DNA of 64,000 nt. Origin: Planctomycetota bacterium (lineage in GTDB: Bacteria; Planctomycetota; B15-G4; SIAN01). The notes under the pieces are model-generated. The model did not search any database. It had not been told where the DNA came from and worked only from the letters and a program-made list of their open reading frames with translations. A program made the translations under genes and the position numbers. Location of the stretch: the NCBI GenBank assembly GCA_028289345.1, contig JANQQL010000050.1, forward strand, positions 514,370-578,369, read 5' to 3'. Below, piece after piece: positions 1-64,000 of the stretch. The first letter of the stretch is position 1; each line of letters starts with the position of its first letter.

Positions 1-103
1 TGAGGGCAACATTTTGAGACGAAGCCATCGATCGCGAATGACCGTTGGGTCCCCGATCGGAACGAACATTCTTGGTCGACGAAACTCATCCCGCCGAGGT
101 CAC

Positions 104-1816
104 TTACTCTCCACTCCGATCGATCTCCACCGCGACTCCTGCGTCGTCCCAGGTTTCCGAGTCGCCCACACGAGCGAACAGTTGGATCTTGTCCCCCTCG
201 CTGGGAGGTAGGTCAAACCCGAAGTGGAAAGACTCGGTTGCGTTGCCCGCGAGCTCGACGGGTTGTTCAATCAAGCGAAGCACTTCGCCATCCATTTCCA
301 AGTCGAGGCGCAGCCGCGAGGAATGATCCAGTTCTTCGAGGTTCATGACTTCCAGAGCGACTTCGAGGTGTTGCGAGATCCCCTGGTTGCCAAGCTCCAC
401 GGCCGGTGGGGCGAATCGGAAGCGGCAGTCCGTGCGTCCACGGATGACCCAGAGGTGCCCGAATTCGTCTTCGGGTGGACGGTGAGGATGACCGTCCCAC
501 CATTCCTGCCAGTCCCACCCGGTTGCTCCGACGACGTGATCATCCACACCGTCCCCATCGACGTCGGGAACGCTGACGATTCTCTCTCCGAACCGGGCCT
601 CGGCTTCGAGGGAAAACGTCGGTGGCATCGAGAGCCCATCGATCTTGCGGACGGAAGTCACGACGCCGCGACGAGTGAGAGTGAGGTACCAAACTGCCCC
701 GGAGGCGGCGAGGCATGCCTCGTTGTCCAATGGTGCTCCGACGATCAAATCGGGAATTCCATCGCAGTCGAGATCCCCGGCCGGTGCCACCGAGCGTCCG
801 AACTCCGAACCGGGATCCAAGCGCGAAAGGAGCGGAGTGCGTCGGCTGATTTGGACTTGGTCGATGACCGTCCCATCCGAGCGCATGAACAGGATCCATA
901 CCGCGCCGGTGTCGCGGCCACCTCCAGCGCTCGTCCCCGGCGCTCCCACCGCGAGATCCGGAGTGCCGTTGCCGTCCAGATCGCCGATGCTGGTCGCGGA
1001 AGCTCCGAATCGATCACTGGAGAACAACCATCCCGTGAAGCCACCGGTGCCCCGCCCGATCCGAACGAACGGAGGCTGGTCACCGCTGGAGTCGAGGAAT
1101 CCGAGATCGATCAGATTGAATTCTGGGTAACCGAGAACAACGTCAAGAATGCCATCTCCGTTGACATCGGCGGCAGTCCCCAATTCACGAACTCCCAAGC
1201 CGGAACCGAGGAGGTCAGGGAGCCCCGGCCAGTCTTTGAAGGAGTCGACGATTCCATCGGGGGAAAAGTACAGCACACCGGTTGCCGGCCACGGGGTCAT
1301 GACGACTTCATCGATGCCGTCGCCATTCAGGTCGCCCACGCCAGCAAAGCGCGGACCCCTCATGTCGTAGTATTCTTCCGCCTCCGGCGGCCAGTCACCT
1401 GACCAAGAGTGAATTGGCATGGTCCCATCCGGATCGATGGACCGTATGACGAAATCGTAGAGGGTGTGAGTCACGTACGAGGAGATCACTTCGGGCCGCC
1501 CATCCCCGTCCTGATCCCCCGCCGACCCCAAGTAAAGTGGTTCGGTCAAGAACGGCCCGTTCTTCGCAAGGATCTCTTGAGCGGTGACGGGCACCGACGG
1601 CCCGCAAAGAGCAATCATGGCCATCGCCACAGTGGGGAGCCGGGTCGATGGTCGAACGGTTCTCCAGCGACCCGCAGCTCGCAAGGGGGAAGTCGACGCA
1701 CCACTGCCCCCAGTCTTTCCGCGATTCGATTCGCCGATCCGGGAATGGAGCAGGAGCTGAGGTTCGAACTCGTTGTTCCGGGGAGCTGTCCCGGTCAAGG
1801 CGTTGAGAGGCGGCAT
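104..1816 (-). CDS. Secreted FG-GAP (integrin-alpha-like) repeat protein
   Basis: Predicted exported beta-propeller protein of 570 aa. Several FG-GAP/VCBS calcium loops are visible (DQDGDGRPE, DLNGDGIDE, DVNGDGILD, DLDGNGTPD, DLDCDGIPD, DVDGDGVDD), each followed by a strand such as VVLGYPE or LAVGAPG. This is the integrin-alpha N-terminal type. A C-terminal part of about 120 residues looks like a beta-sandwich. The start at 1816 has a good GGAG ribosome binding site but places about 60 polar residues before the hydrophobic segment AMAMIALCGPSVPVTA; a start nearer to that signal peptide is possible. The specific ligand or role is unknown; such proteins usually act at the cell surface. Confidence 0.8.
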   Translation of the reverse strand: MPPLNALTGTAPRNNEFEPQLLLHSRIGESNRGKTGGSGASTSPLRAAGRWRTVRPSTRLPTVAMAMIALCGPSVPVTAQEILAKNGPFLTEPLYLGSAGDQDGDGRPEVISSYVTHTLYDFVIRSIDPDGTMPIHSWSGDWPPEAEEYYDMRGPRFAGVGDLNGDGIDEVVMTPWPATGVLYFSPDGIVDSFKDWPGLPDLLGSGLGVRELGTAADVNGDGILDVVLGYPEFNLIDLGFLDSSGDQPPFVRIGRGTGGFTGWLFSSDRFGASATSIGDLDGNGTPDLAVGAPGTSAGGGRDTGAVWILFMRSDGTVIDQVQISRRTPLLSRLDPGSEFGRSVAPAGDLDCDGIPDLIVGAPLDNEACLAASGAVWYLTLTRRGVVTSVRKIDGLSMPPTFSLEAEARFGERIVSVPDVDGDGVDDHVVGATGWDWQEWWDGHPHRPPEDEFGHLWVIRGRTDCRFRFAPPAVELGNQGISQHLEVALEVMNLEELDHSSRLRLDLEMDGEVLRLIEQPVELAGNATESFHFGFDLPPSEGDKIQLFARVGDSETWDDAGVAVEIDRSGE

Positions 1817-2216
1817 GGAGTTCTCCGTGAGCTGTGCCAGTGTCCACCGATCAAGTGGATTCCCGCAGGAGCGGGATTAGTGGCATCTCGGAGCTTTTTT
1901 TCCCGAGTCGGCTCTTTCATGGCGGCCGTGGCGAGAAGGAGCCAAAGTTGCTTCTGGCGAAGGCTCCGGCGCGCTACCCCGCAGACGGATCGAAAGGCGC
2001 GTTGCGGGTGGACTGAGTGCAAACGACGAGATCAGAAGACACTTGGATCATTCGCAGTCGGCCCTCACGAATCCCATGGGCCGGGAGACTCGAGGGCCGA
2101 GCCGTCGAATCACAGAGGGGAGTGACGGTGACGCAAAGGCCGGGATTTCTTTGGCAACCGGTCGGCGCGAGCACTGCCGGCTTGTTTGCCTCAGGGAGAG
2201 GAAATGGTTCGACGGC
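1817..2216. other. Intergenic region holding repeat copy A
   Basis: A 400-base gap upstream of the FG-GAP gene. Its middle is repeat copy A (1911-2085). A short perfect inverted repeat (TCCCGC/GCGGGA, 1861-1876) and a T7 run at about 1895 lie before it. They are not arranged as a normal terminator for either neighbour. Open frames here show no recognisable protein. Confidence 0.5.
1911..2085 (+). repeat. Dispersed intergenic repeat, copy A
   Basis: About 175 bp matching copy B at 26478-26656 along its whole length. The left part shares GGCCGTGGCGAGAAGGAG and CAAAGTTGCTTCTGGCGAAG with the B version. The right part shares CATTCGCAGT, then GGCC, then GAATCCCATGGGCC. The ends are imperfect inverted repeats of the type GGCCCG-ATGATTCATGAAGGCC. 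No open reading frame spans it, so it resembles a MITE or REP-like element. Confidence 0.65.
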
Positions 2217-2621
2217 TCAATGGTAGAGGTTCTTCTCTGACGAAGCCCGGCCGCTCACCCGACGGATCGCTCGAACGCTTGCCCAACTGGTCAACGTCAC
2301 ACCGACCCCCTTGAACGCGAGCACGACCGGCATCGGCGCTCCGGAGGGATCTCCTCCGTCCCAGGAGTAAATCGAGCCCCACAGGCTCAGGCAGAACAGG
2401 AACCAGGCACCGCCACAGACGAACACCCAAAGGAACGGTGCGGACGTTCGTCGGCGGGCCAGCTGAGTCGCGACGCCCATGGCGGCCAAGAACACCAACC
2501 AATCATCCAAAGCCGCTGGGCTTGCGAGTTCTCCCCAGCGCCGCCAGGTTTCGATGCCAAGGACCACCGGAGCGATGCAAAAGGTGCCGACGATTTCCGG
2601 GCGGTAGGGATTGCGGTTCAT
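2217..2621 (-). CDS. Small membrane protein of unknown function
   Basis: A 134-aa protein not recognised as any named family. It has three or four hydrophobic segments (around VGTFCIAPVVLGI, WLVFLAAMGVATQ, FLWVFVCGGAWFLFCLSLWG, and VVLAFKGVGVTLTSWA), so it is probably an inner-membrane protein. An in-frame extension reaches 2729, but it overlaps the upstream metallo-beta-lactamase gene by 67 bases, so the internal ATG at 2621 (MNRNPYRPE) was chosen. It lies 41 bases downstream of that gene on the same strand and may be cotranscribed. Confidence 0.5.
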   Translation of the reverse strand: MNRNPYRPEIVGTFCIAPVVLGIETWRRWGELASPAALDDWLVFLAAMGVATQLARRRTSAPFLWVFVCGGAWFLFCLSLWGSIYSWDGGDPSGAPMPVVLAFKGVGVTLTSWASVRAIRRVSGRASSEKNLYH

Positions 2622-2662
2622 GAGGCTCCGATCCGGCGCCCGAGGGAGCGCCGTCCCGCGCT

Positions 2663-3520
2663 TCAGTCCGTCGCACTGCGATGCAAGATCTGAATCCAAC
2701 GCTCTTCGTTGATGAAGCCGGTTCCCCATTCGGCGAACTTCTCTGGGAGCCCTTCCCGGGTCATCTCGCTCAGGCTCTTTCCGGCATCGATGCGCTCCTG
2801 AACCAGATCGCTGGTTTCGGTCAGCATCTCGAAGTAGTCGCGCAAGTCGTCCAGGTTCGACAGCGGGCCGTGACCCGGGATGATCTGTACGTCTTCTGGA
2901 AGCGTGTCGACGAGTTCTTCGATGGCATCGATGTAGGAAGCGACGCTACCGCCACTGTCGAGATCGATGAAGGGAAAGCGTCCCGAGAAGAACAGGTCCC
3001 CAAGATGAGCGACTTGAGAGTTTTCGAAGATCGCCACACTGTCACCGTCGGTGTGGGCGTGAGGAAAGTGACGGATCTGCACCGTGTCCCCATTGAAGTG
3101 CAAGGTCACAGAGTCTTCGTAGGTGATTTCGGGCAAGCCAGCACGAACCATGCCGTTGTCGACCAATCGTTGGCGCACGCTTGCGTGGGCGATGACCGAG
3201 GCCTTCGGGCCAAACTCCGGATTCCCCCCGGTGTGATCCCCATGGTGATGGGTGTTCAGAAGGTAGGTCGGCAAGTCGTCGCCGAACTGTTGCAACGCGG
3301 CCTGGATCTTCTCGGCCAAGGGCTCAAACTGATCGTCGATCATGAACAGGCCATCTTCGCCGTGGTGGACGGCGATGTTGCCGCCGGCGCCGATCAGCAT
3401 GGAAATGTTGTCGGTCAGTTCGATCGCTTCGATCTCGACCCCCGCGAAGCGGTCTTGCATCGACGGGACCATGGCGATGCAAAGGGCAAAGAGGGGGGCA
3501 GCCCACCAGCGGAACTTCAT
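2663..3520 (-). CDS. Periplasmic metallo-beta-lactamase-fold hydrolase
   Basis: A 285-aa zinc hydrolase of the metallo-beta-lactamase superfamily with an N-terminal signal peptide (WAAPLFALCIAMVPSMQ). The first metal motif is clear in NTHHHGDHTGGN (HxHxDH). A later histidine in FPHAHTDGD and the IIPGHGP motif supply the remaining ligands. The arrangement resembles subclass B3-like and quinoprotein-relay MBL proteins. The substrate cannot be told; beta-lactamase activity should not be assumed. The start at 3520 has a strong GAGGAG site. The divergent neighbour is an HD-domain hydrolase. Confidence 0.85.
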   Translation of the reverse strand: MKFRWWAAPLFALCIAMVPSMQDRFAGVEIEAIELTDNISMLIGAGGNIAVHHGEDGLFMIDDQFEPLAEKIQAALQQFGDDLPTYLLNTHHHGDHTGGNPEFGPKASVIAHASVRQRLVDNGMVRAGLPEITYEDSVTLHFNGDTVQIRHFPHAHTDGDSVAIFENSQVAHLGDLFFSGRFPFIDLDSGGSVASYIDAIEELVDTLPEDVQIIPGHGPLSNLDDLRDYFEMLTETSDLVQERIDAGKSLSEMTREGLPEKFAEWGTGFINEERWIQILHRSATD

Positions 3521-3628
3521 GAAGATCTCCTCGTTCGTGAAGCGCGAACTTCAGGATTCGTGGGGGGCAAGACAATATGGGGGGCCTCTCTTCTGGTCCA
3601 GCAGTGGGTCGCCGTCCCGAGGCCTTTC

Positions 3629-4216
3629 ATGAAATCTGAAGATCAACAGCGACTGACCGAAGCCGTTTCCTGCGCGTTGAAGTGGCACGGCGCGCAAACT
3701 CGCAAGGGGTCGACGATTCCTTACGTGAGTCATTTGCTGCAGGTGGCCGGGATGGTTCTGGAGTTCGGCGGGCATGGCAACCAGGCGGTCGCCGCGTTGT
3801 TGCACGACGCCGTCGAGGACACGGCAGCATCCCAAGGTGACGTGGAGCAACACTTCGGCAAAGAGGTCGCCGCCATCGTGCGGGATTGCACAGACACCCT
3901 GGAGGGAGACGAGGCGGATTCCAAGAGCCCTTGGCGGGTGCGCAAGGAGCGGTTTCTGCAGCACCTCGCTCAAGTCGACGAGCACAGCGCTTTGGTGATC
4001 GCCTGTGACAAGGCGCACAATCTGGGAAGCATGGTGCGGGATCTCGAACACCACGGAGTGGAGTACATGGAACGTTTCTCCGGTTCGCCCACCGAACAGA
4101 TCTGGTACTTCCAAGAAGTTCAGCGATTGCTTCGAACCAAGATTCCGGATGCCCTGTGGCGTATCCTGGAGAGGCACACCCAGCGACTCGAGCAACTCTT
4201 GAACTCCGCCATGTGA
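3629..4216 (+). CDS. HD-domain phosphohydrolase (SpoT-hydrolase-like)
   Basis: A 195-aa stand-alone HD-domain protein. The motif HDAVEDT, preceded by YVSHLLQVAGMV and followed later by CDKAHNL, matches the (p)ppGpp hydrolase HD domain of SpoT/MESH1-like proteins. There is no synthetase or TGS domain, so it may be a small alarmone or nucleotide hydrolase in the cytoplasm. The open frame extends far upstream, but that extension is antisense to the metallo-beta-lactamase gene. The first plausible start is ATG 3629 (MKSEDQQ). The ribosome binding site is weak. Confidence 0.8.
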   Translation: MKSEDQQRLTEAVSCALKWHGAQTRKGSTIPYVSHLLQVAGMVLEFGGHGNQAVAALLHDAVEDTAASQGDVEQHFGKEVAAIVRDCTDTLEGDEADSKSPWRVRKERFLQHLAQVDEHSALVIACDKAHNLGSMVRDLEHHGVEYMERFSGSPTEQIWYFQEVQRLLRTKIPDALWRILERHTQRLEQLLNSAM

Positions 4217-4311
4217 CGCACGGAAAGAGTCTGGCCGCCCGGAGTCGTGGGGAAGTCGAGGGACCGAGTGCCGACTCGCGGACCGGGACGGATTGAGCCA
4301 CGGAGCTGTCG

Positions 4312-5811
4312 ATGTTCTCTGTTGCCATGCTGATGCTGCTCACCGGGTGGTTGCAGACTCCCGAACAGGGCATCGTGGTACCCCGTCCTCCCGATGTTTC
4401 CGATGATGAGTGGGCCCGGATTCAGCGGGGATACCAAAGCGAGAAGCGCGAGTTTGCACGGGCTCTGGTGGAATTCGAACGCATCCGTCAAGCGGTGTCC
4501 CAGTCCACCCCTGCCGAGATCCTGCATCGAGTTCGAGACCTGCGGGATGTCTTCGCCCCGATGCAGAGTTCGTTTCTTTCCTCAATCTCCCGCGAGTTGG
4601 CGTTGAACTACGTCGGCATCCGCATTGACACGGCACCGCGGCTGTCCGGTCGAATCGTCGAAGTGGGGCCGGGAGGGGATCACGAAACTCTCAAGCAGGC
4701 GATCGAGAGTGCCTCGCCGGGAGACACCATTCTCCTTGGGGAAGGCACCTTCGTTCTGACCAACGCGCCCGTTCGTCGCGGGAGTAGCTTGGAAGACATC
4801 GCCATCGTCGGGATGGGGGCGGAGCGCACGACGTTGGCTGCCAAAGTGACGAGCTGCCGGCGGCTTCGGCTGGCCAAGCTGACCCTGGACTGCAACGACT
4901 CTCCCGCGTTCATTCTTCGATTCGGAGCGACCTTGGAACTCCAGGATTGCCTGGTCGAAGACTTCGGCGCCCGCGGGGGCGCGATTCAGTGCACCAATGG
5001 AGTCCTCTTGGTGGAGCGCTGCACTTTCGATGGCCGCGAACGAGACCTGGTGCGAGCTTCCTTGACGTCCCCGGTGTTCGACCTGGTGGGGGAAAGCTTG
5101 CTGTTGGTTCGCAATTCCATGTTCGTGGAAGCGGGGGTCATTGCCAAAGCCAGTTACCCGTGCGTGCTGGATGGGTGCAAGGTGACGGGAGACAGCGGCC
5201 GAGTGGTCGCGGTGATTCCGGGAATGGTGTTGGTCCGCGATAGTGAAGTCGACGTGAGTCCGGCGGAAAGCGGTGACGAATTCTTGGAATCCTCGGACGA
5301 CCGAGAGGTGGTGGCTCGTGCGTTGGAACAAGACGAGCCCGCGGACTCTGGGTGGGAAGCTTCGCTGGCTCGCAGCCTCGCCTATTGGATCGGCTTGCTT
5401 CGTCACGATGATCCGGCAACCCGAGATGCGGCGCGCTGGCAACTCGAATCCCTGGCCGGACTGGAAGTCGAGACCGCGGCCCCCTCGGGGTTCAGTAACC
5501 CGGGACTGATCGACCAATGGTTGGACGAGATCGAAGATCCCGAGCCCCAAGTGCGGGAAAGAGCGCTGCAGGCGCTCCGTGCGGTTGGCGATTCCGCACG
5601 CTCCCACCTCGAGAAATCGATGCAAAGTCGTTCGCCGGCCGTTCGCCAGATCGTGCAGAGGATCCTGCGATTTCTCGACGTACGACGCACGCTGCACCGG
5701 GAAAGGGAGTACTCGCGGCTCATTCAGTGGTACCAAGAAAACCGGGATCTTCTCGCCTGGGACGAGGAACAATCGCGCTATGTCAGAGGGACCCACTCCA
5801 CCGATCGTTGA
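4312..5811 (+). CDS. Exported beta-helix protein with HEAT-like C-terminus
   Basis: A 499-aa predicted exported protein with an N-terminal signal (MFSVAMLMLLTGWLQT). The central part (about residues 110-330) begins like DUF1565 pectin-lyase-fold proteins (VGPGGDHETLKQAIESASPG, then DTILLGEGTF) and continues with short repeating strands, so it should form a right-handed beta-helix. The C-terminal 130 residues contain HEAT-like helices (EPQVRERALQALRAVGDSAR, RSPAVRQIVQRILRFL). Function is unknown. A GGAG site precedes the ATG. It is followed at 30 bases by the SirB1-like gene, probably in one transcript. Confidence 0.7.
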   Translation: MFSVAMLMLLTGWLQTPEQGIVVPRPPDVSDDEWARIQRGYQSEKREFARALVEFERIRQAVSQSTPAEILHRVRDLRDVFAPMQSSFLSSISRELALNYVGIRIDTAPRLSGRIVEVGPGGDHETLKQAIESASPGDTILLGEGTFVLTNAPVRRGSSLEDIAIVGMGAERTTLAAKVTSCRRLRLAKLTLDCNDSPAFILRFGATLELQDCLVEDFGARGGAIQCTNGVLLVERCTFDGRERDLVRASLTSPVFDLVGESLLLVRNSMFVEAGVIAKASYPCVLDGCKVTGDSGRVVAVIPGMVLVRDSEVDVSPAESGDEFLESSDDREVVARALEQDEPADSGWEASLARSLAYWIGLLRHDDPATRDAARWQLESLAGLEVETAAPSGFSNPGLIDQWLDEIEDPEPQVRERALQALRAVGDSARSHLEKSMQSRSPAVRQIVQRILRFLDVRRTLHREREYSRLIQWYQENRDLLAWDEEQSRYVRGTHSTDR

Positions 5812-5840
5812 ACATCCCTTTTCGTGAGCAGTGAGTTCCT

Positions 5841-6524
5841 GTGGCCCCGAAACACTGTCAGCCCGCCGCCTACCGTTTGTTCGCCGAACAAATGGAGCGA
5901 CTCGATGAGCCGGAGGCCCTCTGGAACGGCGCCGTCGCGATTTCCATGCACGAGTATCCGCGCACGGATCTGGACCAGACGTCGCGAGCGCTGCATCGTT
6001 TGAGTGATCGAGTTCGCGGGCGCGTCGCTTCCGGAGAACCCAGAGCTCTCCTCGCCCACGCCCATGAAGTCTTGTTCCAAGAAGAAGGGTTCCGCGGCAA
6101 CGAAGAGAATTACTACCACCGAGACAACAGCTGCTTGCCGGTGGTCCTACAAACCAAGCGCGGAATCCCGATCACCCTCAGCCTGATCTACAAGCAGGTG
6201 TTGGGCAATCTGGGAATCCAGGTGGAGGGGGTCAACTCACCGGGGCACTTCCTGGTGGCGGTTCAGCTCGAAACTTCCGAGATGCTGGTTGATCCGTTCG
6301 ACGAAGGCCGAGTGTTGTCTCGAGAAGAAGCGTTCCAGCGCATCGAAGCCGCGGTCTGCGCGGACCTGGAGCACCGCGACGAACTCCTGACCCGAGCTTC
6401 CCATCGGGATTGGCTGGCGCGCATCCTCCGCAACCTGCAGGCGCTCTACCAGCACGAGAAGCGCAGCCGAGACCTGGAAGCCATGATGGAGTTGCAAGCC
6501 TTGTTGGCCGAGGTCCCTGGTTGA
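5841..6524 (+). CDS. SirB1/transglutaminase-like family protein
   Basis: A 227-aa protein of the SirB1 (Transglut_core2) family. The family core is seen in the stretch with NYYHRDNSCLPVVLQTKRGI and PITLSLIYKQVLGNLGI, followed by GVNSPGHFLV and MLVDPFDEG. The cysteine (NSCLP), histidine (PGHFL) and aspartate (VDPF) correspond to a transglutaminase-type triad. The biochemical role of the family is poorly defined. The start is GTG at 5841; no ATG is available before the conserved region. Confidence 0.8.
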   Translation: MAPKHCQPAAYRLFAEQMERLDEPEALWNGAVAISMHEYPRTDLDQTSRALHRLSDRVRGRVASGEPRALLAHAHEVLFQEEGFRGNEENYYHRDNSCLPVVLQTKRGIPITLSLIYKQVLGNLGIQVEGVNSPGHFLVAVQLETSEMLVDPFDEGRVLSREEAFQRIEAAVCADLEHRDELLTRASHRDWLARILRNLQALYQHEKRSRDLEAMMELQALLAEVPG

Positions 6525-6526
6525 GC

Positions 6527-6553
6527 GAAGGCGCCTCGCAGGCCTTTTCACCA
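6527..6553 (+). terminator. Possible weak terminator after the SirB1-like gene
   Basis: A short hairpin (AAGGC, nine-base loop, GCCTT) followed by a few T residues just after the stop codon of the upstream gene. The stem is short, so this is tentative. A nearly identical 17-base string (AAGGTGCCTCGCAGGCC) occurs again near 20134. Confidence 0.3.
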
Positions 6554-6670
6554 TTCCCGCTTGGACCCGACCGAGCAAACTTGCCGACGAGCCCCCTCGC
6601 GCCAAGCAGACCTGCAGTGGCCCGGATTGACTTGGGCTATTCGCAGAAGGCCTTCATGAATCATCCGGGC
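6545..6670 (+). repeat. Dispersed intergenic repeat, partial copy D
   Basis: The right end is well preserved: GACTTGGGCTATTCGCAG, then AAGGCCTTCATGAATCATCC, then GGGC, ending at 6670. This is the clearest version of the right terminal inverted repeat. The left half is degraded (a weak match near 6573). The repeat end abuts the stop codon of the DUF4097 lipoprotein gene. Confidence 0.5.
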
Positions 6671-7503
6671 TAGTTCGGGTCGAACAGGGTGATCGAACCG
6701 TTGTGGGTCTCGATGCGCATGCGGCCTTCGCCTTCGCCGAGTTCGCCTTCGAAGAAGCGGCGTCGTTGGCTCGAGTGGTTGAATCCTCGGCTGATGGAGA
6801 TTCCGCCATTCCCGGTGTGACACGTGACTTGGGTATTCGCCCCGTCGCTCAGCCCCACGCGGACGCTTCCGTTGTGGGTTTCGATTCGCCCGGCCACGGT
6901 TCCGTCGGTATTCACCGCCAGGCGGATCGGTCCATTGTGGGTGGTCATGTCCAGATGGTGCGGAGTTCCCGAGGCCTCGATTCGTCCGTTGTGGGTTTCG
7001 GCCCGCCAGTTTCCCTCGCAGTCGTTCAAGTAGATGGCGCCATTGTGGGTGCACGCCTCGGCGTCGGCATGCAGTCCTTCCACGACGATCTTGCCGTTGT
7101 GAGTGAACAGTTCGGTCTCGGCGCTGCCTGGCTGCAGGATGGTGAAGGCGACGGAGGCGCGCCACTGAGACCGGCGCCGCTTGTCCCATTTCCACTTGGC
7201 GATCAACCGATCTCCCTCGAGCTCTGCGCCGACATCCAGAGATTCCAGGCATTCCAGGGCGTCGTCTTCGTTGTCACCACCCGCCTTGATCTCCGCGACC
7301 ACGAGGACCTCTTCGCGGGGCACGGCGCGCACTTCGATGGCGCCATTGTGAGTGGTGCAGGAGATCTCCCGGATGTGGTCGGCGTCCACCGTGTACTCGC
7401 GAGTTTCGGTGACCCAGAAGTCGGGGTCGTCCCAATCGAAGTCCAGGTGGCAACCCGTCAGCCCCAACAGGAGTCCGAGGAATCCGGTCCGTGCAGCGCT
7501 CAT
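6670..7503 (-). CDS. DUF4097 beta-strand repeat lipoprotein with THNG motifs
   Basis: A 277-aa lipoprotein: signal peptide MSAARTGFLGLLLGLTGC with lipobox LTGC. The body is a DUF4097-type right-handed beta structure. It carries seven exact THNG motifs, each followed by a short strand (THNGAIEV, THNGKIVV, THNGAIYL, THNGRIEA, THNGPIRL, THNGSVRV, THNGSITL), plus one variant (HTGNGGISI). Spacing is about 20-30 residues. The ATG at 7503 is preferred because GGAG lies 8 bases upstream. An ATG two codons earlier is too close to it. Likely anchored in the periplasm or outer membrane; function unknown. Confidence 0.8.
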   Translation of the reverse strand: MSAARTGFLGLLLGLTGCHLDFDWDDPDFWVTETREYTVDADHIREISCTTHNGAIEVRAVPREEVLVVAEIKAGGDNEDDALECLESLDVGAELEGDRLIAKWKWDKRRRSQWRASVAFTILQPGSAETELFTHNGKIVVEGLHADAEACTHNGAIYLNDCEGNWRAETHNGRIEASGTPHHLDMTTHNGPIRLAVNTDGTVAGRIETHNGSVRVGLSDGANTQVTCHTGNGGISISRGFNHSSQRRRFFEGELGEGEGRMRIETHNGSITLFDPN

Positions 7504-8132
7504 CTTCATCTCTCCAGAGTGATTCCATGGGGCCCAGGCAACGTACCGTGGCGGTGCGGGCAGTGGTTCGACAGGTCCTTGCGACCTCTGAGAACGCATG
7601 AGCGATCAGAGAGGCGAAGGGTTGGAAGGGATTCGTGAAGCGCCACGGCGCCAACCGGAGCAGACCGTGGGAAGTGCCTTGGTGGGAGGAAGGACGGAAC
7701 GGCGGGGCGAAGCGCACGAAGCGGATCGCCGAATGATTTCGATCCCGAGCGGCTCTGTGCGTTATCCGAGCTGTGTTTGGCGGAACAGATTGGTGGGTCC
7801 GCGGTGCAAGCCGCGCTCTCCAAGCTTGGTTTGGTTTGCCGATGCCCGGGAGCTCCATGAAGCCACCACGAGACGGGTTGCAAAGCTCCTTCTTGGGGGG
7901 ACAAGGGGCGGTCTCCACCACGAATGTCTGTGAAGATGCGATGACGAAGTCGGGATCGACCAGGGTCGTTTCGCCGGAGGACTTCACGAATCCATCCGGG
8001 CTCGTGGGTTGAAGCTAAAAGTGCTTCTCTGCTGGGCAGCGGCATCGGGAAGGGCTCCCCCGGGCGTTGTCGATTCTCCGCCGTGTTGGATGACGCGGAA
8101 CTCTAGGCCAGCATCTCTTCGAGGACTCACCG
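7504..8132. other. Divergent intergenic region holding repeat copy E
   Basis: A gap of 629 bases between a divergent lipoprotein gene and a sulfatase gene. Repeat copy E occupies 7844-8001. Open frames on both strands in the rest have no recognisable protein features. A weak similarity to the left repeat end (GATTCGTGAAGCGCC near 7626) suggests a second decayed copy. Confidence 0.5.
7844..8001 (+). repeat. Dispersed intergenic repeat, copy E
   Basis: About 158 bp. The left end reads GCCCGGGAGCTCCATGAAGC. The interior shares TGAAGATGCG and ATGACGAAG with copy B, with the bases between them deleted. The right end TTCACGAATCCATCCGGGC matches the right end of copy D. More diverged than A and B. 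Confidence 0.55.
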
Positions 8133-9431
8133 ATGGGCCTGCAACTCTGGATTCTGGCACTACTGACTGGGCAGATCCCGGGGGAGGGCCTGCACGACCC
8201 GAACCGGCGCCTGCCGAACGTGCTCCTGGTGATCATGGATGACATCGCCAACGAGTACATCGACTGCTACGACGAAGGGCCGGAGGTGTACCAGCCGCCG
8301 ACGCCGAACATCGATTGGTTGGCGAGTCGTGGAACCAAGTTCACCAACTGCTATGCGAACCCAGTGTGTTCCCCGACCCGTGCCATGCTCCTCACGGGGC
8401 GTCACTCCTTCCGCACCGGAATCGGCAGCTTCATCTTCCTCGGTGACAATCGTTCCAGTGCCCGCAACCTGAAGCTGTCCGAGATCACGTTGCCGGAGTT
8501 GCTCAGAGACCTCGGATACTTCTCCGCGATGATCGGCAAGTGGCACTTGGGTCGAGAGCACTGGCCGTTTGCCCCCAATCTTCACGGTTTCGATGTGATC
8601 GCGGGATCGCAAGGCAACATTCAGGACTATTCCAGTTGGAACCGTTCGGTCGCCGTGCCGTGGACCGCCGTGGAAAACACGGAAACGACCTACTCGACAT
8701 CGAAAGTGGTGGATGACTCCTTGGCGGTGATCGCCGCCAGTCCGGGGCCCTGGTTCGTCGTCGCCAGCACTCATGCGGTACACAACCCGTTTCATTTTGC
8801 GCCGGCGGATCTCCACGACTTTCCTCTGGAGGGGGACAAGTTCGTCAAGTACCAGTCGATGATTCAGGCCATGGACACGGAGTTCGGACGGTTGTTGGCG
8901 GCGGTCGACCTGAATGACACGGTGGTGATTCTGGTGGGTGACAACGGCAGCCCCGCGCGGGTTTCCTTTCCGATCGACCAGGGCAAAAAGTCCATGTACG
9001 AGGGCGGGATCAACGTGCCCATGATCATGGCGGGCCGTGGTATTCCAGAGGGAGTCACCACCGACGCCTTGGTGAACACCACGGATGTCTATGCCACCAT
9101 CCTGGACCTGGTGAACCTGGTCAGCAAGGCGGAAGACTCGCGGAGTCTGATTCCCGTCCTTCAAAACCCCGACCAGCCGTTCCGAGACTATGTCTACAGC
9201 GAGTGGTTCGATGACCAGAAGGACGACGTGGATCGGCGCGCGGTGCGTGGCGAGCGCTACAAGCTGATCCGTGACTACCTGACCGGGGAAGACAAGTTCT
9301 TCGACCTCCAGGTGGCAGAGCCCGGGACGGACGGAGAGCCGTTGGACGTGGACACTCTCAGCCGCGCCGAGCGAGACGCCTACAAATTCCTGGACGAGGC
9401 GATCGCATTGCCGGAGCGCGAGGGGGACTGA
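8133..9431 (+). CDS. Exported sulfatase (arylsulfatase family)
   Basis: A 432-aa type I sulfatase. The formylglycine motif is C79-S-P-T-R83, followed by MLLTGR. The metal-binding pair lies in IMDDIANE (D36, D37). LVGDNGSP and IDQGKKSMYEGG are the later conserved sites of the family. A hydrophobic N-terminus (MGLQLWILALLTG) suggests export; maturation would need formylglycine-generating enzyme or anSME. The natural substrate cannot be told. A GAGGA site lies about 8 bases before the ATG. Its last 52 bases overlap the 3' end of the convergent squalene-cyclase-like gene. Confidence 0.9.
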   Translation: MGLQLWILALLTGQIPGEGLHDPNRRLPNVLLVIMDDIANEYIDCYDEGPEVYQPPTPNIDWLASRGTKFTNCYANPVCSPTRAMLLTGRHSFRTGIGSFIFLGDNRSSARNLKLSEITLPELLRDLGYFSAMIGKWHLGREHWPFAPNLHGFDVIAGSQGNIQDYSSWNRSVAVPWTAVENTETTYSTSKVVDDSLAVIAASPGPWFVVASTHAVHNPFHFAPADLHDFPLEGDKFVKYQSMIQAMDTEFGRLLAAVDLNDTVVILVGDNGSPARVSFPIDQGKKSMYEGGINVPMIMAGRGIPEGVTTDALVNTTDVYATILDLVNLVSKAEDSRSLIPVLQNPDQPFRDYVYSEWFDDQKDDVDRRAVRGERYKLIRDYLTGEDKFFDLQVAEPGTDGEPLDVDTLSRAERDAYKFLDEAIALPEREGD

Positions 9432-10651
9432 GGTCCGGTTTCGTCGGAAAGCACGCTCGTTGCTTGGAACCGGGTCAGGGCGATCACTGCGTGGATGGTC
9501 GCCAGGAGCGGCTCGTCCTCTTTCTGAAGGCTGGATTCCGTGTTTTCGAAACGGCCATCGGGTTGCTGCCAAGGAAGCAACGCCTGCAAGCCCTCTTGTC
9601 GCCACGGCCCGTCCATGTCGAGCGCGGCGTACGTCTCAGCGCGAACGGCGTAGTGGTAGAAACGAAGGGCTCGGTCCCAAGGAAGGGGAGACTCTGCGGG
9701 AATGCCATCGGGCAAGTCCCATCGAGGGCGAGAATTCAACCATTGGCGAGCGTCGCGGATCCGCGGAGAGTCGTCGGGATCTCCGGCCGCAAGCAGCGCA
9801 AGGATTCCATCACACGTGGGAGTGGAGTAGGAGGCGAACCAGCAGTCCTTGCCGCGAGACTCGAAGCCTCCCTTGTTGGCGTCGAAGACGATCGGGGAGT
9901 AGTAGAACCCGCCGTCGGCAATGGAGTCTTCTTGGTCCAAAGAGAATGGCTGGCGCGCTTGTTCGGGGAGCTGTTTCTGGGTCAAGGCCAGGAAGCGGAA
10001 GGCCCGTTGACGATGGTCCGAGGAGCACTCGCCCACTGCCTCGAGGGCTTCCAGGACGCGTCGGGTGTGGGACAAGTCCACGTGCCCAGACTCGCCTTGG
10101 GCAAGGTGGCGCTCTCCGAAGCTCCACGCGCCATAGGCCGGGTGTTCTGAAGAGAAGCCGCGACCTTCTGCGCATTGCATGTCTCGCAGCCATCGCGCCA
10201 TTCGCCGGATGAGTGGTCGGTCTTCCTCGGTTCCGGCAAGGTGGAGGCATCGCATGGCGTAGGCCGTCGCATACACCGGGTACTCGAGAATCGCGGGGTC
10301 TGCGTAGCCGAGAGCGCCTTGCTCGTCCAAATGACGGCGCAGGAAGTCGAGCGCTCGATTCACACCATCGCGGGGGAGCTCGACCACAGATTCGGGAACT
10401 TGCAAGAGCCCGAACAGAAGGAATGGCGTCAACGCTTGTCCGCCGCGGAAGATGCTGTAGCGGTCACTGCGCCAGCTTCCATCGGCTTGCTGCTGCGACC
10501 AAAGCCAGCGGGCGGCAGAACGAAGCGGTTCGGCGGCGCTGCGGGGGGATTCGGAGCCGCCGCAGGCGACGGTCCCGAGGACCGTCGCCGCGACCATCAC
10601 CCGAGCCATGCGGTCGGCTCGGACGAGACCCCGGAAAGCGAGGAGGCTCAT
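9380..10651 (-). CDS. Prenyltransferase/squalene-oxidase repeat lipoprotein
   Basis: A 423-aa protein with alpha/alpha-barrel repeats of the squalene cyclase type. QW-like motifs are QQQADGSWRSD near the N-terminus and QQPDGRFENT near the C-terminus. The signal peptide ends with TVACGG, a probable lipobox. The DxDD acid motif of true cyclases is absent, so cyclase activity is doubtful; a structural or substrate-binding role is possible. The ATG at 10651 overlaps the stop of the upstream gene as ATGA, so translation is likely coupled to that paralogue-like gene. The convergent overlap with the sulfatase is 52 bases. Confidence 0.75.
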   Translation of the reverse strand: MSLLAFRGLVRADRMARVMVAATVLGTVACGGSESPRSAAEPLRSAARWLWSQQQADGSWRSDRYSIFRGGQALTPFLLFGLLQVPESVVELPRDGVNRALDFLRRHLDEQGALGYADPAILEYPVYATAYAMRCLHLAGTEEDRPLIRRMARWLRDMQCAEGRGFSSEHPAYGAWSFGERHLAQGESGHVDLSHTRRVLEALEAVGECSSDHRQRAFRFLALTQKQLPEQARQPFSLDQEDSIADGGFYYSPIVFDANKGGFESRGKDCWFASYSTPTCDGILALLAAGDPDDSPRIRDARQWLNSRPRWDLPDGIPAESPLPWDRALRFYHYAVRAETYAALDMDGPWRQEGLQALLPWQQPDGRFENTESSLQKEDEPLLATIHAVIALTRFQATSVLSDETGPQSPSRSGNAIASSRNL

Positions 10652-11949
10652 TTGCCGAAGCTTCCGGTGTTGGCCGCGCCACGGGCCAGCAGTTCGGCGT
10701 CTTGTTCCGCGGTCAGGCAAAGTACCACGGCGGCGGTGCAGAACACCGGGCTGGTGATGCAGTGGTGTCCCGACCAGCTTCCGTCACCGTTCTGGACGCG
10801 TGCCAGTCGCTCGTGGATCTTCTGATTCCACTTGGTCCAGGCGTCTCCACCGGCAATCACCAAAGACTCGCTGTTCATCAGGTAGCTGAGGAACTCTTCG
10901 CCGCCGTTGTTGCCGAATCCGCTGAGCAGACCCTCGTCGAAAGAGCGCTCCTTGGCCGCCTCGTTGCGGGTGTAGGCCGCCTCGAGTTCCTCGGCGAGGG
11001 GGCCTTCGACTCCCAAGGACTGCAGAGCCTCGCGAGAGACCTCGGCGTCTTCCTCCAAGACCCCTTCTTGCTTCGCTTTGGCAATCATGTCGGAGGCCTT
11101 CTTGGCTTCCTGCGCGTTGGCGCGCATGTTGCCTGCAGAGGCGTAGAGAGGAACGCCGGCCGCGGCATCCGCAACGACCCGACCGTCTTCGGTGACTTGA
11201 CGGGACTGATAGTCACGACCGCGGCGCAGGGCGCTTTGGTCCACTCGACGACCCACGGCTTGCCCCGCTTCCAGAGCGTTGCTCATCAACGAGGACTGAA
11301 GGACCGGTGCCCAGCCGCCCTGGCCCCAGCTTCCATCGTCGCTTTGCGAGTCCTGGATCTTGCGCAAGCATTTGTCGAGAGCCTGGGCCACTCGTCCACC
11401 GAGTTCGCTGCCTTTCACTTCTGGCAGGACCCGGGACAGGAACTGGGCACAAAGGGCGGTGTCGACATAGGCACCCATCTTGGCCTGCGGCTGGGTGCCG
11501 GTGATCTCGGTGATTCTTGGACCGCGATCCGCGGCGGTTTCGACGATCTCCAGGAGATACTCCGTGGCACGTTGCACCGAATCGTGATGAGCTCCCTTGG
11601 TTGGCGTGTGCCCCGCCCGGAGGAGCGCCATCGCGCTCAAGGCCGTGGTTCCCGGATCGGTGGGCACTCCATGGGGGTTGCGGATTTGCTGGGAAGCGTG
11701 GCTCCCGCCTCCCCAGCCACCGTTTGGTTGTTGGGCGTTCACCAGCCACTGGATGCCGTTCTCGACGAACGGGGCGGGACCGTTCGGGGAAGGCATCCAC
11801 AGTTTCGGGTCCAGCTGGCGAACCGGTGACTGTTCAGGAATGCGGCACAGAATCTCTTCTTCGGAAGCTCGAGCACCGGAGATCAGGGAGGAGAACGCCG
11901 GCACGGCCAGGGCGGCCACCGTGGTGATGGTCAAAGTGGGGATGCTCAT
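10648..11949 (-). CDS. Exported squalene-cyclase-like repeat protein
   Basis: A 433-aa predicted secreted protein with a signal peptide (MSIPTLTITTVAALAVPAFS). Squalene-cyclase/prenyltransferase repeats are seen as QQPNGGWGGG, DSQSDDGSWGQGGW and VQNGDGSWSG. No DxDD motif is visible. A helical, charged insert of about 90 residues rich in Glu, Ala and Lys separates the second and third repeats. The start is ATG 11949, preceded by AAAGGA; upstream in-frame codons have no supporting site. It is the first gene of a two-gene operon with the lipoprotein that follows by ATGA overlap. Function unknown. Confidence 0.75.
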   Translation of the reverse strand: MSIPTLTITTVAALAVPAFSSLISGARASEEEILCRIPEQSPVRQLDPKLWMPSPNGPAPFVENGIQWLVNAQQPNGGWGGGSHASQQIRNPHGVPTDPGTTALSAMALLRAGHTPTKGAHHDSVQRATEYLLEIVETAADRGPRITEITGTQPQAKMGAYVDTALCAQFLSRVLPEVKGSELGGRVAQALDKCLRKIQDSQSDDGSWGQGGWAPVLQSSLMSNALEAGQAVGRRVDQSALRRGRDYQSRQVTEDGRVVADAAAGVPLYASAGNMRANAQEAKKASDMIAKAKQEGVLEEDAEVSREALQSLGVEGPLAEELEAAYTRNEAAKERSFDEGLLSGFGNNGGEEFLSYLMNSESLVIAGGDAWTKWNQKIHERLARVQNGDGSWSGHHCITSPVFCTAAVVLCLTAEQDAELLARGAANTGSFGK

Positions 11950-12227
11950 GGGGAGTCGTCCTTTCGGCGAGGTGTGCAAACGGGAAGTGTTGGCAACCCG
12001 GAAGTTTGTTCCGATGGCCAACCTTCCGTGGCGCCATCGATGCTCGAGTTCGACCGGGCCGCGGGAGGGCAGTTCCCGTTTTCTTCCGATTCTTCCGCGG
12101 TTCCCGCTTCGGGGAGGACCGTTCCCTACTTGAGCTGGTTCGCATTCGCCGCCATCCTGGCGGTCTGTCGAGCGGCCAGGCGCGAAACGGCGCGGGCGTG
12201 CCCCATCACCCATCTGCGGAGAGACCC

Positions 12228-13079
12228 ATGCAGGTCGATCAGTTTGAGAGCGTCTTTCGTGCGGCGGACAAGGTGCGTTACCGTTACCAGCGAATCGAGT
12301 TTCGTCGCATCCTTGCGGTCACCGATCTGCCGTCGGAACAGGCGCCGGAGTTCGAAGCGGGTCTACGACGCTTTCTGGCCGTTCTGGGAGACGAGCCGGA
12401 GTGGTTGTCTCTGAGCGGCTCCGACTTGACCGGGATTCAATCCCTGTTGGCACGGATCCAAGAGTTCGAGCCGGACCTTCTGTGTACCTATCGGTGTTTG
12501 ACCAGCGATGGCTACCAGTGGCCCTACAGCCTGGGTGAGTACCTGGATGTGATGACTCAGATTGTTTCCTGTCCGGTCTTGGTCATTCCTCACCCGGACG
12601 CTGGTCGTGCGTTCCCTCATGCGCTCGAAAACACGGACCGTGTCCTGGCCATGACCGACCACTTGGTTGCAGATTCTCAGCTGGTGGATGCGGCAGTTCG
12701 CTTCACGGAACCGGGAGGGGTGCTCACCTTGGCCCATCTGGAAGACGAAGCGACCTTCGAACGCTACATGGATGCGATCTCCAAAATTCCTGCCATCGAC
12801 ACGGAAACGGCGCGTGAGGAGATTCGCAATCGGCTGTTGCATGACGCCGAAGACTATGCCCATTCCTGCCAGGATGCCCTGAAGGACGCGGGGTTGCCGA
12901 TTCAGGTGGACACGACGGTGACCGTCGCCAGCCGATTGGAACATTTTCGGCAGCTGATTCGGTCCCAAGAGAAAGACCTCCTGGTGATGCACACCAAGGA
13001 CGAGGATCAGCTTGCCATGCACGGCCTGTCTTACCCTCTGGCAGTGGAAATCCGCGAAATCCCGCTGCTCTTGTTGTAG
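12228..13079 (+). CDS. Tandem universal stress protein (UspA family)
   Basis: A 283-aa cytoplasmic protein with two Usp-like halves. The first starts at FRRILAVTDLP and ends with CPVLVIPHPD; the second runs from TDRVLAMTDHLV to IPLLLL. The glycine-rich ATP loop (G-x2-G-x9-G-S/T) is poorly conserved, so nucleotide binding is uncertain. A GGAGA site lies before ATG 12228. The gene lies 34 bases upstream of an ion permease gene and may regulate or serve that transporter, as Usp proteins encoded beside membrane carriers often do (inference). Confidence 0.8.
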   Translation: MQVDQFESVFRAADKVRYRYQRIEFRRILAVTDLPSEQAPEFEAGLRRFLAVLGDEPEWLSLSGSDLTGIQSLLARIQEFEPDLLCTYRCLTSDGYQWPYSLGEYLDVMTQIVSCPVLVIPHPDAGRAFPHALENTDRVLAMTDHLVADSQLVDAAVRFTEPGGVLTLAHLEDEATFERYMDAISKIPAIDTETAREEIRNRLLHDAEDYAHSCQDALKDAGLPIQVDTTVTVASRLEHFRQLIRSQEKDLLVMHTKDEDQLAMHGLSYPLAVEIREIPLLLL

Positions 13080-13113
13080 TCCAGGACCCAAGAGAAGAGG
13101 GAGGGAGAAAGCG

Positions 13114-14475
13114 ATGCACGAGGTCCCGTTGTCCACGACACTCCTGTTCGGAGGAGTGTTGGCCGCCTTGATCGCCTGCTTGGCGTTGGAAGAGAAGATT
13201 CACGCGAAGAAGTCCGTCATTGCCGGGTTCTTTGCGGTTCTGTCCTTGCTCCTAGGAGCGGCGTTTCACCTGCTGCCGTTGGGTCCGGTGGTTGTGGCGG
13301 GCCACGAAATCCCCATGCCCGTCTACATTCCGGGGATCGACTGGAACGTCATCGCGGTCATCCTCGGTGCCAGCTTGTTTGTGGATGTGACTTCGAAATC
13401 CGGGTTGTTCACCTGGATTGCGATCAAGCTGACCAAGCTTTCGAAGGGAGATCCTCTTCTGTTGCTGGTCTTGTACGGGCTGATGACCGTCATCTTTTCC
13501 GCGGTGCTGAACAATGTGACCGCGATGATCATCGTCGGGTCCTTGTCCACGGTGTCCCTGAATCGACTGAAACAATCCGAGAAGTTGCTTGGGTTCCTGC
13601 TCGTGGAAGGGTTGCTCACCAACGTGGGGGGCTTGCTGACCTTGATTAGCTCGGTTCCCAACATCATTGTCGGCACGGCGGCGGGGATCAGCTTTGCGAA
13701 GTTTTTCTTTGTTTCTGCGCCATTCGTGGTGGTTGCTACGGCGATCACGTTGTTCGTGGGAGCGAGGATCTTCCGCATCACTCGGTTGCAAACTGAGGAA
13801 GAGCGGGTGGCTGCTCAGGAACTTGTCTCCGGATTCGATGAAAACGACGGCATCGAAAGCCGTGGGTTTTTCTGGTTTGGAGCCATCATGCTGGTGGCAT
13901 TCATTGTCACCATTGCCACTGCTTCCGTGTTGCCCTGGATCCGGGATCTGAAGATGGGGTACGTGGCCCTGGCGTTCGGTTTGATCATGCTGGTCCGCTT
14001 CAAGGCGGTTGCTGACCGCTTCTATCAGGCGCTCGACTGGGACTTGCTCGGTTTCTTTGCCGGGCTTTTCGTGGTGATCAACGTCATGGAACATGCCTTG
14101 GTGCTGGAGGGAATCGGCAAGGGACTCGAAGCCATGTTGGGGCTTGGTGACTCCTTAGGGGCCGGCCTCTTGCTGATTTCTTCGGCGGTTGCCAGTTCCG
14201 TGACGGACAACATTCCCTTGGCCGCAATGCTGGCCAAGATTCTCGACGGGCTCGGAACCGCTTCGGATTCATCGCTGTGGTGGTCGGTCACCTTTGGAGC
14301 CAACCTCGGGGGGAACTTGACACCCATCGGTTCCGCGTCCACACTGGTCGCCGTCACCATCATGCACAAGAACAAGATCCCCCTATCCTTCGCGGCCTTC
14401 GTCGGACGAGCGTTGCCGTTTGCCATCCTCCAGTTGGTGATCGCAACGGCCTACGTGTTGTTGTTCCTTGGGTGA
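13114..14475 (+). CDS. ArsB/NhaD-type ion transporter
   Basis: A 453-aa inner-membrane transporter of the ion transporter superfamily (ArsB/NhaD/CitM type). At least ten hydrophobic segments are visible. Family signatures include NVIAVILGASLFVDV, VLNNVTAMIIVGSL, LTLISSVPNIIVGTAAG, SSVTDNIPLAAMLAKI and FGANLGGNLTPIGSASTLVA. The two half-repeats with NVTA and NIPL are typical of arsenite or Na+/H+ antiporters. The transported ion cannot be told; no arsR or arsC lies nearby, so NhaD-like sodium export is as likely as arsenite. GAGGGAG precedes the ATG. Confidence 0.85.
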   Translation: MHEVPLSTTLLFGGVLAALIACLALEEKIHAKKSVIAGFFAVLSLLLGAAFHLLPLGPVVVAGHEIPMPVYIPGIDWNVIAVILGASLFVDVTSKSGLFTWIAIKLTKLSKGDPLLLLVLYGLMTVIFSAVLNNVTAMIIVGSLSTVSLNRLKQSEKLLGFLLVEGLLTNVGGLLTLISSVPNIIVGTAAGISFAKFFFVSAPFVVVATAITLFVGARIFRITRLQTEEERVAAQELVSGFDENDGIESRGFFWFGAIMLVAFIVTIATASVLPWIRDLKMGYVALAFGLIMLVRFKAVADRFYQALDWDLLGFFAGLFVVINVMEHALVLEGIGKGLEAMLGLGDSLGAGLLLISSAVASSVTDNIPLAAMLAKILDGLGTASDSSLWWSVTFGANLGGNLTPIGSASTLVAVTIMHKNKIPLSFAAFVGRALPFAILQLVIATAYVLLFLG

Positions 14476-14562
14476 ATCGAAGAGCAACGCTGCTCCATCA
14501 CACGACTTGTTGGTCAAAAGATGTCCCTGATTGGGGATTCCGACAGAAGGCGTCCCGGCTCC

Positions 14563-16056
14563 TCAGTTTGACCGGTTCCTGTTTCGTTTGGTCAAACGAT
14601 AGATGTGAACTGGTTGTCGGGCGCCGTCCTCGAGAGTCCAGGTCTTCTTCGCCAGGGCTTCCATCGTGCTGTGCTGTCCCCCAGGCTTCCCTTCCAAGAT
14701 GACGTAGTTGGGTTGGTACTTGTCGATCAGCGGGACGAGGCTTTCGAAGCGCGAGCTATAGCAGCGTCGGTCGGTCAGGAAGCTCAGGATCGGTGCCTGA
14801 CGATAGAGAATGGTGTCTTCGGCGGCCGTGTGGGACTTGACCCACTGGGCGATGGCGTCGAAGCGCTGGGTGCGGTGCCGCTCTTCGACCGCCGTTTGCT
14901 GCCCGCCCGTCCAGTTTCCGAGGTTTGCCACCAGCACGACGGCGCCGAGGGCGTAGGGGGCTGCCCGCAACAAGGGCGTGAACCGGGAAGCGGCGGTCCT
15001 TTCTCGCGGAGACACGGCCAACAGTAGGTAGCTGAAGAGGCAGGGCAGGACGGGAAGCAGGAGCCGTTTGGCGTAGGTGAAGTAGGTCAAGAGAAGCGCC
15101 ACATAGGCCAGGAAGAAGCCGTCCACCGGATGACACTGCAGCAGGGCGCGTGCCAGGCCCAAAAGAAGGATCGCGGCAATCGCACTTTTCCACCAGCGAG
15201 AGTTCGAAGCGAACTGGTTGCCGGCATGGCGAAACAGGTCCCTTCCGTTCTCTGCAATTCGCTGTTTCCAGCCCTCCCAAGTCACTCGCGCAGAGTTTGG
15301 GTCGCCGGGGTCTTCGTGGAACATCGCCGTGGTGTACGAGTGGACGAGGAGCTGGTCCGCAAGGGAGTGGCTCGCGGTGACCCGAGAGGCGTGAAGTTGC
15401 CAGGGCAACAAGCAAGCGAGGACGAACAGGGTGGCGATACCACTGGCAATCCAGCGTCGACGCGAAGAGAACGGCAAGGCAAGGAAGATCCCTGGGAGGG
15501 CAAGCACACCGACCGTCCGGAGATAGCAAGCGACAATGAGCAGCAGTGCTCCCAGGCAAAGCCAAATCCACTCACGGCGAGGCGCCAGATGGCTTTGCGA
15601 CCAGCAAGCAAGGGAAAGCATCAGGCACGCCAGGAACGGAAAGTCAGACAGAATTCGGCGGGATTGATCTGCTGCCAGTGGGCAGGTGACGGTCAAGAGT
15701 GCGACCAAGAGACCGTGGGTTGTTCCGTAACGCATTCCGAATAGCACCATGACCGAGGTGGCACACACCGCCGCCCAAATCATCGCGGTCACGTTCAACT
15801 CGTGGAGATCGAAGGTTCCGTCCTTGGAAAGAAGGCTGAGGAACAAAGCAAACCCGGGCGGTCGAATGGAAAACGGCTGGTCAAGGTACGTGTAGCCTGC
15901 TCCGACCTCGAGGGCCTTGGCGGTCAATAGGTACAGTGCCGAATCCCAGTCCGGCAGCCAGGTTTCCGCGGCCAGGAACCAGCCAACAGTCCCCAGGGCC
16001 GCAAACAAGCATGCCGCAGAAACCGAGAGCGTGGGAAGGAAGCGAGGCTGGTTCAT
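14563..16056 (-). CDS. GT39/ArnT-like membrane glycosyltransferase
   Basis: A 497-aa multi-pass membrane protein. The first luminal loop has the acidic pair in LPDWDSALYLLTAKALEVG, followed by SIRPPGFALFL, as in GT-C family (GT39/PMT_2-like) transferases. About ten to eleven hydrophobic segments follow, then a soluble C-terminal domain (from about residue 410) ending in a lysine/arginine-rich tail. It probably transfers a sugar from a polyprenyl-phosphate donor at the periplasmic face. ATG 16056 (MNQPRF) was preferred over an open extension to 16344, which has no hydrophobic or family content. Confidence 0.75.
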   Translation of the reverse strand: MNQPRFLPTLSVSAACLFAALGTVGWFLAAETWLPDWDSALYLLTAKALEVGAGYTYLDQPFSIRPPGFALFLSLLSKDGTFDLHELNVTAMIWAAVCATSVMVLFGMRYGTTHGLLVALLTVTCPLAADQSRRILSDFPFLACLMLSLACWSQSHLAPRREWIWLCLGALLLIVACYLRTVGVLALPGIFLALPFSSRRRWIASGIATLFVLACLLPWQLHASRVTASHSLADQLLVHSYTTAMFHEDPGDPNSARVTWEGWKQRIAENGRDLFRHAGNQFASNSRWWKSAIAAILLLGLARALLQCHPVDGFFLAYVALLLTYFTYAKRLLLPVLPCLFSYLLLAVSPRERTAASRFTPLLRAAPYALGAVVLVANLGNWTGGQQTAVEERHRTQRFDAIAQWVKSHTAAEDTILYRQAPILSFLTDRRCYSSRFESLVPLIDKYQPNYVILEGKPGGQHSTMEALAKKTWTLEDGARQPVHIYRLTKRNRNRSN

Positions 16057-16336
16057 GAGCGCCAAAGTGTACGGGTCTTCCCTTTGGGTGGGAGTCTGTT
16101 TCCTGGCGCGTCTGACGAAACTGGATTTGCTACACTCATTTGGTCCGAGGATTCGCTTCTCCGTGGTTGGAAGACCTCCTGGAACGAATCCCACCGATGC
16201 GATTCGTCGTCCCAAGATCGTTCCCCACGATTGCAGCAACGAACAAAGACTCACGGCGACGAGAGTGTGGCGGTGTGATGTTGATGTGCGCGACACTTTT
16301 TGTGAAGTGGTGGGCGTCGAGACAAGGCGATCATTG

Positions 16337-18019
16337 ATGGGCACGAATTCTCAGTTTGACAGTCCTCAAGATCACAATGTGAGTCACAGTGACAGTTCGC
16401 GTTGCATCGGTGACACCGGCGACCCGCCTTCCAAGGTGGAGTTCACGAATCGTGTACTTCGGGAGGTGATCGAAGCTTCGGCTCGCTCCACCGGAGAAGA
16501 CCTGTTTCGCTCCCTGGTGAAGCACCTCGCTCGATCCTTGGGGTTCCGTCACGCCATGATTGGTCGCTTGGTGGGAGAAGGGGACCGTCGGATCCGGACA
16601 CTTGCGATCTGGGGGGATGGCAAGCCGGTCGAAAACCTGGAATACGACCTGCGCGGGACACCCTGCGAACAGGTGTCTCGCGGGGAGACTTGCTACCACC
16701 TTCGGGACGTTCAGCGCAAGTTTCCCGAGGATGAACTGCTCGTTCAGATGGAAGCGGAGTGCTACATCGGTGTCGCTCTTCGGGACACCATGAGCCGTGC
16801 CCTTGGCGTGTTGGCGGTGCTTGATGACCGACCCGCGCAGAATGCTCCGGAGATCCGTGCTGCTTTGACGGTCTTTGCAGAGCGGGCGGCCACGGAGCTC
16901 GAGCGCATGGCCGCCGACGAAGCCACGTTGGCCAGCGAACGCAAATACCGTGCGTTGGTGGAAACTTCGCCCTACGGGATCATCCGCATCGACTCCGCAG
17001 GGGGCTTTCTTTCGGTGAACTCTGCGGGAATGACAATCTTCGGTCGCACTGATGAACACCCGGTCATCGGCACGCGGTTCCTCGAGACTGTGGCCGAAGA
17101 AGATCGACGGAAAGTGGGCGAGGAGCTGCGCTCAGCATCCCAGGGAGCCGCGCGGGAATTTGAGTATCTGGCAATCAACGGGAAGGCATTGCAGGCGTCG
17201 CTAGTCCCGCTGGGGGATTCCGAGGCTCATGTCGAGACGATCATTGGCATCGTGATGGATGTGTCGGAACGCCGGAAGGTCGAAGCCGAGCGTGAGGCAT
17301 TGATCGCAGAGCTGGAAGCGAAGAATGCCGAACTCCAACAGTTCACCGATTCCGTGTCCCATGATCTGAAGGGTCCGTTGGTGACCATCAGCGGGTTTCT
17401 CGGGCACCTCGCCAAGGACGTGTCCGAGGGAGACCAAGAGCGGATCCGCGACGACATCCGGTGGATTTCTGATGCCACCCAGCGCATGAAACAAATGCTG
17501 GACGAGCTGTTGGAACTTTCCCGAGCTGGGTCGGTGATCAGCTCGCGAGAACCGGTGGACTTGGGTCCACTGGTTCATGACCTGGCGAACATGGTGAAGA
17601 GCGGTGATGACTCGGAGTCCTTGGAAGTTGTGGTGGCCGATGACTTGCCTGTCGTTCTCGGGGATCGAGGGCGGCTGCGACAAGTCGTCCAGAATCTTCT
17701 GCTCAATGCCGTGAAGTTTCGCCGCGTGAACCTCCCCTGCCGAGTGGAAGTTGGCGCCCGCTCCAACTCCGGGGGATGGGAGGTTTGGGTTCGGGACAAT
17801 GGAGTTGGCATCGCCCCCGAACACCATGAAAGAGTCTTTCGGCTCTTCGAAAAACTGGACAGCGATCGCTCCGGAACCGGCATGGGACTCGCCATCGTCA
17901 AGCGAATCTTGGAAACCCACGGTGGACGAGTGTGGGTGGAATCCGAGGGGCGCGATCAAGGCTCCACGTTCTGGTTCACTTGGCCGAGTGCCAACCAAGA
18001 GAAAGGGGCGGGAAGTTGA
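16337..18019 (+). CDS. GAF-PAS sensor histidine kinase
   Basis: A 560-aa soluble sensor kinase. In order: a GAF domain (about 40-190), a PAS domain (about 200-315, ALVETSPYGIIRIDSAGGFL), HisKA with phospho-accepting His in FTDSVSHDLKGPL (about 340), and a HATPase domain with QNLLLNAVKF (N box), VRDNGVGI and GTGMGLAIVKRI (G boxes). There are no membrane segments. The phytochrome-like HDLKGP type usually pairs with single-domain Rcp1-like receivers, and such a gene follows directly. The ATG at 16337 has AAGGCG upstream. Confidence 0.85.
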   Translation: MGTNSQFDSPQDHNVSHSDSSRCIGDTGDPPSKVEFTNRVLREVIEASARSTGEDLFRSLVKHLARSLGFRHAMIGRLVGEGDRRIRTLAIWGDGKPVENLEYDLRGTPCEQVSRGETCYHLRDVQRKFPEDELLVQMEAECYIGVALRDTMSRALGVLAVLDDRPAQNAPEIRAALTVFAERAATELERMAADEATLASERKYRALVETSPYGIIRIDSAGGFLSVNSAGMTIFGRTDEHPVIGTRFLETVAEEDRRKVGEELRSASQGAAREFEYLAINGKALQASLVPLGDSEAHVETIIGIVMDVSERRKVEAEREALIAELEAKNAELQQFTDSVSHDLKGPLVTISGFLGHLAKDVSEGDQERIRDDIRWISDATQRMKQMLDELLELSRAGSVISSREPVDLGPLVHDLANMVKSGDDSESLEVVVADDLPVVLGDRGRLRQVVQNLLLNAVKFRRVNLPCRVEVGARSNSGGWEVWVRDNGVGIAPEHHERVFRLFEKLDSDRSGTGMGLAIVKRILETHGGRVWVESEGRDQGSTFWFTWPSANQEKGAGS

Positions 18020-18468
18020 CCGGATCCCGCTCCATGGTGGTGTTGCTTGCCGAAGACGACCCGGCTCACGCGGTCCTCATTGAACGTGAGCTTCAGAGAG
18101 TGTCAGCGCTCGAGTGCGTGCATCACGTACGAAATGGAGAGGACGCTCTCCACTACTTGAATCAGCAAGGAGCGTACGGCGATCCGGAACTGGCTCCGCG
18201 TCCGCACTTGATTCTGCTCGACCTCAACATGCCACGAATGGGAGGCTTGGAGCTCTTGGGACGGGTCAAGGGAGATTCGCGTTTTCGAAGCATCCCCGTC
18301 GTTGTCTTGAGCACTTCTGCGGAAGAGTCCGATGTCGCTCGTTGCTATGACCTGCATGCCAACAGCTATCTGGTCAAACCGGTGAATGCGACTCAGCTTT
18401 CTCTGTTGGTTCATCGCCTGGCGAGTTATTGGCTCCACTTGAATCAAACATGTCTTCCAACCCCGTGA
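18016..18468 (+). CDS. Single-domain response regulator (Rcp1-like)
   Basis: A 150-aa receiver-only protein. The acidic pair is in LLAEDDPAH, the phospho-acceptor Asp in LILLDLNMPRMGG, the switch Thr/Ser in VVVLSTSAEES, and Lys in SYLVKPVNA. There is no output domain, as in Rcp1/CheY-like partners of phytochrome-type kinases. The TTG at 18016 overlaps the kinase stop (TTGA) and follows a GGGCGGGAAG site. It gives the usual N-terminal length before the first strand. ATG 18034 is the alternative, but it has no site at the right distance. Probably relays phosphate from the upstream kinase to the hybrid kinase downstream. Confidence 0.85.
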   Translation: MTGSRSMVVLLAEDDPAHAVLIERELQRVSALECVHHVRNGEDALHYLNQQGAYGDPELAPRPHLILLDLNMPRMGGLELLGRVKGDSRFRSIPVVVLSTSAEESDVARCYDLHANSYLVKPVNATQLSLLVHRLASYWLHLNQTCLPTP

Positions 18469-20048
18469 CTGAACCGAACTCCATCCACGTTCTTCTTGTG
18501 GAAGACGATCCTTCCCATGTCGAGCTGATCCGGAGGAGTTTTACGGAAGTCCGTCGTAAGGTCAGGGTCTCTGCGACTCAGTCTTTGCAGGCTGCCAAGG
18601 AGTTCTTGCGCACGGAGCGCCCGGACATCTTGTTTGTCGACCACTTGTTGCCCGACGGCGACGGCATTGAACTGCTCACCGATCTTTCGAGTGTTTCGAC
18701 TCCCATGGTGTTGATGAGTAGCTACGGCAACGAGCACGTCGCCGTCGAAGCGATCAAGGCGGGGGCGTTGGATTACTTGGTCAAGTCGGAGGAGTCTTTG
18801 CGAGCCGTGCCCGTGATGCTGGAACGAGTTCTGAGAGAGTGGGCTCATGTTCAACAAACGGCCAAGCTGGAAGCCGAACTGCGTCAGGCGCAGAAAATGG
18901 ACGCGATTGGTACTCTGGCAAGCGGAGTGGCTCACGACTTCAATAATCTGCTGACGGCGATCCACGGCTATGCCGAAATGGCACTGCAGGAAGAGCCTGG
19001 AGTGCGATCCCGGGAGCCCATCGAGCGGATCCAGTATGTCGTGAATCAGGCGGCTGGATTGACGCGCTCTCTCCTGATGTTCTCTCGTCGGGTGAAAACG
19101 GAAAAGGTCAAGGTCGACCTCGAGAAGCTCGTCCGAGAGACGGCCCGGCTCCTGAAACGACTCTTTCCCGCTTCCGTCGAGATGCGCATCTCGATTCAGG
19201 TGGAAGGGGGTGCTTGGGTCGAAGGGGATCGCAACCAGCTTCAGCAAGTGATCATGAATCTGATGATCAACGCGCGTGATTCAATGGCTCACGGCGGGGT
19301 CCTGGAGCTTTCACTTCGCACTCAGACTCAACCGGAACGCTTTGTGATTCTTCAGGTGAAGGATAGTGGTTGCGGAATGGACGAAGCGACCAAGGCCCGG
19401 GTCTTCGAGCCGTTCTTCACGACCAAGACTCGGGAACAGGGCACGGGCCTCGGATTGTCGGTGGTTCTCGGAATCGTTCGTGACCACGGCGGGAAGATCG
19501 ACTTGGAAACCTGTACCAATCAGGGCACCTGCTTCACGGTGTCCTGGCCTTGGGTCGAGCAGCCTTCGAATTCTGCCAACCCTGCGGCCGGGAAGAGCCG
19601 GCCCGGGCACCGTCACGAACGGGTGCTGATTGCCGAGGACAATCCCGCGGTTCGAGACCTCGTGCAGCAATGCCTGCAAAAGATCGGGATGGAGGTTCAT
19701 TCCGTGGCCGATGGGGAGGCGCTCCTCGAGCGGATGCAACGCGGTCCATTGATGGAGCTGGTGATCCTGGATTTGGACCTGCCCAAGCGCTCTGGCGAGT
19801 CTTGCTTGCGGTTCCTTCGAGAAAGCGGCCGCCAAGTTCCCGTCATTCTGATGAGTGGCGCTCTCGATCAGCTCCAGGAGTGGGACGGAGATTCCCGCGT
19901 TCGATGCTTGTCCAAGCCCTTCGCGATGGCCCAGCTTCAAGAGGCGGTGGAGACCATTCTTGGGCCTTCGAAACCGGTGAGGGGGCCCGTGAGTGGGACC
20001 GACAAAGACCCTCCGGAGTCCACGGTGGTGCGTGCGGCGGGAGCGTGA
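18450..20048 (+). CDS. REC-HisKA-HATPase-REC hybrid kinase
   Basis: A 532-aa hybrid protein without membrane segments. N-terminal receiver: LLVEDDPSHVE, LFVDHLLPDGDG, LVLMSS, DYLVKSEE. Kinase core: phospho-His in ASGVAHDFNNLLTAIHGYAE (AtoS/NtrB type), N box MNLMINARDSM, G boxes KDSGCGMDEAT and GTGLGLSVVLGI. C-terminal receiver: LIAEDNPAVRD, LVILDLDLPKRSG, LMSGA, CLSKPF. It overlaps the preceding receiver gene by 19 bases. With the two genes upstream it forms a phosphorelay; no DNA-binding output domain is encoded, so the final target lies elsewhere. Confidence 0.88.
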   Translation: MSSNPVTEPNSIHVLLVEDDPSHVELIRRSFTEVRRKVRVSATQSLQAAKEFLRTERPDILFVDHLLPDGDGIELLTDLSSVSTPMVLMSSYGNEHVAVEAIKAGALDYLVKSEESLRAVPVMLERVLREWAHVQQTAKLEAELRQAQKMDAIGTLASGVAHDFNNLLTAIHGYAEMALQEEPGVRSREPIERIQYVVNQAAGLTRSLLMFSRRVKTEKVKVDLEKLVRETARLLKRLFPASVEMRISIQVEGGAWVEGDRNQLQQVIMNLMINARDSMAHGGVLELSLRTQTQPERFVILQVKDSGCGMDEATKARVFEPFFTTKTREQGTGLGLSVVLGIVRDHGGKIDLETCTNQGTCFTVSWPWVEQPSNSANPAAGKSRPGHRHERVLIAEDNPAVRDLVQQCLQKIGMEVHSVADGEALLERMQRGPLMELVILDLDLPKRSGESCLRFLRESGRQVPVILMSGALDQLQEWDGDSRVRCLSKPFAMAQLQEAVETILGPSKPVRGPVSGTDKDPPESTVVRAAGA

Positions 20049-20428
20049 GGCGGGCCCGTCTGAGTCCGTCGGAAGAGAGGAGCTGCGCGTGCGGAGTCCC
20101 CGCCTTGCGTGGCGTAGTGCAGACGCAGAACCCCTGGTAAGGTGCCTCGCAGGCCGCTGAAGAAGGTCTCGGATCGCCCATCGAGAGATTTTCGTTTCCG
20201 CGCAGGAGTCGGACCGCAGACGAGTCGGTGGATTCGTCGAGGATTCGAGCACGGAGGCGAAGAGGTCCGATCGGACGCCGAAAAACTTCTTCAACCGCCG
20301 GCTCGATCCACCTTGCTGTCGGAATCCTCGTTCCGAACCATCTCTCGATCTTCCCGAGAGATCGTCCGCCAACGAACGACGAATGTCCAGGCAAGGACCC
20401 GACCCTCTGCTTCAGGAGCTGTTGTCCC
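20049..20428. other. Intergenic region with a leader hairpin
   Basis: A 380-base gap between the hybrid kinase and the M20 peptidase. No recognisable gene. It contains a perfect 8-bp hairpin at 20340-20362 and a second copy of the string AAGG-GCCTCGCAGGCC seen at 6528. No dispersed-repeat end is clearly present. Confidence 0.4.
20340..20362 (+). promoter_or_regulatory. Hairpin in the leader of the M20 peptidase gene
   Basis: Perfect inverted repeat ATCTCTCG / CGAGAGAT with a 7-base loop, 66 bases upstream of ATG 20429. No T-run follows, so it is not a terminator. It could be an operator or an mRNA leader structure; there is no further support. Confidence 0.3.
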
Positions 20429-21841
20429 ATGGACCCCAAGAAAACCACTCAATTCGTCGACGACGTTTGGGACAAGTCCATTCTTCCAAAGATCACGGAA
20501 TACATCGCGATCCCAAACAAGTCTCCGCACTTCGACCCCGACTGGAAGAAGAATGGACACATGGCGCGCGCGACCGAGTTGATCGCCAACTGGTGTCGCG
20601 AGCAAGACATCGATGGCATGAAGCTAGAAGTCGTCGAGCTGGAAGGGCGCACCCCGATCATCTTCATGGAGATCCCCGGAGACTCGGACGACTGCGTGCT
20701 GTTGTATGGTCACCTCGACAAGCAGCCAGAGATGATCGGTTGGGCCGAGGACCTGGGACCGTGGAAGCCGGTTCGCAAGGGCGACAAGCTTTACGGCCGC
20801 GGAGGCGCGGACGATGGCTATGCGGCGTTTGCTTCCTTGACTGCAATTCGGGCGCTGCGTGAGCAAAGTGGGCAGCATGCTCGTTGCGTCGTGCTGATCG
20901 AAGCTTGCGAAGAAAGCGGTAGCTACGATCTGCCGTACTACATCGACCACCTCGCCGACCGGATCGGTTCTCCGAGTCTGGTGATTTGCTTGGATTCAGG
21001 TTGCGGCAACTACGACCAGTTGTGGAACACCACGTCTCTGCGCGGTCTGATCGGTGGCAACTTGACGGTGGAGTTGCTCAGTGAAGGGGTTCACTCTGGC
21101 GACGCCAGCGGTGTGGTCGCGTCGAGTTTCCGGGTCATCCGCAACCTGCTGAGTCGAATCGAGGACCCGGAGACGGGGCAAGTTCTGTTGAAGGAACTGC
21201 AGGCCGACATCCCGGACGCGCGGGTGCAGCAGGCTTCGAAAGCGGCGGAGGTCCTGAGTTCCGAAGTGTATTCCAAGTTCCCGTTCCATTCCGGAACTCG
21301 TCCCCTCACCGACGATCCCCAGGAGCTGATCCTGAACAGAACCTGGCGTCCCGCGGTGGCGGTGACCGGGGCGGCCGGGATGCCCGCGCTGGCCGACGCA
21401 GGCAACGTCATGCGTCCGCTGACCGCGCTCAAACTGTCGGTCCGTATCCCGCCAACCTGCGATCCCGAGCGCGCGAGTTCGGCATTGAAGGCGGCGTTGG
21501 AAGCGGATCCTCCTTACGGTGCCAAGGTGAACATGGAGATGGAAGCGGGGGCTCCCGGTTGGAACGCTCCCGAAGTGAGCCCGTGGCTCCAAGAGGCGGT
21601 CGACTCCGCGTCGTCGGCTTACTTTGGACGGGGCGCCGTGAGCATGGGAGAGGGAGGCTCGATTCCCTTCATGGGAATGCTCGGTGAGAAATTCCCCCAA
21701 GCTCAGTTCGTGATCACCGGGCTGTTGGGACCTCACTCGAACGCCCATGGACCCAACGAGTTCTTGCACATCCCGACCGGCAAGAAACTCACCGCGTGCA
21801 TCGCACAAGTGCTGGGAGACCACTTTCGACAAGGTTCGTAA
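20429..21841 (+). CDS. M20 family metallopeptidase (dipeptidase)
   Basis: A 470-aa cytoplasmic M20/M28-clan peptidase. Zinc-site and catalytic motifs appear in order: LLYGHLDKQPE (His ligand and nearby Asp), GRGGADDGYA (bridging Asp), EACEESGS (catalytic and ligand Glu), CLDSGCGNYD, and near the end GPHSNAHGPNEF (His ligand). The length and motifs match carnosinase-like dipeptidases. AGGAG is 11 bases upstream of ATG 20429. Likely role: dipeptide degradation. Confidence 0.88.
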   Translation: MDPKKTTQFVDDVWDKSILPKITEYIAIPNKSPHFDPDWKKNGHMARATELIANWCREQDIDGMKLEVVELEGRTPIIFMEIPGDSDDCVLLYGHLDKQPEMIGWAEDLGPWKPVRKGDKLYGRGGADDGYAAFASLTAIRALREQSGQHARCVVLIEACEESGSYDLPYYIDHLADRIGSPSLVICLDSGCGNYDQLWNTTSLRGLIGGNLTVELLSEGVHSGDASGVVASSFRVIRNLLSRIEDPETGQVLLKELQADIPDARVQQASKAAEVLSSEVYSKFPFHSGTRPLTDDPQELILNRTWRPAVAVTGAAGMPALADAGNVMRPLTALKLSVRIPPTCDPERASSALKAALEADPPYGAKVNMEMEAGAPGWNAPEVSPWLQEAVDSASSAYFGRGAVSMGEGGSIPFMGMLGEKFPQAQFVITGLLGPHSNAHGPNEFLHIPTGKKLTACIAQVLGDHFRQGS

Positions 21842-22078
21842 AGGCTGACTTTGGCGTTACCGAGACTCAGTCTCATCAAAGGCAAGGCGGATGGAAGATT
21901 CGCCGCAGAAATGGGCTCTTGCAGGGCTCCCCTCGATTGACGACGATGGGTCCATCGGGGCACCGGGTTCTGCCGAAGAACTGGTCCCACGCGGCACTCT
22001 CCGAGCGTCGGCAACGGGGTGCCAACACGGGTGACAGGCCTTCTGGAATGATGGGCCGGTTGGAATGGAGAACGAAGA
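21842..22078. repeat. Intergenic region with dispersed repeat, partial copy G
   Basis: The right end at 22037-22059 reads GGCCTTCTGGAATGATGGGC then CGG, a close match to the right terminal inverted repeat of copy D. The other end is too decayed to place exactly. The ferredoxin gene starts 19 bases after the repeat end. Confidence 0.45.
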
Positions 22079-22432
22079 ATGACTCACGTCGTCACCGGCC
22101 GCTGTGTCGACTGTCGGTACACGGACTGCTGTGCGGTGTGTCCCGTGGACTGCTTCTACGAAATCGAAAACCCGGCGATGCTGGTCATCGACCCGGACAC
22201 CTGCATCGATTGCGAAGCCTGTGTGCCGGCTTGTCCGATCAACGCGATCTATCCGGAAGAAGAACTGCCGGAACCGTACGCGGAATGGACCGAGAAGAAC
22301 AAAGAGCTGTTCGAGGGCGGGGAAGTCATCACCGAGCAGAAGGACCCCCTGGACGGCGCTCTGGATCTGGAGACGATCCAGCAGAAGGAAACGGACAACG
22401 GCTGGAGTGTCGACGAGCCGTCTGCCGCTTGA
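22079..22432 (+). CDS. fdxA: FdxA-type 7Fe ferredoxin
   Basis: A 117-aa ferredoxin. It starts with MTHVVTGRCVDCRYTDCC followed by AVCPVDCFYE, and then DTCIDCEACVPACPINAIYP. This is the pattern of [3Fe-4S][4Fe-4S] ferredoxins of the FdxA family, with a C-terminal acidic extension of about 50 residues. A small cytoplasmic electron carrier. It is monocistronic: a strong terminator follows and a repeat end precedes it. Confidence 0.92.
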   Translation: MTHVVTGRCVDCRYTDCCAVCPVDCFYEIENPAMLVIDPDTCIDCEACVPACPINAIYPEEELPEPYAEWTEKNKELFEGGEVITEQKDPLDGALDLETIQQKETDNGWSVDEPSAA

Positions 22433-22457
22433 TCCGCAATTTGTGACTGAACGCCTT

Positions 22458-22500
22458 CCCGGGCGCTGCGACGGACCCGTCCAGCGCCCGGGTTTTTTTT
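22458..22500 (+). terminator. Rho-independent terminator of fdxA
   Basis: A perfect 11-bp stem (CCCGGGCGCTG / CAGCGCCCGGG) with a 13-base loop, followed by eight T residues. It starts 26 bases after the fdxA stop codon. This is the clearest terminator in the window. Confidence 0.93.
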
Positions 22501-22580
22501 CGGGCAAACCGGGAGAGAGGGCGGCGGCGCCCTCCCTCGGGGATCACTCCTGCCGCCAACGATGGATGGGAAACGTAGCC

Positions 22581-22937
22581 ATGGGGCTTCAACTTCCAGC
22601 GGATCCTGCGGAGGCCGTCGAGCTGCTGCAAAGCACGTCCCGCGAACAGCCGGTGTGGGTGTTCAAGAAGAGTCCGATCTGCCCGGTCAGCTCGACCGCC
22701 GAAGGCGAGTTCCGGCGCTGGCTCGACGAAAGCAATCTGGCTCCTCAGGTGGCGGTGACCTGGATCGATGTGATCGACGAGCGTCCGTTGGCCCGCGGGT
22801 TGACGACAGCCCTGGACGTGCAGCACGAGTCTCCTCAAGCGCTGCTCTTCCATCAGGGAAAGCTGGTGTGGTACGACAGCCACCAGTCCCTGAACTTCGA
22901 CCAGTTCGAGGAAGTCGTTCGCGGGCTCTCTGGCTAA
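22581..22937 (+). CDS. YtxJ-like (DUF2847) thioredoxin-fold protein
   Basis: A 118-aa small cytoplasmic protein of the YtxJ/DUF2847 family. The single active-site-like cysteine lies in WVFKKSPICPVSSTAEGEF, corresponding to the family's monothiol CPxS motif. The rest (VAVTWIDVIDERPLARGLTT, QALLFHQGKLVWYDSH) follows a thioredoxin fold. The family is proposed to be a bacilliredoxin-like reductase. ATG 22581 (MGLQLPAD) is preferred; ATG 22566 in the same frame is possible. Confidence 0.75.
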   Translation: MGLQLPADPAEAVELLQSTSREQPVWVFKKSPICPVSSTAEGEFRRWLDESNLAPQVAVTWIDVIDERPLARGLTTALDVQHESPQALLFHQGKLVWYDSHQSLNFDQFEEVVRGLSG

Positions 22938-23106
22938 TCGGCCGGTGAAAAAGCGGTTCGGCGTCCGATCGGATCTTTCGCCTCGGTCTTTCTCCTCGAC
23001 TCCTCGACGAATCCTCCGAATCGCCTGCGGTCCGACTCCTTGACGGACACGAAGTCCCGATCGGCCATCCCGAGATCTTATTCGCCGGCCTGCGAGCCGC
23101 GGCAGA

Positions 23107-26100
23107 TCACAGTCCCCAGCTCGGGTCTTCCTCTTCTTCGTCTTCCGCGGGAGGAGGAGCTTCCCCCAAGAGGTCGCTCGCCGAGTCCGGAAAGGAATCG
23201 GAGAACGGGTCTGCTCCGCTGGCGAACAAGTCGTCGTCGGAGAGTGGCGCTTGCTCGGCGCCTTGGCGTTGTTCGGCGAGCAGTGATTCGACCGCGGCCA
23301 ACTCGGGAGGGATGTCCTCCATCGGTTCGACCGGTGCGTCGATGTCCACTTCCGAGGAGGTGTCGGGACTTTGCTCGTAGCGAAGATCGGTGCGATTGAG
23401 CACCACGCCCAGCAGATTGACACGGGCCGACTGCAACCGCTCCAAGCAAGAGCTCAGCACCGAGTAGGAGACGCTGCGTCGCTGGGTGAGGTACACCACG
23501 GCGTCCATCTGCGGGCAGAGGCTGAGCACGTCTGCGATCTCGTCCACATGAGGAAGGTCGAAGATCACCATCTCGTACGACACCAGGAACTCTTGGACGA
23601 GCTGATCCACGCACTGATGAGAAAGCAGGTCCCCCGGTGACGAGAAGCAGTCCCCCGCCGGCAGGATGCTGAGGTTGGCGTCGATGTTGGGGATCACCAG
23701 TCTTGGCCAGTTGGGGTGACCCGCGATGGCATCGGCGAATCCTGGTCCTTGGGCTTCCCCGAAAGCATCGTGCAGCCGAGGGCGGCGCAAGTTGGCGTCC
23801 ACCAACAAGACCTTGCGCCCGGTTCGGGCGAACGCGAATGCCAGGCAGATGTTGGTGGTGGTCTTGCCTTCTCCCGGGTAGGTCGAGGTCACGCCCAGAG
23901 TCCGCACCATCCCCGGCCCCCCAAGCCCGGACTGAATCTCGGTTCGCAAGGACCGGTAGGCCTCGGAGGCGGCACCGGATGGGTCTTCCAGCATCGGCAG
24001 GTAGAGCTGTCCGTCGCGGACCGATGACCCGAAGTCACCGATCTCGCTGAACACGGGCAGCCCGGCCACTTCTTCCAATTCGCGGGAAGTGTGAACCCGG
24101 CCCCGTGCCCGTTCCCACAACGAGGCTCCCATCACGGCGATGCCCAAGCCGAGCAACACGCCCGCCATCAGAATCAAACGAACCCGCGGGGAGGAGCGCT
24201 GAGTGGCTGGTTGCGCTGGATCGATCAAGTGAGCCAAGGGGACACTGGAAGCTCTCGCGATCTCTGCTTCTTGCTGACTATTGAGGAGGAAGCGGACGAT
24301 TTCCTGGTGGGCTTCCTTGCGCCTCACGCCACTGGCCAGCAACCGCTCGCTTTCCGGGAGCTCACCCAGACGCTTCTCCATGCGGCGGATCTCACGGTCG
24401 ATCGAGACCCCTTCCGCCCCAAGCGCACGCAGACGATTCTCCAGATGCTGACGCGTCAACTGGCGCAGCTCCTCGATCGCTCCGCGAATGGCGAGGCGTT
24501 CCTGCTCCGGCTCCTCTTTCAGGAGGTCCTCGCGCTGCTGGGTCAACTGGGCGAGAGCTTTGGCTTGGGTTTCCAGACCTTGCAGGCGCTTGGAAAGCAG
24601 ATGGGTGATCCACTCGTGCAGGTCGTCCAGGTTCTCCTGGACTTCGATCATCTTGGGGTGGCGCGGCGTGAACTGCCGGCGCATGCGGTCCTGCTCGAGG
24701 GTCAGGGCGCCGATCGCCTCAATCGCGATGAGCGTGAGCCGGTCGCCGCGGATCGTGGACGAGACCGCGTTCTCGCCGACAATCTGGGAGAGCACGGTCC
24801 GATCCCCGTTCTTCAGTCGCTCGAGGATTCCGTGCAGCGCCTGAATCTCCAGCTCCAGACGGGTGTGTTCTTCGTCCGTCCGGATCCAGCGTTCCTGCAG
24901 CTTGGCTCGATAGGCTCCGCCGTCCGAACGTCCCACCTGGGAAAGCGAACTGGACAGGGAACTGATTTCGCGCAGGTAGTGGTCGATGATGCTGTCGTCG
25001 AGGTGCTTGCCGAGTCGCGAGAACGCTTCCACCTGTCCGCGGTCGAATAGGTCCAGGGCGTCGACCAGGGCCTCGGCCTGCAGACCGAGCCGCACTTCTT
25101 GCAGTTGGAGTTCTTTGAGCTGTTCCACCAGGGAGTGGGTCACCGCCTGAATGTCGATCGAGTCCGGTCGGGTTTCCTTCAACCGAACCAGTTCCTCTTC
25201 GGCGGACTCCAGTTCTCGCGTTTGTTCCTCGAGCTGGCTTTGGATGAAGTCCAAGGTGCGAGAGGCTTGCCATTCTTCTTGCTGGCGGCGCAGATCGATG
25301 TAGTTCAAGCAAACGGCATTGGCAAGATCCGCCGCCCGCTCCGGGTCCGAATCGGTGGCAGTCACCAGCAAGACGCCTGATCCGCGTTCTCGCTCCTTCA
25401 CATCGACGCTGTTCATGACTCGCCGAACGGCCGAGTCGAACGGAATGGTCTGAATCAGGAAAGGACGGTCGACCACGCTCCCTTCGGCGCGCAAGCGAAT
25501 GTCGTAACCGCCGAATCGCAGCGGGTGCCCCGCTTGATACTCGAGGATCTCCTTGCCGTCGTCTTGGTAGAACGCCCACCACGGGATGGGGTAGCGGATC
25601 GAAACTTTGGAGCTGCCAAGGAACTCGACCTCGAAACAGGCGGACTCGTCGGCATCCGCATCGACGTCGGCGAACAGTCGTCCTTCGGGAGCGGCTCCGC
25701 CGTACAAGCCAGCGGTGATGGTGGAAGAGGTCTGGCGAGTCGAGTCTTCGACCAAGGTGGTCAGGCCGAGATGTCTCGGTAACACCTGGTCTCCCGAGGG
25801 CCGATGGATGTTTCCGTCCGCGGACTTCGCCACTCCTTCGGCAACGGGGCGGGATTCCAGCAGGGCGATTTCGGTGACCGGATAGGGGGTGCGCACCAGG
25901 GTGTTCAATTCGCCCAGAACGCCACCGGCGGGGAATCCCGTGTCGAGCACGAGAGTGGCGGTGGAGCGGTACAGGGAAGGCTGGACCAACGCGCTGCCCA
26001 CAGCGATCACCGCGGCGATGCCCGTGAATCCGAGCACCAGCCAGGGGTGTCGCCGCACCGCCATCCAGAGTTGACGGGGATCCAGGAAGTCCGTGTCCTT

Positions 26101-26112
26101 GGTCCCTTTCAT
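23107..26112 (-). CDS. Wzz/BY-kinase-like polysaccharide co-polymerase
   Basis: A 1001-aa inner-membrane protein. N-terminal Wzz segment with a membrane helix (about 20-45, WLVLGFTGIAAVIAVGSA), a long periplasmic coiled-coil region (about 290-590), a second helix near 650 (LILMAGVLLGLGIAVMGA), then a cytoplasmic ATPase: Walker A STYPGEGKTTT near 745, Walker A' VLLVDANLRRPRLH near 768, Walker B VIFDLPHVDE near 850. It resembles tyrosine autokinases controlling exopolysaccharide export. Unusually, the C-terminal ~100 residues have only one Tyr and form an acidic Asp/Glu/Ser/Pro tail instead of the Tyr cluster. No polysaccharide genes flank it. ATG 26112 was chosen over an open extension to 26172. 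Confidence 0.85.
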   Translation of the reverse strand: MKGTKDTDFLDPRQLWMAVRRHPWLVLGFTGIAAVIAVGSALVQPSLYRSTATLVLDTGFPAGGVLGELNTLVRTPYPVTEIALLESRPVAEGVAKSADGNIHRPSGDQVLPRHLGLTTLVEDSTRQTSSTITAGLYGGAAPEGRLFADVDADADESACFEVEFLGSSKVSIRYPIPWWAFYQDDGKEILEYQAGHPLRFGGYDIRLRAEGSVVDRPFLIQTIPFDSAVRRVMNSVDVKERERGSGVLLVTATDSDPERAADLANAVCLNYIDLRRQQEEWQASRTLDFIQSQLEEQTRELESAEEELVRLKETRPDSIDIQAVTHSLVEQLKELQLQEVRLGLQAEALVDALDLFDRGQVEAFSRLGKHLDDSIIDHYLREISSLSSSLSQVGRSDGGAYRAKLQERWIRTDEEHTRLELEIQALHGILERLKNGDRTVLSQIVGENAVSSTIRGDRLTLIAIEAIGALTLEQDRMRRQFTPRHPKMIEVQENLDDLHEWITHLLSKRLQGLETQAKALAQLTQQREDLLKEEPEQERLAIRGAIEELRQLTRQHLENRLRALGAEGVSIDREIRRMEKRLGELPESERLLASGVRRKEAHQEIVRFLLNSQQEAEIARASSVPLAHLIDPAQPATQRSSPRVRLILMAGVLLGLGIAVMGASLWERARGRVHTSRELEEVAGLPVFSEIGDFGSSVRDGQLYLPMLEDPSGAASEAYRSLRTEIQSGLGGPGMVRTLGVTSTYPGEGKTTTNICLAFAFARTGRKVLLVDANLRRPRLHDAFGEAQGPGFADAIAGHPNWPRLVIPNIDANLSILPAGDCFSSPGDLLSHQCVDQLVQEFLVSYEMVIFDLPHVDEIADVLSLCPQMDAVVYLTQRRSVSYSVLSSCLERLQSARVNLLGVVLNRTDLRYEQSPDTSSEVDIDAPVEPMEDIPPELAAVESLLAEQRQGAEQAPLSDDDLFASGADPFSDSFPDSASDLLGEAPPPAEDEEEEDPSWGL

Positions 26113-26663
26113 CCTCGCGTCATCCGCCCCCCAACGCAGGGGTCTCCCTCCGGGCCTCTTCTTGAGGATCAAGCGAGGCGCCGAACACTCACGCAGCCCA
26201 GGAATCCCGAGGAGCTTCGATGCGGAGTCACTCGACAGGCGCTCCGGGCACCGACACAGGGTTCTCCTGCAGTGGAATGCGTGCTTTCCCTGATCTTCCT
26301 GGGCTTATCGGCGGCGGGAGAAGTGGTTCTGTACCCGGGGTCACCAATTCCCGGGGATGTTTCCGCGTTGGCGTTGTAAGTGTTGCTTTGATAGGTGCTT
26401 AGGGCGTGGTTGAGAAGGGGCGGTTCGGAGTTTGGTCGGGTGACACGGCAACGAGCGACAGATCCCCGCTGCCGCCAGGGCCGCATGATTCCTGAGAGCC
26501 GTCGCGAGGGTGAGTCAAAGTTGTTTCTGGCGAAGACCTACGAACGATTTTCAACGGAAGCGCCATCTGAAGATGCGTTGAGGATGGAAATCGTCGTGAT
26601 GACGAAGCCAAAAACGACTTGGGCCATTCGCAGTGGCCTTCGGGAATCATGGGGGTCAGCCCG
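26113..26663. other. Intergenic region holding repeat copy B
   Basis: A 551-base gap. Repeat copy B fills 26478-26656. In 26113-26477 no gene or terminator is recognised; a GC-rich imperfect palindrome lies near 26335-26360 (ACCCGGGG and CCCGGGG). Confidence 0.5.
26478..26656 (+). repeat. Dispersed intergenic repeat, copy B (best preserved)
   Basis: About 179 bp. Left end GGGCCGCATGATTCCTGAGA, then GTCGCGAGGGTGAGTC and AAAGTTGTTTCTGGCGAAGA. Right part ATGACGAAGCC, ACTTGGGCCATTCGCAGTGG, then CCTTCGGGAATCATGGGGG. The two ends are inverted relative to each other (GATTC-TGA / TC-GAATC). It ends 8 bases before the 3' end of the ABC permease gene. Confidence 0.7.
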
Positions 26664-29165
26664 TCACGAGTAACGCAGTTCTTCGGCGACGTTGCTTCCG
26701 GCAAGGGTTCGCGCCGGATGACGGCTGGCGACACGGGCGACCACGATGCAAAGACCCACACAAGCCAGGGTCCAGCCGAGCGACGGTCGGTAGACCAAGT
26801 TCAACCCGCTGACTTTCTTCAGCGCATCGAACGCCAACCAGCTGCTCGGCAACCCGAGCACGATGGCCAGTCCCGCGCCGGCAATGCCGAGCAACGTCCC
26901 CTCCCGCACCAGCATCGGCACGAGTTCCTCGCGGGTCATGCCGAGCGCCCGGTAGAGCGCGATTTCTCGTCGGCGCTGATGGGCATGGATCATCAAGGAG
27001 TTCAGCATCCCGAGACCCGCCAGAACCACCGCACCCATCAGGATCAAGTCGAACACCAAGAAGTCGACGTCGATGTTCCAAACCCGCTTGCGAAACAACG
27101 TGGTGCCGTCGACGATCCGCGCCGGGGAGAGACTTGCTTGCAGCATTTCCACTAGGGCGGCCGATGAGGTTCCTGGGGAGGGGTAGACGATCGACCAGGT
27201 CTTCGAGCCGCGGTTCTCTCCGAACCAGCTTTCGACCCTTGCGCCGTCGAGAAGCACGTAGGAGCGGTCGGGGCGGAGATAGCCGAAGCGATCACTCACC
27301 AGTCGGACCGGCACTCTTCGGATCCCGTGTCGAGTGGACACCTCCCAGTCATCCCCGACTCTCAGTTGCAGCCGATCGGCCATGGCATGAGTCAAGATCA
27401 CGCCCTCGCCGGCCGCCAATCCTTGAAGAGCATTCCGTTCGTCCGAACTGAGCTCGATGGAAGGCACGTCGAGCAAGCTGTGCGGATCCACTCCACGAAT
27501 GACCAGTGGATGACGGGTCTCATTCTGAACCGCCAACAGCGTGGCGACCTCGGGCATCTCACGGACGAGGGCGCGTTCCTCTTCGGCCCGAGCGGCCCCG
27601 TGATGGACGAAGACCATTTCGCTCATTGCCTGTCGGCCTAGGGTGCGCACCTCGTCCTTCAGGCACTCGGTCAGCGTGTGCATGCAGTAAATCGATGCGA
27701 AGACCAGCATGAGTGCACACACCGCGGTCGCGTTTCGATGCCCCTGGGTCGAGACATTGCGGAATGGCAGATGGTACTGGGGTCCACGCCAGCGCTGGAG
27801 CAAGCGACCTGCCCACGCCGACAAGCCATGCAAAATCCCGGGAGCGACGAAGACCAGGGATGTGGCGAAGGCCAGGAGCGAGGCCAGCTGCAGGGCAAAG
27901 CGGGCCAGGTGGGCGGCGCGTTCTTCGATCAGCCAGTTCATCAAGAAGTGCAGGATCCCAAGGACCACGGCAAGGCCTAGGGGCACCAGCCAACGAAACG
28001 TCGCCGCTTTCGAACGACGGGTCTCGAGGCCCATGGGAGAGAGAATGCGCGCGGTCGGAAGTCGTCGCGCGGCGACGATCGGAGCGAGGGTGCCAAGCAG
28101 AGTGATGACGATCCCCGTGGCTGCCACCACCGCAACGGCTGTCCAAGGAACTCCGACCATGGGGTAGCGCGCCGCGCCGATGCTCGAGATCCCCACTTTC
28201 CCGCAGACGAACGCCAGCGCGAGACCAAGTCCCACTCCTCCGATTGTTCCGAGAAGAGACTGCACCAGAGCCTCCCACAACATCGCTCCGCTGATTTGTC
28301 GTCGCGTGGCCCCCAGTCCATGCAGAAGTGCGATCTCCCGACGCCGTTCCGAGACAGTCATCAGCAGCGTGTGAAGGACGATGAACAAGCCCAACGCCAA
28401 CCCCAGCAATGCGCAGATGGTGAGCCCGTTGCGCATGGCGATGTCCTCGGGAGTGTCCGTGGTGCCAACGGTGGGGGGAGGCTGGGCGAGGAACCCTTCG
28501 GCTTTGCCGAGTCTTACGAACCCGTCGGTGTTTTGTGGATCATCGAGACGCAGCCAGTATCGGAGTCCTTTCCACTGGCTGACAGGTGTCCTCGACGAAG
28601 ACCAATCGGTGAGAGCGATCTCTTGGTGGAAGCCCAGGTGCAGTTTCTTCAGCAGTCCGGCGATGACGAAGTGCTGGTCCTCCAGTTGCAAGGAATCGCC
28701 GACGTCAAGCTTGGCCTGTTTCGCCATGCGCTTGGTGATCCAAACGGGAGACTCCGGCAGACCAGTGGCGGTGAACTCCCATCCAGAGTCGAGGACGCAG
28801 GCCTGAAATGCCTCGACGCGATCCAGCTCCGCCAACACCTGGGTGAGTTGGTAGGTGTTTCCGCGACGATCGCCCCATGACACGGGAACCATTGCGACCG
28901 GGGTGACCTCCTCGACGCCGGGCAGGCTCCGCAGCCACTTGGGGAGTTCGTCGCTCGCTGCCCGGTCTGCGGTCGGAAACACTTCCAGATCCGGTTCCGC
29001 ATACTTCTTGCGCTCTTTGCTCGCCTTGAAGATCACCGTGTTGTGATCCATGGTGAGCACCGCCGTCACCAGGGCGCCTCCCAGAGCCACCCCGAGAGTC
29101 GACGTCAGCTGGCGGGTGCGCCTAGATCTCCAGTTTCTGGAGCACAGAAAGAATGCGAGCTTCAT
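26664..29165 (-). CDS. MacB/FtsX-type ABC transporter permease
   Basis: An 833-aa membrane protein with two FtsX domains. An N-terminal helix (LTSTLGVALGGALVTAVLT) is followed by a periplasmic MacB-like domain, three helices near residues 250-375 (TICALLGLALGLFIVLHTLL), two further helices, a second periplasmic domain, and three C-terminal helices (LILMAGVVLAG..., LVREGTLLGIAGAGLAIVLG). The motif RRREIALYRALGMTR before the last helices is typical of FtsX-type permeases. It belongs with the ATPase gene that it overlaps by 44 bases; such transporters move lipoproteins, peptides or drugs mechanically. Confidence 0.88.
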   Translation of the reverse strand: MKLAFFLCSRNWRSRRTRQLTSTLGVALGGALVTAVLTMDHNTVIFKASKERKKYAEPDLEVFPTADRAASDELPKWLRSLPGVEEVTPVAMVPVSWGDRRGNTYQLTQVLAELDRVEAFQACVLDSGWEFTATGLPESPVWITKRMAKQAKLDVGDSLQLEDQHFVIAGLLKKLHLGFHQEIALTDWSSSRTPVSQWKGLRYWLRLDDPQNTDGFVRLGKAEGFLAQPPPTVGTTDTPEDIAMRNGLTICALLGLALGLFIVLHTLLMTVSERRREIALLHGLGATRRQISGAMLWEALVQSLLGTIGGVGLGLALAFVCGKVGISSIGAARYPMVGVPWTAVAVVAATGIVITLLGTLAPIVAARRLPTARILSPMGLETRRSKAATFRWLVPLGLAVVLGILHFLMNWLIEERAAHLARFALQLASLLAFATSLVFVAPGILHGLSAWAGRLLQRWRGPQYHLPFRNVSTQGHRNATAVCALMLVFASIYCMHTLTECLKDEVRTLGRQAMSEMVFVHHGAARAEEERALVREMPEVATLLAVQNETRHPLVIRGVDPHSLLDVPSIELSSDERNALQGLAAGEGVILTHAMADRLQLRVGDDWEVSTRHGIRRVPVRLVSDRFGYLRPDRSYVLLDGARVESWFGENRGSKTWSIVYPSPGTSSAALVEMLQASLSPARIVDGTTLFRKRVWNIDVDFLVFDLILMGAVVLAGLGMLNSLMIHAHQRRREIALYRALGMTREELVPMLVREGTLLGIAGAGLAIVLGLPSSWLAFDALKKVSGLNLVYRPSLGWTLACVGLCIVVARVASRHPARTLAGSNVAEELRYS

Positions 29166-29877
29166 CCACTTCCGTTCCGGTGAGTACCGAGTCGCGGGGG
29201 ATTCGACCGTCGTTCAAGAACACGACCCGCTGGGCTCGGGCCGCATCGCGGTGGTTGTGGGTGACTAACAGAATTGTCTGATTCCATTCTCGGTGCACTC
29301 GTTCGAACAGCTCCAGAATCTCGAGACCCATCTTGGCGCTGACGTTTCCGGTCGGTTCGTCGGCCAGCAGAAGTGGCGGCTTGGTCACAAGAGCCCGAGC
29401 CAGGGTCACGCGTTGCAGCTCGCCACCGCTGAGCTCGGACGGGTGGTGATGGGCGCGATGACCGAGTCCGACCATTTCCAGCAACTCGCGGTGCTCAGCT
29501 TCCTTTCCTTGAGGGTCTTCGCCCGCGATCCACAGCGGCAGAGCGACGTTCTCGAGAACATCCAAGGAAGGCACCAGGTTGAAGAACTGGAACACGAAAC
29601 CGATGTGAGCGCGGCGCAGCAAGGTTCGCTGGTGATCGTCCAGAGCGTACAGAGCTTCCCCGCCGAGAGTCACCGTTCCCGTGGTTGGCGGAAGGAGGCC
29701 GGCAATGACGTTCAGCAGCGTGCTCTTGCCGCTGCCGCTTTGCCCCATCAAGCTGACGAACTCGCCAGCCCCCAGCTCCAAGTCGATTCCCTCGAGGACT
29801 TCGAGATCCTTGTCGCCGGCGGAATAGGTCACACGGACGTCTTGCAGACAAACGATGGGGTCCCGATCGGTCATCAT
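29122..29877 (-). CDS. LolD/MacB-type ABC transporter ATPase
   Basis: A 251-aa ABC ATPase. Walker A GQSGSGKSTLL, Q-loop FVFQFFNLVPSLDVLENV, signature LSGGELQRVTLARAL, Walker B LLLADEPTGNV, switch His in LLVTHNHRDA. The VFQFFNL and LSGGELQR forms are those of the MacB/LolD class that pair with FtsX permeases. The D-loop reads PTGNVSAK instead of NLD, a small deviation. The start was set at ATG 29877 (a second ATG follows directly); an open TTG extension reaches 29904. Confidence 0.9.
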   Translation of the reverse strand: MMTDRDPIVCLQDVRVTYSAGDKDLEVLEGIDLELGAGEFVSLMGQSGSGKSTLLNVIAGLLPPTTGTVTLGGEALYALDDHQRTLLRRAHIGFVFQFFNLVPSLDVLENVALPLWIAGEDPQGKEAEHRELLEMVGLGHRAHHHPSELSGGELQRVTLARALVTKPPLLLADEPTGNVSAKMGLEILELFERVHREWNQTILLVTHNHRDAARAQRVVFLNDGRIPRDSVLTGTEVDEARILSVLQKLEI

Positions 29878-29981
29878 GGGATTATTGAAGATGGGGCGCA
29901 GCAAGCGTTCGAAAAAGCCCGCGGCTCACCGTTTCGCAAACCAGGCCGAGTTTCCGTGGGCCCAAGTCCACCCAGGATCCG

Positions 29982-30689
29982 TCACCAAGGAATCGGTTGA
30001 CCGTCGCGGAAGAAGCCTCCGGTGGGGCCGCCTTCGGGAAGGGTGGCAGCCCACACCACGCTCTGAGCTCCTTCCGGGATTGGCCTTCCGCCTCCGCCCA
30101 TGTCGGTGGCTACCCATCCAGGAGAGACGGCATTGCACAGGACCCCGCTTTCCTGAAGCTCTGCGGCCATCTTGATGGTCAACACGTTCAGCGCTGCTTT
30201 CGAGGCAGAGTACGCGGGGGCTCCCCCGGACATCTCGTGCAGGGCCCCGTAGCCACTCGACACGTTGACGATGCGTCCTGCCGGGGACTGCTTGAGGTGT
30301 GGAATCGCGGCCACCGCGGTCCGCCAGGCGCCAAACAGATTGACGGCGAAGGTCTTCTCGACCGCGGCCACATCGGCGGTTGTCGCTTGACGAGAGGTGT
30401 CGTAGTCGATGCCTGCGTTGTTGACGAGCACGTCCAGTCGTCCAAACTGCTGCACTCCGAGATTCACGGCGTCGTTGAAGTGCGATTGTTGATCTCGTGC
30501 GACGTCCAGGTGGACGACCAGCACTCGATCGCGAGGAAACTCGGCGCGGTCTTTTGCCACCTGTCCGCGGGCCAACTCGCGAGACCCCAAAACGACGTTC
30601 ATCCCTTGCTCGAGCAGCTGTCGCACGACTTCCAGGCCGATGCCGCGGTTGCCTCCGGTCACCAGCGCCGTGGTCGGGCCGCTGCTCAT
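29982..30689 (-). CDS. Short-chain dehydrogenase/reductase
   Basis: A 235-aa classical SDR. Cofactor motif VTGGNRGIGLEVV (TGxxxGxG), DVLVNNAG (NNAG), catalytic Ser in VNVSSGYG and YxxxK in PAYSASKAAL. Arg residues after the second strand (GSRELARG) favour NADP(H). It resembles carbonyl reductase-like SDRs. Its ATG overlaps the stop codon of the aldo/keto reductase gene as ATGA, so the two reductases are translationally coupled. The substrate is unknown. Confidence 0.9.
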   Translation of the reverse strand: MSSGPTTALVTGGNRGIGLEVVRQLLEQGMNVVLGSRELARGQVAKDRAEFPRDRVLVVHLDVARDQQSHFNDAVNLGVQQFGRLDVLVNNAGIDYDTSRQATTADVAAVEKTFAVNLFGAWRTAVAAIPHLKQSPAGRIVNVSSGYGALHEMSGGAPAYSASKAALNVLTIKMAAELQESGVLCNAVSPGWVATDMGGGGRPIPEGAQSVVWAATLPEGGPTGGFFRDGQPIPW

Positions 30690-31816
30690 TGGTCGCGGTT
30701 CCCAGTTCCAGAAGTCGCGGCGCTCGCCTCTTCACCCGCCACACTCCTGGCGGGGGTGTAGCCCGGTGGCTTGTCCCCCAGAGGGGCGCTGCCGCTCAAC
30801 ATGCCTTGGAGTTCCGGCCCGAAAAAGTTGTAGGGGAATCGCAGCGGCTCGGCGCTGGCCGAGTCGAGTCTGGCGCGGAGCTCTTCGGGAATCTCGAAAT
30901 CGAGCGCTTGCAGGTTGTCCTCGAGCTGGGCGACCTTGGTGGCCCCGACCAGGACGGAGGCGATCCCGGGCTGAGTCGCAACCCAGTGCACCGCCACCTG
31001 CGCCATGGACCGGCCGAGCTCGGAAGCCACGGACTCCAACTCGGCAACGATGGCGAAGTTGCGCTTGGTGAGTTTTTCGAACGCGGGATTGCCGGATCCT
31101 TCGACGGTCTTCAGGCGCCCCTCTCCGGCCGCGCCGTCTTCCGAGGGACGGTACTTACCTGAGAGCAGCCCAGAGGCGAGTGGGCTCCAGACCATGATGC
31201 CCATCCCGTGGGTGGTGCCCAGATCGACGAACTCGTTTTCGATGTTGCGTTCCGTCAGGTTGTACTCGAGCTGCAATGCGGTGACCGGTTCGTAGCCGCG
31301 ATACTCCGCGATGGTTTGCGCGCGCGAGGCATACCAGGCGGGGACGTCGGAGAGACCCACGTGTCGAACTTTGCCAGCGCTCACCAGGTCATCCATGGTT
31401 CGCATCACTTCTTCGGGAGGAGTGAGCCGATCCCAGGTATGAAGCATGTAGAGATCGATGTATTCGGTCCCGAGCCGTCGAAGAGAGCCGTCGACCGCTC
31501 GCAAGATGTTCTTGCGTCCGTTGCCACCGGCGTTGGGGTTCCCAGGCTCGGCGTTGTAGCTGAACTTGGTGGTGATCACGGCCTTGTCGCGAATGCCTCG
31601 GTCGGCGATGAACTTTCCCAGGAGCTCTTCGGAGCGGCCGTTGGTGTACAGGTCCGCGGTATCAAAGAAGTTGCCACCTGCTTCGACGTAGGCGTCGAAC
31701 AGCTCGCGACAGGTGTGCTCCTCGGCCCCCCAGCCCCAATCGTCGCCAAAGGTCATGGTTCCCAGCGCAAGTCGACTGACGCGAAGGCCGGATCGGCCGA
31801 GTGTGTAGTACTTCAT
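30686..31816 (-). CDS. Aldo/keto reductase
   Basis: A 376-aa NADP(H)-dependent reductase. The TIM barrel begins MKYYTLGRSGLRVSRLALG. Catalytic residues appear in order: Asp and Tyr in NFFDTADLYTNGRSEELLG, Lys in AVITTKFSYN, His in IDLYMLHTWD. The cofactor region near the end is QPGIASVLVGATKVAQLEDN. The closest type is the YajO/IolS-like group that acts on sugar or aldehyde substrates. ATG 31816 has AGAGGG upstream. First gene of the AKR-SDR operon. Confidence 0.9.
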   Translation of the reverse strand: MKYYTLGRSGLRVSRLALGTMTFGDDWGWGAEEHTCRELFDAYVEAGGNFFDTADLYTNGRSEELLGKFIADRGIRDKAVITTKFSYNAEPGNPNAGGNGRKNILRAVDGSLRRLGTEYIDLYMLHTWDRLTPPEEVMRTMDDLVSAGKVRHVGLSDVPAWYASRAQTIAEYRGYEPVTALQLEYNLTERNIENEFVDLGTTHGMGIMVWSPLASGLLSGKYRPSEDGAAGEGRLKTVEGSGNPAFEKLTKRNFAIVAELESVASELGRSMAQVAVHWVATQPGIASVLVGATKVAQLEDNLQALDFEIPEELRARLDSASAEPLRFPYNFFGPELQGMLSGSAPLGDKPPGYTPARSVAGEEASAATSGTGNRDQ

Positions 31817-31940
31817 GGGGAGAACCCTCTTTCTTGGTAGGCAGCCCGTGTTTGCACCAGGAGCGCCTGGGGGAACGGCGGGACCCCTGCGACGCGGGGA
31901 TGCCATCTTCTTCGCTGAGCGGAAGCGTTGACACGATCCC

Positions 31941-31980
31941 AAAAGAAAACCGCTCCCCCCGCTTGAGCGGGAGGAGCGGT
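31941..31980 (-). terminator. Rho-independent terminator of the first CRTAC1 gene
   Basis: Read on the minus strand: an 8-bp stem (ACCGCTCC/GGAGCGGT), a one-base internal mismatch and a further 5-bp stem (CCCGC/GCGGG) with a 4-base loop, followed by TTTTCTTTT. It lies about 30 bases after the CRTAC1 stop codon at 32010. Confidence 0.85.
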
Positions 31981-32009
31981 CGAAGAACTGCTTGGGTGTT
32001 GCAAGGAAC

Positions 32010-33974
32010 TTACGGGTTGCCAGTCACGCTCACGTGGTCGATGACCAGCGTCACCTGGGAGCCCGGGAGGGCCAGGTTGTCGCCAGCCGGACGGTGGCCG
32101 CGAGCACGCAGCAGGACGCGACCGTCACCGTTCATGTAATCGGCGGTGTCGATGCCGGTCACGGTGTTGGTGGTGTCGAAGCCGGTCATGGCCCAGGTTC
32201 CGAGATCGTCGAATTCGCCGGTGTTCCAGTTGTAGGCCTGGAGGTTGGCGGCGAGATCGGCGCCCGAGCGACCGCCTTCGAAAGTGGCGTCGAAGGTGGT
32301 GGAACCGGTGTCGATGTCGAAGCCGATCTCGGCCGAGGACACCGAAGCGGAGCGCAGCCACAAGCGATCGTCGTCGGAGGTTTCCAGGGACAGGATGTCA
32401 CCGCGAGTTCGCCAGGTGTTGCCGGCCTGACGCATGTCGGTGACCGGACCCGGAGCGACCTGCATCACGCCACCGGCCGGGATGCCGGCCAGGCTGACGG
32501 TGGAGCCATCGGCGAAGGTGACATCGAAGTCGACGGTGGTTTCGTCGCCGAGCCCGAAGTGAGCTTCGGCCGGGATCTGAGCCATGTAGCTGGAACCGAC
32601 GCCGATGTGGCGCATCTGGTTGTTGAAGGAGGTGCTCAGGTTGACCACGGAGCCGATGCCGCGGGTGTTGGTTCCGGTCTGACGCGGCTGGATGACGATG
32701 TGGTTGCCCATCGGCAGGGAATTGTCGAGGGGCTGGTTGTCCCACAGGCGGATGGTGCCGCCGGCGGCGTTGGTCGTCTGCAGAAGGTCCAGGTCCCCGT
32801 CACGGTCGAAGTCGACCGAGATCAGGCTGACACCCCAGTCGAAGTCCTGGATGCCTGCCTGTTTGGCGAGGTCGCGGGTGAACCACTTCGGCCCGCTGCC
32901 GCGGTTCATGTAGAAGCGGGTGGAGTCAATGTTGGCGCCGAAACCGTTGGTCGCGGCCAGGTCGATGTAACCGTCAAGGTCGGCGTCGAAGAAGGTGCAA
33001 CCCCAACCCCAGCCGCCGTCCTCGATGCCGAGGGACTCGGAAACTTCCGTGAAGGACACCGTGGAGCCGACGGTGTCGTTGCGCATCAGGATGTTGTGCT
33101 CGGGACCGTTGAAGATGTTGGTCACGAAGATGTCCATCTTGCCGTCGTGGTTGTAGTCGCCGAGCGCCATGCCCATGTCGTTCATGGAGTTGTTCGCGTT
33201 GGCAGCAATCGAGATGTCGGTGAAGGTGCCGTCGCCGTCATTCATCCACAGGCGGTTTTCGTCGAAGTCGACGGCCTGGTACAGGTCCATCCAGCCGTCA
33301 CCGTTGAAGTCGTAGAAGGTCGGCTGCCATTGGGTGTTGGCGATGCTGGTGCGAACGCCGCTGGACACCGAGACGTCGGTGAAGGTGCTGTCGCCATCGT
33401 TCAAGAACATGTAGCCAAGGGCGGTCCCGCCGTTGTCCCACATGGCCGCATAGAAATCGAGGAAGCCGTCATTGTTGATGTCGGCCACGTCGATGCCGGC
33501 GCGGTTGAAACCCACGTCCAGGATCTCGAGGCCGGCGAAGCTGGTCGAGTCGGTGAAGACCAAGCCGGCTTGCTGGCGGTAGATCTTGAAAGAAGTCGTG
33601 GCGGAAGTTTCGTTGACGGTCAGAAGGTCGAGGCGACCGTCACCGGTGTAGTCGAACCAGACACCGAGGCGCACGCCGGAGGTGTCGTCCAGTCCCGCGG
33701 CAGCGGCCTGGTCGATGAAGGTGCCGTCCCCTTGGTTCACGAGGAATCGACAAGCGGTGCCGTCCTTGTGGGGGAAGAACAGGTCCGTGTCTCCGTCGTT
33801 GTCGACGTCGGCGGCGGCAACGCCGTTCCCGTGTTTGTCAGACGTGTTGGGTGCGATTCCTCGATCACCCGCGATGTCGACGAACTTGAACGGCATGCGG
33901 CGAATCTGCGCGTTGGCGCTGTTCGCCATGACGGCCAGGCCAGTCAGGCCCGCGATCACAAAACTCAGTCGCAT
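32010..33974 (-). CDS. CRTAC1 family secreted FG-GAP/ASPIC protein (copy 1)
   Basis: A 654-aa secreted protein. Signal peptide MRLSFVIAGLTGLAVMANSA. About eight VCBS/FG-GAP calcium loops follow (DVDNDGDTDLFF, DYTGDGRLDLL, DINNDGFLDFY, DFNGDGWMDLY, DYNHDGKMDIF, DADLDGYIDLA, DFDRDGDLDLL). Then a UnbV/ASPIC domain near residues 445-505 with GSSYMAQIPAEAHFGLG and the DG loop FADGSTVSL. A C-terminal beta-sandwich of about 130 residues looks like a carbohydrate-binding or discoidin-like module. Probably extracellular or surface attached. It is a clear paralogue of the next gene upstream. Confidence 0.88.
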   Translation of the reverse strand: MRLSFVIAGLTGLAVMANSANAQIRRMPFKFVDIAGDRGIAPNTSDKHGNGVAAADVDNDGDTDLFFPHKDGTACRFLVNQGDGTFIDQAAAAGLDDTSGVRLGVWFDYTGDGRLDLLTVNETSATTSFKIYRQQAGLVFTDSTSFAGLEILDVGFNRAGIDVADINNDGFLDFYAAMWDNGGTALGYMFLNDGDSTFTDVSVSSGVRTSIANTQWQPTFYDFNGDGWMDLYQAVDFDENRLWMNDGDGTFTDISIAANANNSMNDMGMALGDYNHDGKMDIFVTNIFNGPEHNILMRNDTVGSTVSFTEVSESLGIEDGGWGWGCTFFDADLDGYIDLAATNGFGANIDSTRFYMNRGSGPKWFTRDLAKQAGIQDFDWGVSLISVDFDRDGDLDLLQTTNAAGGTIRLWDNQPLDNSLPMGNHIVIQPRQTGTNTRGIGSVVNLSTSFNNQMRHIGVGSSYMAQIPAEAHFGLGDETTVDFDVTFADGSTVSLAGIPAGGVMQVAPGPVTDMRQAGNTWRTRGDILSLETSDDDRLWLRSASVSSAEIGFDIDTGSTTFDATFEGGRSGADLAANLQAYNWNTGEFDDLGTWAMTGFDTTNTVTGIDTADYMNGDGRVLLRARGHRPAGDNLALPGSQVTLVIDHVSVTGNP

Positions 33975-34506
33975 GAGTGAACACTCCAGGTGGGCAATGG
34001 ATCAGTGTCGTTCCGTCCAACGGAGCAAACACCGACTCGCGCCGCTTTTCCGAACGGAACGAGTTCCAGGGAACGTTGATTCTTCTCCTCCAAAGAGCCG
34101 TCAAGCGACCCGCGGAGACCTTTCGACTTCTTCTCAAAGTGCCGGTGCGTGTGCTCAAACAGCGCGACACCTCGGCATTGGAGATAGCCTCCAAGGACGC
34201 CGGCACCACTCCCCTTTTACTCAGGTTCTCCCAGAAAAATAGGCTTTCGGAGAGATGGTGCGGAATGCGCTTGTGGAGGTTTTCGCGGTCCTCTGTCGAC
34301 TTCCTGCGTTCCTCCTCGATTCTTCCCGGAGGGGCCCGCAGACCGCGACAAATTCATCGCAGGAGAGGTCGTGTTCGAGCTTTGTGAAATCTCTCGAAAG
34401 ACAGGGGCTGCGGCCCCTTCGATCGCCTGCGAGTTTCGCGGATCGCCCCGAATCCCGGGCGCTCGACCGGGGGTCGAACGCCGGGCCGGCTGCTTCGCAC
34501 ATCGCC
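33975..34506. other. Intergenic region between the CRTAC1 paralogues
   Basis: A 532-base gap on the minus-strand path between two paralogous genes. It holds a possible weak terminator for the upstream paralogue (34403-34418, stem AGGGGC/GCCCCT) and a GC-rich inverted repeat around 34460-34490. No gene is recognised, and no clear dispersed-repeat end is seen. Confidence 0.4.
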
Positions 34507-36480
34507 TCACTCGGCGACGACCATCACCTCCAAGTGGTCGAGGCTGATCGACTCGACGCTCATGTCTGCGAACGGCGACGCTTGACGCCGAGCATCAATG
34601 CGCAGCTCCACTCGCCCGTCGCCGCGCAGGTACTTGGTCGCGTCGAGTCCGGTCCACTGGAGCGTCGTGTCGGTGCTGCCAACGGCTTGGGATCCAGCGC
34701 TTTCGTAGGTTCCCGTGCTGTGGTTCTTCAGCAGGAGTTGCGCTTTCATGTCGTCCGACGAGCGAGCTTCCAGGGTGACGGTCAACGTGGAACCGACGGC
34801 GGCTCCGGCCTCCCAAAGAACGGTGGCGAGAGCACCACTGGGCCCCTTGGCAGCCCAGCGCACATCGTCGGAGTCTCGCAACGCGAGAACTCCGCCAGCG
34901 GTCAGGGATCCCCGTTCGAGTTGGAAGTAGGTCAGCGGGGGCGGCGCGATCTCGACGATCCCATCCAGAGGAACCGACGGAACGGAAACAGACTGCCCGT
35001 CGGGGAAGTTGACGCTGACGTCCGCCGCGGTGGGAACCGTGCCAAAGCCGAAGCAGGCCTCGGCCGGTTCCTGGCCCAAACAACTGATTCCTGCGGTGAT
35101 CACGCGGATTTGGGACGAGGTTCCTGCTTGTGCCGTGATCTCGGCACCGATCGCTCGACGGTTGGCGCCAGGCATGCGCGGCTTCACGACCAGAAACCGT
35201 CCCACTTCACTGGTCGGCACCCAGGAGCGTTGTCGATTCTCCAGCAACCGAATCGTGTCATTGAGCGTCGTCTGCAACAGATCTTGATCGCCGTCCCGAT
35301 CGTAGTCGAAGGCCACCAGACAAGAGCCCCACAGGTCGTCGTCCAGCCCGACTCCTGCGGCCAGATCCTTGGTGTACCAGCGGGGACCGCGACCTCGGTT
35401 CATGAAGAAGCGAGTGCGATCGTCCAGCCAGGCTTGCTGGGAGAAACCGTTGGTGGCTGCCAGATCCAGATCCCCGTCATTGTCCGCATCGAAGAACGTG
35501 CAGCCCCAGCCCCAGGCACCATCCTCCACCCCGTTCTGGTGAGAGACCTCGGTGAACGAGACCGAACCGCTGTTGCTCTCGTTGCGCAGCAGCACGTTGT
35601 GCTTGCCGCCTTGATGGATGTTGGTCAAGTAGACATCGAAGTCGCCGTCTTGGTCGAAGTCTCCTAGGGCCTGACCCATGTCGTTGAACAGAATGTCGGC
35701 CCCACACGCTGCGGCAATGTCCACGAAGGTGTTGTCGGTCTGATTGATCCACAGGTGGTTCTCGGTGAAATCCACCGCCACAGAAATGTCCAACCAACCG
35801 TCGCCGTTGAAGTCGTACATCACCGGCTGCCACTGGGCTGGTCCCGCGCCGGTCATGATGCCGCTCGACAAGGAAATGTCGGTGAACGTGCCATCGCTAT
35901 CGTTCAGGAACAGGTGATGATCGCTTGACGGAGACTCGTTGTCCCACATGGCGCAGTAGATGTCGAGATTGCCGTCTTGGTTGATGTCGCCGGCGCACAG
36001 GCCGCCGCGATGAAGTCCCGAGCTACGGACATGAACTCCGGCACTGGCGGTGACGTCGGTGAAGAGGAACCCGGGATCTTGACGGTGCAAGCGGTAGGAA
36101 GTCGTATCGCCCGGAATGTCGTTGGCGGTGAACAGGTCGAGATCGCCATCCCCGTCGGTATCGATCCACAGCGCCACGCGGTCTCCGGTTTCCAAATCGA
36201 GTCCCGCTGCCGCGGCGACCTCGACGAAGTGACCGCCCTCGTTGCGATACAACTGGGCAGGGGTCTTGTCGTCGTTCGGCAGGTAGAAATCGAGGTCTCC
36301 GTCATCGTCGATGTCGGCAACCGCGACCCCGGCGGCCATTCCTGGAGGAGATGCGTAGAACTGGAGACCGGCCGTCGAAGTCACGTCGACGAACTCGAAC
36401 GTGGGCAGTGTGATTTGGGCCATGGCGTGATGACTGGTCAGGCAAAGACATGCCACGGCGACGCGGATCTTGAGGCCCAT
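34507..36480 (-). CDS. CRTAC1 family secreted FG-GAP/ASPIC protein (copy 2)
   Basis: A 657-aa secreted protein, colinear with copy 1. Signal peptide ends near HHAMAQ. VCBS loops: DIDDDGDLDFYL, DTDGDGDLDLF, DINQDGNLDIY, DFNGDGWLDIS, DFDQDGDFDVY, DADNDGDLDLA, DYDRDGDQDLL. Shared landmarks with copy 1 include VEDGAWGWGCTFFDAD, MNRGRGPRWYTKDLA and the UnbV/ASPIC motif GFGTVPTAADV. The strong GGAGGAAAG site before ATG 36480 fixes the start. The two genes may be cotranscribed, although a 532-base gap separates them. Function unknown. Confidence 0.88.
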   Translation of the reverse strand: MGLKIRVAVACLCLTSHHAMAQITLPTFEFVDVTSTAGLQFYASPPGMAAGVAVADIDDDGDLDFYLPNDDKTPAQLYRNEGGHFVEVAAAAGLDLETGDRVALWIDTDGDGDLDLFTANDIPGDTTSYRLHRQDPGFLFTDVTASAGVHVRSSGLHRGGLCAGDINQDGNLDIYCAMWDNESPSSDHHLFLNDSDGTFTDISLSSGIMTGAGPAQWQPVMYDFNGDGWLDISVAVDFTENHLWINQTDNTFVDIAAACGADILFNDMGQALGDFDQDGDFDVYLTNIHQGGKHNVLLRNESNSGSVSFTEVSHQNGVEDGAWGWGCTFFDADNDGDLDLAATNGFSQQAWLDDRTRFFMNRGRGPRWYTKDLAAGVGLDDDLWGSCLVAFDYDRDGDQDLLQTTLNDTIRLLENRQRSWVPTSEVGRFLVVKPRMPGANRRAIGAEITAQAGTSSQIRVITAGISCLGQEPAEACFGFGTVPTAADVSVNFPDGQSVSVPSVPLDGIVEIAPPPLTYFQLERGSLTAGGVLALRDSDDVRWAAKGPSGALATVLWEAGAAVGSTLTVTLEARSSDDMKAQLLLKNHSTGTYESAGSQAVGSTDTTLQWTGLDATKYLRGDGRVELRIDARRQASPFADMSVESISLDHLEVMVVAE

Positions 36481-36646
36481 ACCCTTTCCTCCGAATTCGC
36501 TGGTTCGCGATCAATGATCGTGAGCCAGCCTCGGCCGACAGTTCTCCGTCAACGAACCGCCGACTCCCTCTTCCTTGGCTTGCGCCCCGACTGCGCCAGC
36601 CGGAAATGAGTATAGCTCCACGCGGATCCGGGGCCGGGAATCGTGC

Positions 36647-37711
36647 TCAGCGCGAGCGAGGAGGCGAACGTCCTTCGAACGCGTCCGCCTGGCGGGCGAG
36701 CTCTTCGGCGCCGGCGATCAGGTGATGGGAGCTCGTATTGAAGAGCCGTGCCGGAAGGATCAAGAATCGGTGCTCACGGATGGCACGCAACGTCTGCAGC
36801 GCGGCTTCGTTGGTCAAGTACTGATACGTCGGACTGTGTTCCGATTCGTCCGTGGGCCCGCTGACCAGGAGAAAGTCCGGATCCAAGATCAGTAGTCGTT
36901 CCAGATCGATGCGCGCGTGCTGCTTCAATCCCGCTTCCACGGCAACATTGGTCAAGCGGGCGAGTTCGATCATGAGGTTCGCGCTGGTGCCCTCGCCGGC
37001 AGCCCATCCTCCCGAACCATAGTTCGTATAGGAAAGCACGCGGACGTCACTCCGGTCCGTGGATTCGAGCGTACGGCGTCGATCTCGCAAATCTTCGAGC
37101 AACTCTTGCTTCTTGTCGGATTCGCCGAGTGCCGTCCCGACCATGTCCACGCACTTCAACAGATCGTCGAAAGACGAGACGTCGGGAAGCTTCACCACGG
37201 TGATACCCAGATCTCGGAGTCGAGACGTGGTTCCAGGTTTTTGCCAATCGTGGGTCAAGACCAGGTCGGGGTCGAACGGAAGCACCGCTTCCGCGGTGTA
37301 ATCGGAGAAACGTGAGTGATCGGCCCAGTCGGAAGACTCCACCGCCACGTTGCTGTAGGTCTCAAGGGTGACCGGGACCGCGACGACACGAGATGCGGGA
37401 AGAAACTCGGCCAAGAAATCCAAGCCGGCGGCGCTGGAGGCCAACGCTCGTTGGGCGGGGAAGGGGACCGGTGTCTCCCGCACTTCGGTTTCAGTGATCG
37501 CTGTTGAACCGTCTCCCACCGATTTCGATGGGGTGTCGTTCGCTTCGGGTGCGCAGCCGGCCAGCAGTCCACTCAGGATGCCCAGCCAACGGATCGAACC
37601 GTTGGGCCCGAACGCAAGAAATGGCGGGCTGACCCCAAACCACGGGATCTTCCCCCGTCGCGTTCGCGCGTGGTCCCGGCCGCCTCGTGGTCTGGCTCGG
37701 CTTCCTCTCAT
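36647..37711 (-). CDS. ABC transporter substrate-binding lipoprotein (BtuF/FecB type)
   Basis: A 354-aa periplasmic-binding lipoprotein of the BtuF/FepB class (single long helix between lobes). Lipobox in LGILSGLLAGC. Typical landmarks: RALASSAAGLDFLAEFL, FDPDLVLTHDWQ, LRDLGITVVKLPD, and a final IREHRFLILPARLFN. It would deliver cobalamin, haem or an iron-siderophore to the permease encoded divergently. The only ATG is at 37711, giving a 43-residue basic stretch before the signal helix. That is unusually long, so a non-ATG start closer to the helix is possible. This ATG overlaps the permease ATG on the other strand (CATG). Confidence 0.85.
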   Translation of the reverse strand: MRGSRARPRGGRDHARTRRGKIPWFGVSPPFLAFGPNGSIRWLGILSGLLAGCAPEANDTPSKSVGDGSTAITETEVRETPVPFPAQRALASSAAGLDFLAEFLPASRVVAVPVTLETYSNVAVESSDWADHSRFSDYTAEAVLPFDPDLVLTHDWQKPGTTSRLRDLGITVVKLPDVSSFDDLLKCVDMVGTALGESDKKQELLEDLRDRRRTLESTDRSDVRVLSYTNYGSGGWAAGEGTSANLMIELARLTNVAVEAGLKQHARIDLERLLILDPDFLLVSGPTDESEHSPTYQYLTNEAALQTLRAIREHRFLILPARLFNTSSHHLIAGAEELARQADAFEGRSPPRSR

Positions 37712-38864
37712 GGCGAGGACACTCTACCATGGGCCAGATTCTTCATTCGCCGCGAGAAACCCCTTGCCCAGTCCTGCTTCGAGTTCAAAGCCCGGTCGCG
37801 CGAAGGGGATCTCTCCGGTCGTCGTCGCGGCGTTGCTCGGAACGGTGTTGTTCGTTGTCGCCCTTCTTTCGGTGAAAGTCGGAAGTACTGGCGTGCGTGG
37901 GCTTCGTCAGTCGTTCCAAGGAGTGTTGTCTCTGGCCGGTCTCACGGCACCCCTGGAAGAGCCTCATCAGACCATTGTGGCGTTGCGCTTCTATCGGGTG
38001 CTGGTCACGATCGCGGTGGGTGCGGCCCTGTCCTTGTCGGGTGGACTGTTGCAAGGGGTGTTTCGCAACTCCTTGGCGTCGCCTTCGATCTTGGGAGTTT
38101 CCGCCGGGGCGAGTGTCGGCGCCTCGGTGGCGATTCTGTTGGTGGGTGGCTATGCCTCGACCTTGGTGATGGAACGCACCAGTGGGTTCGCTCCACTGTT
38201 GGTTACCGGCTGTGGTCTTGCGGGGGCGCTGATCACCGCGTTTCTCGTCATGGTGCTCGCGTCTCGCGGGGGACGCACCTCGCTGACGTCCCTGGTGTTG
38301 GTGGGCATCGCCGTCAATACGTTCCTCGCCGGGCTGATCGCCGCCATTCAGTCCCTCACCTTGCCGCGCATCGAAGTCTCCCGAGCGATCTTCGCCTGGA
38401 CTTTTGGCACTCTGGAGGATCGGTCGGGAGAGCATGCCTTGTTGGCGTGGGGAGCTTTGCTGGTGTCGACCGCAGTGATTCCCTTCGTGGCCCGCGAGCT
38501 CGACTTGTTCGTCGGGGGAGAAGAAGACGCGGCGGCCCTGGGCGTGCGAACTCAACGAGTGAAACTACTTTCTGTCGTCGCCGCGTCCCTGGCGGCCGCA
38601 GGAGCCGTGTCCGTCGCCGGGCAGATCTCCTTCGTCGGACTGGTGGTCCCGCATTTGTTGCGTCTGGCGGTCGGCCCTTCCCATCGACGACTGCTGCCCT
38701 TGTGCTTGCTCGGGGGACCGGTGTTTCTGCTCGGCGCCGATTACCTGCAACGCACTTTTCTGCAGGAGTACACCTTGCAGCCGGGAATTCTCATGTCTCT
38801 GTTGGGAGGCCCATTCTTCTTGTTCCTGCTGGTCCGCTATCGCCATCAAGTGAGGGGCTTTTGA
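37710..38864 (+). CDS. FecCD/BtuC-type ABC importer permease
   Basis: A 384-aa inner-membrane permease of the BtuC/FecCD family with about ten helices. Family signatures: RFYRVLVTIAVGAALSLSGG, LLQGVFRNSLASPSILGVSA, LVLVGIAVNTFLAGLIAA, WTFGTLED, and near the end GQISFVGLVVPHLLR with LLPLCLLGGPVFLLGADYL. The EAA-like GQISFVGLVVPH loop contacts the ATPase. ATG 37710 gives a 36-residue hydrophilic N-terminus; a TTG at 37764 is the alternative. Translationally coupled to the ATPase gene by a TTGA overlap. Confidence 0.88.
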   Translation: MARTLYHGPDSSFAARNPLPSPASSSKPGRAKGISPVVVAALLGTVLFVVALLSVKVGSTGVRGLRQSFQGVLSLAGLTAPLEEPHQTIVALRFYRVLVTIAVGAALSLSGGLLQGVFRNSLASPSILGVSAGASVGASVAILLVGGYASTLVMERTSGFAPLLVTGCGLAGALITAFLVMVLASRGGRTSLTSLVLVGIAVNTFLAGLIAAIQSLTLPRIEVSRAIFAWTFGTLEDRSGEHALLAWGALLVSTAVIPFVARELDLFVGGEEDAAALGVRTQRVKLLSVVAASLAAAGAVSVAGQISFVGLVVPHLLRLAVGPSHRRLLPLCLLGGPVFLLGADYLQRTFLQEYTLQPGILMSLLGGPFFLFLLVRYRHQVRGF

Positions 38865-39652
38865 GTCTGCTGTCGACGAGCGGGGTGGAGTTCTCTTATC
38901 CCGGTGGGGTTCGAGCCGTGAACGGCGTCAGCCTGGACGTTCACGCCGGAGAGCTGCTGGTGGTTCTGGGGCCCAACGGTTCCGGCAAGTCCACGCTGTT
39001 GAAGTTGCTGGGCGGATTGCTGATGCCGGACCGAGGCGACGTGCGTTGGCGTGGTGACCCGTTGAGCGGTTTCTCGATCCGCGAACGAGCCCACAAAGTG
39101 GCTGTCGTGCCCCAGGCATTGCAGGCGCTGCCCATCGTCAGTGTGCGCCGTTTCGTCGAAGGCGGCCGCTACTCGCACCTGGGCTTTTGGCGACAGATCA
39201 CCCCCGCAGACCGAGAAGTGGTCGAGCGCACCCTCGATCAGGCCGACATCGCGGACCTCGGCGAGCGCATGCTGGATGAACTCTCCGGCGGTCAACGACA
39301 ACGAGCGCTCATCGCTCGAGCGCTCGCTCAAGAATCCGACTTGATGCTCATCGACGAGCCCACCAACTCCCTCGACCCGGAACACCAGATCAGCGTCTTC
39401 CAACTCATCGCCGAGCTGTGCCAAGGCTCTCATGCCGCCGTCGTCGTCACCCATGACCTGAACCTCGCCAGCCAGTTCGCCACCAAGATCGCCCTCCTGC
39501 GGGACGGCCAAGTCGCCGCCTACGGCACTGCCGACGAAGTCCTCAGCGAAGCAGCGCTGGAGCCCGTGTACGGATCGCAGCTGCGCTACGGTCGCTGGGA
39601 GGGTCCGGGAGGTGGCGACACCCGGCCGTTCGTGATTCCGTGGGTGGATTGA
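38861..39652 (+). CDS. FecE/BtuD-type ABC importer ATPase
   Basis: A 263-aa ABC ATPase. Walker A LGPNGSGKSTLLKLLGG, Q-loop VVPQALQALPI, signature LSGGQRQRALIARAL, Walker B LMLIDEPTNSLD, switch His in VVVTHDLNLAS. The VVVTHDLNLA form and GTADEVLSEAAL near the end are typical of BtuD/FecE/HmuV ATPases. The start is TTG 38861, overlapping the permease stop (TTGA) with GAGGGG just upstream. With the permease and lipoprotein it forms a complete importer for cobalamin, haem or a siderophore. No riboswitch or Fur box was recognised, so the substrate stays open. Confidence 0.9.
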   Translation: MSLLSTSGVEFSYPGGVRAVNGVSLDVHAGELLVVLGPNGSGKSTLLKLLGGLLMPDRGDVRWRGDPLSGFSIRERAHKVAVVPQALQALPIVSVRRFVEGGRYSHLGFWRQITPADREVVERTLDQADIADLGERMLDELSGGQRQRALIARALAQESDLMLIDEPTNSLDPEHQISVFQLIAELCQGSHAAVVVTHDLNLASQFATKIALLRDGQVAAYGTADEVLSEAALEPVYGSQLRYGRWEGPGGGDTRPFVIPWVD

Positions 39653-39837
39653 GTGGGGGGCGGCTTCTCCTTTCTGTCGCGAAGCGTCCCTGATGTTTCC
39701 CGACTTTCCAGAAAGGTGGGCGACGGCGAAAAACGTGAGTAGCAACGAGTTGAAGAACGCCGAAAACTACTGGTGAGTCACACGAAAGGCCTTCTTCGGA
39801 AAGAAGAACGCATTTGGCGTATGCGTATGGATCAGGC

Positions 39838-40455
39838 ATGGATAAGGATAGTCACAACGCGCTTCAAAAGTTTGAAGTTGATGAAGTTCTTGCCAAGCAT
39901 GCGTTGCTTGTTCGTACGAATCTGGCGAGTGGCGATGAGAGGTTTGCCGGCTTCAAACGGCAGTTCAATGAGAAGTTCCCAAAGCGAGATCCAGTGCTGA
40001 GGGGCTTTGCTCAGGCCTCACTATGGGCCATATTTGGCTCTCCCCTCATGCTCTACTATCTTGGGCAGCCGGCAATGGTGATTGTTGAGCTGCACGGCCT
40101 GCTAGAACACTATGTGCGCCGAGATCTTCCCAAGTTTCTCACAAGGGATAAGGCGGGTCGCGAGGTCATTAGAAGACGAATTGATAGAGCTACGCTCAAG
40201 ACAATGGCAGATGACTTAAGGGAGCTCGGGGTCTGGTCTGAGTCGGACGTGAGCGTCGTCAAGCGACTCGCCAAGTTGCGGGATGGAGTTGTTCACAACA
40301 ACGCTTCGGTCTTGAGTAAAGCGTTGGGGCAAGAGGCTGGTCAGGATCTAGGCGATGCGAGAAACGCGGTCGATGAGATTGATCCTGCCCCGCTGTTGCT
40401 GGGGGCTCTTGGCCTCCTTGTCAAGATTGCCAAGTGCTTTGCTCCGCGTTCGTGA
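39838..40455 (+). CDS. HEPN-like orphan protein, probably acquired
   Basis: A 205-aa soluble, helical protein not recognised as a named family. Near its C-terminus LAKLRDGVVHNNAS contains R148-x4-H153, the Rx4-6H catalytic pattern of HEPN ribonucleases. Base composition differs from its neighbours: two 60-base rows counted by hand gave 57% and 50% GC, against well over 60% for most of the window. Codons such as GAA, ATT and AGA are frequent. These are signs of horizontal transfer. No antitoxin-like (MNT/PIN/RHH) partner of normal size is seen next to it. ATG 39838 was chosen; TTG 39814 is in frame. Confidence 0.6.
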   Translation: MDKDSHNALQKFEVDEVLAKHALLVRTNLASGDERFAGFKRQFNEKFPKRDPVLRGFAQASLWAIFGSPLMLYYLGQPAMVIVELHGLLEHYVRRDLPKFLTRDKAGREVIRRRIDRATLKTMADDLRELGVWSESDVSVVKRLAKLRDGVVHNNASVLSKALGQEAGQDLGDARNAVDEIDPAPLLLGALGLLVKIAKCFAPRS

Positions 40456-40598
40456 GAAGCAGTGGGGGGGTGTCGTGGGGAACTCGGGCATCTCAGAGAT
40501 GAAAGTGAGGTGCAAACGCAGCGTCAGCAATCACTGACTCGCGACCAGCCAAATCAAGTTTCTGCTGACGCCGCGCCAGTTTCCTCAGTCGATCTCCC

Positions 40599-42500
<1,902 letters not shown>

Positions 42501-42876
42501 GGAACGCTCCAGGACGAGTGGGGTAAGAACGAGAAAACGATGGAACCGGGATTATTCCCGGTGGCTTTCGCAAAGGTGAGGGAAAGTCGATTCGCGCGGA
42601 ACCGGCGCCGAACTGCGTCGTACCCGACGGGCAGCGGGCCCCGCGGATGCATGGCCACGGGTCGATTTTCGAGACAATCCGAGGAATCCAACGAACGGAG
42701 TCGTCCGGCCGTTGGAGAATCGTCCCCGGGATGCCGGCCCCAGCCGGAAGCGTTGATTTGTTTCGATGGCTCCGACCAGTGCCCGAATGATTCCTGAAGG
42801 CCTGGGTGAGGATGCTTCTCTGCCGGTCGACGCACCCTCTTGGACACTGGTGCCGAAAGCAAGAAAGCGCAATCTG
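42501..42876. other. Divergent intergenic region with hairpin and repeat end F
   Basis: A 376-base gap between the divergent S9 and DUF3179 genes. It holds a perfect 7-bp hairpin at 42545-42562 (ACCGGGA/TCCCGGT, loop TTAT) upstream of the S9 gene, and repeat end F at 42781. No gene is recognised. Confidence 0.45.
42781..42870 (+). repeat. Dispersed intergenic repeat, partial copy F
   Basis: Left end GCCCGAATGATTCCTGAAGG then CC, close to the left end of copy B and to the inverse of the right end of copy D. The interior has diverged and no right end is visible. It lies directly upstream of the DUF3179 gene. Confidence 0.45.
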
Positions 42877-43977
42877 ATGAAACTCTTTGCCGTGGTTCCC
42901 CTGTTCGCGTTTCTTTCTCCCGCGACCCTCGCGCTCCCATCGTTCGGCACGAGCAGCCATGCGGGGCCAGCGCTTCGTGTGGTGGCGCCGACAAGCGAGG
43001 AAGAGGCAGGAGAAGACGCGTCGGCCTTCGATCTCGAGAAGCACTTCGACGACAACGCTCGGCGGGCAGCGCCGCGGGATTCGTTCCCCGTGTTCGATCA
43101 CCCGACCATGCTGACGGCAGAAAAGGCCGAGAGCGGGGCGTCTCCCGTCGTTCGCGACCGGGATCTGATCATCGGGGTGGCTCATGACGGAGAAGCCAAG
43201 GCCTATCCGATTCCGGTCATGGGAACCCATGAGCTCGGCAACGACACGGTCGGAGGGGTGCCCATCGGCGTCAGCTGGTGACCGCTTTGCCAAACCGCCA
43301 TCGTGTATGAGCGGACCCTCGACGACGACCAAGTGCTGACCCTGGGCCACGAAGGACTGCTGTACGAAAACTCCTTCGTCTTCTACGACAAGGAAACCGA
43401 CTCCCTGTGGATCCATGTCACCGCCGAAGCGGTGAAGGGACCGTTGAAGGGGAAGAGCCTGAAGATCTTCCCCTCCACAGTGACCACCTGGGAAGCCTGG
43501 AAGAACCGCTATCCCGACACCCTGGTGCTCGGGGGCGATCGCAACGAAGGCTTCATGGGAACCTTCACCGGCCTGAAGGAAGATCAGCACAAGAACTTCG
43601 GCTTGGCGGTGTTCCGGCCGGGGTTCGTCAAGCTGTATCCCTACGAAGTCTTGGAGAGTGCTCCAATCTTGGAGGACGACTTCTTCGGGGACTCGGTGGT
43701 GGTGTCCTATTCCTCCAGTGCCGGAGTGGCACGGGTCTGGGGCCGCGACGTCGATGGCGAGCCCATGCACTTCGAGATGGTGGACTCCAGTGAATCCGAA
43801 CTCGTGTTCAAGGACATCGACACCGATTCCGTCTGGGACGGCCTGACCGGTACCTGCATCGAGGGAGCCTTTGAAGGCGAAACCCTGCGCGACTACATTT
43901 GTTACCCCATCCTCACCGACCGCTTCCAGGCCTTCTATCCGAAGGCTCCGGTTTACGAGCGCTCGGTGGGAGAGTAG
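42877..43977 (+). CDS. DUF3179 protein, probable selenoprotein (in-frame TGA at codon 135)
   Basis: A 366-aa predicted exported protein if TGA 43279-43281 is read through. Signal peptide MKLFAVVPLFAFLSPATLAL. DUF3179 landmarks before the TGA: LIIGVAHDGEAKAYPIPVMG, HELGNDTVGGVPIGVSW; after it, in the same frame: PLCQTAIVYERT, GLLYENSFVFYDKETDSLW, FPSTVTTWEAW and DGLTGTCIEGAFEGETLRDY. The family normally has CPLC here, so the TGA replaces the first Cys, giving U135-P-L-C138. No other lesion is present across 1.1 kb. A SECIS-like hairpin follows. Alternatives: a nonsense mutation or a base error, leaving a 134-aa fragment and a second frame starting at GTG 43303. The family's function is unknown; a redox-active selenol/thiol pair is inferred. 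Confidence 0.8.
43295..43314 (+). promoter_or_regulatory. Candidate bacterial SECIS hairpin
   Basis: Lower stem CCGC (43295-43298) with GCGG (43311-43314), one bulged A (43310), upper stem CAT (43299-43301) with ATG (43307-43309), loop CGTGT (43302-43306). The loop starts 20 nt after the TGA and has G as its second base. Both fit the known bacterial SECIS rules (loop about 16-37 nt from UGA, a G in the first two loop bases). A competing pairing exists (CCGCT 43282-43286 with AGCGG 43310-43314). Folding was done by eye. Confidence 0.55.
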
Positions 43978-44058
43978 GTCGCCCGCGACGAGTTGCCGCA
44001 GAATTGGAGGGCGCCGGCTCTCCGGCCGGATGGCCGGCGATTCACCGCATTGCGTGCA

Positions 44059-44457
44059 CTACGCGAAGAGCGGCGCGGTGTCGGTGTCCAGCCGGACGGA
44101 GGTGACGAGCCCGTCTTCGTCGCGGTCCGTGAAGGCCACCGCACGCAGCGTGACCTGCTTTCCGTCGTGCCTTTGGTCGTGGTTCAAGGCTTCCAGGACG
44201 AACGACTGGTCGGTGCCGTAGAGGTTGCGCAGATCGTGCTCCACGCTGGCGAATGACTTCCAGTATTCCGAAAGGCCGGCAAGGATGGCGTCACGGCCTT
44301 TGACGGGATCGGCATTGTTCATCTGCATCTCGACCTCCGCCGCCAGGAAGGTCCCGTAGGAGCCCACACCCTGTTGGTCGACCGCTTCGAGGGATCGCAG
44401 GTATCACGGGAAGGCGTCGGTCGAGAGCTGGTTGGTCCTGAGATCAGCAGTTTTCAT
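44059..44457 (-). CDS. SnoaL-like (NTF2-fold) protein with in-frame TGA at codon 18
   Basis: A 132-aa NTF2/SnoaL_2-fold protein if TGA 44406-44404 is read through. The frame opens with MKTADLRTNQLSTDAFP, then the TGA, then YLRSLEAVDQQGVGSYGTFL. The helix-loop continues to EVEMQMNNADPVKGRDAI and the sheet to VTLRAVAFTDRDEDGLVTSV. An AGGAGG site lies 4 bases before ATG 44457, so translation clearly starts upstream of the TGA. The helix that spans the TGA is part of the normal fold. A weak hairpin (TCGA/TCGA, loop AGCGG) begins 13 nt and its loop 17 nt after the TGA. Either a second selenocysteine gene or an inactivated gene (CGA to TGA would suffice). Function unknown. Confidence 0.55.
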
Positions 44458-44502
44458 CACACCTCCTGGTCACCGGTTGCAGTACTGGGTCCATTCGTGG
44501 CC

Positions 44503-45882
44503 TCAGCTCGATCCCATGGCCTTCAGCAGTTTCTGGTAGGACGGCGAGTCTCGAAGCAGTTGCGGTCCGACTTCCAGCAGCAGGTCCACCTGGTCGTTGG
44601 TCAGATGAAAGCTGGTCGGGAGCTGATGGAGCTTTTCTCGAAGGCCCGCGTCTTTGACGTCGTCGAAGGTGACGTGCACGAAGTGGAAGTCGATGTCGCT
44701 CGCGGATCCATTGCCGTTGCCCAGCTGCTTGAGGGTTTCGGAGACGAAGTGGATGGTGTCCGCGGAGTAGTTGTCCATCGGAGAGGTGGCGACGGTCATC
44801 ATCACGTCGAGGATCCCGGGGGCCGACGCGCGTTGGTCCCAGTCCGTGGGCGGTTCGGTCTTGGCGTCCACCGCCACGACGACTAAGCGCTTGATCTGCT
44901 TCTTCTCGATCAAGTCGAGCAGGCTCCACGCGGCCGATCGAGACGACAAGCCATCCAACGTGCCGCGCAAGCCAATGTTGTCGGAGATGCCCCCGTCCAG
45001 CAGATGCACGAACCGCCGATCCTTGGTCGAGCTGCCCCGGAGGTAGGAGGCCGCGTCGGAGCCGCGCCGATAGCTCGCGGGATTCTGGATGCGCGACTGC
45101 AGGGCTCCGTCGATCCAACCGGGCTTTCCGACTTGCCCTTGGTCCGGGTGATTGAGCAGGCGGATCGGACTCAGCAAGCCGGGGAACGCGGAAGACGCGG
45201 CGACGGCGCGCGCGACCGGGAACGTCGACAGGTTCGAGTGCAGCAAGTCGAACTGGTCCTGGGTGAACTCGAAGCGAGAGCCCAAGGACATGTCGGTGGC
45301 GTTCAGGATCACGAACGGCCGATCTTCTCCGGCGGCGGCGAGGTCCCCATAGGTTGCCGAGTCGAAGATGGTTTGGTCGTAGAAGTCCGCCGCCATGTCA
45401 ACGCGGTCGTAGCGGAACGAAGCGAGACGCGGCCAGTTCATCGGCTGCAGTACCTGCCAGAACAGATCCTTCTGAATGTTGCGTCGCAGGAATCGATCTT
45501 CGAAGTCCTCGAAGATGCCGTTGCCGTGGAGCCCGTAGTACGCCGCGGCGAAGCTTCCTCCGGACACGGAAGAGATCACATCCACTTCATCCAACAGGGT
45601 CCGGCCGTTGGTTCCAGAAAGGTTCGCCCGCGACATCTCCTGCATGACCGAGTAGGCAAGGGTGGCGGCGCGGGTCCCTCCCCCGGAGAGCGCCAAGACC
45701 ACGAAGGTCTCCTTGTCCTTGGCGGAAAGCGCGTGATCGCGGAAGCGGTAGCCCTTGGTCGCGCCCGTGGAGGGCAACGGGTCATTGGTCGGGAAGTGGG
45801 CGCAGCCCGTGGGGAGAGCCAGCGAGAGTCCAGCGATCCAAGCCCTCTGCCATCGCCAACCGCCTGCCATCTTCGCCAACAT
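44503..45882 (-). CDS. Patatin-like phospholipase lipoprotein
   Basis: A 459-aa lipoprotein (lipobox LPTGC) of the patatin family. Oxyanion motif LALSGGGTRAATLAY, nucleophile region VDVISSVSGGSFAAAYYG (here SxSGG instead of the usual GxSxG), catalytic Asp in LLDGGISDNIG (DGG). Probably a membrane-associated lipid acyl hydrolase in the periplasm or outer membrane. ATG 45882 was chosen because AAGGGG lies about 8 bases upstream and it gives a normal signal peptide. Upstream lies repeat copy C. Confidence 0.85.
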   Translation of the reverse strand: MLAKMAGGWRWQRAWIAGLSLALPTGCAHFPTNDPLPSTGATKGYRFRDHALSAKDKETFVVLALSGGGTRAATLAYSVMQEMSRANLSGTNGRTLLDEVDVISSVSGGSFAAAYYGLHGNGIFEDFEDRFLRRNIQKDLFWQVLQPMNWPRLASFRYDRVDMAADFYDQTIFDSATYGDLAAAGEDRPFVILNATDMSLGSRFEFTQDQFDLLHSNLSTFPVARAVAASSAFPGLLSPIRLLNHPDQGQVGKPGWIDGALQSRIQNPASYRRGSDAASYLRGSSTKDRRFVHLLDGGISDNIGLRGTLDGLSSRSAAWSLLDLIEKKQIKRLVVVAVDAKTEPPTDWDQRASAPGILDVMMTVATSPMDNYSADTIHFVSETLKQLGNGNGSASDIDFHFVHVTFDDVKDAGLREKLHQLPTSFHLTNDQVDLLLEVGPQLLRDSPSYQKLLKAMGSS

Positions 45883-45931
45883 CCGTTCCCCTTCTCTGGT
45901 CATAGGTTCGTCGGCCGCACATGCCCATTCG

Positions 45932-46093
45932 CCTCGCATTATTCATGAAGGTCGTCGCGAGAACGGAGTCAAAGTTGTCCCTGGCGAGGATTTGCAGAGG
46001 CCCCCTCTGAAACCGGTTCGTCGCGGCTCGTCTGGGGGGACCGACGATTCCAAAGCAACCGGCGACATTCGTCGTGGTCATGGTTCACGGGGG
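45932..46093 (+). repeat. Dispersed intergenic repeat, copy C
   Basis: About 162 bp. Left end is well kept: CATTATTCATGAAGGTCGTC, GCGAGAACGGAGTCAAAGTT, then GTCCCTGGCGAGGA. The interior differs from A and B. The right end is degraded (ACATTCGTCGTGGTCATGG). It lies 50 bases upstream of the patatin start on the opposite strand. Confidence 0.6.
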
Positions 46094-46378
46094 CGGCGAG
46101 GAGTGTCGCTCCTTCGTAGAGAGAAAAAACGAGCTTTCCTGAAGGGGACGGAAGGCTCGCGGCGCACCAGTCTTCGGCGTCGCCGATGCCGACCACGAGC
46201 GGGATTCCCGCGGAGTTCGCCGCGCCGATTTTCGACAGCCAGGCAATCGCGCGAGGGGCCCACGCAAGGGCAACCTGGCTGGTTGCAGGGGCTCCCCCAA
46301 GTCACGGATGCCAACTGCCGGGAAGAGCTCGGCGGACTTCGCGGGGATCTCGTCGCGTGGGAGGGCGAGTGCGTGCAC
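46090..46378 (-). pseudogene. Possible frameshifted gene remnant
   Basis: From GTG 46378 one frame reads HALALPRDEIPAKSAELFP, then AVGIRDLG. If one G is added to the G5 run near 46296-46300, the product continues as GAPATSQVALAWAPRAIAWL, then SKIGAANSAGIPLVVGIGD and SPSGKLVFSLYEGATLLAAP. That is more protein-like than other frames here. It runs into repeat copy C at about 46090, so the 3' end may have been lost. The family is not recognised. It may be a chance pattern in GC-rich DNA. Confidence 0.28.
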
Positions 46379-46482
46379 CCGACTTCTCCGATGTAGATTG
46401 CGATCGCATGGGAAACGGCGCGGTCTCGGTCCCCGCGCCCTCGCAACGACGACTCCCCGACCACACCCATCCAGGAGATCTC

Positions 46483-47043
46483 ATGGCAAGTCCGGAAGAG
46501 ATGGCGCAGAAGATGCTGGACAACATTCCCGAGAAGACTGGGAAGACGTTGAAGCAATGGTTCACCTTGGTGAAGAAGTCCGGCGCTGCCAAGCACGGCG
46601 AGATCGTCAAGTTCTTGAAGGGCGATCATGAAGTCACCCACGGCTACGCCAATCTGATCGCCCGTCAGTTCCTGGATGCGGGCCAGCCGAGTGCCTCCAG
46701 CGGAGATTTGGTGGAAGCTCAGTACGGTGGCGACAAAGCAGCGTTGCTACCGATCTACGAAGCTCTCATCAAAGAGGCGCAGAAGCTCGGCAAAGACGTC
46801 GAGGTGTCTCCCAAGAAGGCCTACGTGAGCTTGCGGCGCAAGAAGCAGTTCGGCTTGATTCAGCCATCCACCAAGACGCGCGTCGACCTGGGCCTCAACC
46901 TGAAGGGTGTTGCGGCAAAGGGCAGGCTCGAAAAGTCCGGGTCGTTCAACTCCATGGTGTCGCACCGGGTGAAGCTGAGCAAAAAGTCCGAGGTCAACGC
47001 GGAACTCAAGAAGTGGCTGAAAGAGGCGTACGAGGGCGCGTGA
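46483..47043 (+). CDS. DUF4287/DUF5655 domain protein
   Basis: A 186-aa small cytoplasmic protein. The N-terminal 60 residues match DUF4287 (MLDNIPEKTGKTLKQW and FLKGDHEVTHGYANLIARQF). The C-terminal 110 residues match DUF5655 (PIYEALIKEAQKLG, KKAYVSLRRKKQFGLIQPST and RVDLGLNLKG). The combination is common but has no established function; it may bind nucleic acid or a ligand. AGGAGATCTC before ATG 46483 is a strong ribosome binding site. Confidence 0.8.
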   Translation: MASPEEMAQKMLDNIPEKTGKTLKQWFTLVKKSGAAKHGEIVKFLKGDHEVTHGYANLIARQFLDAGQPSASSGDLVEAQYGGDKAALLPIYEALIKEAQKLGKDVEVSPKKAYVSLRRKKQFGLIQPSTKTRVDLGLNLKGVAAKGRLEKSGSFNSMVSHRVKLSKKSEVNAELKKWLKEAYEGA

Positions 47044-47051
47044 TCCGGGGA

Positions 47052-49871
47052 TCAGGGGATCCGAATGCGGAACACCTGGGGGCCGTTGTCGTCGCGGACC
47101 TGAATGCGGTCGGGAATCACCGGTCCCCTCCGGTGAGACAAGGTGTATTCGCCGGGGCTCACACGGTAGGCCATTCGCGGAAGGTGGGCCTCCAAGCGAG
47201 GGATCTGGGTGCCCCGATGCCGGGCCTTGGGCGCTCCGCCCTCGCCCACGGAAACAAGGGGTACCGAGAAGCCCCACTCCTCTTCGTGGGGACTGGGATT
47301 CGCAAGCTCGATCTCTAGAACGACCGACGCCAACCGTGGCAACGTCCACTCATGGACGATGCCCGGTTCCCACCCGTCAATGGAGAGCATCTGCAGGGCT
47401 CCGGACTTGCGGAGATCCCCCGGCCACTGCACCCAGAGAAACGGGTCCGAAATATCGGCCAGAACTTCGAAAGTCCCGTCGTCCTGAACCGTTGCGACGT
47501 CCAGTTCTTCCCCGTGGGCCCAGTGTGGAGGGCCGCCATTGCCTGTCGAGCGAACCAGGATTCCGGCGACCCCCGAGCCATCGAAGGCGCGCAGGCGTCC
47601 GCGGAACATCGGCTGTCTCGTGAAAGCCACGGTGGTTTCGACATGGCCGCTCTTCGGCATAGACAACATCCACCGCTTCTTTTCATAGCCCGGGGTCTCT
47701 AGGACGAGATCCCAGTTCCCCGCGAGCATCGATGTTTCCACGATGTTGCCGTCAAGGGATTGCCGGTATGGCTTGCGCAAGTGATGGTTTTCGGGTTTGT
47801 CCGCGGGGCCTCCGGTGATTCTCAAGCTTTCCGTGGGAATTGGGTCGCCGGTGCCTTCCTCCACGAGTTCCAGGCGGAGCTTGCCTTTGTGGTGAAGCGC
47901 GTTTGCGTAGTAGGGAACTGCCACGGAGTCGACCCACTCCGTCCAGAGCTCTTCTGCGGTCGGTTTCGGCTTCGCGGTGTGGACCACGGGCACGTAGGTC
48001 AACGGCGGAAGTTCGATGGACTCCGTCGCGTCTTTGTAGGGCCCGAACGGCCCCACCATCCCTCGCTCGTCCGCCTCTCGAAAGGACCCCGCCACGACGA
48101 CCCAGTACGGAAGCTTTGGTACCTCGAATTCGAACTCACGCATCGAGTCGGTGGGGGAAAGCGTGTGGAAACGCACAGCACGGAGATCGTCGTGGACGTC
48201 GTCTTCGTTCAGGAAGACCCGCACCGTCGCTTGTTGCCTCTGCGGCTCGTCCGGGGTCAGAACAGGGTTCTGGATCCGGAAGGTCCCGTGCACCGCGAAA
48301 GCCTGTTTCGGTTCGAGGACAACCTCTAGTTGGGCACCATCGAAAAGCGGTTCTTCGACGCGCAGGGAGTGAGGGAGATATTTGGGCACCTGAATCTCGA
48401 GCGCTGCCACCGTTTCCGCGGGTCGATCCAGGAAGAGGGAGAACTTCACCTGTTGCCCAGGTCCCATGGGGGAGAGATCGAAGCTGTTCTCGTCTGTCGG
48501 TGCAGTGGCCATCGAAGACACGACCGCAGGGCGAGGCACTAATGCGTAGCTCGTCGCACTGCCATCCAGGAACTGAACGTGAGCGTTGTGGGCCCCTTGG
48601 CTCGGCGCGGGACGGTGGGTGCCCTCGACGATCGTCTTTACGTGGACGACCCATTGAGGCGGTAACACGAGTTCTCGAAACTCGTTTGGGTCTTGCCACC
48701 AGTCCGGGAGCGAGTGCCGGTACCCATCGGCGGTCCAGACCGATGCAATGACGGTGGCCCGACCCGTGAGAGTGAACCTTCCGTCTGGTCCGGTCAGCGC
48801 CTCGCCGGGCTCCAGCTCGAAACCCTCCTCGCTGGGGCCGTGATAGATGGTGTTTTCGTTGCGCCGGCCCACCGCGTAGATCCGGCTCAGCAAGTGCTCG
48901 AGTCGTCCCGGATTCATGCTGACCAAGGCTCCCGCAACCGGCGTGCGATCTTGCGAGAGGACGATTCCGTGGCGTTGCTCCGGACTCTCGATGACGACGT
49001 CCGGCAGAGTCACTTCCTGTCCGTCGACGACTGAAGTGCGTTGGAAGGATTGACTGTTGAAGAAGGTGAAGACCAGTGAGACCGAGAGGAAGTGCTCGGG
49101 GCTCGGTTGGCCATCGCGAATCCAGATCTTCCGAGCCCGGTCTCTGACCGCATGGACGGAGTAATGTCCGTGCTCGTCGGTGATCCCGAGACTCTCTCGG
49201 AAAGTCTGTTCGAGACGGGCGAGCCCTGGGCTTGCGTGAGTCAAGAATACCTCGACCCCTTCGACCGGTTGGGAATGCTCGTTGACCACTCGACCGGAGA
49301 TGGTGCCACCCCGCGCGGCCCGTAGCTCCAAGTGACGGGTCGCATTTTCCGGCAACCACGTGGCCGCCCACGTGATGGCATGGGGAGGTTGGCGCGCGCT
49401 CTCCACGATGACCGTGTCTTCCGGCAGGCCGTGGATGGTCGCCCGACCGAACTCGTCAGTCTTGCCCCGGGCGTAGTGGCGCATCCGGCGTTCGCTGAAC
49501 ACCTGGAACTCGATCTCTGGGAGCGGAGATCCAGTCTCATCGTCCACCACGCTCAGTTCGAGCACTCCCTCGTAGTTGCCCGGAATGTCCGCCTCCAGCG
49601 CGGGAGTCGTGGGGACATCGATTCGTTGCACCCGCGCGGTCGGGGATTCCTTTGGCGTCTCGTTCTCGGCGGTGACCAACGAAGCCGGGCCCACCGAGTT
49701 GGGACGTGAGGACTCTTGCGTGTCGGACTTCCCGGGGAGCGTCTTGCCTGGATCCGGTTCGAGGAAGAAAAGGGCCACGCTCGCCAGTGTCCCCAGACAA
49801 GCGATGACCAGAAACGCGGAGAGGCCCCGGCCGGAGACCACGCGCTTCGAGGAGGATTGCCTGACAGTCAA
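47052..49871 (-). CDS. Membrane-anchored carboxypeptidase-regulatory-like domain protein
   Basis: A 939-aa protein with one N-terminal membrane helix (SAFLVIACLGTLASVALFFL) and a large periplasmic part. Repeated beta-sandwich units of the carboxypeptidase regulatory type are seen: ELSVVDDETGSPLPEIEFQV, then TISGRVVNEHSQPVEGVEVF, IVLSQDRTPVAGALVSMNPG, and RGRLRAFDGSGVAGILVRST. Each has the pattern G-x-V-x-D...P-V-x-G-x-x-V. Between them are GRATIHGLPEDTVIV and GRFTLTGRAT strands. No catalytic domain is visible. TTG 49871 (GGGG site upstream) is the most likely start; ATGs at 50060 and 50096 would add a long basic stretch. Probably a surface or scaffold protein; role unknown. Confidence 0.75.
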   Translation of the reverse strand: MTVRQSSSKRVVSGRGLSAFLVIACLGTLASVALFFLEPDPGKTLPGKSDTQESSRPNSVGPASLVTAENETPKESPTARVQRIDVPTTPALEADIPGNYEGVLELSVVDDETGSPLPEIEFQVFSERRMRHYARGKTDEFGRATIHGLPEDTVIVESARQPPHAITWAATWLPENATRHLELRAARGGTISGRVVNEHSQPVEGVEVFLTHASPGLARLEQTFRESLGITDEHGHYSVHAVRDRARKIWIRDGQPSPEHFLSVSLVFTFFNSQSFQRTSVVDGQEVTLPDVVIESPEQRHGIVLSQDRTPVAGALVSMNPGRLEHLLSRIYAVGRRNENTIYHGPSEEGFELEPGEALTGPDGRFTLTGRATVIASVWTADGYRHSLPDWWQDPNEFRELVLPPQWVVHVKTIVEGTHRPAPSQGAHNAHVQFLDGSATSYALVPRPAVVSSMATAPTDENSFDLSPMGPGQQVKFSLFLDRPAETVAALEIQVPKYLPHSLRVEEPLFDGAQLEVVLEPKQAFAVHGTFRIQNPVLTPDEPQRQQATVRVFLNEDDVHDDLRAVRFHTLSPTDSMREFEFEVPKLPYWVVVAGSFREADERGMVGPFGPYKDATESIELPPLTYVPVVHTAKPKPTAEELWTEWVDSVAVPYYANALHHKGKLRLELVEEGTGDPIPTESLRITGGPADKPENHHLRKPYRQSLDGNIVETSMLAGNWDLVLETPGYEKKRWMLSMPKSGHVETTVAFTRQPMFRGRLRAFDGSGVAGILVRSTGNGGPPHWAHGEELDVATVQDDGTFEVLADISDPFLWVQWPGDLRKSGALQMLSIDGWEPGIVHEWTLPRLASVVLEIELANPSPHEEEWGFSVPLVSVGEGGAPKARHRGTQIPRLEAHLPRMAYRVSPGEYTLSHRRGPVIPDRIQVRDDNGPQVFRIRIP

Positions 49872-50272
49872 CGCACTTCCCCGCCCATCGCTGTGTCGAT
49901 CTCCCAGAGTTGGAGGGCGCTGCACAAGATTGATTCTCGGTGAGGGGAAGTCACGGCGGTTGGGAAGACACCTTCGAGTGCGTTCATTTCGGCCATGACC
50001 CTGGACCGCTTCTGAGTCTGCGTTCGCCCAGAGACGACTGATTGTAAGACTCCTGTTCATTCGCCGCGCTTCCACGATGCTCCAGAAGGCCGTCAACGAA
50101 CTCGAGGTTCTCGGACTGGGTCATGAGTTCGCTTCCGCTTCGCGGGATCGGCTCCGCCGTCCGGCCGGACTCCCCTGCCCTCGGGGCGGTCCCCGGAGGG
50201 GGATGAGCCGTTTTCCAAGCGTCCCGTCAAAAACTCTCGTCACTCAGCTCCCGAGCTTCGTCTGGACGGGCA
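49872..50272. other. Intergenic region before the sigma factor operon
   Basis: A 401-base gap if the TTG start of the divergent gene is right. No gene is recognised. A very weak similarity to the dispersed repeat ends is seen near 50055-50100 (CAGAAGGCCGTCAACGAAC). No clear promoter was found. Confidence 0.35.
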
Positions 50273-50917
50273 GTGCAGGAGAAAGCGAGCGAGTTGAGTT
50301 CGGCCCGAGAACAGCGGACGAAGCACCTGATCGAGCGGATGGCCCGCGGCGACGGACCGGCCTTCGACGAGATGGTGCGCCTTTGGGATGAGACGTTCCT
50401 CGCCCTGGGGTATCGGCTGCTGGGGGATGTGCACGAAGCGGAGGACGTTCGGCAGGTGGCGTGGATGCGCATCCAGGACCATCGCCGCAAGCTGGCGGAC
50501 GTCGGCTCGCCGAGTTCGTGGATGTTCCAGGTGCTGATCAATCTGTGTCGAGACCGAATTCGCCACTTCGGACGTTCGGGTTCGCTGGAAAGCCACCACG
50601 CGGAGTCGGAGGGGCTGGAAGAACGGTTGGCGGCTCCTCAGCTGACTCCCGCGGCGCGCCTGGAGGTGCAGGAGTCTCGGGATGCGGTGGCACAAGCCGT
50701 TGCCGGGCTTCCCGCTCCGCTGCGCGAATGCATCGTGCTCCGCCACTACCACGGCCAGTCCGTGTCTCAGATCGCGGCAATCGTGGGGCGACCGCGGACC
50801 ACGGTGCACACTCATCTCACTCGTTCTCTGGAACAACTGGCCCGAACCCTCGGGCATTTGCGTGACGAAGATCGAACGGTTCCCCAAGAACCACCGAGGC
50901 CTTGCCATGAACTGTGA
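50273..50917 (+). CDS. ECF-type RNA polymerase sigma factor
   Basis: A 214-aa extracytoplasmic function sigma factor. Region 2: FDEMVRLWDETFLALGYRLL and EAEDVRQVAWMRIQDH. Region 4 helix-turn-helix: LPAPLRECIVLRHYHGQSVS, then QIAAIVGRPRTTVHTHLTRS. A linker of about 40 residues separates them. It overlaps the anti-sigma gene by 11 bases, so the pair is cotranscribed and coupled. The start is GTG 50273 with GGACGGG upstream. Likely autoregulated and released from the membrane anti-sigma by an unknown signal. Confidence 0.9.
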   Translation: MQEKASELSSAREQRTKHLIERMARGDGPAFDEMVRLWDETFLALGYRLLGDVHEAEDVRQVAWMRIQDHRRKLADVGSPSSWMFQVLINLCRDRIRHFGRSGSLESHHAESEGLEERLAAPQLTPAARLEVQESRDAVAQAVAGLPAPLRECIVLRHYHGQSVSQIAAIVGRPRTTVHTHLTRSLEQLARTLGHLRDEDRTVPQEPPRPCHEL

Positions 50918-51554
50918 AACTGCAAAAGAACAACTGGCGCTGGCTCTTTATGACGACCCGGAGCTCGAGGAACGGACCGAGTTGCAGCGGCATCTGAACA
51001 AGTGCTCGGCGTGTGGCGAAGTGTGGCAAGCTTTCCGGGAGACTCGCCGAAGTTTGGATGGGTTTCCTCTTCCCCCATCGGGTGCGGTGCCTCGATCGAG
51101 TGGGTCCACGGTTTCCGACCCGCGTCCGCATTTCTCGCGATGGAGGATGGTGGGGAGAGCTGCGGCGGCGGTGGTTTTGGTGGGGCTCTCCTTCTTCGGC
51201 TTGGCCTCCCTGGCGCGCTGGCAGATCGAGTTCCGCGACGGGGGCTTCTCCGTGCAGTGCGCCTGGAGCGATTCCGACGCACCACAGGCCGAGTCATTGA
51301 CCGATCACTCGTGGCACCAGCAGTGGGCGCTGCGATTTGCTGAATTCGAACGACGCCATGAGGAAGACTTGCTCGCGCTGACAGCGGCCATGGACCTGTC
51401 TCGCGAGCAGGATTCGCGGCGTCACTGGGAGCAGCTTCGGCAGCTCGAAGAGAACACCAGCCGAGAGTTTCTCCTGGCGAGGAACGCGTGGGGGGAGCTG
51501 ATCCACGCGGTGAACAATCGTGTGCCGTGGAATGGAGTGGTCATTCCGCGGTGA
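50907..51554 (+). CDS. Zinc-finger anti-sigma factor, membrane-bound
   Basis: A 215-aa protein. The N-terminal anti-sigma domain has H29-x3-C33-x2-C36 (HLNKCSAC) plus an upstream C3, the ZAS motif. One membrane helix (RAAAAVVLVGLSFFGLASLA) follows near residue 85-105. The C-terminal periplasmic part is rich in charged helices and might be the sensor. Partner of the ECF sigma factor with which it overlaps. Confidence 0.85.
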   Translation: MNCETAKEQLALALYDDPELEERTELQRHLNKCSACGEVWQAFRETRRSLDGFPLPPSGAVPRSSGSTVSDPRPHFSRWRMVGRAAAAVVLVGLSFFGLASLARWQIEFRDGGFSVQCAWSDSDAPQAESLTDHSWHQQWALRFAEFERRHEEDLLALTAAMDLSREQDSRRHWEQLRQLEENTSREFLLARNAWGELIHAVNNRVPWNGVVIPR

Positions 51555-51695
51555 GACTGGCTTCTGAGGGACAACCAATGTCCGCGGAAGACAAACCCAA
51601 CGAAATTCAATCGTGATGGCGAACCGCTTCTCCAGGGTCGCAGTGGACGGTCAAGCGACCCAGGGAAGCGCCGCGTGTCACAGGGAGGATCAACC

Positions 51696-52589
51696 ATGAT
51701 GTGGATGTGCGTTGCCGTGGTGACGGCCATGACCTGTCAGGAGGTTCCGGGTGCGGGCTCGAGCGGGAACCGGTGGAGTCAGGATCCCGGGCGAGACCAG
51801 GTGCTCGAGGACCTGGCCGTGTTGGAACGCCTGCTCGCCAAGAGTCTCGCCGAGCAGGCCAAGGAAATCGCCGGGCCCTCAGAGGGCGTGAGCTTCTTCA
51901 CTCCGAACACGCCGCGCTACTTGAACGGACTGACGGGTGGCGTGGCGCTCAACACGAACGGCTACTCCTATTTCGGCGGATCCGCTCGTCCGGATGTTCG
52001 CTCCGATTACTTGCCGGGAATCGGCGCCGTGCTGAGCTTGGATCTCAGCGTGCGGCTGGAGTTGGTGGAGGACGAAGAAGAGGAAAGCGATTCGAAAGTG
52101 GATCGCGAAGCGGATCTGTGGGATCAGGCGAAGGCAGAGATGGAAGGGGGTTCGACGGGTTTCGCCTGGTCGAAGGAGTCGGAGGGCGTCTACATGGTGG
52201 ATGGCCAGTCGCTTCCCAACTCCCAGGAGAAGTTCGAGAAACTCACCTATCGCTACTCTGTTGATGCGCTTGCCGATCTCGAACACACCTTGCTGCGAAT
52301 CCTCGCTGACTACGGCCACCGCGTCGATCTTCCCATGGGTGAGTCGTTGACCGTGTCCGTTCACCTGCGCCCCGGTCGCTTGGTCTCGGCGCCTTCCGGG
52401 GGAGGTTCGGGCGCTGGAGTCACGGTGGGTGCGTTGTTCCAGTACACCCGCGACAACGCCAGCCGCTGGATCGTTCCGGGTCCTCGCCGTCTGGTTGTCG
52501 GGCTCGCCATGAAAGACTTGGTGGGCTACCGCGACTCACGTTTGGACTGGAGGGATGTGGAGGATCGAGCACGGGTGCATACGTTCTAG
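51696..52589 (+). CDS. Exported protein of unknown function in the sigma operon
   Basis: A 297-aa protein that I do not recognise. A short hydrophobic N-terminus (MMWMCVAVVTAMTCQEVPGA) suggests export. The first part has a heptad-like helix (DQVLEDLAVLERLLAKSLAE). A DEEEESDSKVDREADL segment is strongly acidic. The end is compact and beta-rich (TVSVHLRPGRLVSAPSGG). GGGAGG 6 bases upstream of ATG 51696 is a strong site. It lies 141 bases after the anti-sigma gene and may be part of, or a target of, that operon. Confidence 0.7.
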   Translation: MMWMCVAVVTAMTCQEVPGAGSSGNRWSQDPGRDQVLEDLAVLERLLAKSLAEQAKEIAGPSEGVSFFTPNTPRYLNGLTGGVALNTNGYSYFGGSARPDVRSDYLPGIGAVLSLDLSVRLELVEDEEEESDSKVDREADLWDQAKAEMEGGSTGFAWSKESEGVYMVDGQSLPNSQEKFEKLTYRYSVDALADLEHTLLRILADYGHRVDLPMGESLTVSVHLRPGRLVSAPSGGGSGAGVTVGALFQYTRDNASRWIVPGPRRLVVGLAMKDLVGYRDSRLDWRDVEDRARVHTF

Positions 52590-52871
52590 GGAGTTGCTTT
52601 CGATGTTTGTGTCGGTGGGCCCGCTGCCGACAACGGTCCCTGGCTGGGGGCGGTTCAAAGAGCCCTCCGAAATCTTTGACTGCCGACCCCGAATCTCTCT
52701 CGCTGTTTTTGGTGTCGCTCGGAAGCAGCCTCGGTCCATGGGTTTCCCCTTTGACCGAGGCTGTTGCCTTTTCCGACCGAGCCTTGACCGCTGCCCCTCG
52801 GTGTTGCACAACCGGCAGGGGGCCAACCTGCTCGGGGTGTGCCGGCGGTCAGACAGCGGAAAGGAGCGGCG

Positions 52872-53348
52872 ATGGAAAGTGAACGAATCCAGGGCCAAAT
52901 GCGGGAATTGATCGAGGGCAAGCCTTGGCTCGGACCGAGCGTGCTCGACATCCTGAAGCCGGTGACCGCGGCCCAAGCCGCCGCGAATCCCGTCCCTCAC
53001 GTGCATGGGATCTGGGAGTTGCTGCTCCACCTGACTGAAACTCAGGAGTACCTGATGCGTCGCCTCGGCGGGGATCCTTGCCAGGGAGAGGTGCCCGAAG
53101 AGTACTGGCCCGAGGTTCCCGAGCCGACGGAGGATGCCTGGCAGGCGGCGATCGAAACGTTTCGTCGCAACGAAGGGCGCTTGCGGGATGCCGCAGCCCA
53201 GCGCCTCGAGAAGTCGCCGCTGGAAGAGCCGATCGTCCCGGGGGGCTTTTCCCTGTACGACACGTTGCACGGTCATTGCGAACACACCGCCTACCACGTG
53301 GGGCAAATGTCGCTGATGTATCGCACCCAGGTGGGTCGGTCGCGGTAG
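52872..53348 (+). CDS. DinB family protein
   Basis: A 158-aa four-helix protein of the DinB/DUF664 type. The metal-binding histidine triad is in HVHGIWELLLHL (first helix) and TLHGHCEHTAYHVGQMSLMY (last helix). Such proteins resemble mycothiol- or bacillithiol-dependent transferases, here with unknown thiol. AAGGAG lies just before ATG 52872. Confidence 0.85.
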   Translation: MESERIQGQMRELIEGKPWLGPSVLDILKPVTAAQAAANPVPHVHGIWELLLHLTETQEYLMRRLGGDPCQGEVPEEYWPEVPEPTEDAWQAAIETFRRNEGRLRDAAAQRLEKSPLEEPIVPGGFSLYDTLHGHCEHTAYHVGQMSLMYRTQVGRSR

Positions 53349-53438
53349 TCGGTCAAAATGCTTGCAGTGGCGGAGGACGCGTTCCGGGGGCGTTATGATC
53401 GGAAGAGCCGTCCCGGCAACTGGGAGCGAGAACCGATC

Positions 53439-54215
53439 ATGTTGGCGCTTTACCGTGGAGTTGTGACTGTCACCCTGCTGGCGCTGCTGAGCGCCGGGAG
53501 CTGGTTTGGGTACGAGTTCCTGTACAAGCACGAGCGAGAGCTTCGCGAACGGGATGACAAGATCACGGAACAGGCGGAAGTGATCGGCGGGCTCGAGCAG
53601 GACCTCGAGCAAAAAGAACAGGTGATTCGCGAGAAAGAAGAGACGATTCAGCGTCTTGACCTGGCCAATCGGTTACTGAAGGTGGATCGCCGCATGGCCC
53701 ACGTGGTGGTGATTGACCAGACCGACGGCGAAGAGGGGCAGCCAGGGACCACCAAGTTCAAGTTCGTCGAGGTGGACGCGGAAGGCAATCCTTTGGGGGA
53801 GGCCGAAGTCATCACCATCGAAGGGGACCTGCTGTACGTGGACGCCTGGGTGGTGAAGTTCGATGACTTGTTCGTCGAGCAGAACGACCCGCTGCGATCG
53901 GCCTCGCTGTGTTTGTTCCGGCGACTGTTTGGCGAACACGAGGCGCCGGTCAACGGGGTGGTCTTGGATGATCCTGCCGGCCGTCCCGAGGCCTATGGTG
54001 GCGCGGGGGCGACCGAGTTCGAGGCGAAGATCTGGGATGAATTCTGGGAGTACGCCAACGATCCGAAGAAAGCCGAACAGATGGGCATTCGAGCGGCGCA
54101 CGGAGAAGCGCCCAGCATGAAGCTGAAGAAAGGCCATCTGTATCGACTGACCCTGCGTGCCTCCGACGGGCTGACCTTCGAACCCGAGAAAATCCCTGCA
54201 GGAATTTCGGAGTGA
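53439..54215 (+). CDS. Membrane-anchored coiled-coil protein of unknown function
   Basis: A 258-aa protein. One N-terminal helix (VVTVTLLALLSAGSWFGYEF) is followed by a coiled coil of about 55 residues (ERELRERDDKITEQAEVI, LEQKEQVIREKEETIQRL) and a globular C-terminal domain with VVVIDQTDGEEGQ and YVDAWVVKFDDLFVEQNDPL. Probably a periplasmic protein held to the inner membrane. The family is not named here. GGAGCGAG precedes the ATG. Confidence 0.75.
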   Translation: MLALYRGVVTVTLLALLSAGSWFGYEFLYKHERELRERDDKITEQAEVIGGLEQDLEQKEQVIREKEETIQRLDLANRLLKVDRRMAHVVVIDQTDGEEGQPGTTKFKFVEVDAEGNPLGEAEVITIEGDLLYVDAWVVKFDDLFVEQNDPLRSASLCLFRRLFGEHEAPVNGVVLDDPAGRPEAYGGAGATEFEAKIWDEFWEYANDPKKAEQMGIRAAHGEAPSMKLKKGHLYRLTLRASDGLTFEPEKIPAGISE

Positions 54216-54385
54216 GGGGATTCACGACCCTTCTTTCCTTGTTGGTGAAGCAGACCTCGGTGTTTCGGCCCCGCTGGTTCTTGCAGAGCCCTTGGAAGGA
54301 TGTTCCGAGGCGAAGGGAGGCACGAGGGCGCGGTGGGGTCTTGCCGATTGCTTCGCGCTGTGACGATTCTCCGATTTCCGCGGTG

Positions 54386-55831
54386 GTGACCAAACGCTCC
54401 CGTTGGTCGAGTGGGCGATGGGCGTGGCTGACGGTGGGAGTCTTGTCGACTGCCGGTTGCGGAGGAGAGTCAGGCACCTCCTCGAGAGCTTCGAATCCGA
54501 ATGTCATCGTTGTGGTCATCGACACTCTTCGTGCGGATGCGCTGCCTTTGTACGGCAATTCTCGCAACACGTCGCCGTTCCTGAGCAGGGTGGCGGAGTC
54601 CGGGGTGGTGTTCGACACCGCTTGGTCCGTGTCCTCTTGGACTGCGCCCGCGACGGCCTCGATTCTGACGTCTTTGCATCCGTTCCAGCACCACGTGGAA
54701 AAGGGCTACCGGGCATACCAGCAACACCAGTCCGGGGACAACGAGCAGACCATCAGCCTGTCGCGGATTCCGGACTCGATCGAAACCATCGCCGAAGCGT
54801 TTCATCGCCAGGGCTACGCGACCTTCGGGATTGCGGACAACCCGAACATCTCGCCGCGCATGGGATTCGAGCGAGGTTTCGATCGCTTCGAAATGACCGA
54901 GTACAAGTCCGCGCAACGGGTCAACGAGACTCTCGAGAGCTGGCTCGAGGAGATTCGCGGGGCGGACTCTTTCTTCGTCTACCTGCACTACATGGACCCG
55001 CACATGCCTTACTTCCACCGGGCGCCTTGGTATGAGGGCTCGGACCCGTCGCTGGCAAAGGGAACGGTGGTGGGGGAGTCGCGCCGTACCGATTTGGAAC
55101 CTCCGGCTGCGGCGGCGGTGAAGCGAGCGCGCAAGGGCGATCTGGAGCCGGTCAAAAAATTCCGGCAGGAGGCGCTGCATGCCTACGAGAGTGAAATTCT
55201 CTACGTCGATTTCATGATCCAGAACGCTCTCGAGCTTTTGAATTGGGAGGACGCGGTGGTCATCGTCACCTCGGACCACGGCGAAGAGTTTCTCGATCAC
55301 GGCAACATTGGCCACGCGTTTCAGCTTTACAACGAGTTGCTGCAAGTCCCGATGCTGGTGCGCTTGCCCGGAGCCGATGCGCCGCGAGGCCGCGTCGAAC
55401 AGCCGGTGTCCGTGCTGGACGTGCTGCCCACGGCTCGCGACGCAGCCGGGCTGCCTGCGTCAGCACAGGATCAAGGGATCAGCTTGCTTCCGCTCATGGC
55501 CGGTGAGACTGGCGAACAGCGCACGTTTCTCGCGAGCCGTTTGCATCCTTTTCTGGCCGAGTACCGCTACAAGCGGGCGGTGGTCGATGGCAAGTACAAG
55601 CTCATCGCCGAAACTCCCGACGGGCCCCGCGAACTATTTGATTTGGACCGAGACTCGCGAGAACTTCGCAACCTGGCCAAGGAACGCAAGGGGTTCGTGC
55701 AAAAGATGTTTGGCGCGATGCAATCCGCCATGGAGGCGCTTCCCGAATTCGAGGAAGCTACCGCGGAACCCGTGACATTGAGCGAAGAACAGCGCGAGTT
55801 GTTGGAAGCGCTGGGTTATACGGACAACTGA
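54386..55831 (+). CDS. Sulfatase-superfamily hydrolase lipoprotein without CxPxR
   Basis: A 481-aa alkaline-phosphatase-superfamily protein. Lipobox in LSTAGCGG. Metal residues: VIDTLRADALPLYG, VTSDHGEEFLDHGNIGH. At the nucleophile position the sequence is SSWTAPATASILTSLHP. There is no CxPxR formylglycine motif, so a Thr (or Ser) must be the nucleophile, as in phosphoethanolamine transferases and some sulfatase-like enzymes. GTG 54386 gives a normal lipoprotein signal; the frame is open to GTG 54212, overlapping the upstream stop as GTGA, which would add 58 basic residues. Substrate not predicted. Confidence 0.8.
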   Translation: MTKRSRWSSGRWAWLTVGVLSTAGCGGESGTSSRASNPNVIVVVIDTLRADALPLYGNSRNTSPFLSRVAESGVVFDTAWSVSSWTAPATASILTSLHPFQHHVEKGYRAYQQHQSGDNEQTISLSRIPDSIETIAEAFHRQGYATFGIADNPNISPRMGFERGFDRFEMTEYKSAQRVNETLESWLEEIRGADSFFVYLHYMDPHMPYFHRAPWYEGSDPSLAKGTVVGESRRTDLEPPAAAAVKRARKGDLEPVKKFRQEALHAYESEILYVDFMIQNALELLNWEDAVVIVTSDHGEEFLDHGNIGHAFQLYNELLQVPMLVRLPGADAPRGRVEQPVSVLDVLPTARDAAGLPASAQDQGISLLPLMAGETGEQRTFLASRLHPFLAEYRYKRAVVDGKYKLIAETPDGPRELFDLDRDSRELRNLAKERKGFVQKMFGAMQSAMEALPEFEEATAEPVTLSEEQRELLEALGYTDN

Positions 55832-55940
55832 TCGCGGCTCGCGACCGTCATAGTCTTTCTGCTCGTTGACGCGCCCGAGCCCTTTGTCAGTCCGCGCGAC
55901 TCGGTTGACGTAAAGGCGATTCGAGAACTCCTGGCAGGGA

Positions 55941-57284
55941 TCATCGATCGCGTTTGACCGGCATGCGAGCGCCAACAGATTGGCGCCACTCCCGAATGGC
56001 GGCGAGCATCGCTTCGGTCCGTTCCGGGAACTCCTGGGCAAGGTTGTGTTGTTCCCCGGAATCTGACTCGAGGTCGTAGAGCTCTGGATCGCTTCCGTCG
56101 AAGGGCTCGATCAGCTTGAACTGGTCTGCTCGAAGGGAACCGCACGGAGGTGTCCCGGCTCGAGAGTAGTGGGGGTAATGCCAGTAGAGCTCTCGTGGAA
56201 GCAGCTTTTGTTCCTGGAGCAACGGGACGAGGCTGGATCCATCCACTTCGCTCGTCGGAACCCTTGCACCCGCCAACTCGAGGAAGGTCGACACCAGGTC
56301 GATGCCCATCACCGGCGTGTCGTCGTCACGCCCGGGGTTCTGGATCCCGGGCCCTTGAACGATCAACGGCACCCGAATCCCGCCTTCGTAGAGCCAGCCC
56401 TTGCCCTCGCGGAATGGTCGATTGGAGGTTTCCGAGCCCGTGCCACCGTTGTCGGAGAAGAACAGAACGTAGGTTCTGTCGGCGAGCCCCTGATTGTGCA
56501 GAGCCTCGAGCAAAGCCCCCGTGCTGTCGTCGATCCCTTGCAGCATGGCGGCATACTCCGCCGAGTCGGATTCGTGCACCTTGGGCTTGCCGCGGTACTT
56601 TTGCTCTTCGATGGGATGTCCTTGGACGGGGCGATGCATTGCATAGTGAGACAGCAATAGGAAGAACGGCTGATCCTTGCTGATCTCCACAAAGTGGACC
56701 GCCTCGCGGGTCAGTCGCTCGGTCAGATACTCCCCAGGTTGGGGATCCGGGATCAAGTCTTCCAAGCCTTTGTAAGGGGGGAACATGGAGTCGTGGCTTC
56801 CCGGCTCCCCGCCTCCGAACGTGACGTCAAAGCCCTGGAAGGCCGGAAGCAGGTCTTCGCCGCCCAGGTGCCACTTGCCGATGCACGCGGTGCGATAACC
56901 CCGGGCCTGCAAGCGCTCGGCGATGGAGATCTCTTCCTGGAGCAGTCCGCGAGGTTGCTCCGGTCCGACCCACGCTTCTCGCTCTGCCAGCGGATTCGGA
57001 CGCAGCGCGTCCGTCAGCCCCAGTCGCGCGGGGTACTTCCCGGTCAACAAACTGGCTCGCGACGGAGAGCAGTTCGGAGCGTTCGCATAGGCGTCAAGAA
57101 AACGAATCCCTCGCCGGGCCAGACCATCCAAGTGGGGAGTCTCGTGATACTCGTTGCCGTAACAACCCAGGGCCGACCAGGGCAAGTCATCGGCCACGAT
57201 CAGCACGAAGTTCGGCGGCGCCGATTCCTGGCGGCACGCACCAAGGATGAGCAAGCTCAGGCAAATCCCTCGGATGGCATTCAT
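55941..57284 (-). CDS. Sulfatase lipoprotein (formylglycine type)
   Basis: A 447-aa sulfatase. Signal peptide with lipobox LGAC near residue 17. Formylglycine motif C72-S-P-S-R76 in NCSPSRASLLTGKYP; metal Asp pair in LIVADDLPWSALG; later motifs FFSDNGGTG and GKGWLYEGGIRVP. It resembles arylsulfatase A-like polysaccharide sulfatases of Planctomycetota. It is convergent with the preceding sulfatase-like gene with 109 bases between stops. Confidence 0.9.
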   Translation of the reverse strand: MNAIRGICLSLLILGACRQESAPPNFVLIVADDLPWSALGCYGNEYHETPHLDGLARRGIRFLDAYANAPNCSPSRASLLTGKYPARLGLTDALRPNPLAEREAWVGPEQPRGLLQEEISIAERLQARGYRTACIGKWHLGGEDLLPAFQGFDVTFGGGEPGSHDSMFPPYKGLEDLIPDPQPGEYLTERLTREAVHFVEISKDQPFFLLLSHYAMHRPVQGHPIEEQKYRGKPKVHESDSAEYAAMLQGIDDSTGALLEALHNQGLADRTYVLFFSDNGGTGSETSNRPFREGKGWLYEGGIRVPLIVQGPGIQNPGRDDDTPVMGIDLVSTFLELAGARVPTSEVDGSSLVPLLQEQKLLPRELYWHYPHYSRAGTPPCGSLRADQFKLIEPFDGSDPELYDLESDSGEQHNLAQEFPERTEAMLAAIREWRQSVGARMPVKRDR

Positions 57285-57492
57285 TCACGCAATCTAACCC
57301 AACCGGTGGACGGGCAAGGCGAGAACTGTGTGGGTGCGGACGGAAGCCTGAGAGCGGGGGCTTCTCGACGTGTCGCGATTCCTATGACGAGCAAGCTGGC
57401 GGAGGGGTTCGTCGCATCGCGAACACCTGGGCTCCGGAAGGAGGCATCGGCACTCACCCTTCGAGCGAAGGCGCATGAGCCCCGAGCCAATC

Positions 57493-60400
57493 TCAGAGCG
57501 CCATCTCCAAGATCCAATCCGAGAGCACCCGAAAGTACTCGGTCGAGAAGCGACTCAACTGCGGGTATTCCTTCTGGCTTCCCGTCTTTGCAATCAGCAT
57601 GTCGTGATTGGTGTCGGCCAACCGAACGATCGTTGGCGCGGGTTCCTGGACGTGACGAAGGACCCCCGCATCGTTGGCATCGGTGGGGTGCGACCGGTCC
57701 AAGTCTCCGGAGATCACCAGCAAGGGAGTTGTCATGCGGGCCAGATTGGCGGAGGGGTCGAAGCCGATTTCATGCTCCCACGCCTTGCGGGCTCCGAGGG
57801 CAGAGACCCAGCGCCAATCGGAAACGGTGCTCGCGAACCAGTCTTGTTCGCGGCATTGCTCGATCCTGGCGAGATACTCTTGCCAGGAAACCTCTCCGCG
57901 AGCGACATCGATGTAGGCACGGGCGTAATCCCTGGTGAGGTCGATGATCGTCTTGTCATGTCCCTGGGAGCGAATCTCCTCGACCATGTTGTAGATCTCT
58001 TCTTCCCAGACGGAGACGCCTCCTCCGGAAACGAAGATCGCGAAGGATACGGAGGGATCCGCGGCGCAAGCCTGTCCCACCACCCACGCACCATTGCTGA
58101 TTCCCCACAAACCGACTGCCTCCGGGTCGATGAAATCCATCGTGCGAAGGTGTTCCACCGCGGCGAGGGCATCGCTCGCAAAGTCGTCGAAACCGGCCAC
58201 GGCGTAGTGACCGGTGGACCCGCCGGTGCCGCGCTTGTCGAAGCGCAGCCCGGCAATTCCATGACTGGCGAGGACATCTGCGATGGTGGCAAGGCCAAAC
58301 CCGTGGCGGCTTTGTGGACCCGATCCGCTCACCAGAACCACCGCGGGAACCATGGTGTCGTCCGCGTTGGGACGGTGCAATGTTCCGGTTAGCTCGACGG
58401 GAGGATTCTCGAAGATCAATTCTTCGGTGATGATCGAGGAATCTCGAGTTGCCGTTTCGCTGTGCATCGGACGGGACTGGATGACGCGGCCATTCGCTTC
58501 GAACCGAAGTTCGAACTCAGCGATGCGATGTTCGTCGGGCCACAGAGTTCGTCCCGCGGCAAAGTGAAGGGGATGGAGGGATCGCAACGCGCGGAAGTCT
58601 CCGGTCTCCAAGTTGCAGAAGATCAACCGTTCCTCGGGGCCTTTGCCAAAGTCGAACTCCCACCGGCGCAGGGACCAGTGTTCTCCACCGCTGGTTCGAT
58701 AGAGACCTTCCCGGGGGGCCAGTTCGGATGGATCTTCATCGAGCCCACGCAGTCGGCGGCGGGCGAGTCGCTGAATCCGGTCTTGCGTTCCTTCGGGCGC
58801 TCGCCTCGCGGTCATCTGCAGGAGGACCTCTCGGAGCTCGTCTCGCTTTCCGCCGGCAGACAGAATCTCGGCGAGGTTCTCTTTCGCGAGGAGAGAACCC
58901 GGGTGATGTTCCGCGTAGGCCCGCAACACTTGTTCGGCAAGATCGACTTCTCCATCCTGGTGGAGCCACAGGGCGGCCATGGCCACGTCGTTCGCCGATA
59001 TGCCAGGGTCTTTCCAAAGCTTCCCATCGACGTCCACCAGCTCGCCTTGCTTCAATGAACGGTAGAGACGGTCTCGAGGGTGGAGTTCGGGAAGCTGTTC
59101 CCTCGGTGGCTGATTTCGTTCGGGGGACTGGTCCGAGGGGATCGAAGCGGAGGCCAATCGCTGGCATTCCCACTCTTTGCCAAAGCGATCGCCCCAGAAG
59201 ATAGCGCGGGACGGTTTCGATTTGTCGAAGCGCAACCACGCGTTGCGGTGGGGCGAAAAGAAGACCCCTTCTTCCTTGATGGGAAGCAAGGGAAGAAAAG
59301 AGCCGCCCGTACCCCGCAGCCAAAGTTCGTTGCCTCGCTGACGGACGAACAGTTCCAGCTGGTCGTGAACCCGATACCGGCCGGGGAACTGCGCAAGCTC
59401 GAAGGACGTGCAGCGTCGCGAGGCGGTCGGGATCTCGAGTTCCGAAGGCAGGTCGGATGTCTTTGAAGGCTCGAGCAACAGCGAGTGTAGCACGCCGCTC
59501 TCCGCGAAGTGGGCAAGCACTCCGCTTTCGACGTTGCTCAACAAGAGGACCCCCCCTCGGGGATCCGCGAACGAGTCGAGCCGGGCGTAGAAGCCGTTGG
59601 TGCGTCCGTCGTGGCCAAGGGCCGGCACTCCAAACACCGAATAGACGCCGAGCCCGCAGCCATAGCCGCCGTCGACGGGAGTCTTCATTTGTTTCCAGGT
59701 TTCCGGCGCGAACAAGGCCTCGTCTTGCATTGCGATCACCCACTTCTTCAGATCCGCAATCGTGGAAGCAAGGGAGCCCGCACCAGGTACTTCCAGGGCA
59801 TGCATGGCGGCGAAGGGCCCGTGAAGGCCTGGATGGTGTCCGATCGCCAGTCGCTCGACCTCTTTGCCCGGAACGAGGGTCCGGGTGGACGCCATCTCCA
59901 AGGGCTCGAAAATCTCGAGTTCCAGGAAGTCGCCGTAGCTCATTTCGGAAACGTTCTCGACCATCTCGGCCAGCAAACGATAGGCGACGTTGGAGTAGGA
60001 AGAGCCGGTTCCCGGGTCGAACAACAGGCCTTGGGCGAGCAGTTCGTCTAGCGAGTCAACATCGAAGAACAGAGAGCGGGTTCCCTCGGGAGCCGGGAAA
60101 TCGCGAGCAATCCCAGAGGTATGGCGGAGCATGTGGAGGACGGTGATCCTCGAGTCCAACGAGCGATCCGGCAAGTAAACGGAGGCGCTCTCCTGAAGGT
60201 CGAGATCGCCTTGCTCCGCCAAGAGAAGGACCGCCGCCGCGGTGAACTGCTTGGAAATCGATCCCAACTTGAACACCGTGTCCTGGTTCACGGGATGGGG
60301 ACGCGCGAAGGACGGCCGTCCGGATTCGAAGCGAAACTGGACGCCCTCCTTGTTCCAAACCTCGACCACACCGCTGAAATGTCCAGCGTCCGCGAGCTGT

Positions 60401-60600
60401 TGGAGTTGCTTGCGGGCAAGCTCCCGATGGTCTTCTTGCACGGCTCGGGCTTCGATCAGAGTCGTGCTCAGAGCGAGAAGACCGCAGAGCGCTTGCACCA
60501 GACGACTGGGTCTCGGGGAGCGATGTTCGACTCGGCGCACCGTCTGCGCGGCGTGGGGATCAAGAATCACGGGAGCGAGTCCGCGGGCGATCGTTGACAT
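57493..60600 (-). CDS. Beta-lactamase-family serine hydrolase fused to an alpha/beta-hydrolase
   Basis: A 1035-aa exported protein. Signal/membrane helix near 35-55 (LVQALCGLLALSTTLIEA). First module, class C beta-lactamase/penicillin-binding type: S114-I-S-K117 in KLGSISKQF, YSN in SSYSNVAYRLL, HDG in ALGHDGRTNG. Then a linker with a helical TPR-like part (about 530-640). Last module (about 720-1035), alpha/beta-hydrolase: oxyanion VLVSGSGPQSRHG, nucleophile GLWGISNGAW (GxSxG), and C-terminal Asp and His in SGDLDRSHP and DTNHDML. Third gene of the BlaI-BlaR1 operon; its start overlaps BlaR1 by 41 bases. Possibly an esterase or peptidoglycan-related hydrolase under BlaI control. Confidence 0.85.
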   Translation of the reverse strand: MSTIARGLAPVILDPHAAQTVRRVEHRSPRPSRLVQALCGLLALSTTLIEARAVQEDHRELARKQLQQLADAGHFSGVVEVWNKEGVQFRFESGRPSFARPHPVNQDTVFKLGSISKQFTAAAVLLLAEQGDLDLQESASVYLPDRSLDSRITVLHMLRHTSGIARDFPAPEGTRSLFFDVDSLDELLAQGLLFDPGTGSSYSNVAYRLLAEMVENVSEMSYGDFLELEIFEPLEMASTRTLVPGKEVERLAIGHHPGLHGPFAAMHALEVPGAGSLASTIADLKKWVIAMQDEALFAPETWKQMKTPVDGGYGCGLGVYSVFGVPALGHDGRTNGFYARLDSFADPRGGVLLLSNVESGVLAHFAESGVLHSLLLEPSKTSDLPSELEIPTASRRCTSFELAQFPGRYRVHDQLELFVRQRGNELWLRGTGGSFLPLLPIKEEGVFFSPHRNAWLRFDKSKPSRAIFWGDRFGKEWECQRLASASIPSDQSPERNQPPREQLPELHPRDRLYRSLKQGELVDVDGKLWKDPGISANDVAMAALWLHQDGEVDLAEQVLRAYAEHHPGSLLAKENLAEILSAGGKRDELREVLLQMTARRAPEGTQDRIQRLARRRLRGLDEDPSELAPREGLYRTSGGEHWSLRRWEFDFGKGPEERLIFCNLETGDFRALRSLHPLHFAAGRTLWPDEHRIAEFELRFEANGRVIQSRPMHSETATRDSSIITEELIFENPPVELTGTLHRPNADDTMVPAVVLVSGSGPQSRHGFGLATIADVLASHGIAGLRFDKRGTGGSTGHYAVAGFDDFASDALAAVEHLRTMDFIDPEAVGLWGISNGAWVVGQACAADPSVSFAIFVSGGGVSVWEEEIYNMVEEIRSQGHDKTIIDLTRDYARAYIDVARGEVSWQEYLARIEQCREQDWFASTVSDWRWVSALGARKAWEHEIGFDPSANLARMTTPLLVISGDLDRSHPTDANDAGVLRHVQEPAPTIVRLADTNHDMLIAKTGSQKEYPQLSRFSTEYFRVLSDWILEMAL

Positions 60601-62452
60601 GAATGGTTCCTGTTTTCGTCTGGAAGTGACATTGCGCCCGTTCTTCATTGGGTATTCGGGCGGCGATGTCCCCGGAATTTGTGGTGACCGTGAGGGACGC
60701 AGATTCGTCGATCTGTTCCACGGTGCAGCGCAGTGGACCGCTTCCGCAGCGAAGCTCGACGGCACCAGAGACCGCCCGACAACGAAGATCCACCTCACCC
60801 GAGGTGTTGTGGAGCGACGAATCGGACAGTCGATGGGAGTCCGAGATGATCGTTCCAATCGATGTTTGAATCTCTGCACCGTGGAGATCGACCGGGCCTA
60901 TGCGGATCTCGCCACTCCAGATTTCTGCGCTCAGATGATCGAGAGGCCGGTGGATTTCCAGGTTTCCCCGAAACGATCGAAGCGAAATCGGCAGGGAACG
61001 GGGAAGGTGGATTCGAAGCAGGAGAGGTTGGTCTGGTGAAGTTTGCGGCCCTCGGATGTCCTTGATGGTCAGCTCGTTTCCTTGGGAGCGAATCGAGACT
61101 GCATCGTCCCAGCTCCACTGGGGAGCCGTGGGTTGGTCGGGGAGAGCTTCGTACGCTTCGACGACCAGTTGCTCGGAGTCGGAGTGGCGCAGTTCGAAGC
61201 TGGTGTGGTAGCCGCGGACGAGGAGACTCTCGATGTCGACGAGGCTCACCTCACGACGTCCGAGTAAGACGTAGCGGAGGGCTGTGTCTGTCGGTGGCGT
61301 TTCCTGGTCCGAGTTCTCCTTGCGGAGGTCCGGAGCGCGGACGGATTCGACGGGCACTGGTTCCGGCCGCCGCGGCGGGGAGGCCATCACCAGGCCCACG
61401 CAACCTGTGGCGACCAGGCCGGTGGTCACGGCTAGCTTTCGAGTGCCCGGGCGCGCAAGCTCTGGCTGGATTAGCGACCGGACTCGCTCGGTCAATGGGG
61501 ACGAACGGCTGAGGAACGCCATGCCCAGGTCTCCCGCGTCCGCTCGCAACTTCGCGGCGACCTCGACAAGGGTCTTGGCGTACTGAGTCGCGCTCGCTCC
61601 TTGCAAACGACACGCCCGCCGGTCCGCGAGCAGTTCCCGTTCTCGGTCGAGTTGTCGACCGAGAAGGAAAAGGCTCGGGTGGAAGAACAGCAGTGCTTGC
61701 ACGACTCGCTGGATCGTAAGCCACACGTGATCGCGACGCTGGAAATGTGCGAACTCGTGCAGGACCACGGCGTTGATCTGAGAGTCGGCAGCGTCGCGGA
61801 CGAACGAGTTCGGTAACACGATGGCGGGTTTCCAGAAGCCGAGGAGCACCGGAGTTTCCACCGCGTTCGAGGCGAGAATCGGCGGGGAAAGGAAACCCTG
61901 GGGGACGGTGGTTCGCCGCGAGTTTTGCGGGACTGGTGTCGCGTCCCGTTTGCAACGATGCACGCGCACCGCATCAACGAGCAGACGCAGCAGACACCAG
62001 AGCGCTCCGGCCGAATAGACCAGCATCGCCGTCGTTTTGAGAAGGAAGGCTCGTCCGATTTGTTCCTCTTCCGCGGAGACGGAAAGAGCCGGATCCGGAG
62101 ACGTCGGGCCGACGGAACCCGTTGCATCGGAGTCGGCCGCGTCGGCGACGAACAAGGGCTCTCGTGGGGAAGCCTCGGCGATGCTCGCGAGTTTTCCGGG
62201 GGGCTCGGCGGCTGTGGGAGAGTTCCCCACAGTGTTCTCCATCCTGGACGGAGAAGCCAGTGCGAACACCAGGACGGCAGGAATGGAGACTCCGGTGAGA
62301 AGCACGGACACAAGACTCACCCGTTGACGAAGGCTCGGTCGGTCTCTGCAGATTCCGGAGGGAACGAGGACGGCCACCAGACAAAGCCCCGCGGTGATCC
62401 AGGTGACGTGGACGAGGACGAAGAACCCGTACTCGACGAGTAAGGAGCTCAT
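60560..62452 (-). CDS. BlaR1-like M56 membrane peptidase with DUF4097 ectodomain
   Basis: A 630-aa protein. Four membrane helices bracket an M56 zinc protease loop with VVLHEFAHFQRRDH (HExxH) and LLADRRAC (ExxxD-like). After the last helix (LAVTTGLVATGCVGLVM) comes an unusual C-terminal domain of about 260 residues. Its last part is beta-repeat sequence of DUF4097 type (NTSGEVDLRCRAVSGAVEL, TTNSGDIAARIP, TKTGTIHV) instead of the beta-lactam-binding sensor of classical BlaR1. It overlaps blaI by ATGA. Predicted to cleave or inactivate BlaI when its ectodomain senses a signal. Confidence 0.85.
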   Translation of the reverse strand: MSSLLVEYGFFVLVHVTWITAGLCLVAVLVPSGICRDRPSLRQRVSLVSVLLTGVSIPAVLVFALASPSRMENTVGNSPTAAEPPGKLASIAEASPREPLFVADAADSDATGSVGPTSPDPALSVSAEEEQIGRAFLLKTTAMLVYSAGALWCLLRLLVDAVRVHRCKRDATPVPQNSRRTTVPQGFLSPPILASNAVETPVLLGFWKPAIVLPNSFVRDAADSQINAVVLHEFAHFQRRDHVWLTIQRVVQALLFFHPSLFLLGRQLDRERELLADRRACRLQGASATQYAKTLVEVAAKLRADAGDLGMAFLSRSSPLTERVRSLIQPELARPGTRKLAVTTGLVATGCVGLVMASPPRRPEPVPVESVRAPDLRKENSDQETPPTDTALRYVLLGRREVSLVDIESLLVRGYHTSFELRHSDSEQLVVEAYEALPDQPTAPQWSWDDAVSIRSQGNELTIKDIRGPQTSPDQPLLLRIHLPRSLPISLRSFRGNLEIHRPLDHLSAEIWSGEIRIGPVDLHGAEIQTSIGTIISDSHRLSDSSLHNTSGEVDLRCRAVSGAVELRCGSGPLRCTVEQIDESASLTVTTNSGDIAARIPNEERAQCHFQTKTGTIHVNDRPRTRSRDS

Positions 62453-62850
62453 CGGTCTTCCCCCGCTTTCTCTTCGTGATCTCGGATCTCGGCGCGAAGC
62501 TGTTCGAGCTCTTCGTCACTCACCGCTTGCATGGACATCAGGCGGTTCAAGAGAAGAGAGGGCGAGCCGCCGAACACCCGACTGAGAAGATCCTCGAGCA
62601 TGTTCGATTGGGCTTGCTCGGCGGAGAGGAGTGGGGAGTAGGCGTACTCGCGGCCAGTCTTGGTCCGGGACAGGTAGCCCTTGTCGACCATGATCCCGAG
62701 GATCTTGGCCACGCTCGTGTAGGCGACCTCGCCACGACGATGACAAAGCTGTTCGCGGATTTCGGCGACCACCCGCGGATGGTGGTCCCAGAGGATCTGC
62801 AGCAGCTCCAGTTCCAGCTCGGTCGGGTTTCGGGAAGGGGGACGAGCCAC
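62449..62850 (-). CDS. BlaI/MecI-type transcriptional repressor
   Basis: A 133-aa winged-helix repressor of the BlaI/MecI/CopY family. N-terminal DNA-binding domain: LELELLQILWDHHPRVVAEI, then REQLCHRRGEVAYTSVAKIL (recognition part) and MVDKGYLSRTKTGREYAYSP. A C-terminal dimerisation and cleavage region follows. The start is GTG 62850 with AAAGGAG upstream. Two palindromes upstream are probable operators. First gene of the operon blaI-blaR1-serine hydrolase. Confidence 0.9.
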   Translation of the reverse strand: MARPPSRNPTELELELLQILWDHHPRVVAEIREQLCHRRGEVAYTSVAKILGIMVDKGYLSRTKTGREYAYSPLLSAEQAQSNMLEDLLSRVFGGSPSLLLNRLMSMQAVSDEELEQLRAEIRDHEEKAGEDR

Positions 62851-62863
62851 GGGATCTCCTTTT

Positions 62864-62885
62864 GTCTACGAATTCATTAGTAGAC
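62864..62885. promoter_or_regulatory. Probable BlaI operator 1
   Basis: Imperfect 22-bp palindrome with arms GTCTAC (62864-62869) and GTAGAC (62880-62885) and TACGAATTCATTAGTA at its centre. It lies 14 bases upstream of the GTG start of the repressor gene, a position suited to block transcription or initiation. Same core as operator 2. Confidence 0.7.
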
Positions 62886-62919
62886 GAGGCTCCCCTGGGT
62901 TCGGGCGATTTCAGAAAAA

Positions 62920-62935
62920 TACGAATTCATTCGTA
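62920..62935. promoter_or_regulatory. Probable BlaI operator 2
   Basis: Perfect palindrome TACGAATTCATTCGTA. Its centre is 53 bases from the centre of operator 1, close to five helical turns, so two repressor dimers could bind on the same face. The promoter of the operon probably lies between or over them. Confidence 0.7.
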
Positions 62936-63204
62936 GTTCGCTCTCCGAGCGACGACGAGGCCCCCGCGCGGGGCCAGGACGACAGCATCGGGTTCTGACG
63001 GACCGCGCAGCCATTCGGCTAGGCACGAGGTGGCGGGAGCCGTTCACCCAAGGTTCGGAGGTCGGGCCGTTCCTGGACCTGAGTGGCGCGACGCGGGTTG
63101 ATTCCGACGGGCCACGGTCGGTCTGTCGGACTCGCTCGCCAGCGACTCCAATCGATCAGTCCTTCGTTCGTTATGACGACGGCCGAGGGAGGCAGCCGCT
63201 GCTC

Positions 63205-64000
63205 TCAGAACCGCAAGTACAAAGAGATCGCGCCGCCGTCCTGCAGAGGGTGGATTCCCAGTCCGAAGCGTCGGTCGCGAAGCAGCCCTCGGGTTTCGTT
63301 CATCGCACGTTCGTTGATGGAGTGGTTGCGTTGACGAGCGGCATTGATGCCGCCGTAGATGTTGCCGGTGTAGAAGCCCACGGCCAGAAGTGCGAGCGCT
63401 CCGGCGGTGACGTCTTCTTCGTTGTGCAGCGCGGACCAGGTGCCGCCGATCAGCACTCCGTTGGTCAGCAGAGCGACGAGCGCGTCGGCCGAGCGACCTG
63501 CATAGAGCTGTCCCGAACCCGGCAACACGGCGGACAGGGTGCCGGCAAGCGCTGGCGACTTCCTCGGCAGCGCCTCCATCTGGTCGACTCGGGTCAGTAG
63601 GAACTCGCGCTGCGAATCGGGCAGGCGTTGGAAGTGACCGCGGGCGCCACTCAAGTCTCGACGTTCCATGGACAACAACCCGGCGAGTAGCTGTCCCTCG
63701 TCGGTGTCGACGTCCGCCCATTGCACTGCCTCGTGGCGCCGACCGGCCTCGCGCAACAGATAGGCGCCAAGCAGGTCGCGCTCGGGGGTCGCGAGAGCAG
63801 CGATGCTCTCGAGAGCTAGTTCGTGACGCCCCGAGCGGCTGTGACAAACGCTCAACTGTCGACGCGCGGCCCCGGTTCTCGGATCGTCGGGAAACCAGTG
63901 GAGGTACCGAGACCACTCCACGGCTGCCGCTCGCCACTCCTCTTGGTCGTGCAGGCTTTCCGCAAAGGAGTACTGGGCGTCGGCGCGGAACGACGGGCCC
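63205..64000 (-). CDS. TPR-like membrane protein, N-terminus outside the window
   Basis: The frame is open to the right edge of the window, so the 5' part is missing; 265 codons are visible. TPR-like helices (EEWRAAAVEWSRYLHWFPDD, ARRQLSVCHSRSGRHELAL, LLREAGRRHEAVQWA) precede a membrane segment typical of a family of envelope proteins (LAGTLSAVLPGSGQLYAGR, ALVALLTNGVLIGG) and a last helix (GALALLAVGFYTGNIYGG). Probably an inner-membrane protein involved in envelope function. Confidence 0.65.
   Translation of the reverse strand, partial: GPSFRADAQYSFAESLHDQEEWRAAAVEWSRYLHWFPDDPRTGAARRQLSVCHSRSGRHELALESIAALATPERDLLGAYLLREAGRRHEAVQWADVDTDEGQLLAGLLSMERRDLSGARGHFQRLPDSQREFLLTRVDQMEALPRKSPALAGTLSAVLPGSGQLYAGRSADALVALLTNGVLIGGTWSALHNEEDVTAGALALLAVGFYTGNIYGGINAARQRNHSINERAMNETRGLLRDRRFGLGIHPLQDGGAISLYLRF

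Follow-up and report, generated by a model that had tools for sequence, protein, structure and literature searches.

The window analysed here, a stretch of 64,000 nucleotides from a Planctomycetota bacterium (contig JANQQL010000050.1), carries a gene of the DUF3179 family (PF11376) that encodes two repeats of the domain (Table 1). An earlier note on this DNA had described the reading frame as continuous but for one TGA, and had proposed that this TGA encodes selenocysteine (Sec) in place of the first Cys of a CxxC motif. The frame is as described: its single internal stop is the TGA at codon 135, in the context GVSW-TGA-PLCQTAIVYERT. Against PF11376 (cut-off 27) the read-through protein reaches 212.6 bits, and in a profile search of the genome the portions on either side of the TGA both exceed the cut-off in the same frame.

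The gene is flanked by two genes on the opposite strand, which encode an S9 peptidase (40599–42500) and a SnoaL-like protein (44059–44367). TGA serves as an ordinary stop in this region; ten open reading frames of the window were scanned, eight exceeded the Pfam cut-off, and six of these eight end in TGA. Elsewhere in the window (32010–36480) lie two adjacent minus-strand genes with FG-GAP repeats and an ASPIC/UnbV domain. In a Pfam scan of 92 proteins flanking TGA-type loci, part of a set of 149 open reading frames of 130–700 aa, no family occurred in more than four, so no conserved partner was seen.

Three DUF3179 genes occur in the source genome, an assembly of 50 contigs totalling 8.4 Mb and 90% complete: that of the window; L003 on contig C12 (G000:C12:23455–23919), which has TGA at the same column in a U-x-x-V form (VAVLW-TGA-TLVK); and L001 on contig C3, which has Cys there. 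The profile match of L003 is limited to positions 1–148 of PF11376 and is followed by a different C-terminal part. L045 and L051, in a genome of the same family (G002:C23:156802–160503), show four tandem DUF3179 matches, with one TGA in three of them.

Table 1. Features of the DUF3179 locus, numbered from the first base of the window
Feature	Position	Strand	Details and basis
DUF3179 gene, very probable selenoprotein	42877–43977	+	366 codons and final TAG, TGA read through; translation, PF11376 profile
Probable export signal	42877–42945	+	Hydrophobic N-terminus following Lys, end approximate; translation, simple rule
First DUF3179 repeat	43075–43551	+	PF11376 positions 1–152, contains the Sec site; genome profile search
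His118-Glu119 codons	43228–43233	+	Each conserved in 70 of 75 rows; 75-row alignment
Predicted Sec codon 135 (TGA)	43279–43281	+	Frame translation and aligned homologues
Cys138 codon	43288–43290	+	Second residue of U-x-x-C; translation and aligned homologues
Putative SECIS hairpin	43295–43314	+	7 bp and one bulged A, loop CGUGU at 43302–43306, 20 nt past TGA; folding, covariation, bSECIS geometry
Second DUF3179 repeat	43606–43965	+	Matches PF11376 positions 30–150; genome profile search

The TGA column in homologues

DUF3179 loci were drawn from 58 relatives (20 with DUF3179), from 392 phylum genomes (138 with DUF3179; loci taken at most 30 at a time) and from the GTDB species collection (60 loci). 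The 123 aligned hits that cover the column reduce to 108 distinct contexts, that is, distinct 40-residue stretches; tandem genes are among them, as is at least one second repeat, the Ser row of L112. The column holds TGA in 59 contexts, Cys in 41, His in three, Ser in two, and Gly, Asn and Asp in one each, proportions that do not give the natural frequency of TGA and Cys forms since the GTDB loci were found with peptide patterns, one of which holds the motif. The homologue search suggested in the earlier note thus yielded genes of both kinds, and the placing of the TGA at the family's first Cys column was correct: an in-frame UGA is aligned with Cys in homologues, as in a selenoprotein. A profile search in relatives, which is free of the pattern bias, found one TGA in 17 of 35 rows and TAG in one, the rows being matches and not genes. 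Across the 59 TGA domains (16,336 codons) there was no further in-frame TGA; as frames had been cut at TAA or TAG before this count, it is informative for TGA alone.

In-frame TAG was seen in two places. In L037 (G003:C64), a Cys-type gene, it stands where AYP has its conserved Tyr, 25 codons upstream of the Cys column, and a DUF3179 match in genome G245 has two TAG codons; these frames may be broken genes or something else.

A Cys at the +3 position is kept in 53 of the 59 TGA contexts and missing from the other six; it is missing from seven of the 41 Cys contexts and has also been lost in the three His contexts and the Asn context. The titles of TGA-type members name Binatia, Deltaproteobacteria, SAR324, Nitrospinota, Planctomycetota, Neomarinimicrobiota and Chloroflexi, the last with Dehalococcoidia, so that the TGA type spans at least six phylum-level groups. 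On a 75-row tree made quickly from few columns, with 29 of 72 inner branches open, the column changed state six times when TGA and Cys alone were considered and ten times with all three states; the window gene falls inside a 20-row set that is entirely TGA (SH-aLRT 99).

The Sec pathway in the source genome

The earlier note had named absence of the Sec pathway as evidence against its reading. The source genome has selB (L005), selA (L021) and selD (L022), each above its curated cut-off, and ARAGORN reports a tRNA-Sec with anticodon tca (selC; L013). All four genes therefore occur in one genome, as is looked for in bacteria with selenoproteins. Nor, among the points examined, did we find any other observation that the note had listed as contrary. 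The selD gene (G000:C15:965–1891), which adjoins selA, also shows a single in-frame TGA in the search and may likewise encode a selenoprotein.

Among genomes with a TGA-form DUF3179 in the matches listed, of which there are at least 52, tRNA-Sec was found in 43 of 52, as compared with 52 of 86 genomes that have DUF3179 and no TGA form listed (Fisher p 0.008), a set that includes two genomes, G024 and G049, which are of the TGA type by the profile search of relatives. Genomes without DUF3179 had tRNA-Sec in 135 of 254 cases. The nine TGA-type genomes in which tRNA-Sec was not found are drafts that are 77–91% complete, searched with strict filters. We take the association as supporting evidence for Sec coding, not as proof of it.

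A covarying hairpin past the TGA codon

In the published bSECIS model (PMC13188914), the hairpin has a loop of 3–9 nt with G in its first two bases and a stem of 4–16 bp, lies 16–37 nt from the UGA, and has a minimum free energy of −7.5 kcal/mol or lower. A search for such an element just past the TGA had been proposed in the earlier note, and on geometry it succeeded: spacing, loop and stem of the window hairpin all lie within the model. Its energy is marginal, at −7.2 kcal/mol as a 27-nt fragment (z −2.07), slightly short of the published value, and a 42-nt stretch of the window favours a different fold. Rfam at gathering thresholds gave no match in the window or in L001, L002 and L003.

The same geometry is present in 58 of 59 TGA genes, as against 21 of 41 Cys genes and three of eight others; with an energy of −7 kcal/mol or lower in addition, the counts are 41, nine and two, respectively. 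Spacing of exactly 20 nt together with the loop CGUGU occurs in 41 of the 59 TGA genes. When compared with synonymous shuffles, a SECIS-like hairpin was found in 52 of 59 TGA genes (30.1 expected) and in 20 of 41 Cys genes (17.7 expected), while folding energy, judged in the same way, did not clearly separate the two classes (p 0.10).

Covariation was assessed in 57 distinct TGA stretches (59 rows), with offsets 16–22 from the TGA pairing with 28–34 in a 7-bp stem. In these, 86.2% of cells were paired, against at most 45.6% in slid versions of the stem, and two-sided changes numbered 64, against 18.0 in shuffles (sd 3.0), none of 500 shuffles reaching as high. The 41 Cys stretches, taken over the same columns as a control, were 50.2% paired (shuffles 48.6%; slid versions at most 45.6%) and had 22 two-sided changes against 19.2 in shuffles, and so displayed no stem covariation.

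Export, conserved residues and predicted structure

A hydrophobic N-terminus, scored by a simple rule in those genes whose upstream stop lies inside the locus, was present in 32 of the 39 TGA-type genes, 18 of the 25 Cys-type genes and two of the four others. From its translated N-terminus, the window protein is probably exported. Beyond His118 and Glu119, the residues most conserved in the 75-row alignment are Asp171 and Trp178 (72 of 75 each) and Gly188 (75 of 75).

AlphaFold models, computed with Cys in place of Sec, were confident, with a mean pLDDT of 92.3 for the two-repeat protein and 96.4 for the first repeat. A PDB structure search with these models gave no match at E ≤ 0.001. Among the best 50 Foldseek matches, each one with a probability of at least 0.5 was Rieske-type; the two-repeat model had 28 such matches, with a best E of 0.031, and the first-repeat model had 12, with E between 0.26 and 1.6. 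Where a title is silent, Rieske-type is what we take the match to be. The TM-scores of these matches are below 0.6 and the E-values are not significant. Comparison by hhalign with 25 Rieske domains, selected from 30 loci by a CxH/CxxHG pattern, gave probabilities of 2.9% for DUF3179 (112 sequences) and 0.9% for the first repeat (75 rows), no PDB chain was related in sequence at E up to 1, no NCBIfam model matches the window protein, and its translation lacks the CxH...CxxH ligand set of the Rieske [2Fe-2S] cluster. With no profile support and no Fe–S ligand motif, the Rieske fold is a lead only. In BFVD, the sole match at E ≤ 0.001 was to DUF3179 model m42a5f9f5c781, from the Indivirus ILV1 giant-virus protein A0A1V0SD44 (E 3.4e-8).

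Discussion

The Sec pathway of the source genome, the TGA column common to many phyla and the hairpin that covaries past TGA codons, but not past the Cys codons of homologues, support Sec coding at 43279. These comparisons bear out the reading of the gene as a selenoprotein; from them we infer that Sec is actually incorporated, and consider it very probable that the UGA is decoded in this way, an estimate that concerns Sec coding and not the function of the protein.

TGA has been reassigned in some bacteria, and its decoding here as Trp, Cys or another ordinary residue, by a changed code or by plain read-through, would explain the open frame; we reject this, leaving it virtually no credence, on the grounds that six of the eight Pfam-supported genes nearby end in TGA, that selA, selB, selD and tRNA-Sec are present, and that the stem is specific to TGA genes. 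A pseudogene, or a sequencing or assembly error, would require a single base change to turn a Cys codon into TGA, and the TAG in L037 indicates that an in-frame stop can occur elsewhere in this family in relatives. Nevertheless, an accident of one gene would not put TGA at one column of 59 distinct contexts spread over many phyla, leave the frame otherwise intact, or be accompanied by a covarying hairpin confined to TGA genes. We reject this explanation too, as very improbable.

More serious is the proposal that the protein is still a selenoprotein but that Sec135, a position held by Cys or His in relatives, binds a metal and does not act as a redox nucleophile. The His and Asn contexts at the column, the conserved His at position 118 and the Rieske-type metal proteins among the structural matches speak for this proposal, and the His rows and the Rieske lead keep it a serious rival. 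The window protein lacks the ligand set of Rieske proteins and hhalign finds no sequence link to them; the +3 Cys is lost along with the first residue in the His and Asn contexts, and a redox function is presumed for most selenoprotein families (PMC9312934). On balance we consider a metal-ligand role improbable.

The redox reading fares better. The earlier note had held that a UxxC form would speak for redox chemistry. UxxC is indeed the usual form, and retention of the +3 Cys points to redox; the TGA contexts that lack the second Cys, together with the tolerance of His, Asn, Asp, Ser and Gly at the column, count against it, so that CxxC-type redox is likely without being forced. Since both TGA and Cys contexts can lack the +3 Cys, we regard the first residue as essential and the second as a resolving thiol that is not always needed. 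SelB with Sec-tRNA-Sec would recognize the hairpin and insert Sec at residue 135, where Sec135 and Cys138 would form a U-x-x-C site in a two-repeat, probably exported protein. The reactive selenol would then act in a redox reaction outside the cytoplasm, and Cys138 would resolve it through a selenenyl sulfide; His118-Glu119 may assist, and another thiol would serve in members that lack the second Cys. We give this extracytoplasmic selenol redox role, the likeliest function, about an even chance. More tentatively, DUF3179 may be a tandem, exported, cluster-less Rieske-like fold whose first repeat bears the reactive Sec or Cys on a loop; it would occur in two-residue (UxxC) and one-residue (UxxA/V/L) forms, and Sec and Cys would have replaced one another repeatedly in many phyla. 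We regard this wider picture as possible but doubtful.

Natural exchange of Sec and Cys marks position 135 as a firm candidate for the reactive residue in a family without an assigned function, and the family-specific hairpin reveals TGA-type genes where plain frame reading ends at TGA. One TGA-type member (L107) lies in the complete genome of Candidatus Lucifugimonas marina JH1073, in which Sec incorporation may be directly testable if the strain can be grown.

The earlier note knew of no described Sec-containing DUF3179 protein. The family is in fact tabulated as a selenoprotein family, with motif UxxC/T, in two reviews (PMC9312934; PMC13188914), and its discovery at the family level is therefore not new. 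The first credits the entry to its reference 63 (Zhang and Gladyshev, 2007; Olavius algarvensis symbiont) and the second gives its reference 60. A DUF3179 protein is also named within a gene list in PMC9230427. The consulted portions of these three papers contain no functional description of DUF3179, and those of PMC2398784 and PMC4807772 contain nothing on it. The phylum breadth, the covarying hairpin, the UxxA/V/L forms and the fold lead are absent from the consulted portions of this literature, and may still have been published. What is added here is the breadth over at least six phylum-level groups, the conserved SECIS, the forms without a second Cys, the likely export and the weak Rieske-fold lead.

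The window gene shares PF11376 and Sec in UxxC with the listed selenoprotein family, whose entries, one table row each, do not include the hairpin, phylum spread and UxxA/V/L forms analysed here. Cys-type DUF3179 proteins, such as that encoded by L001 in the source genome, belong to the same family and have Cys in place of Sec at the same column; unlike the TGA type, they have no covarying hairpin past the Cys codon. Rieske-fold proteins (ferredoxins, NirD and the Rieske domains of oxygenases) may resemble the DUF3179 models in structure, as suggested by Foldseek probability; DUF3179 differs from them in having no CxH/CxxH and no profile support, and the E-values of the resemblance are not significant.
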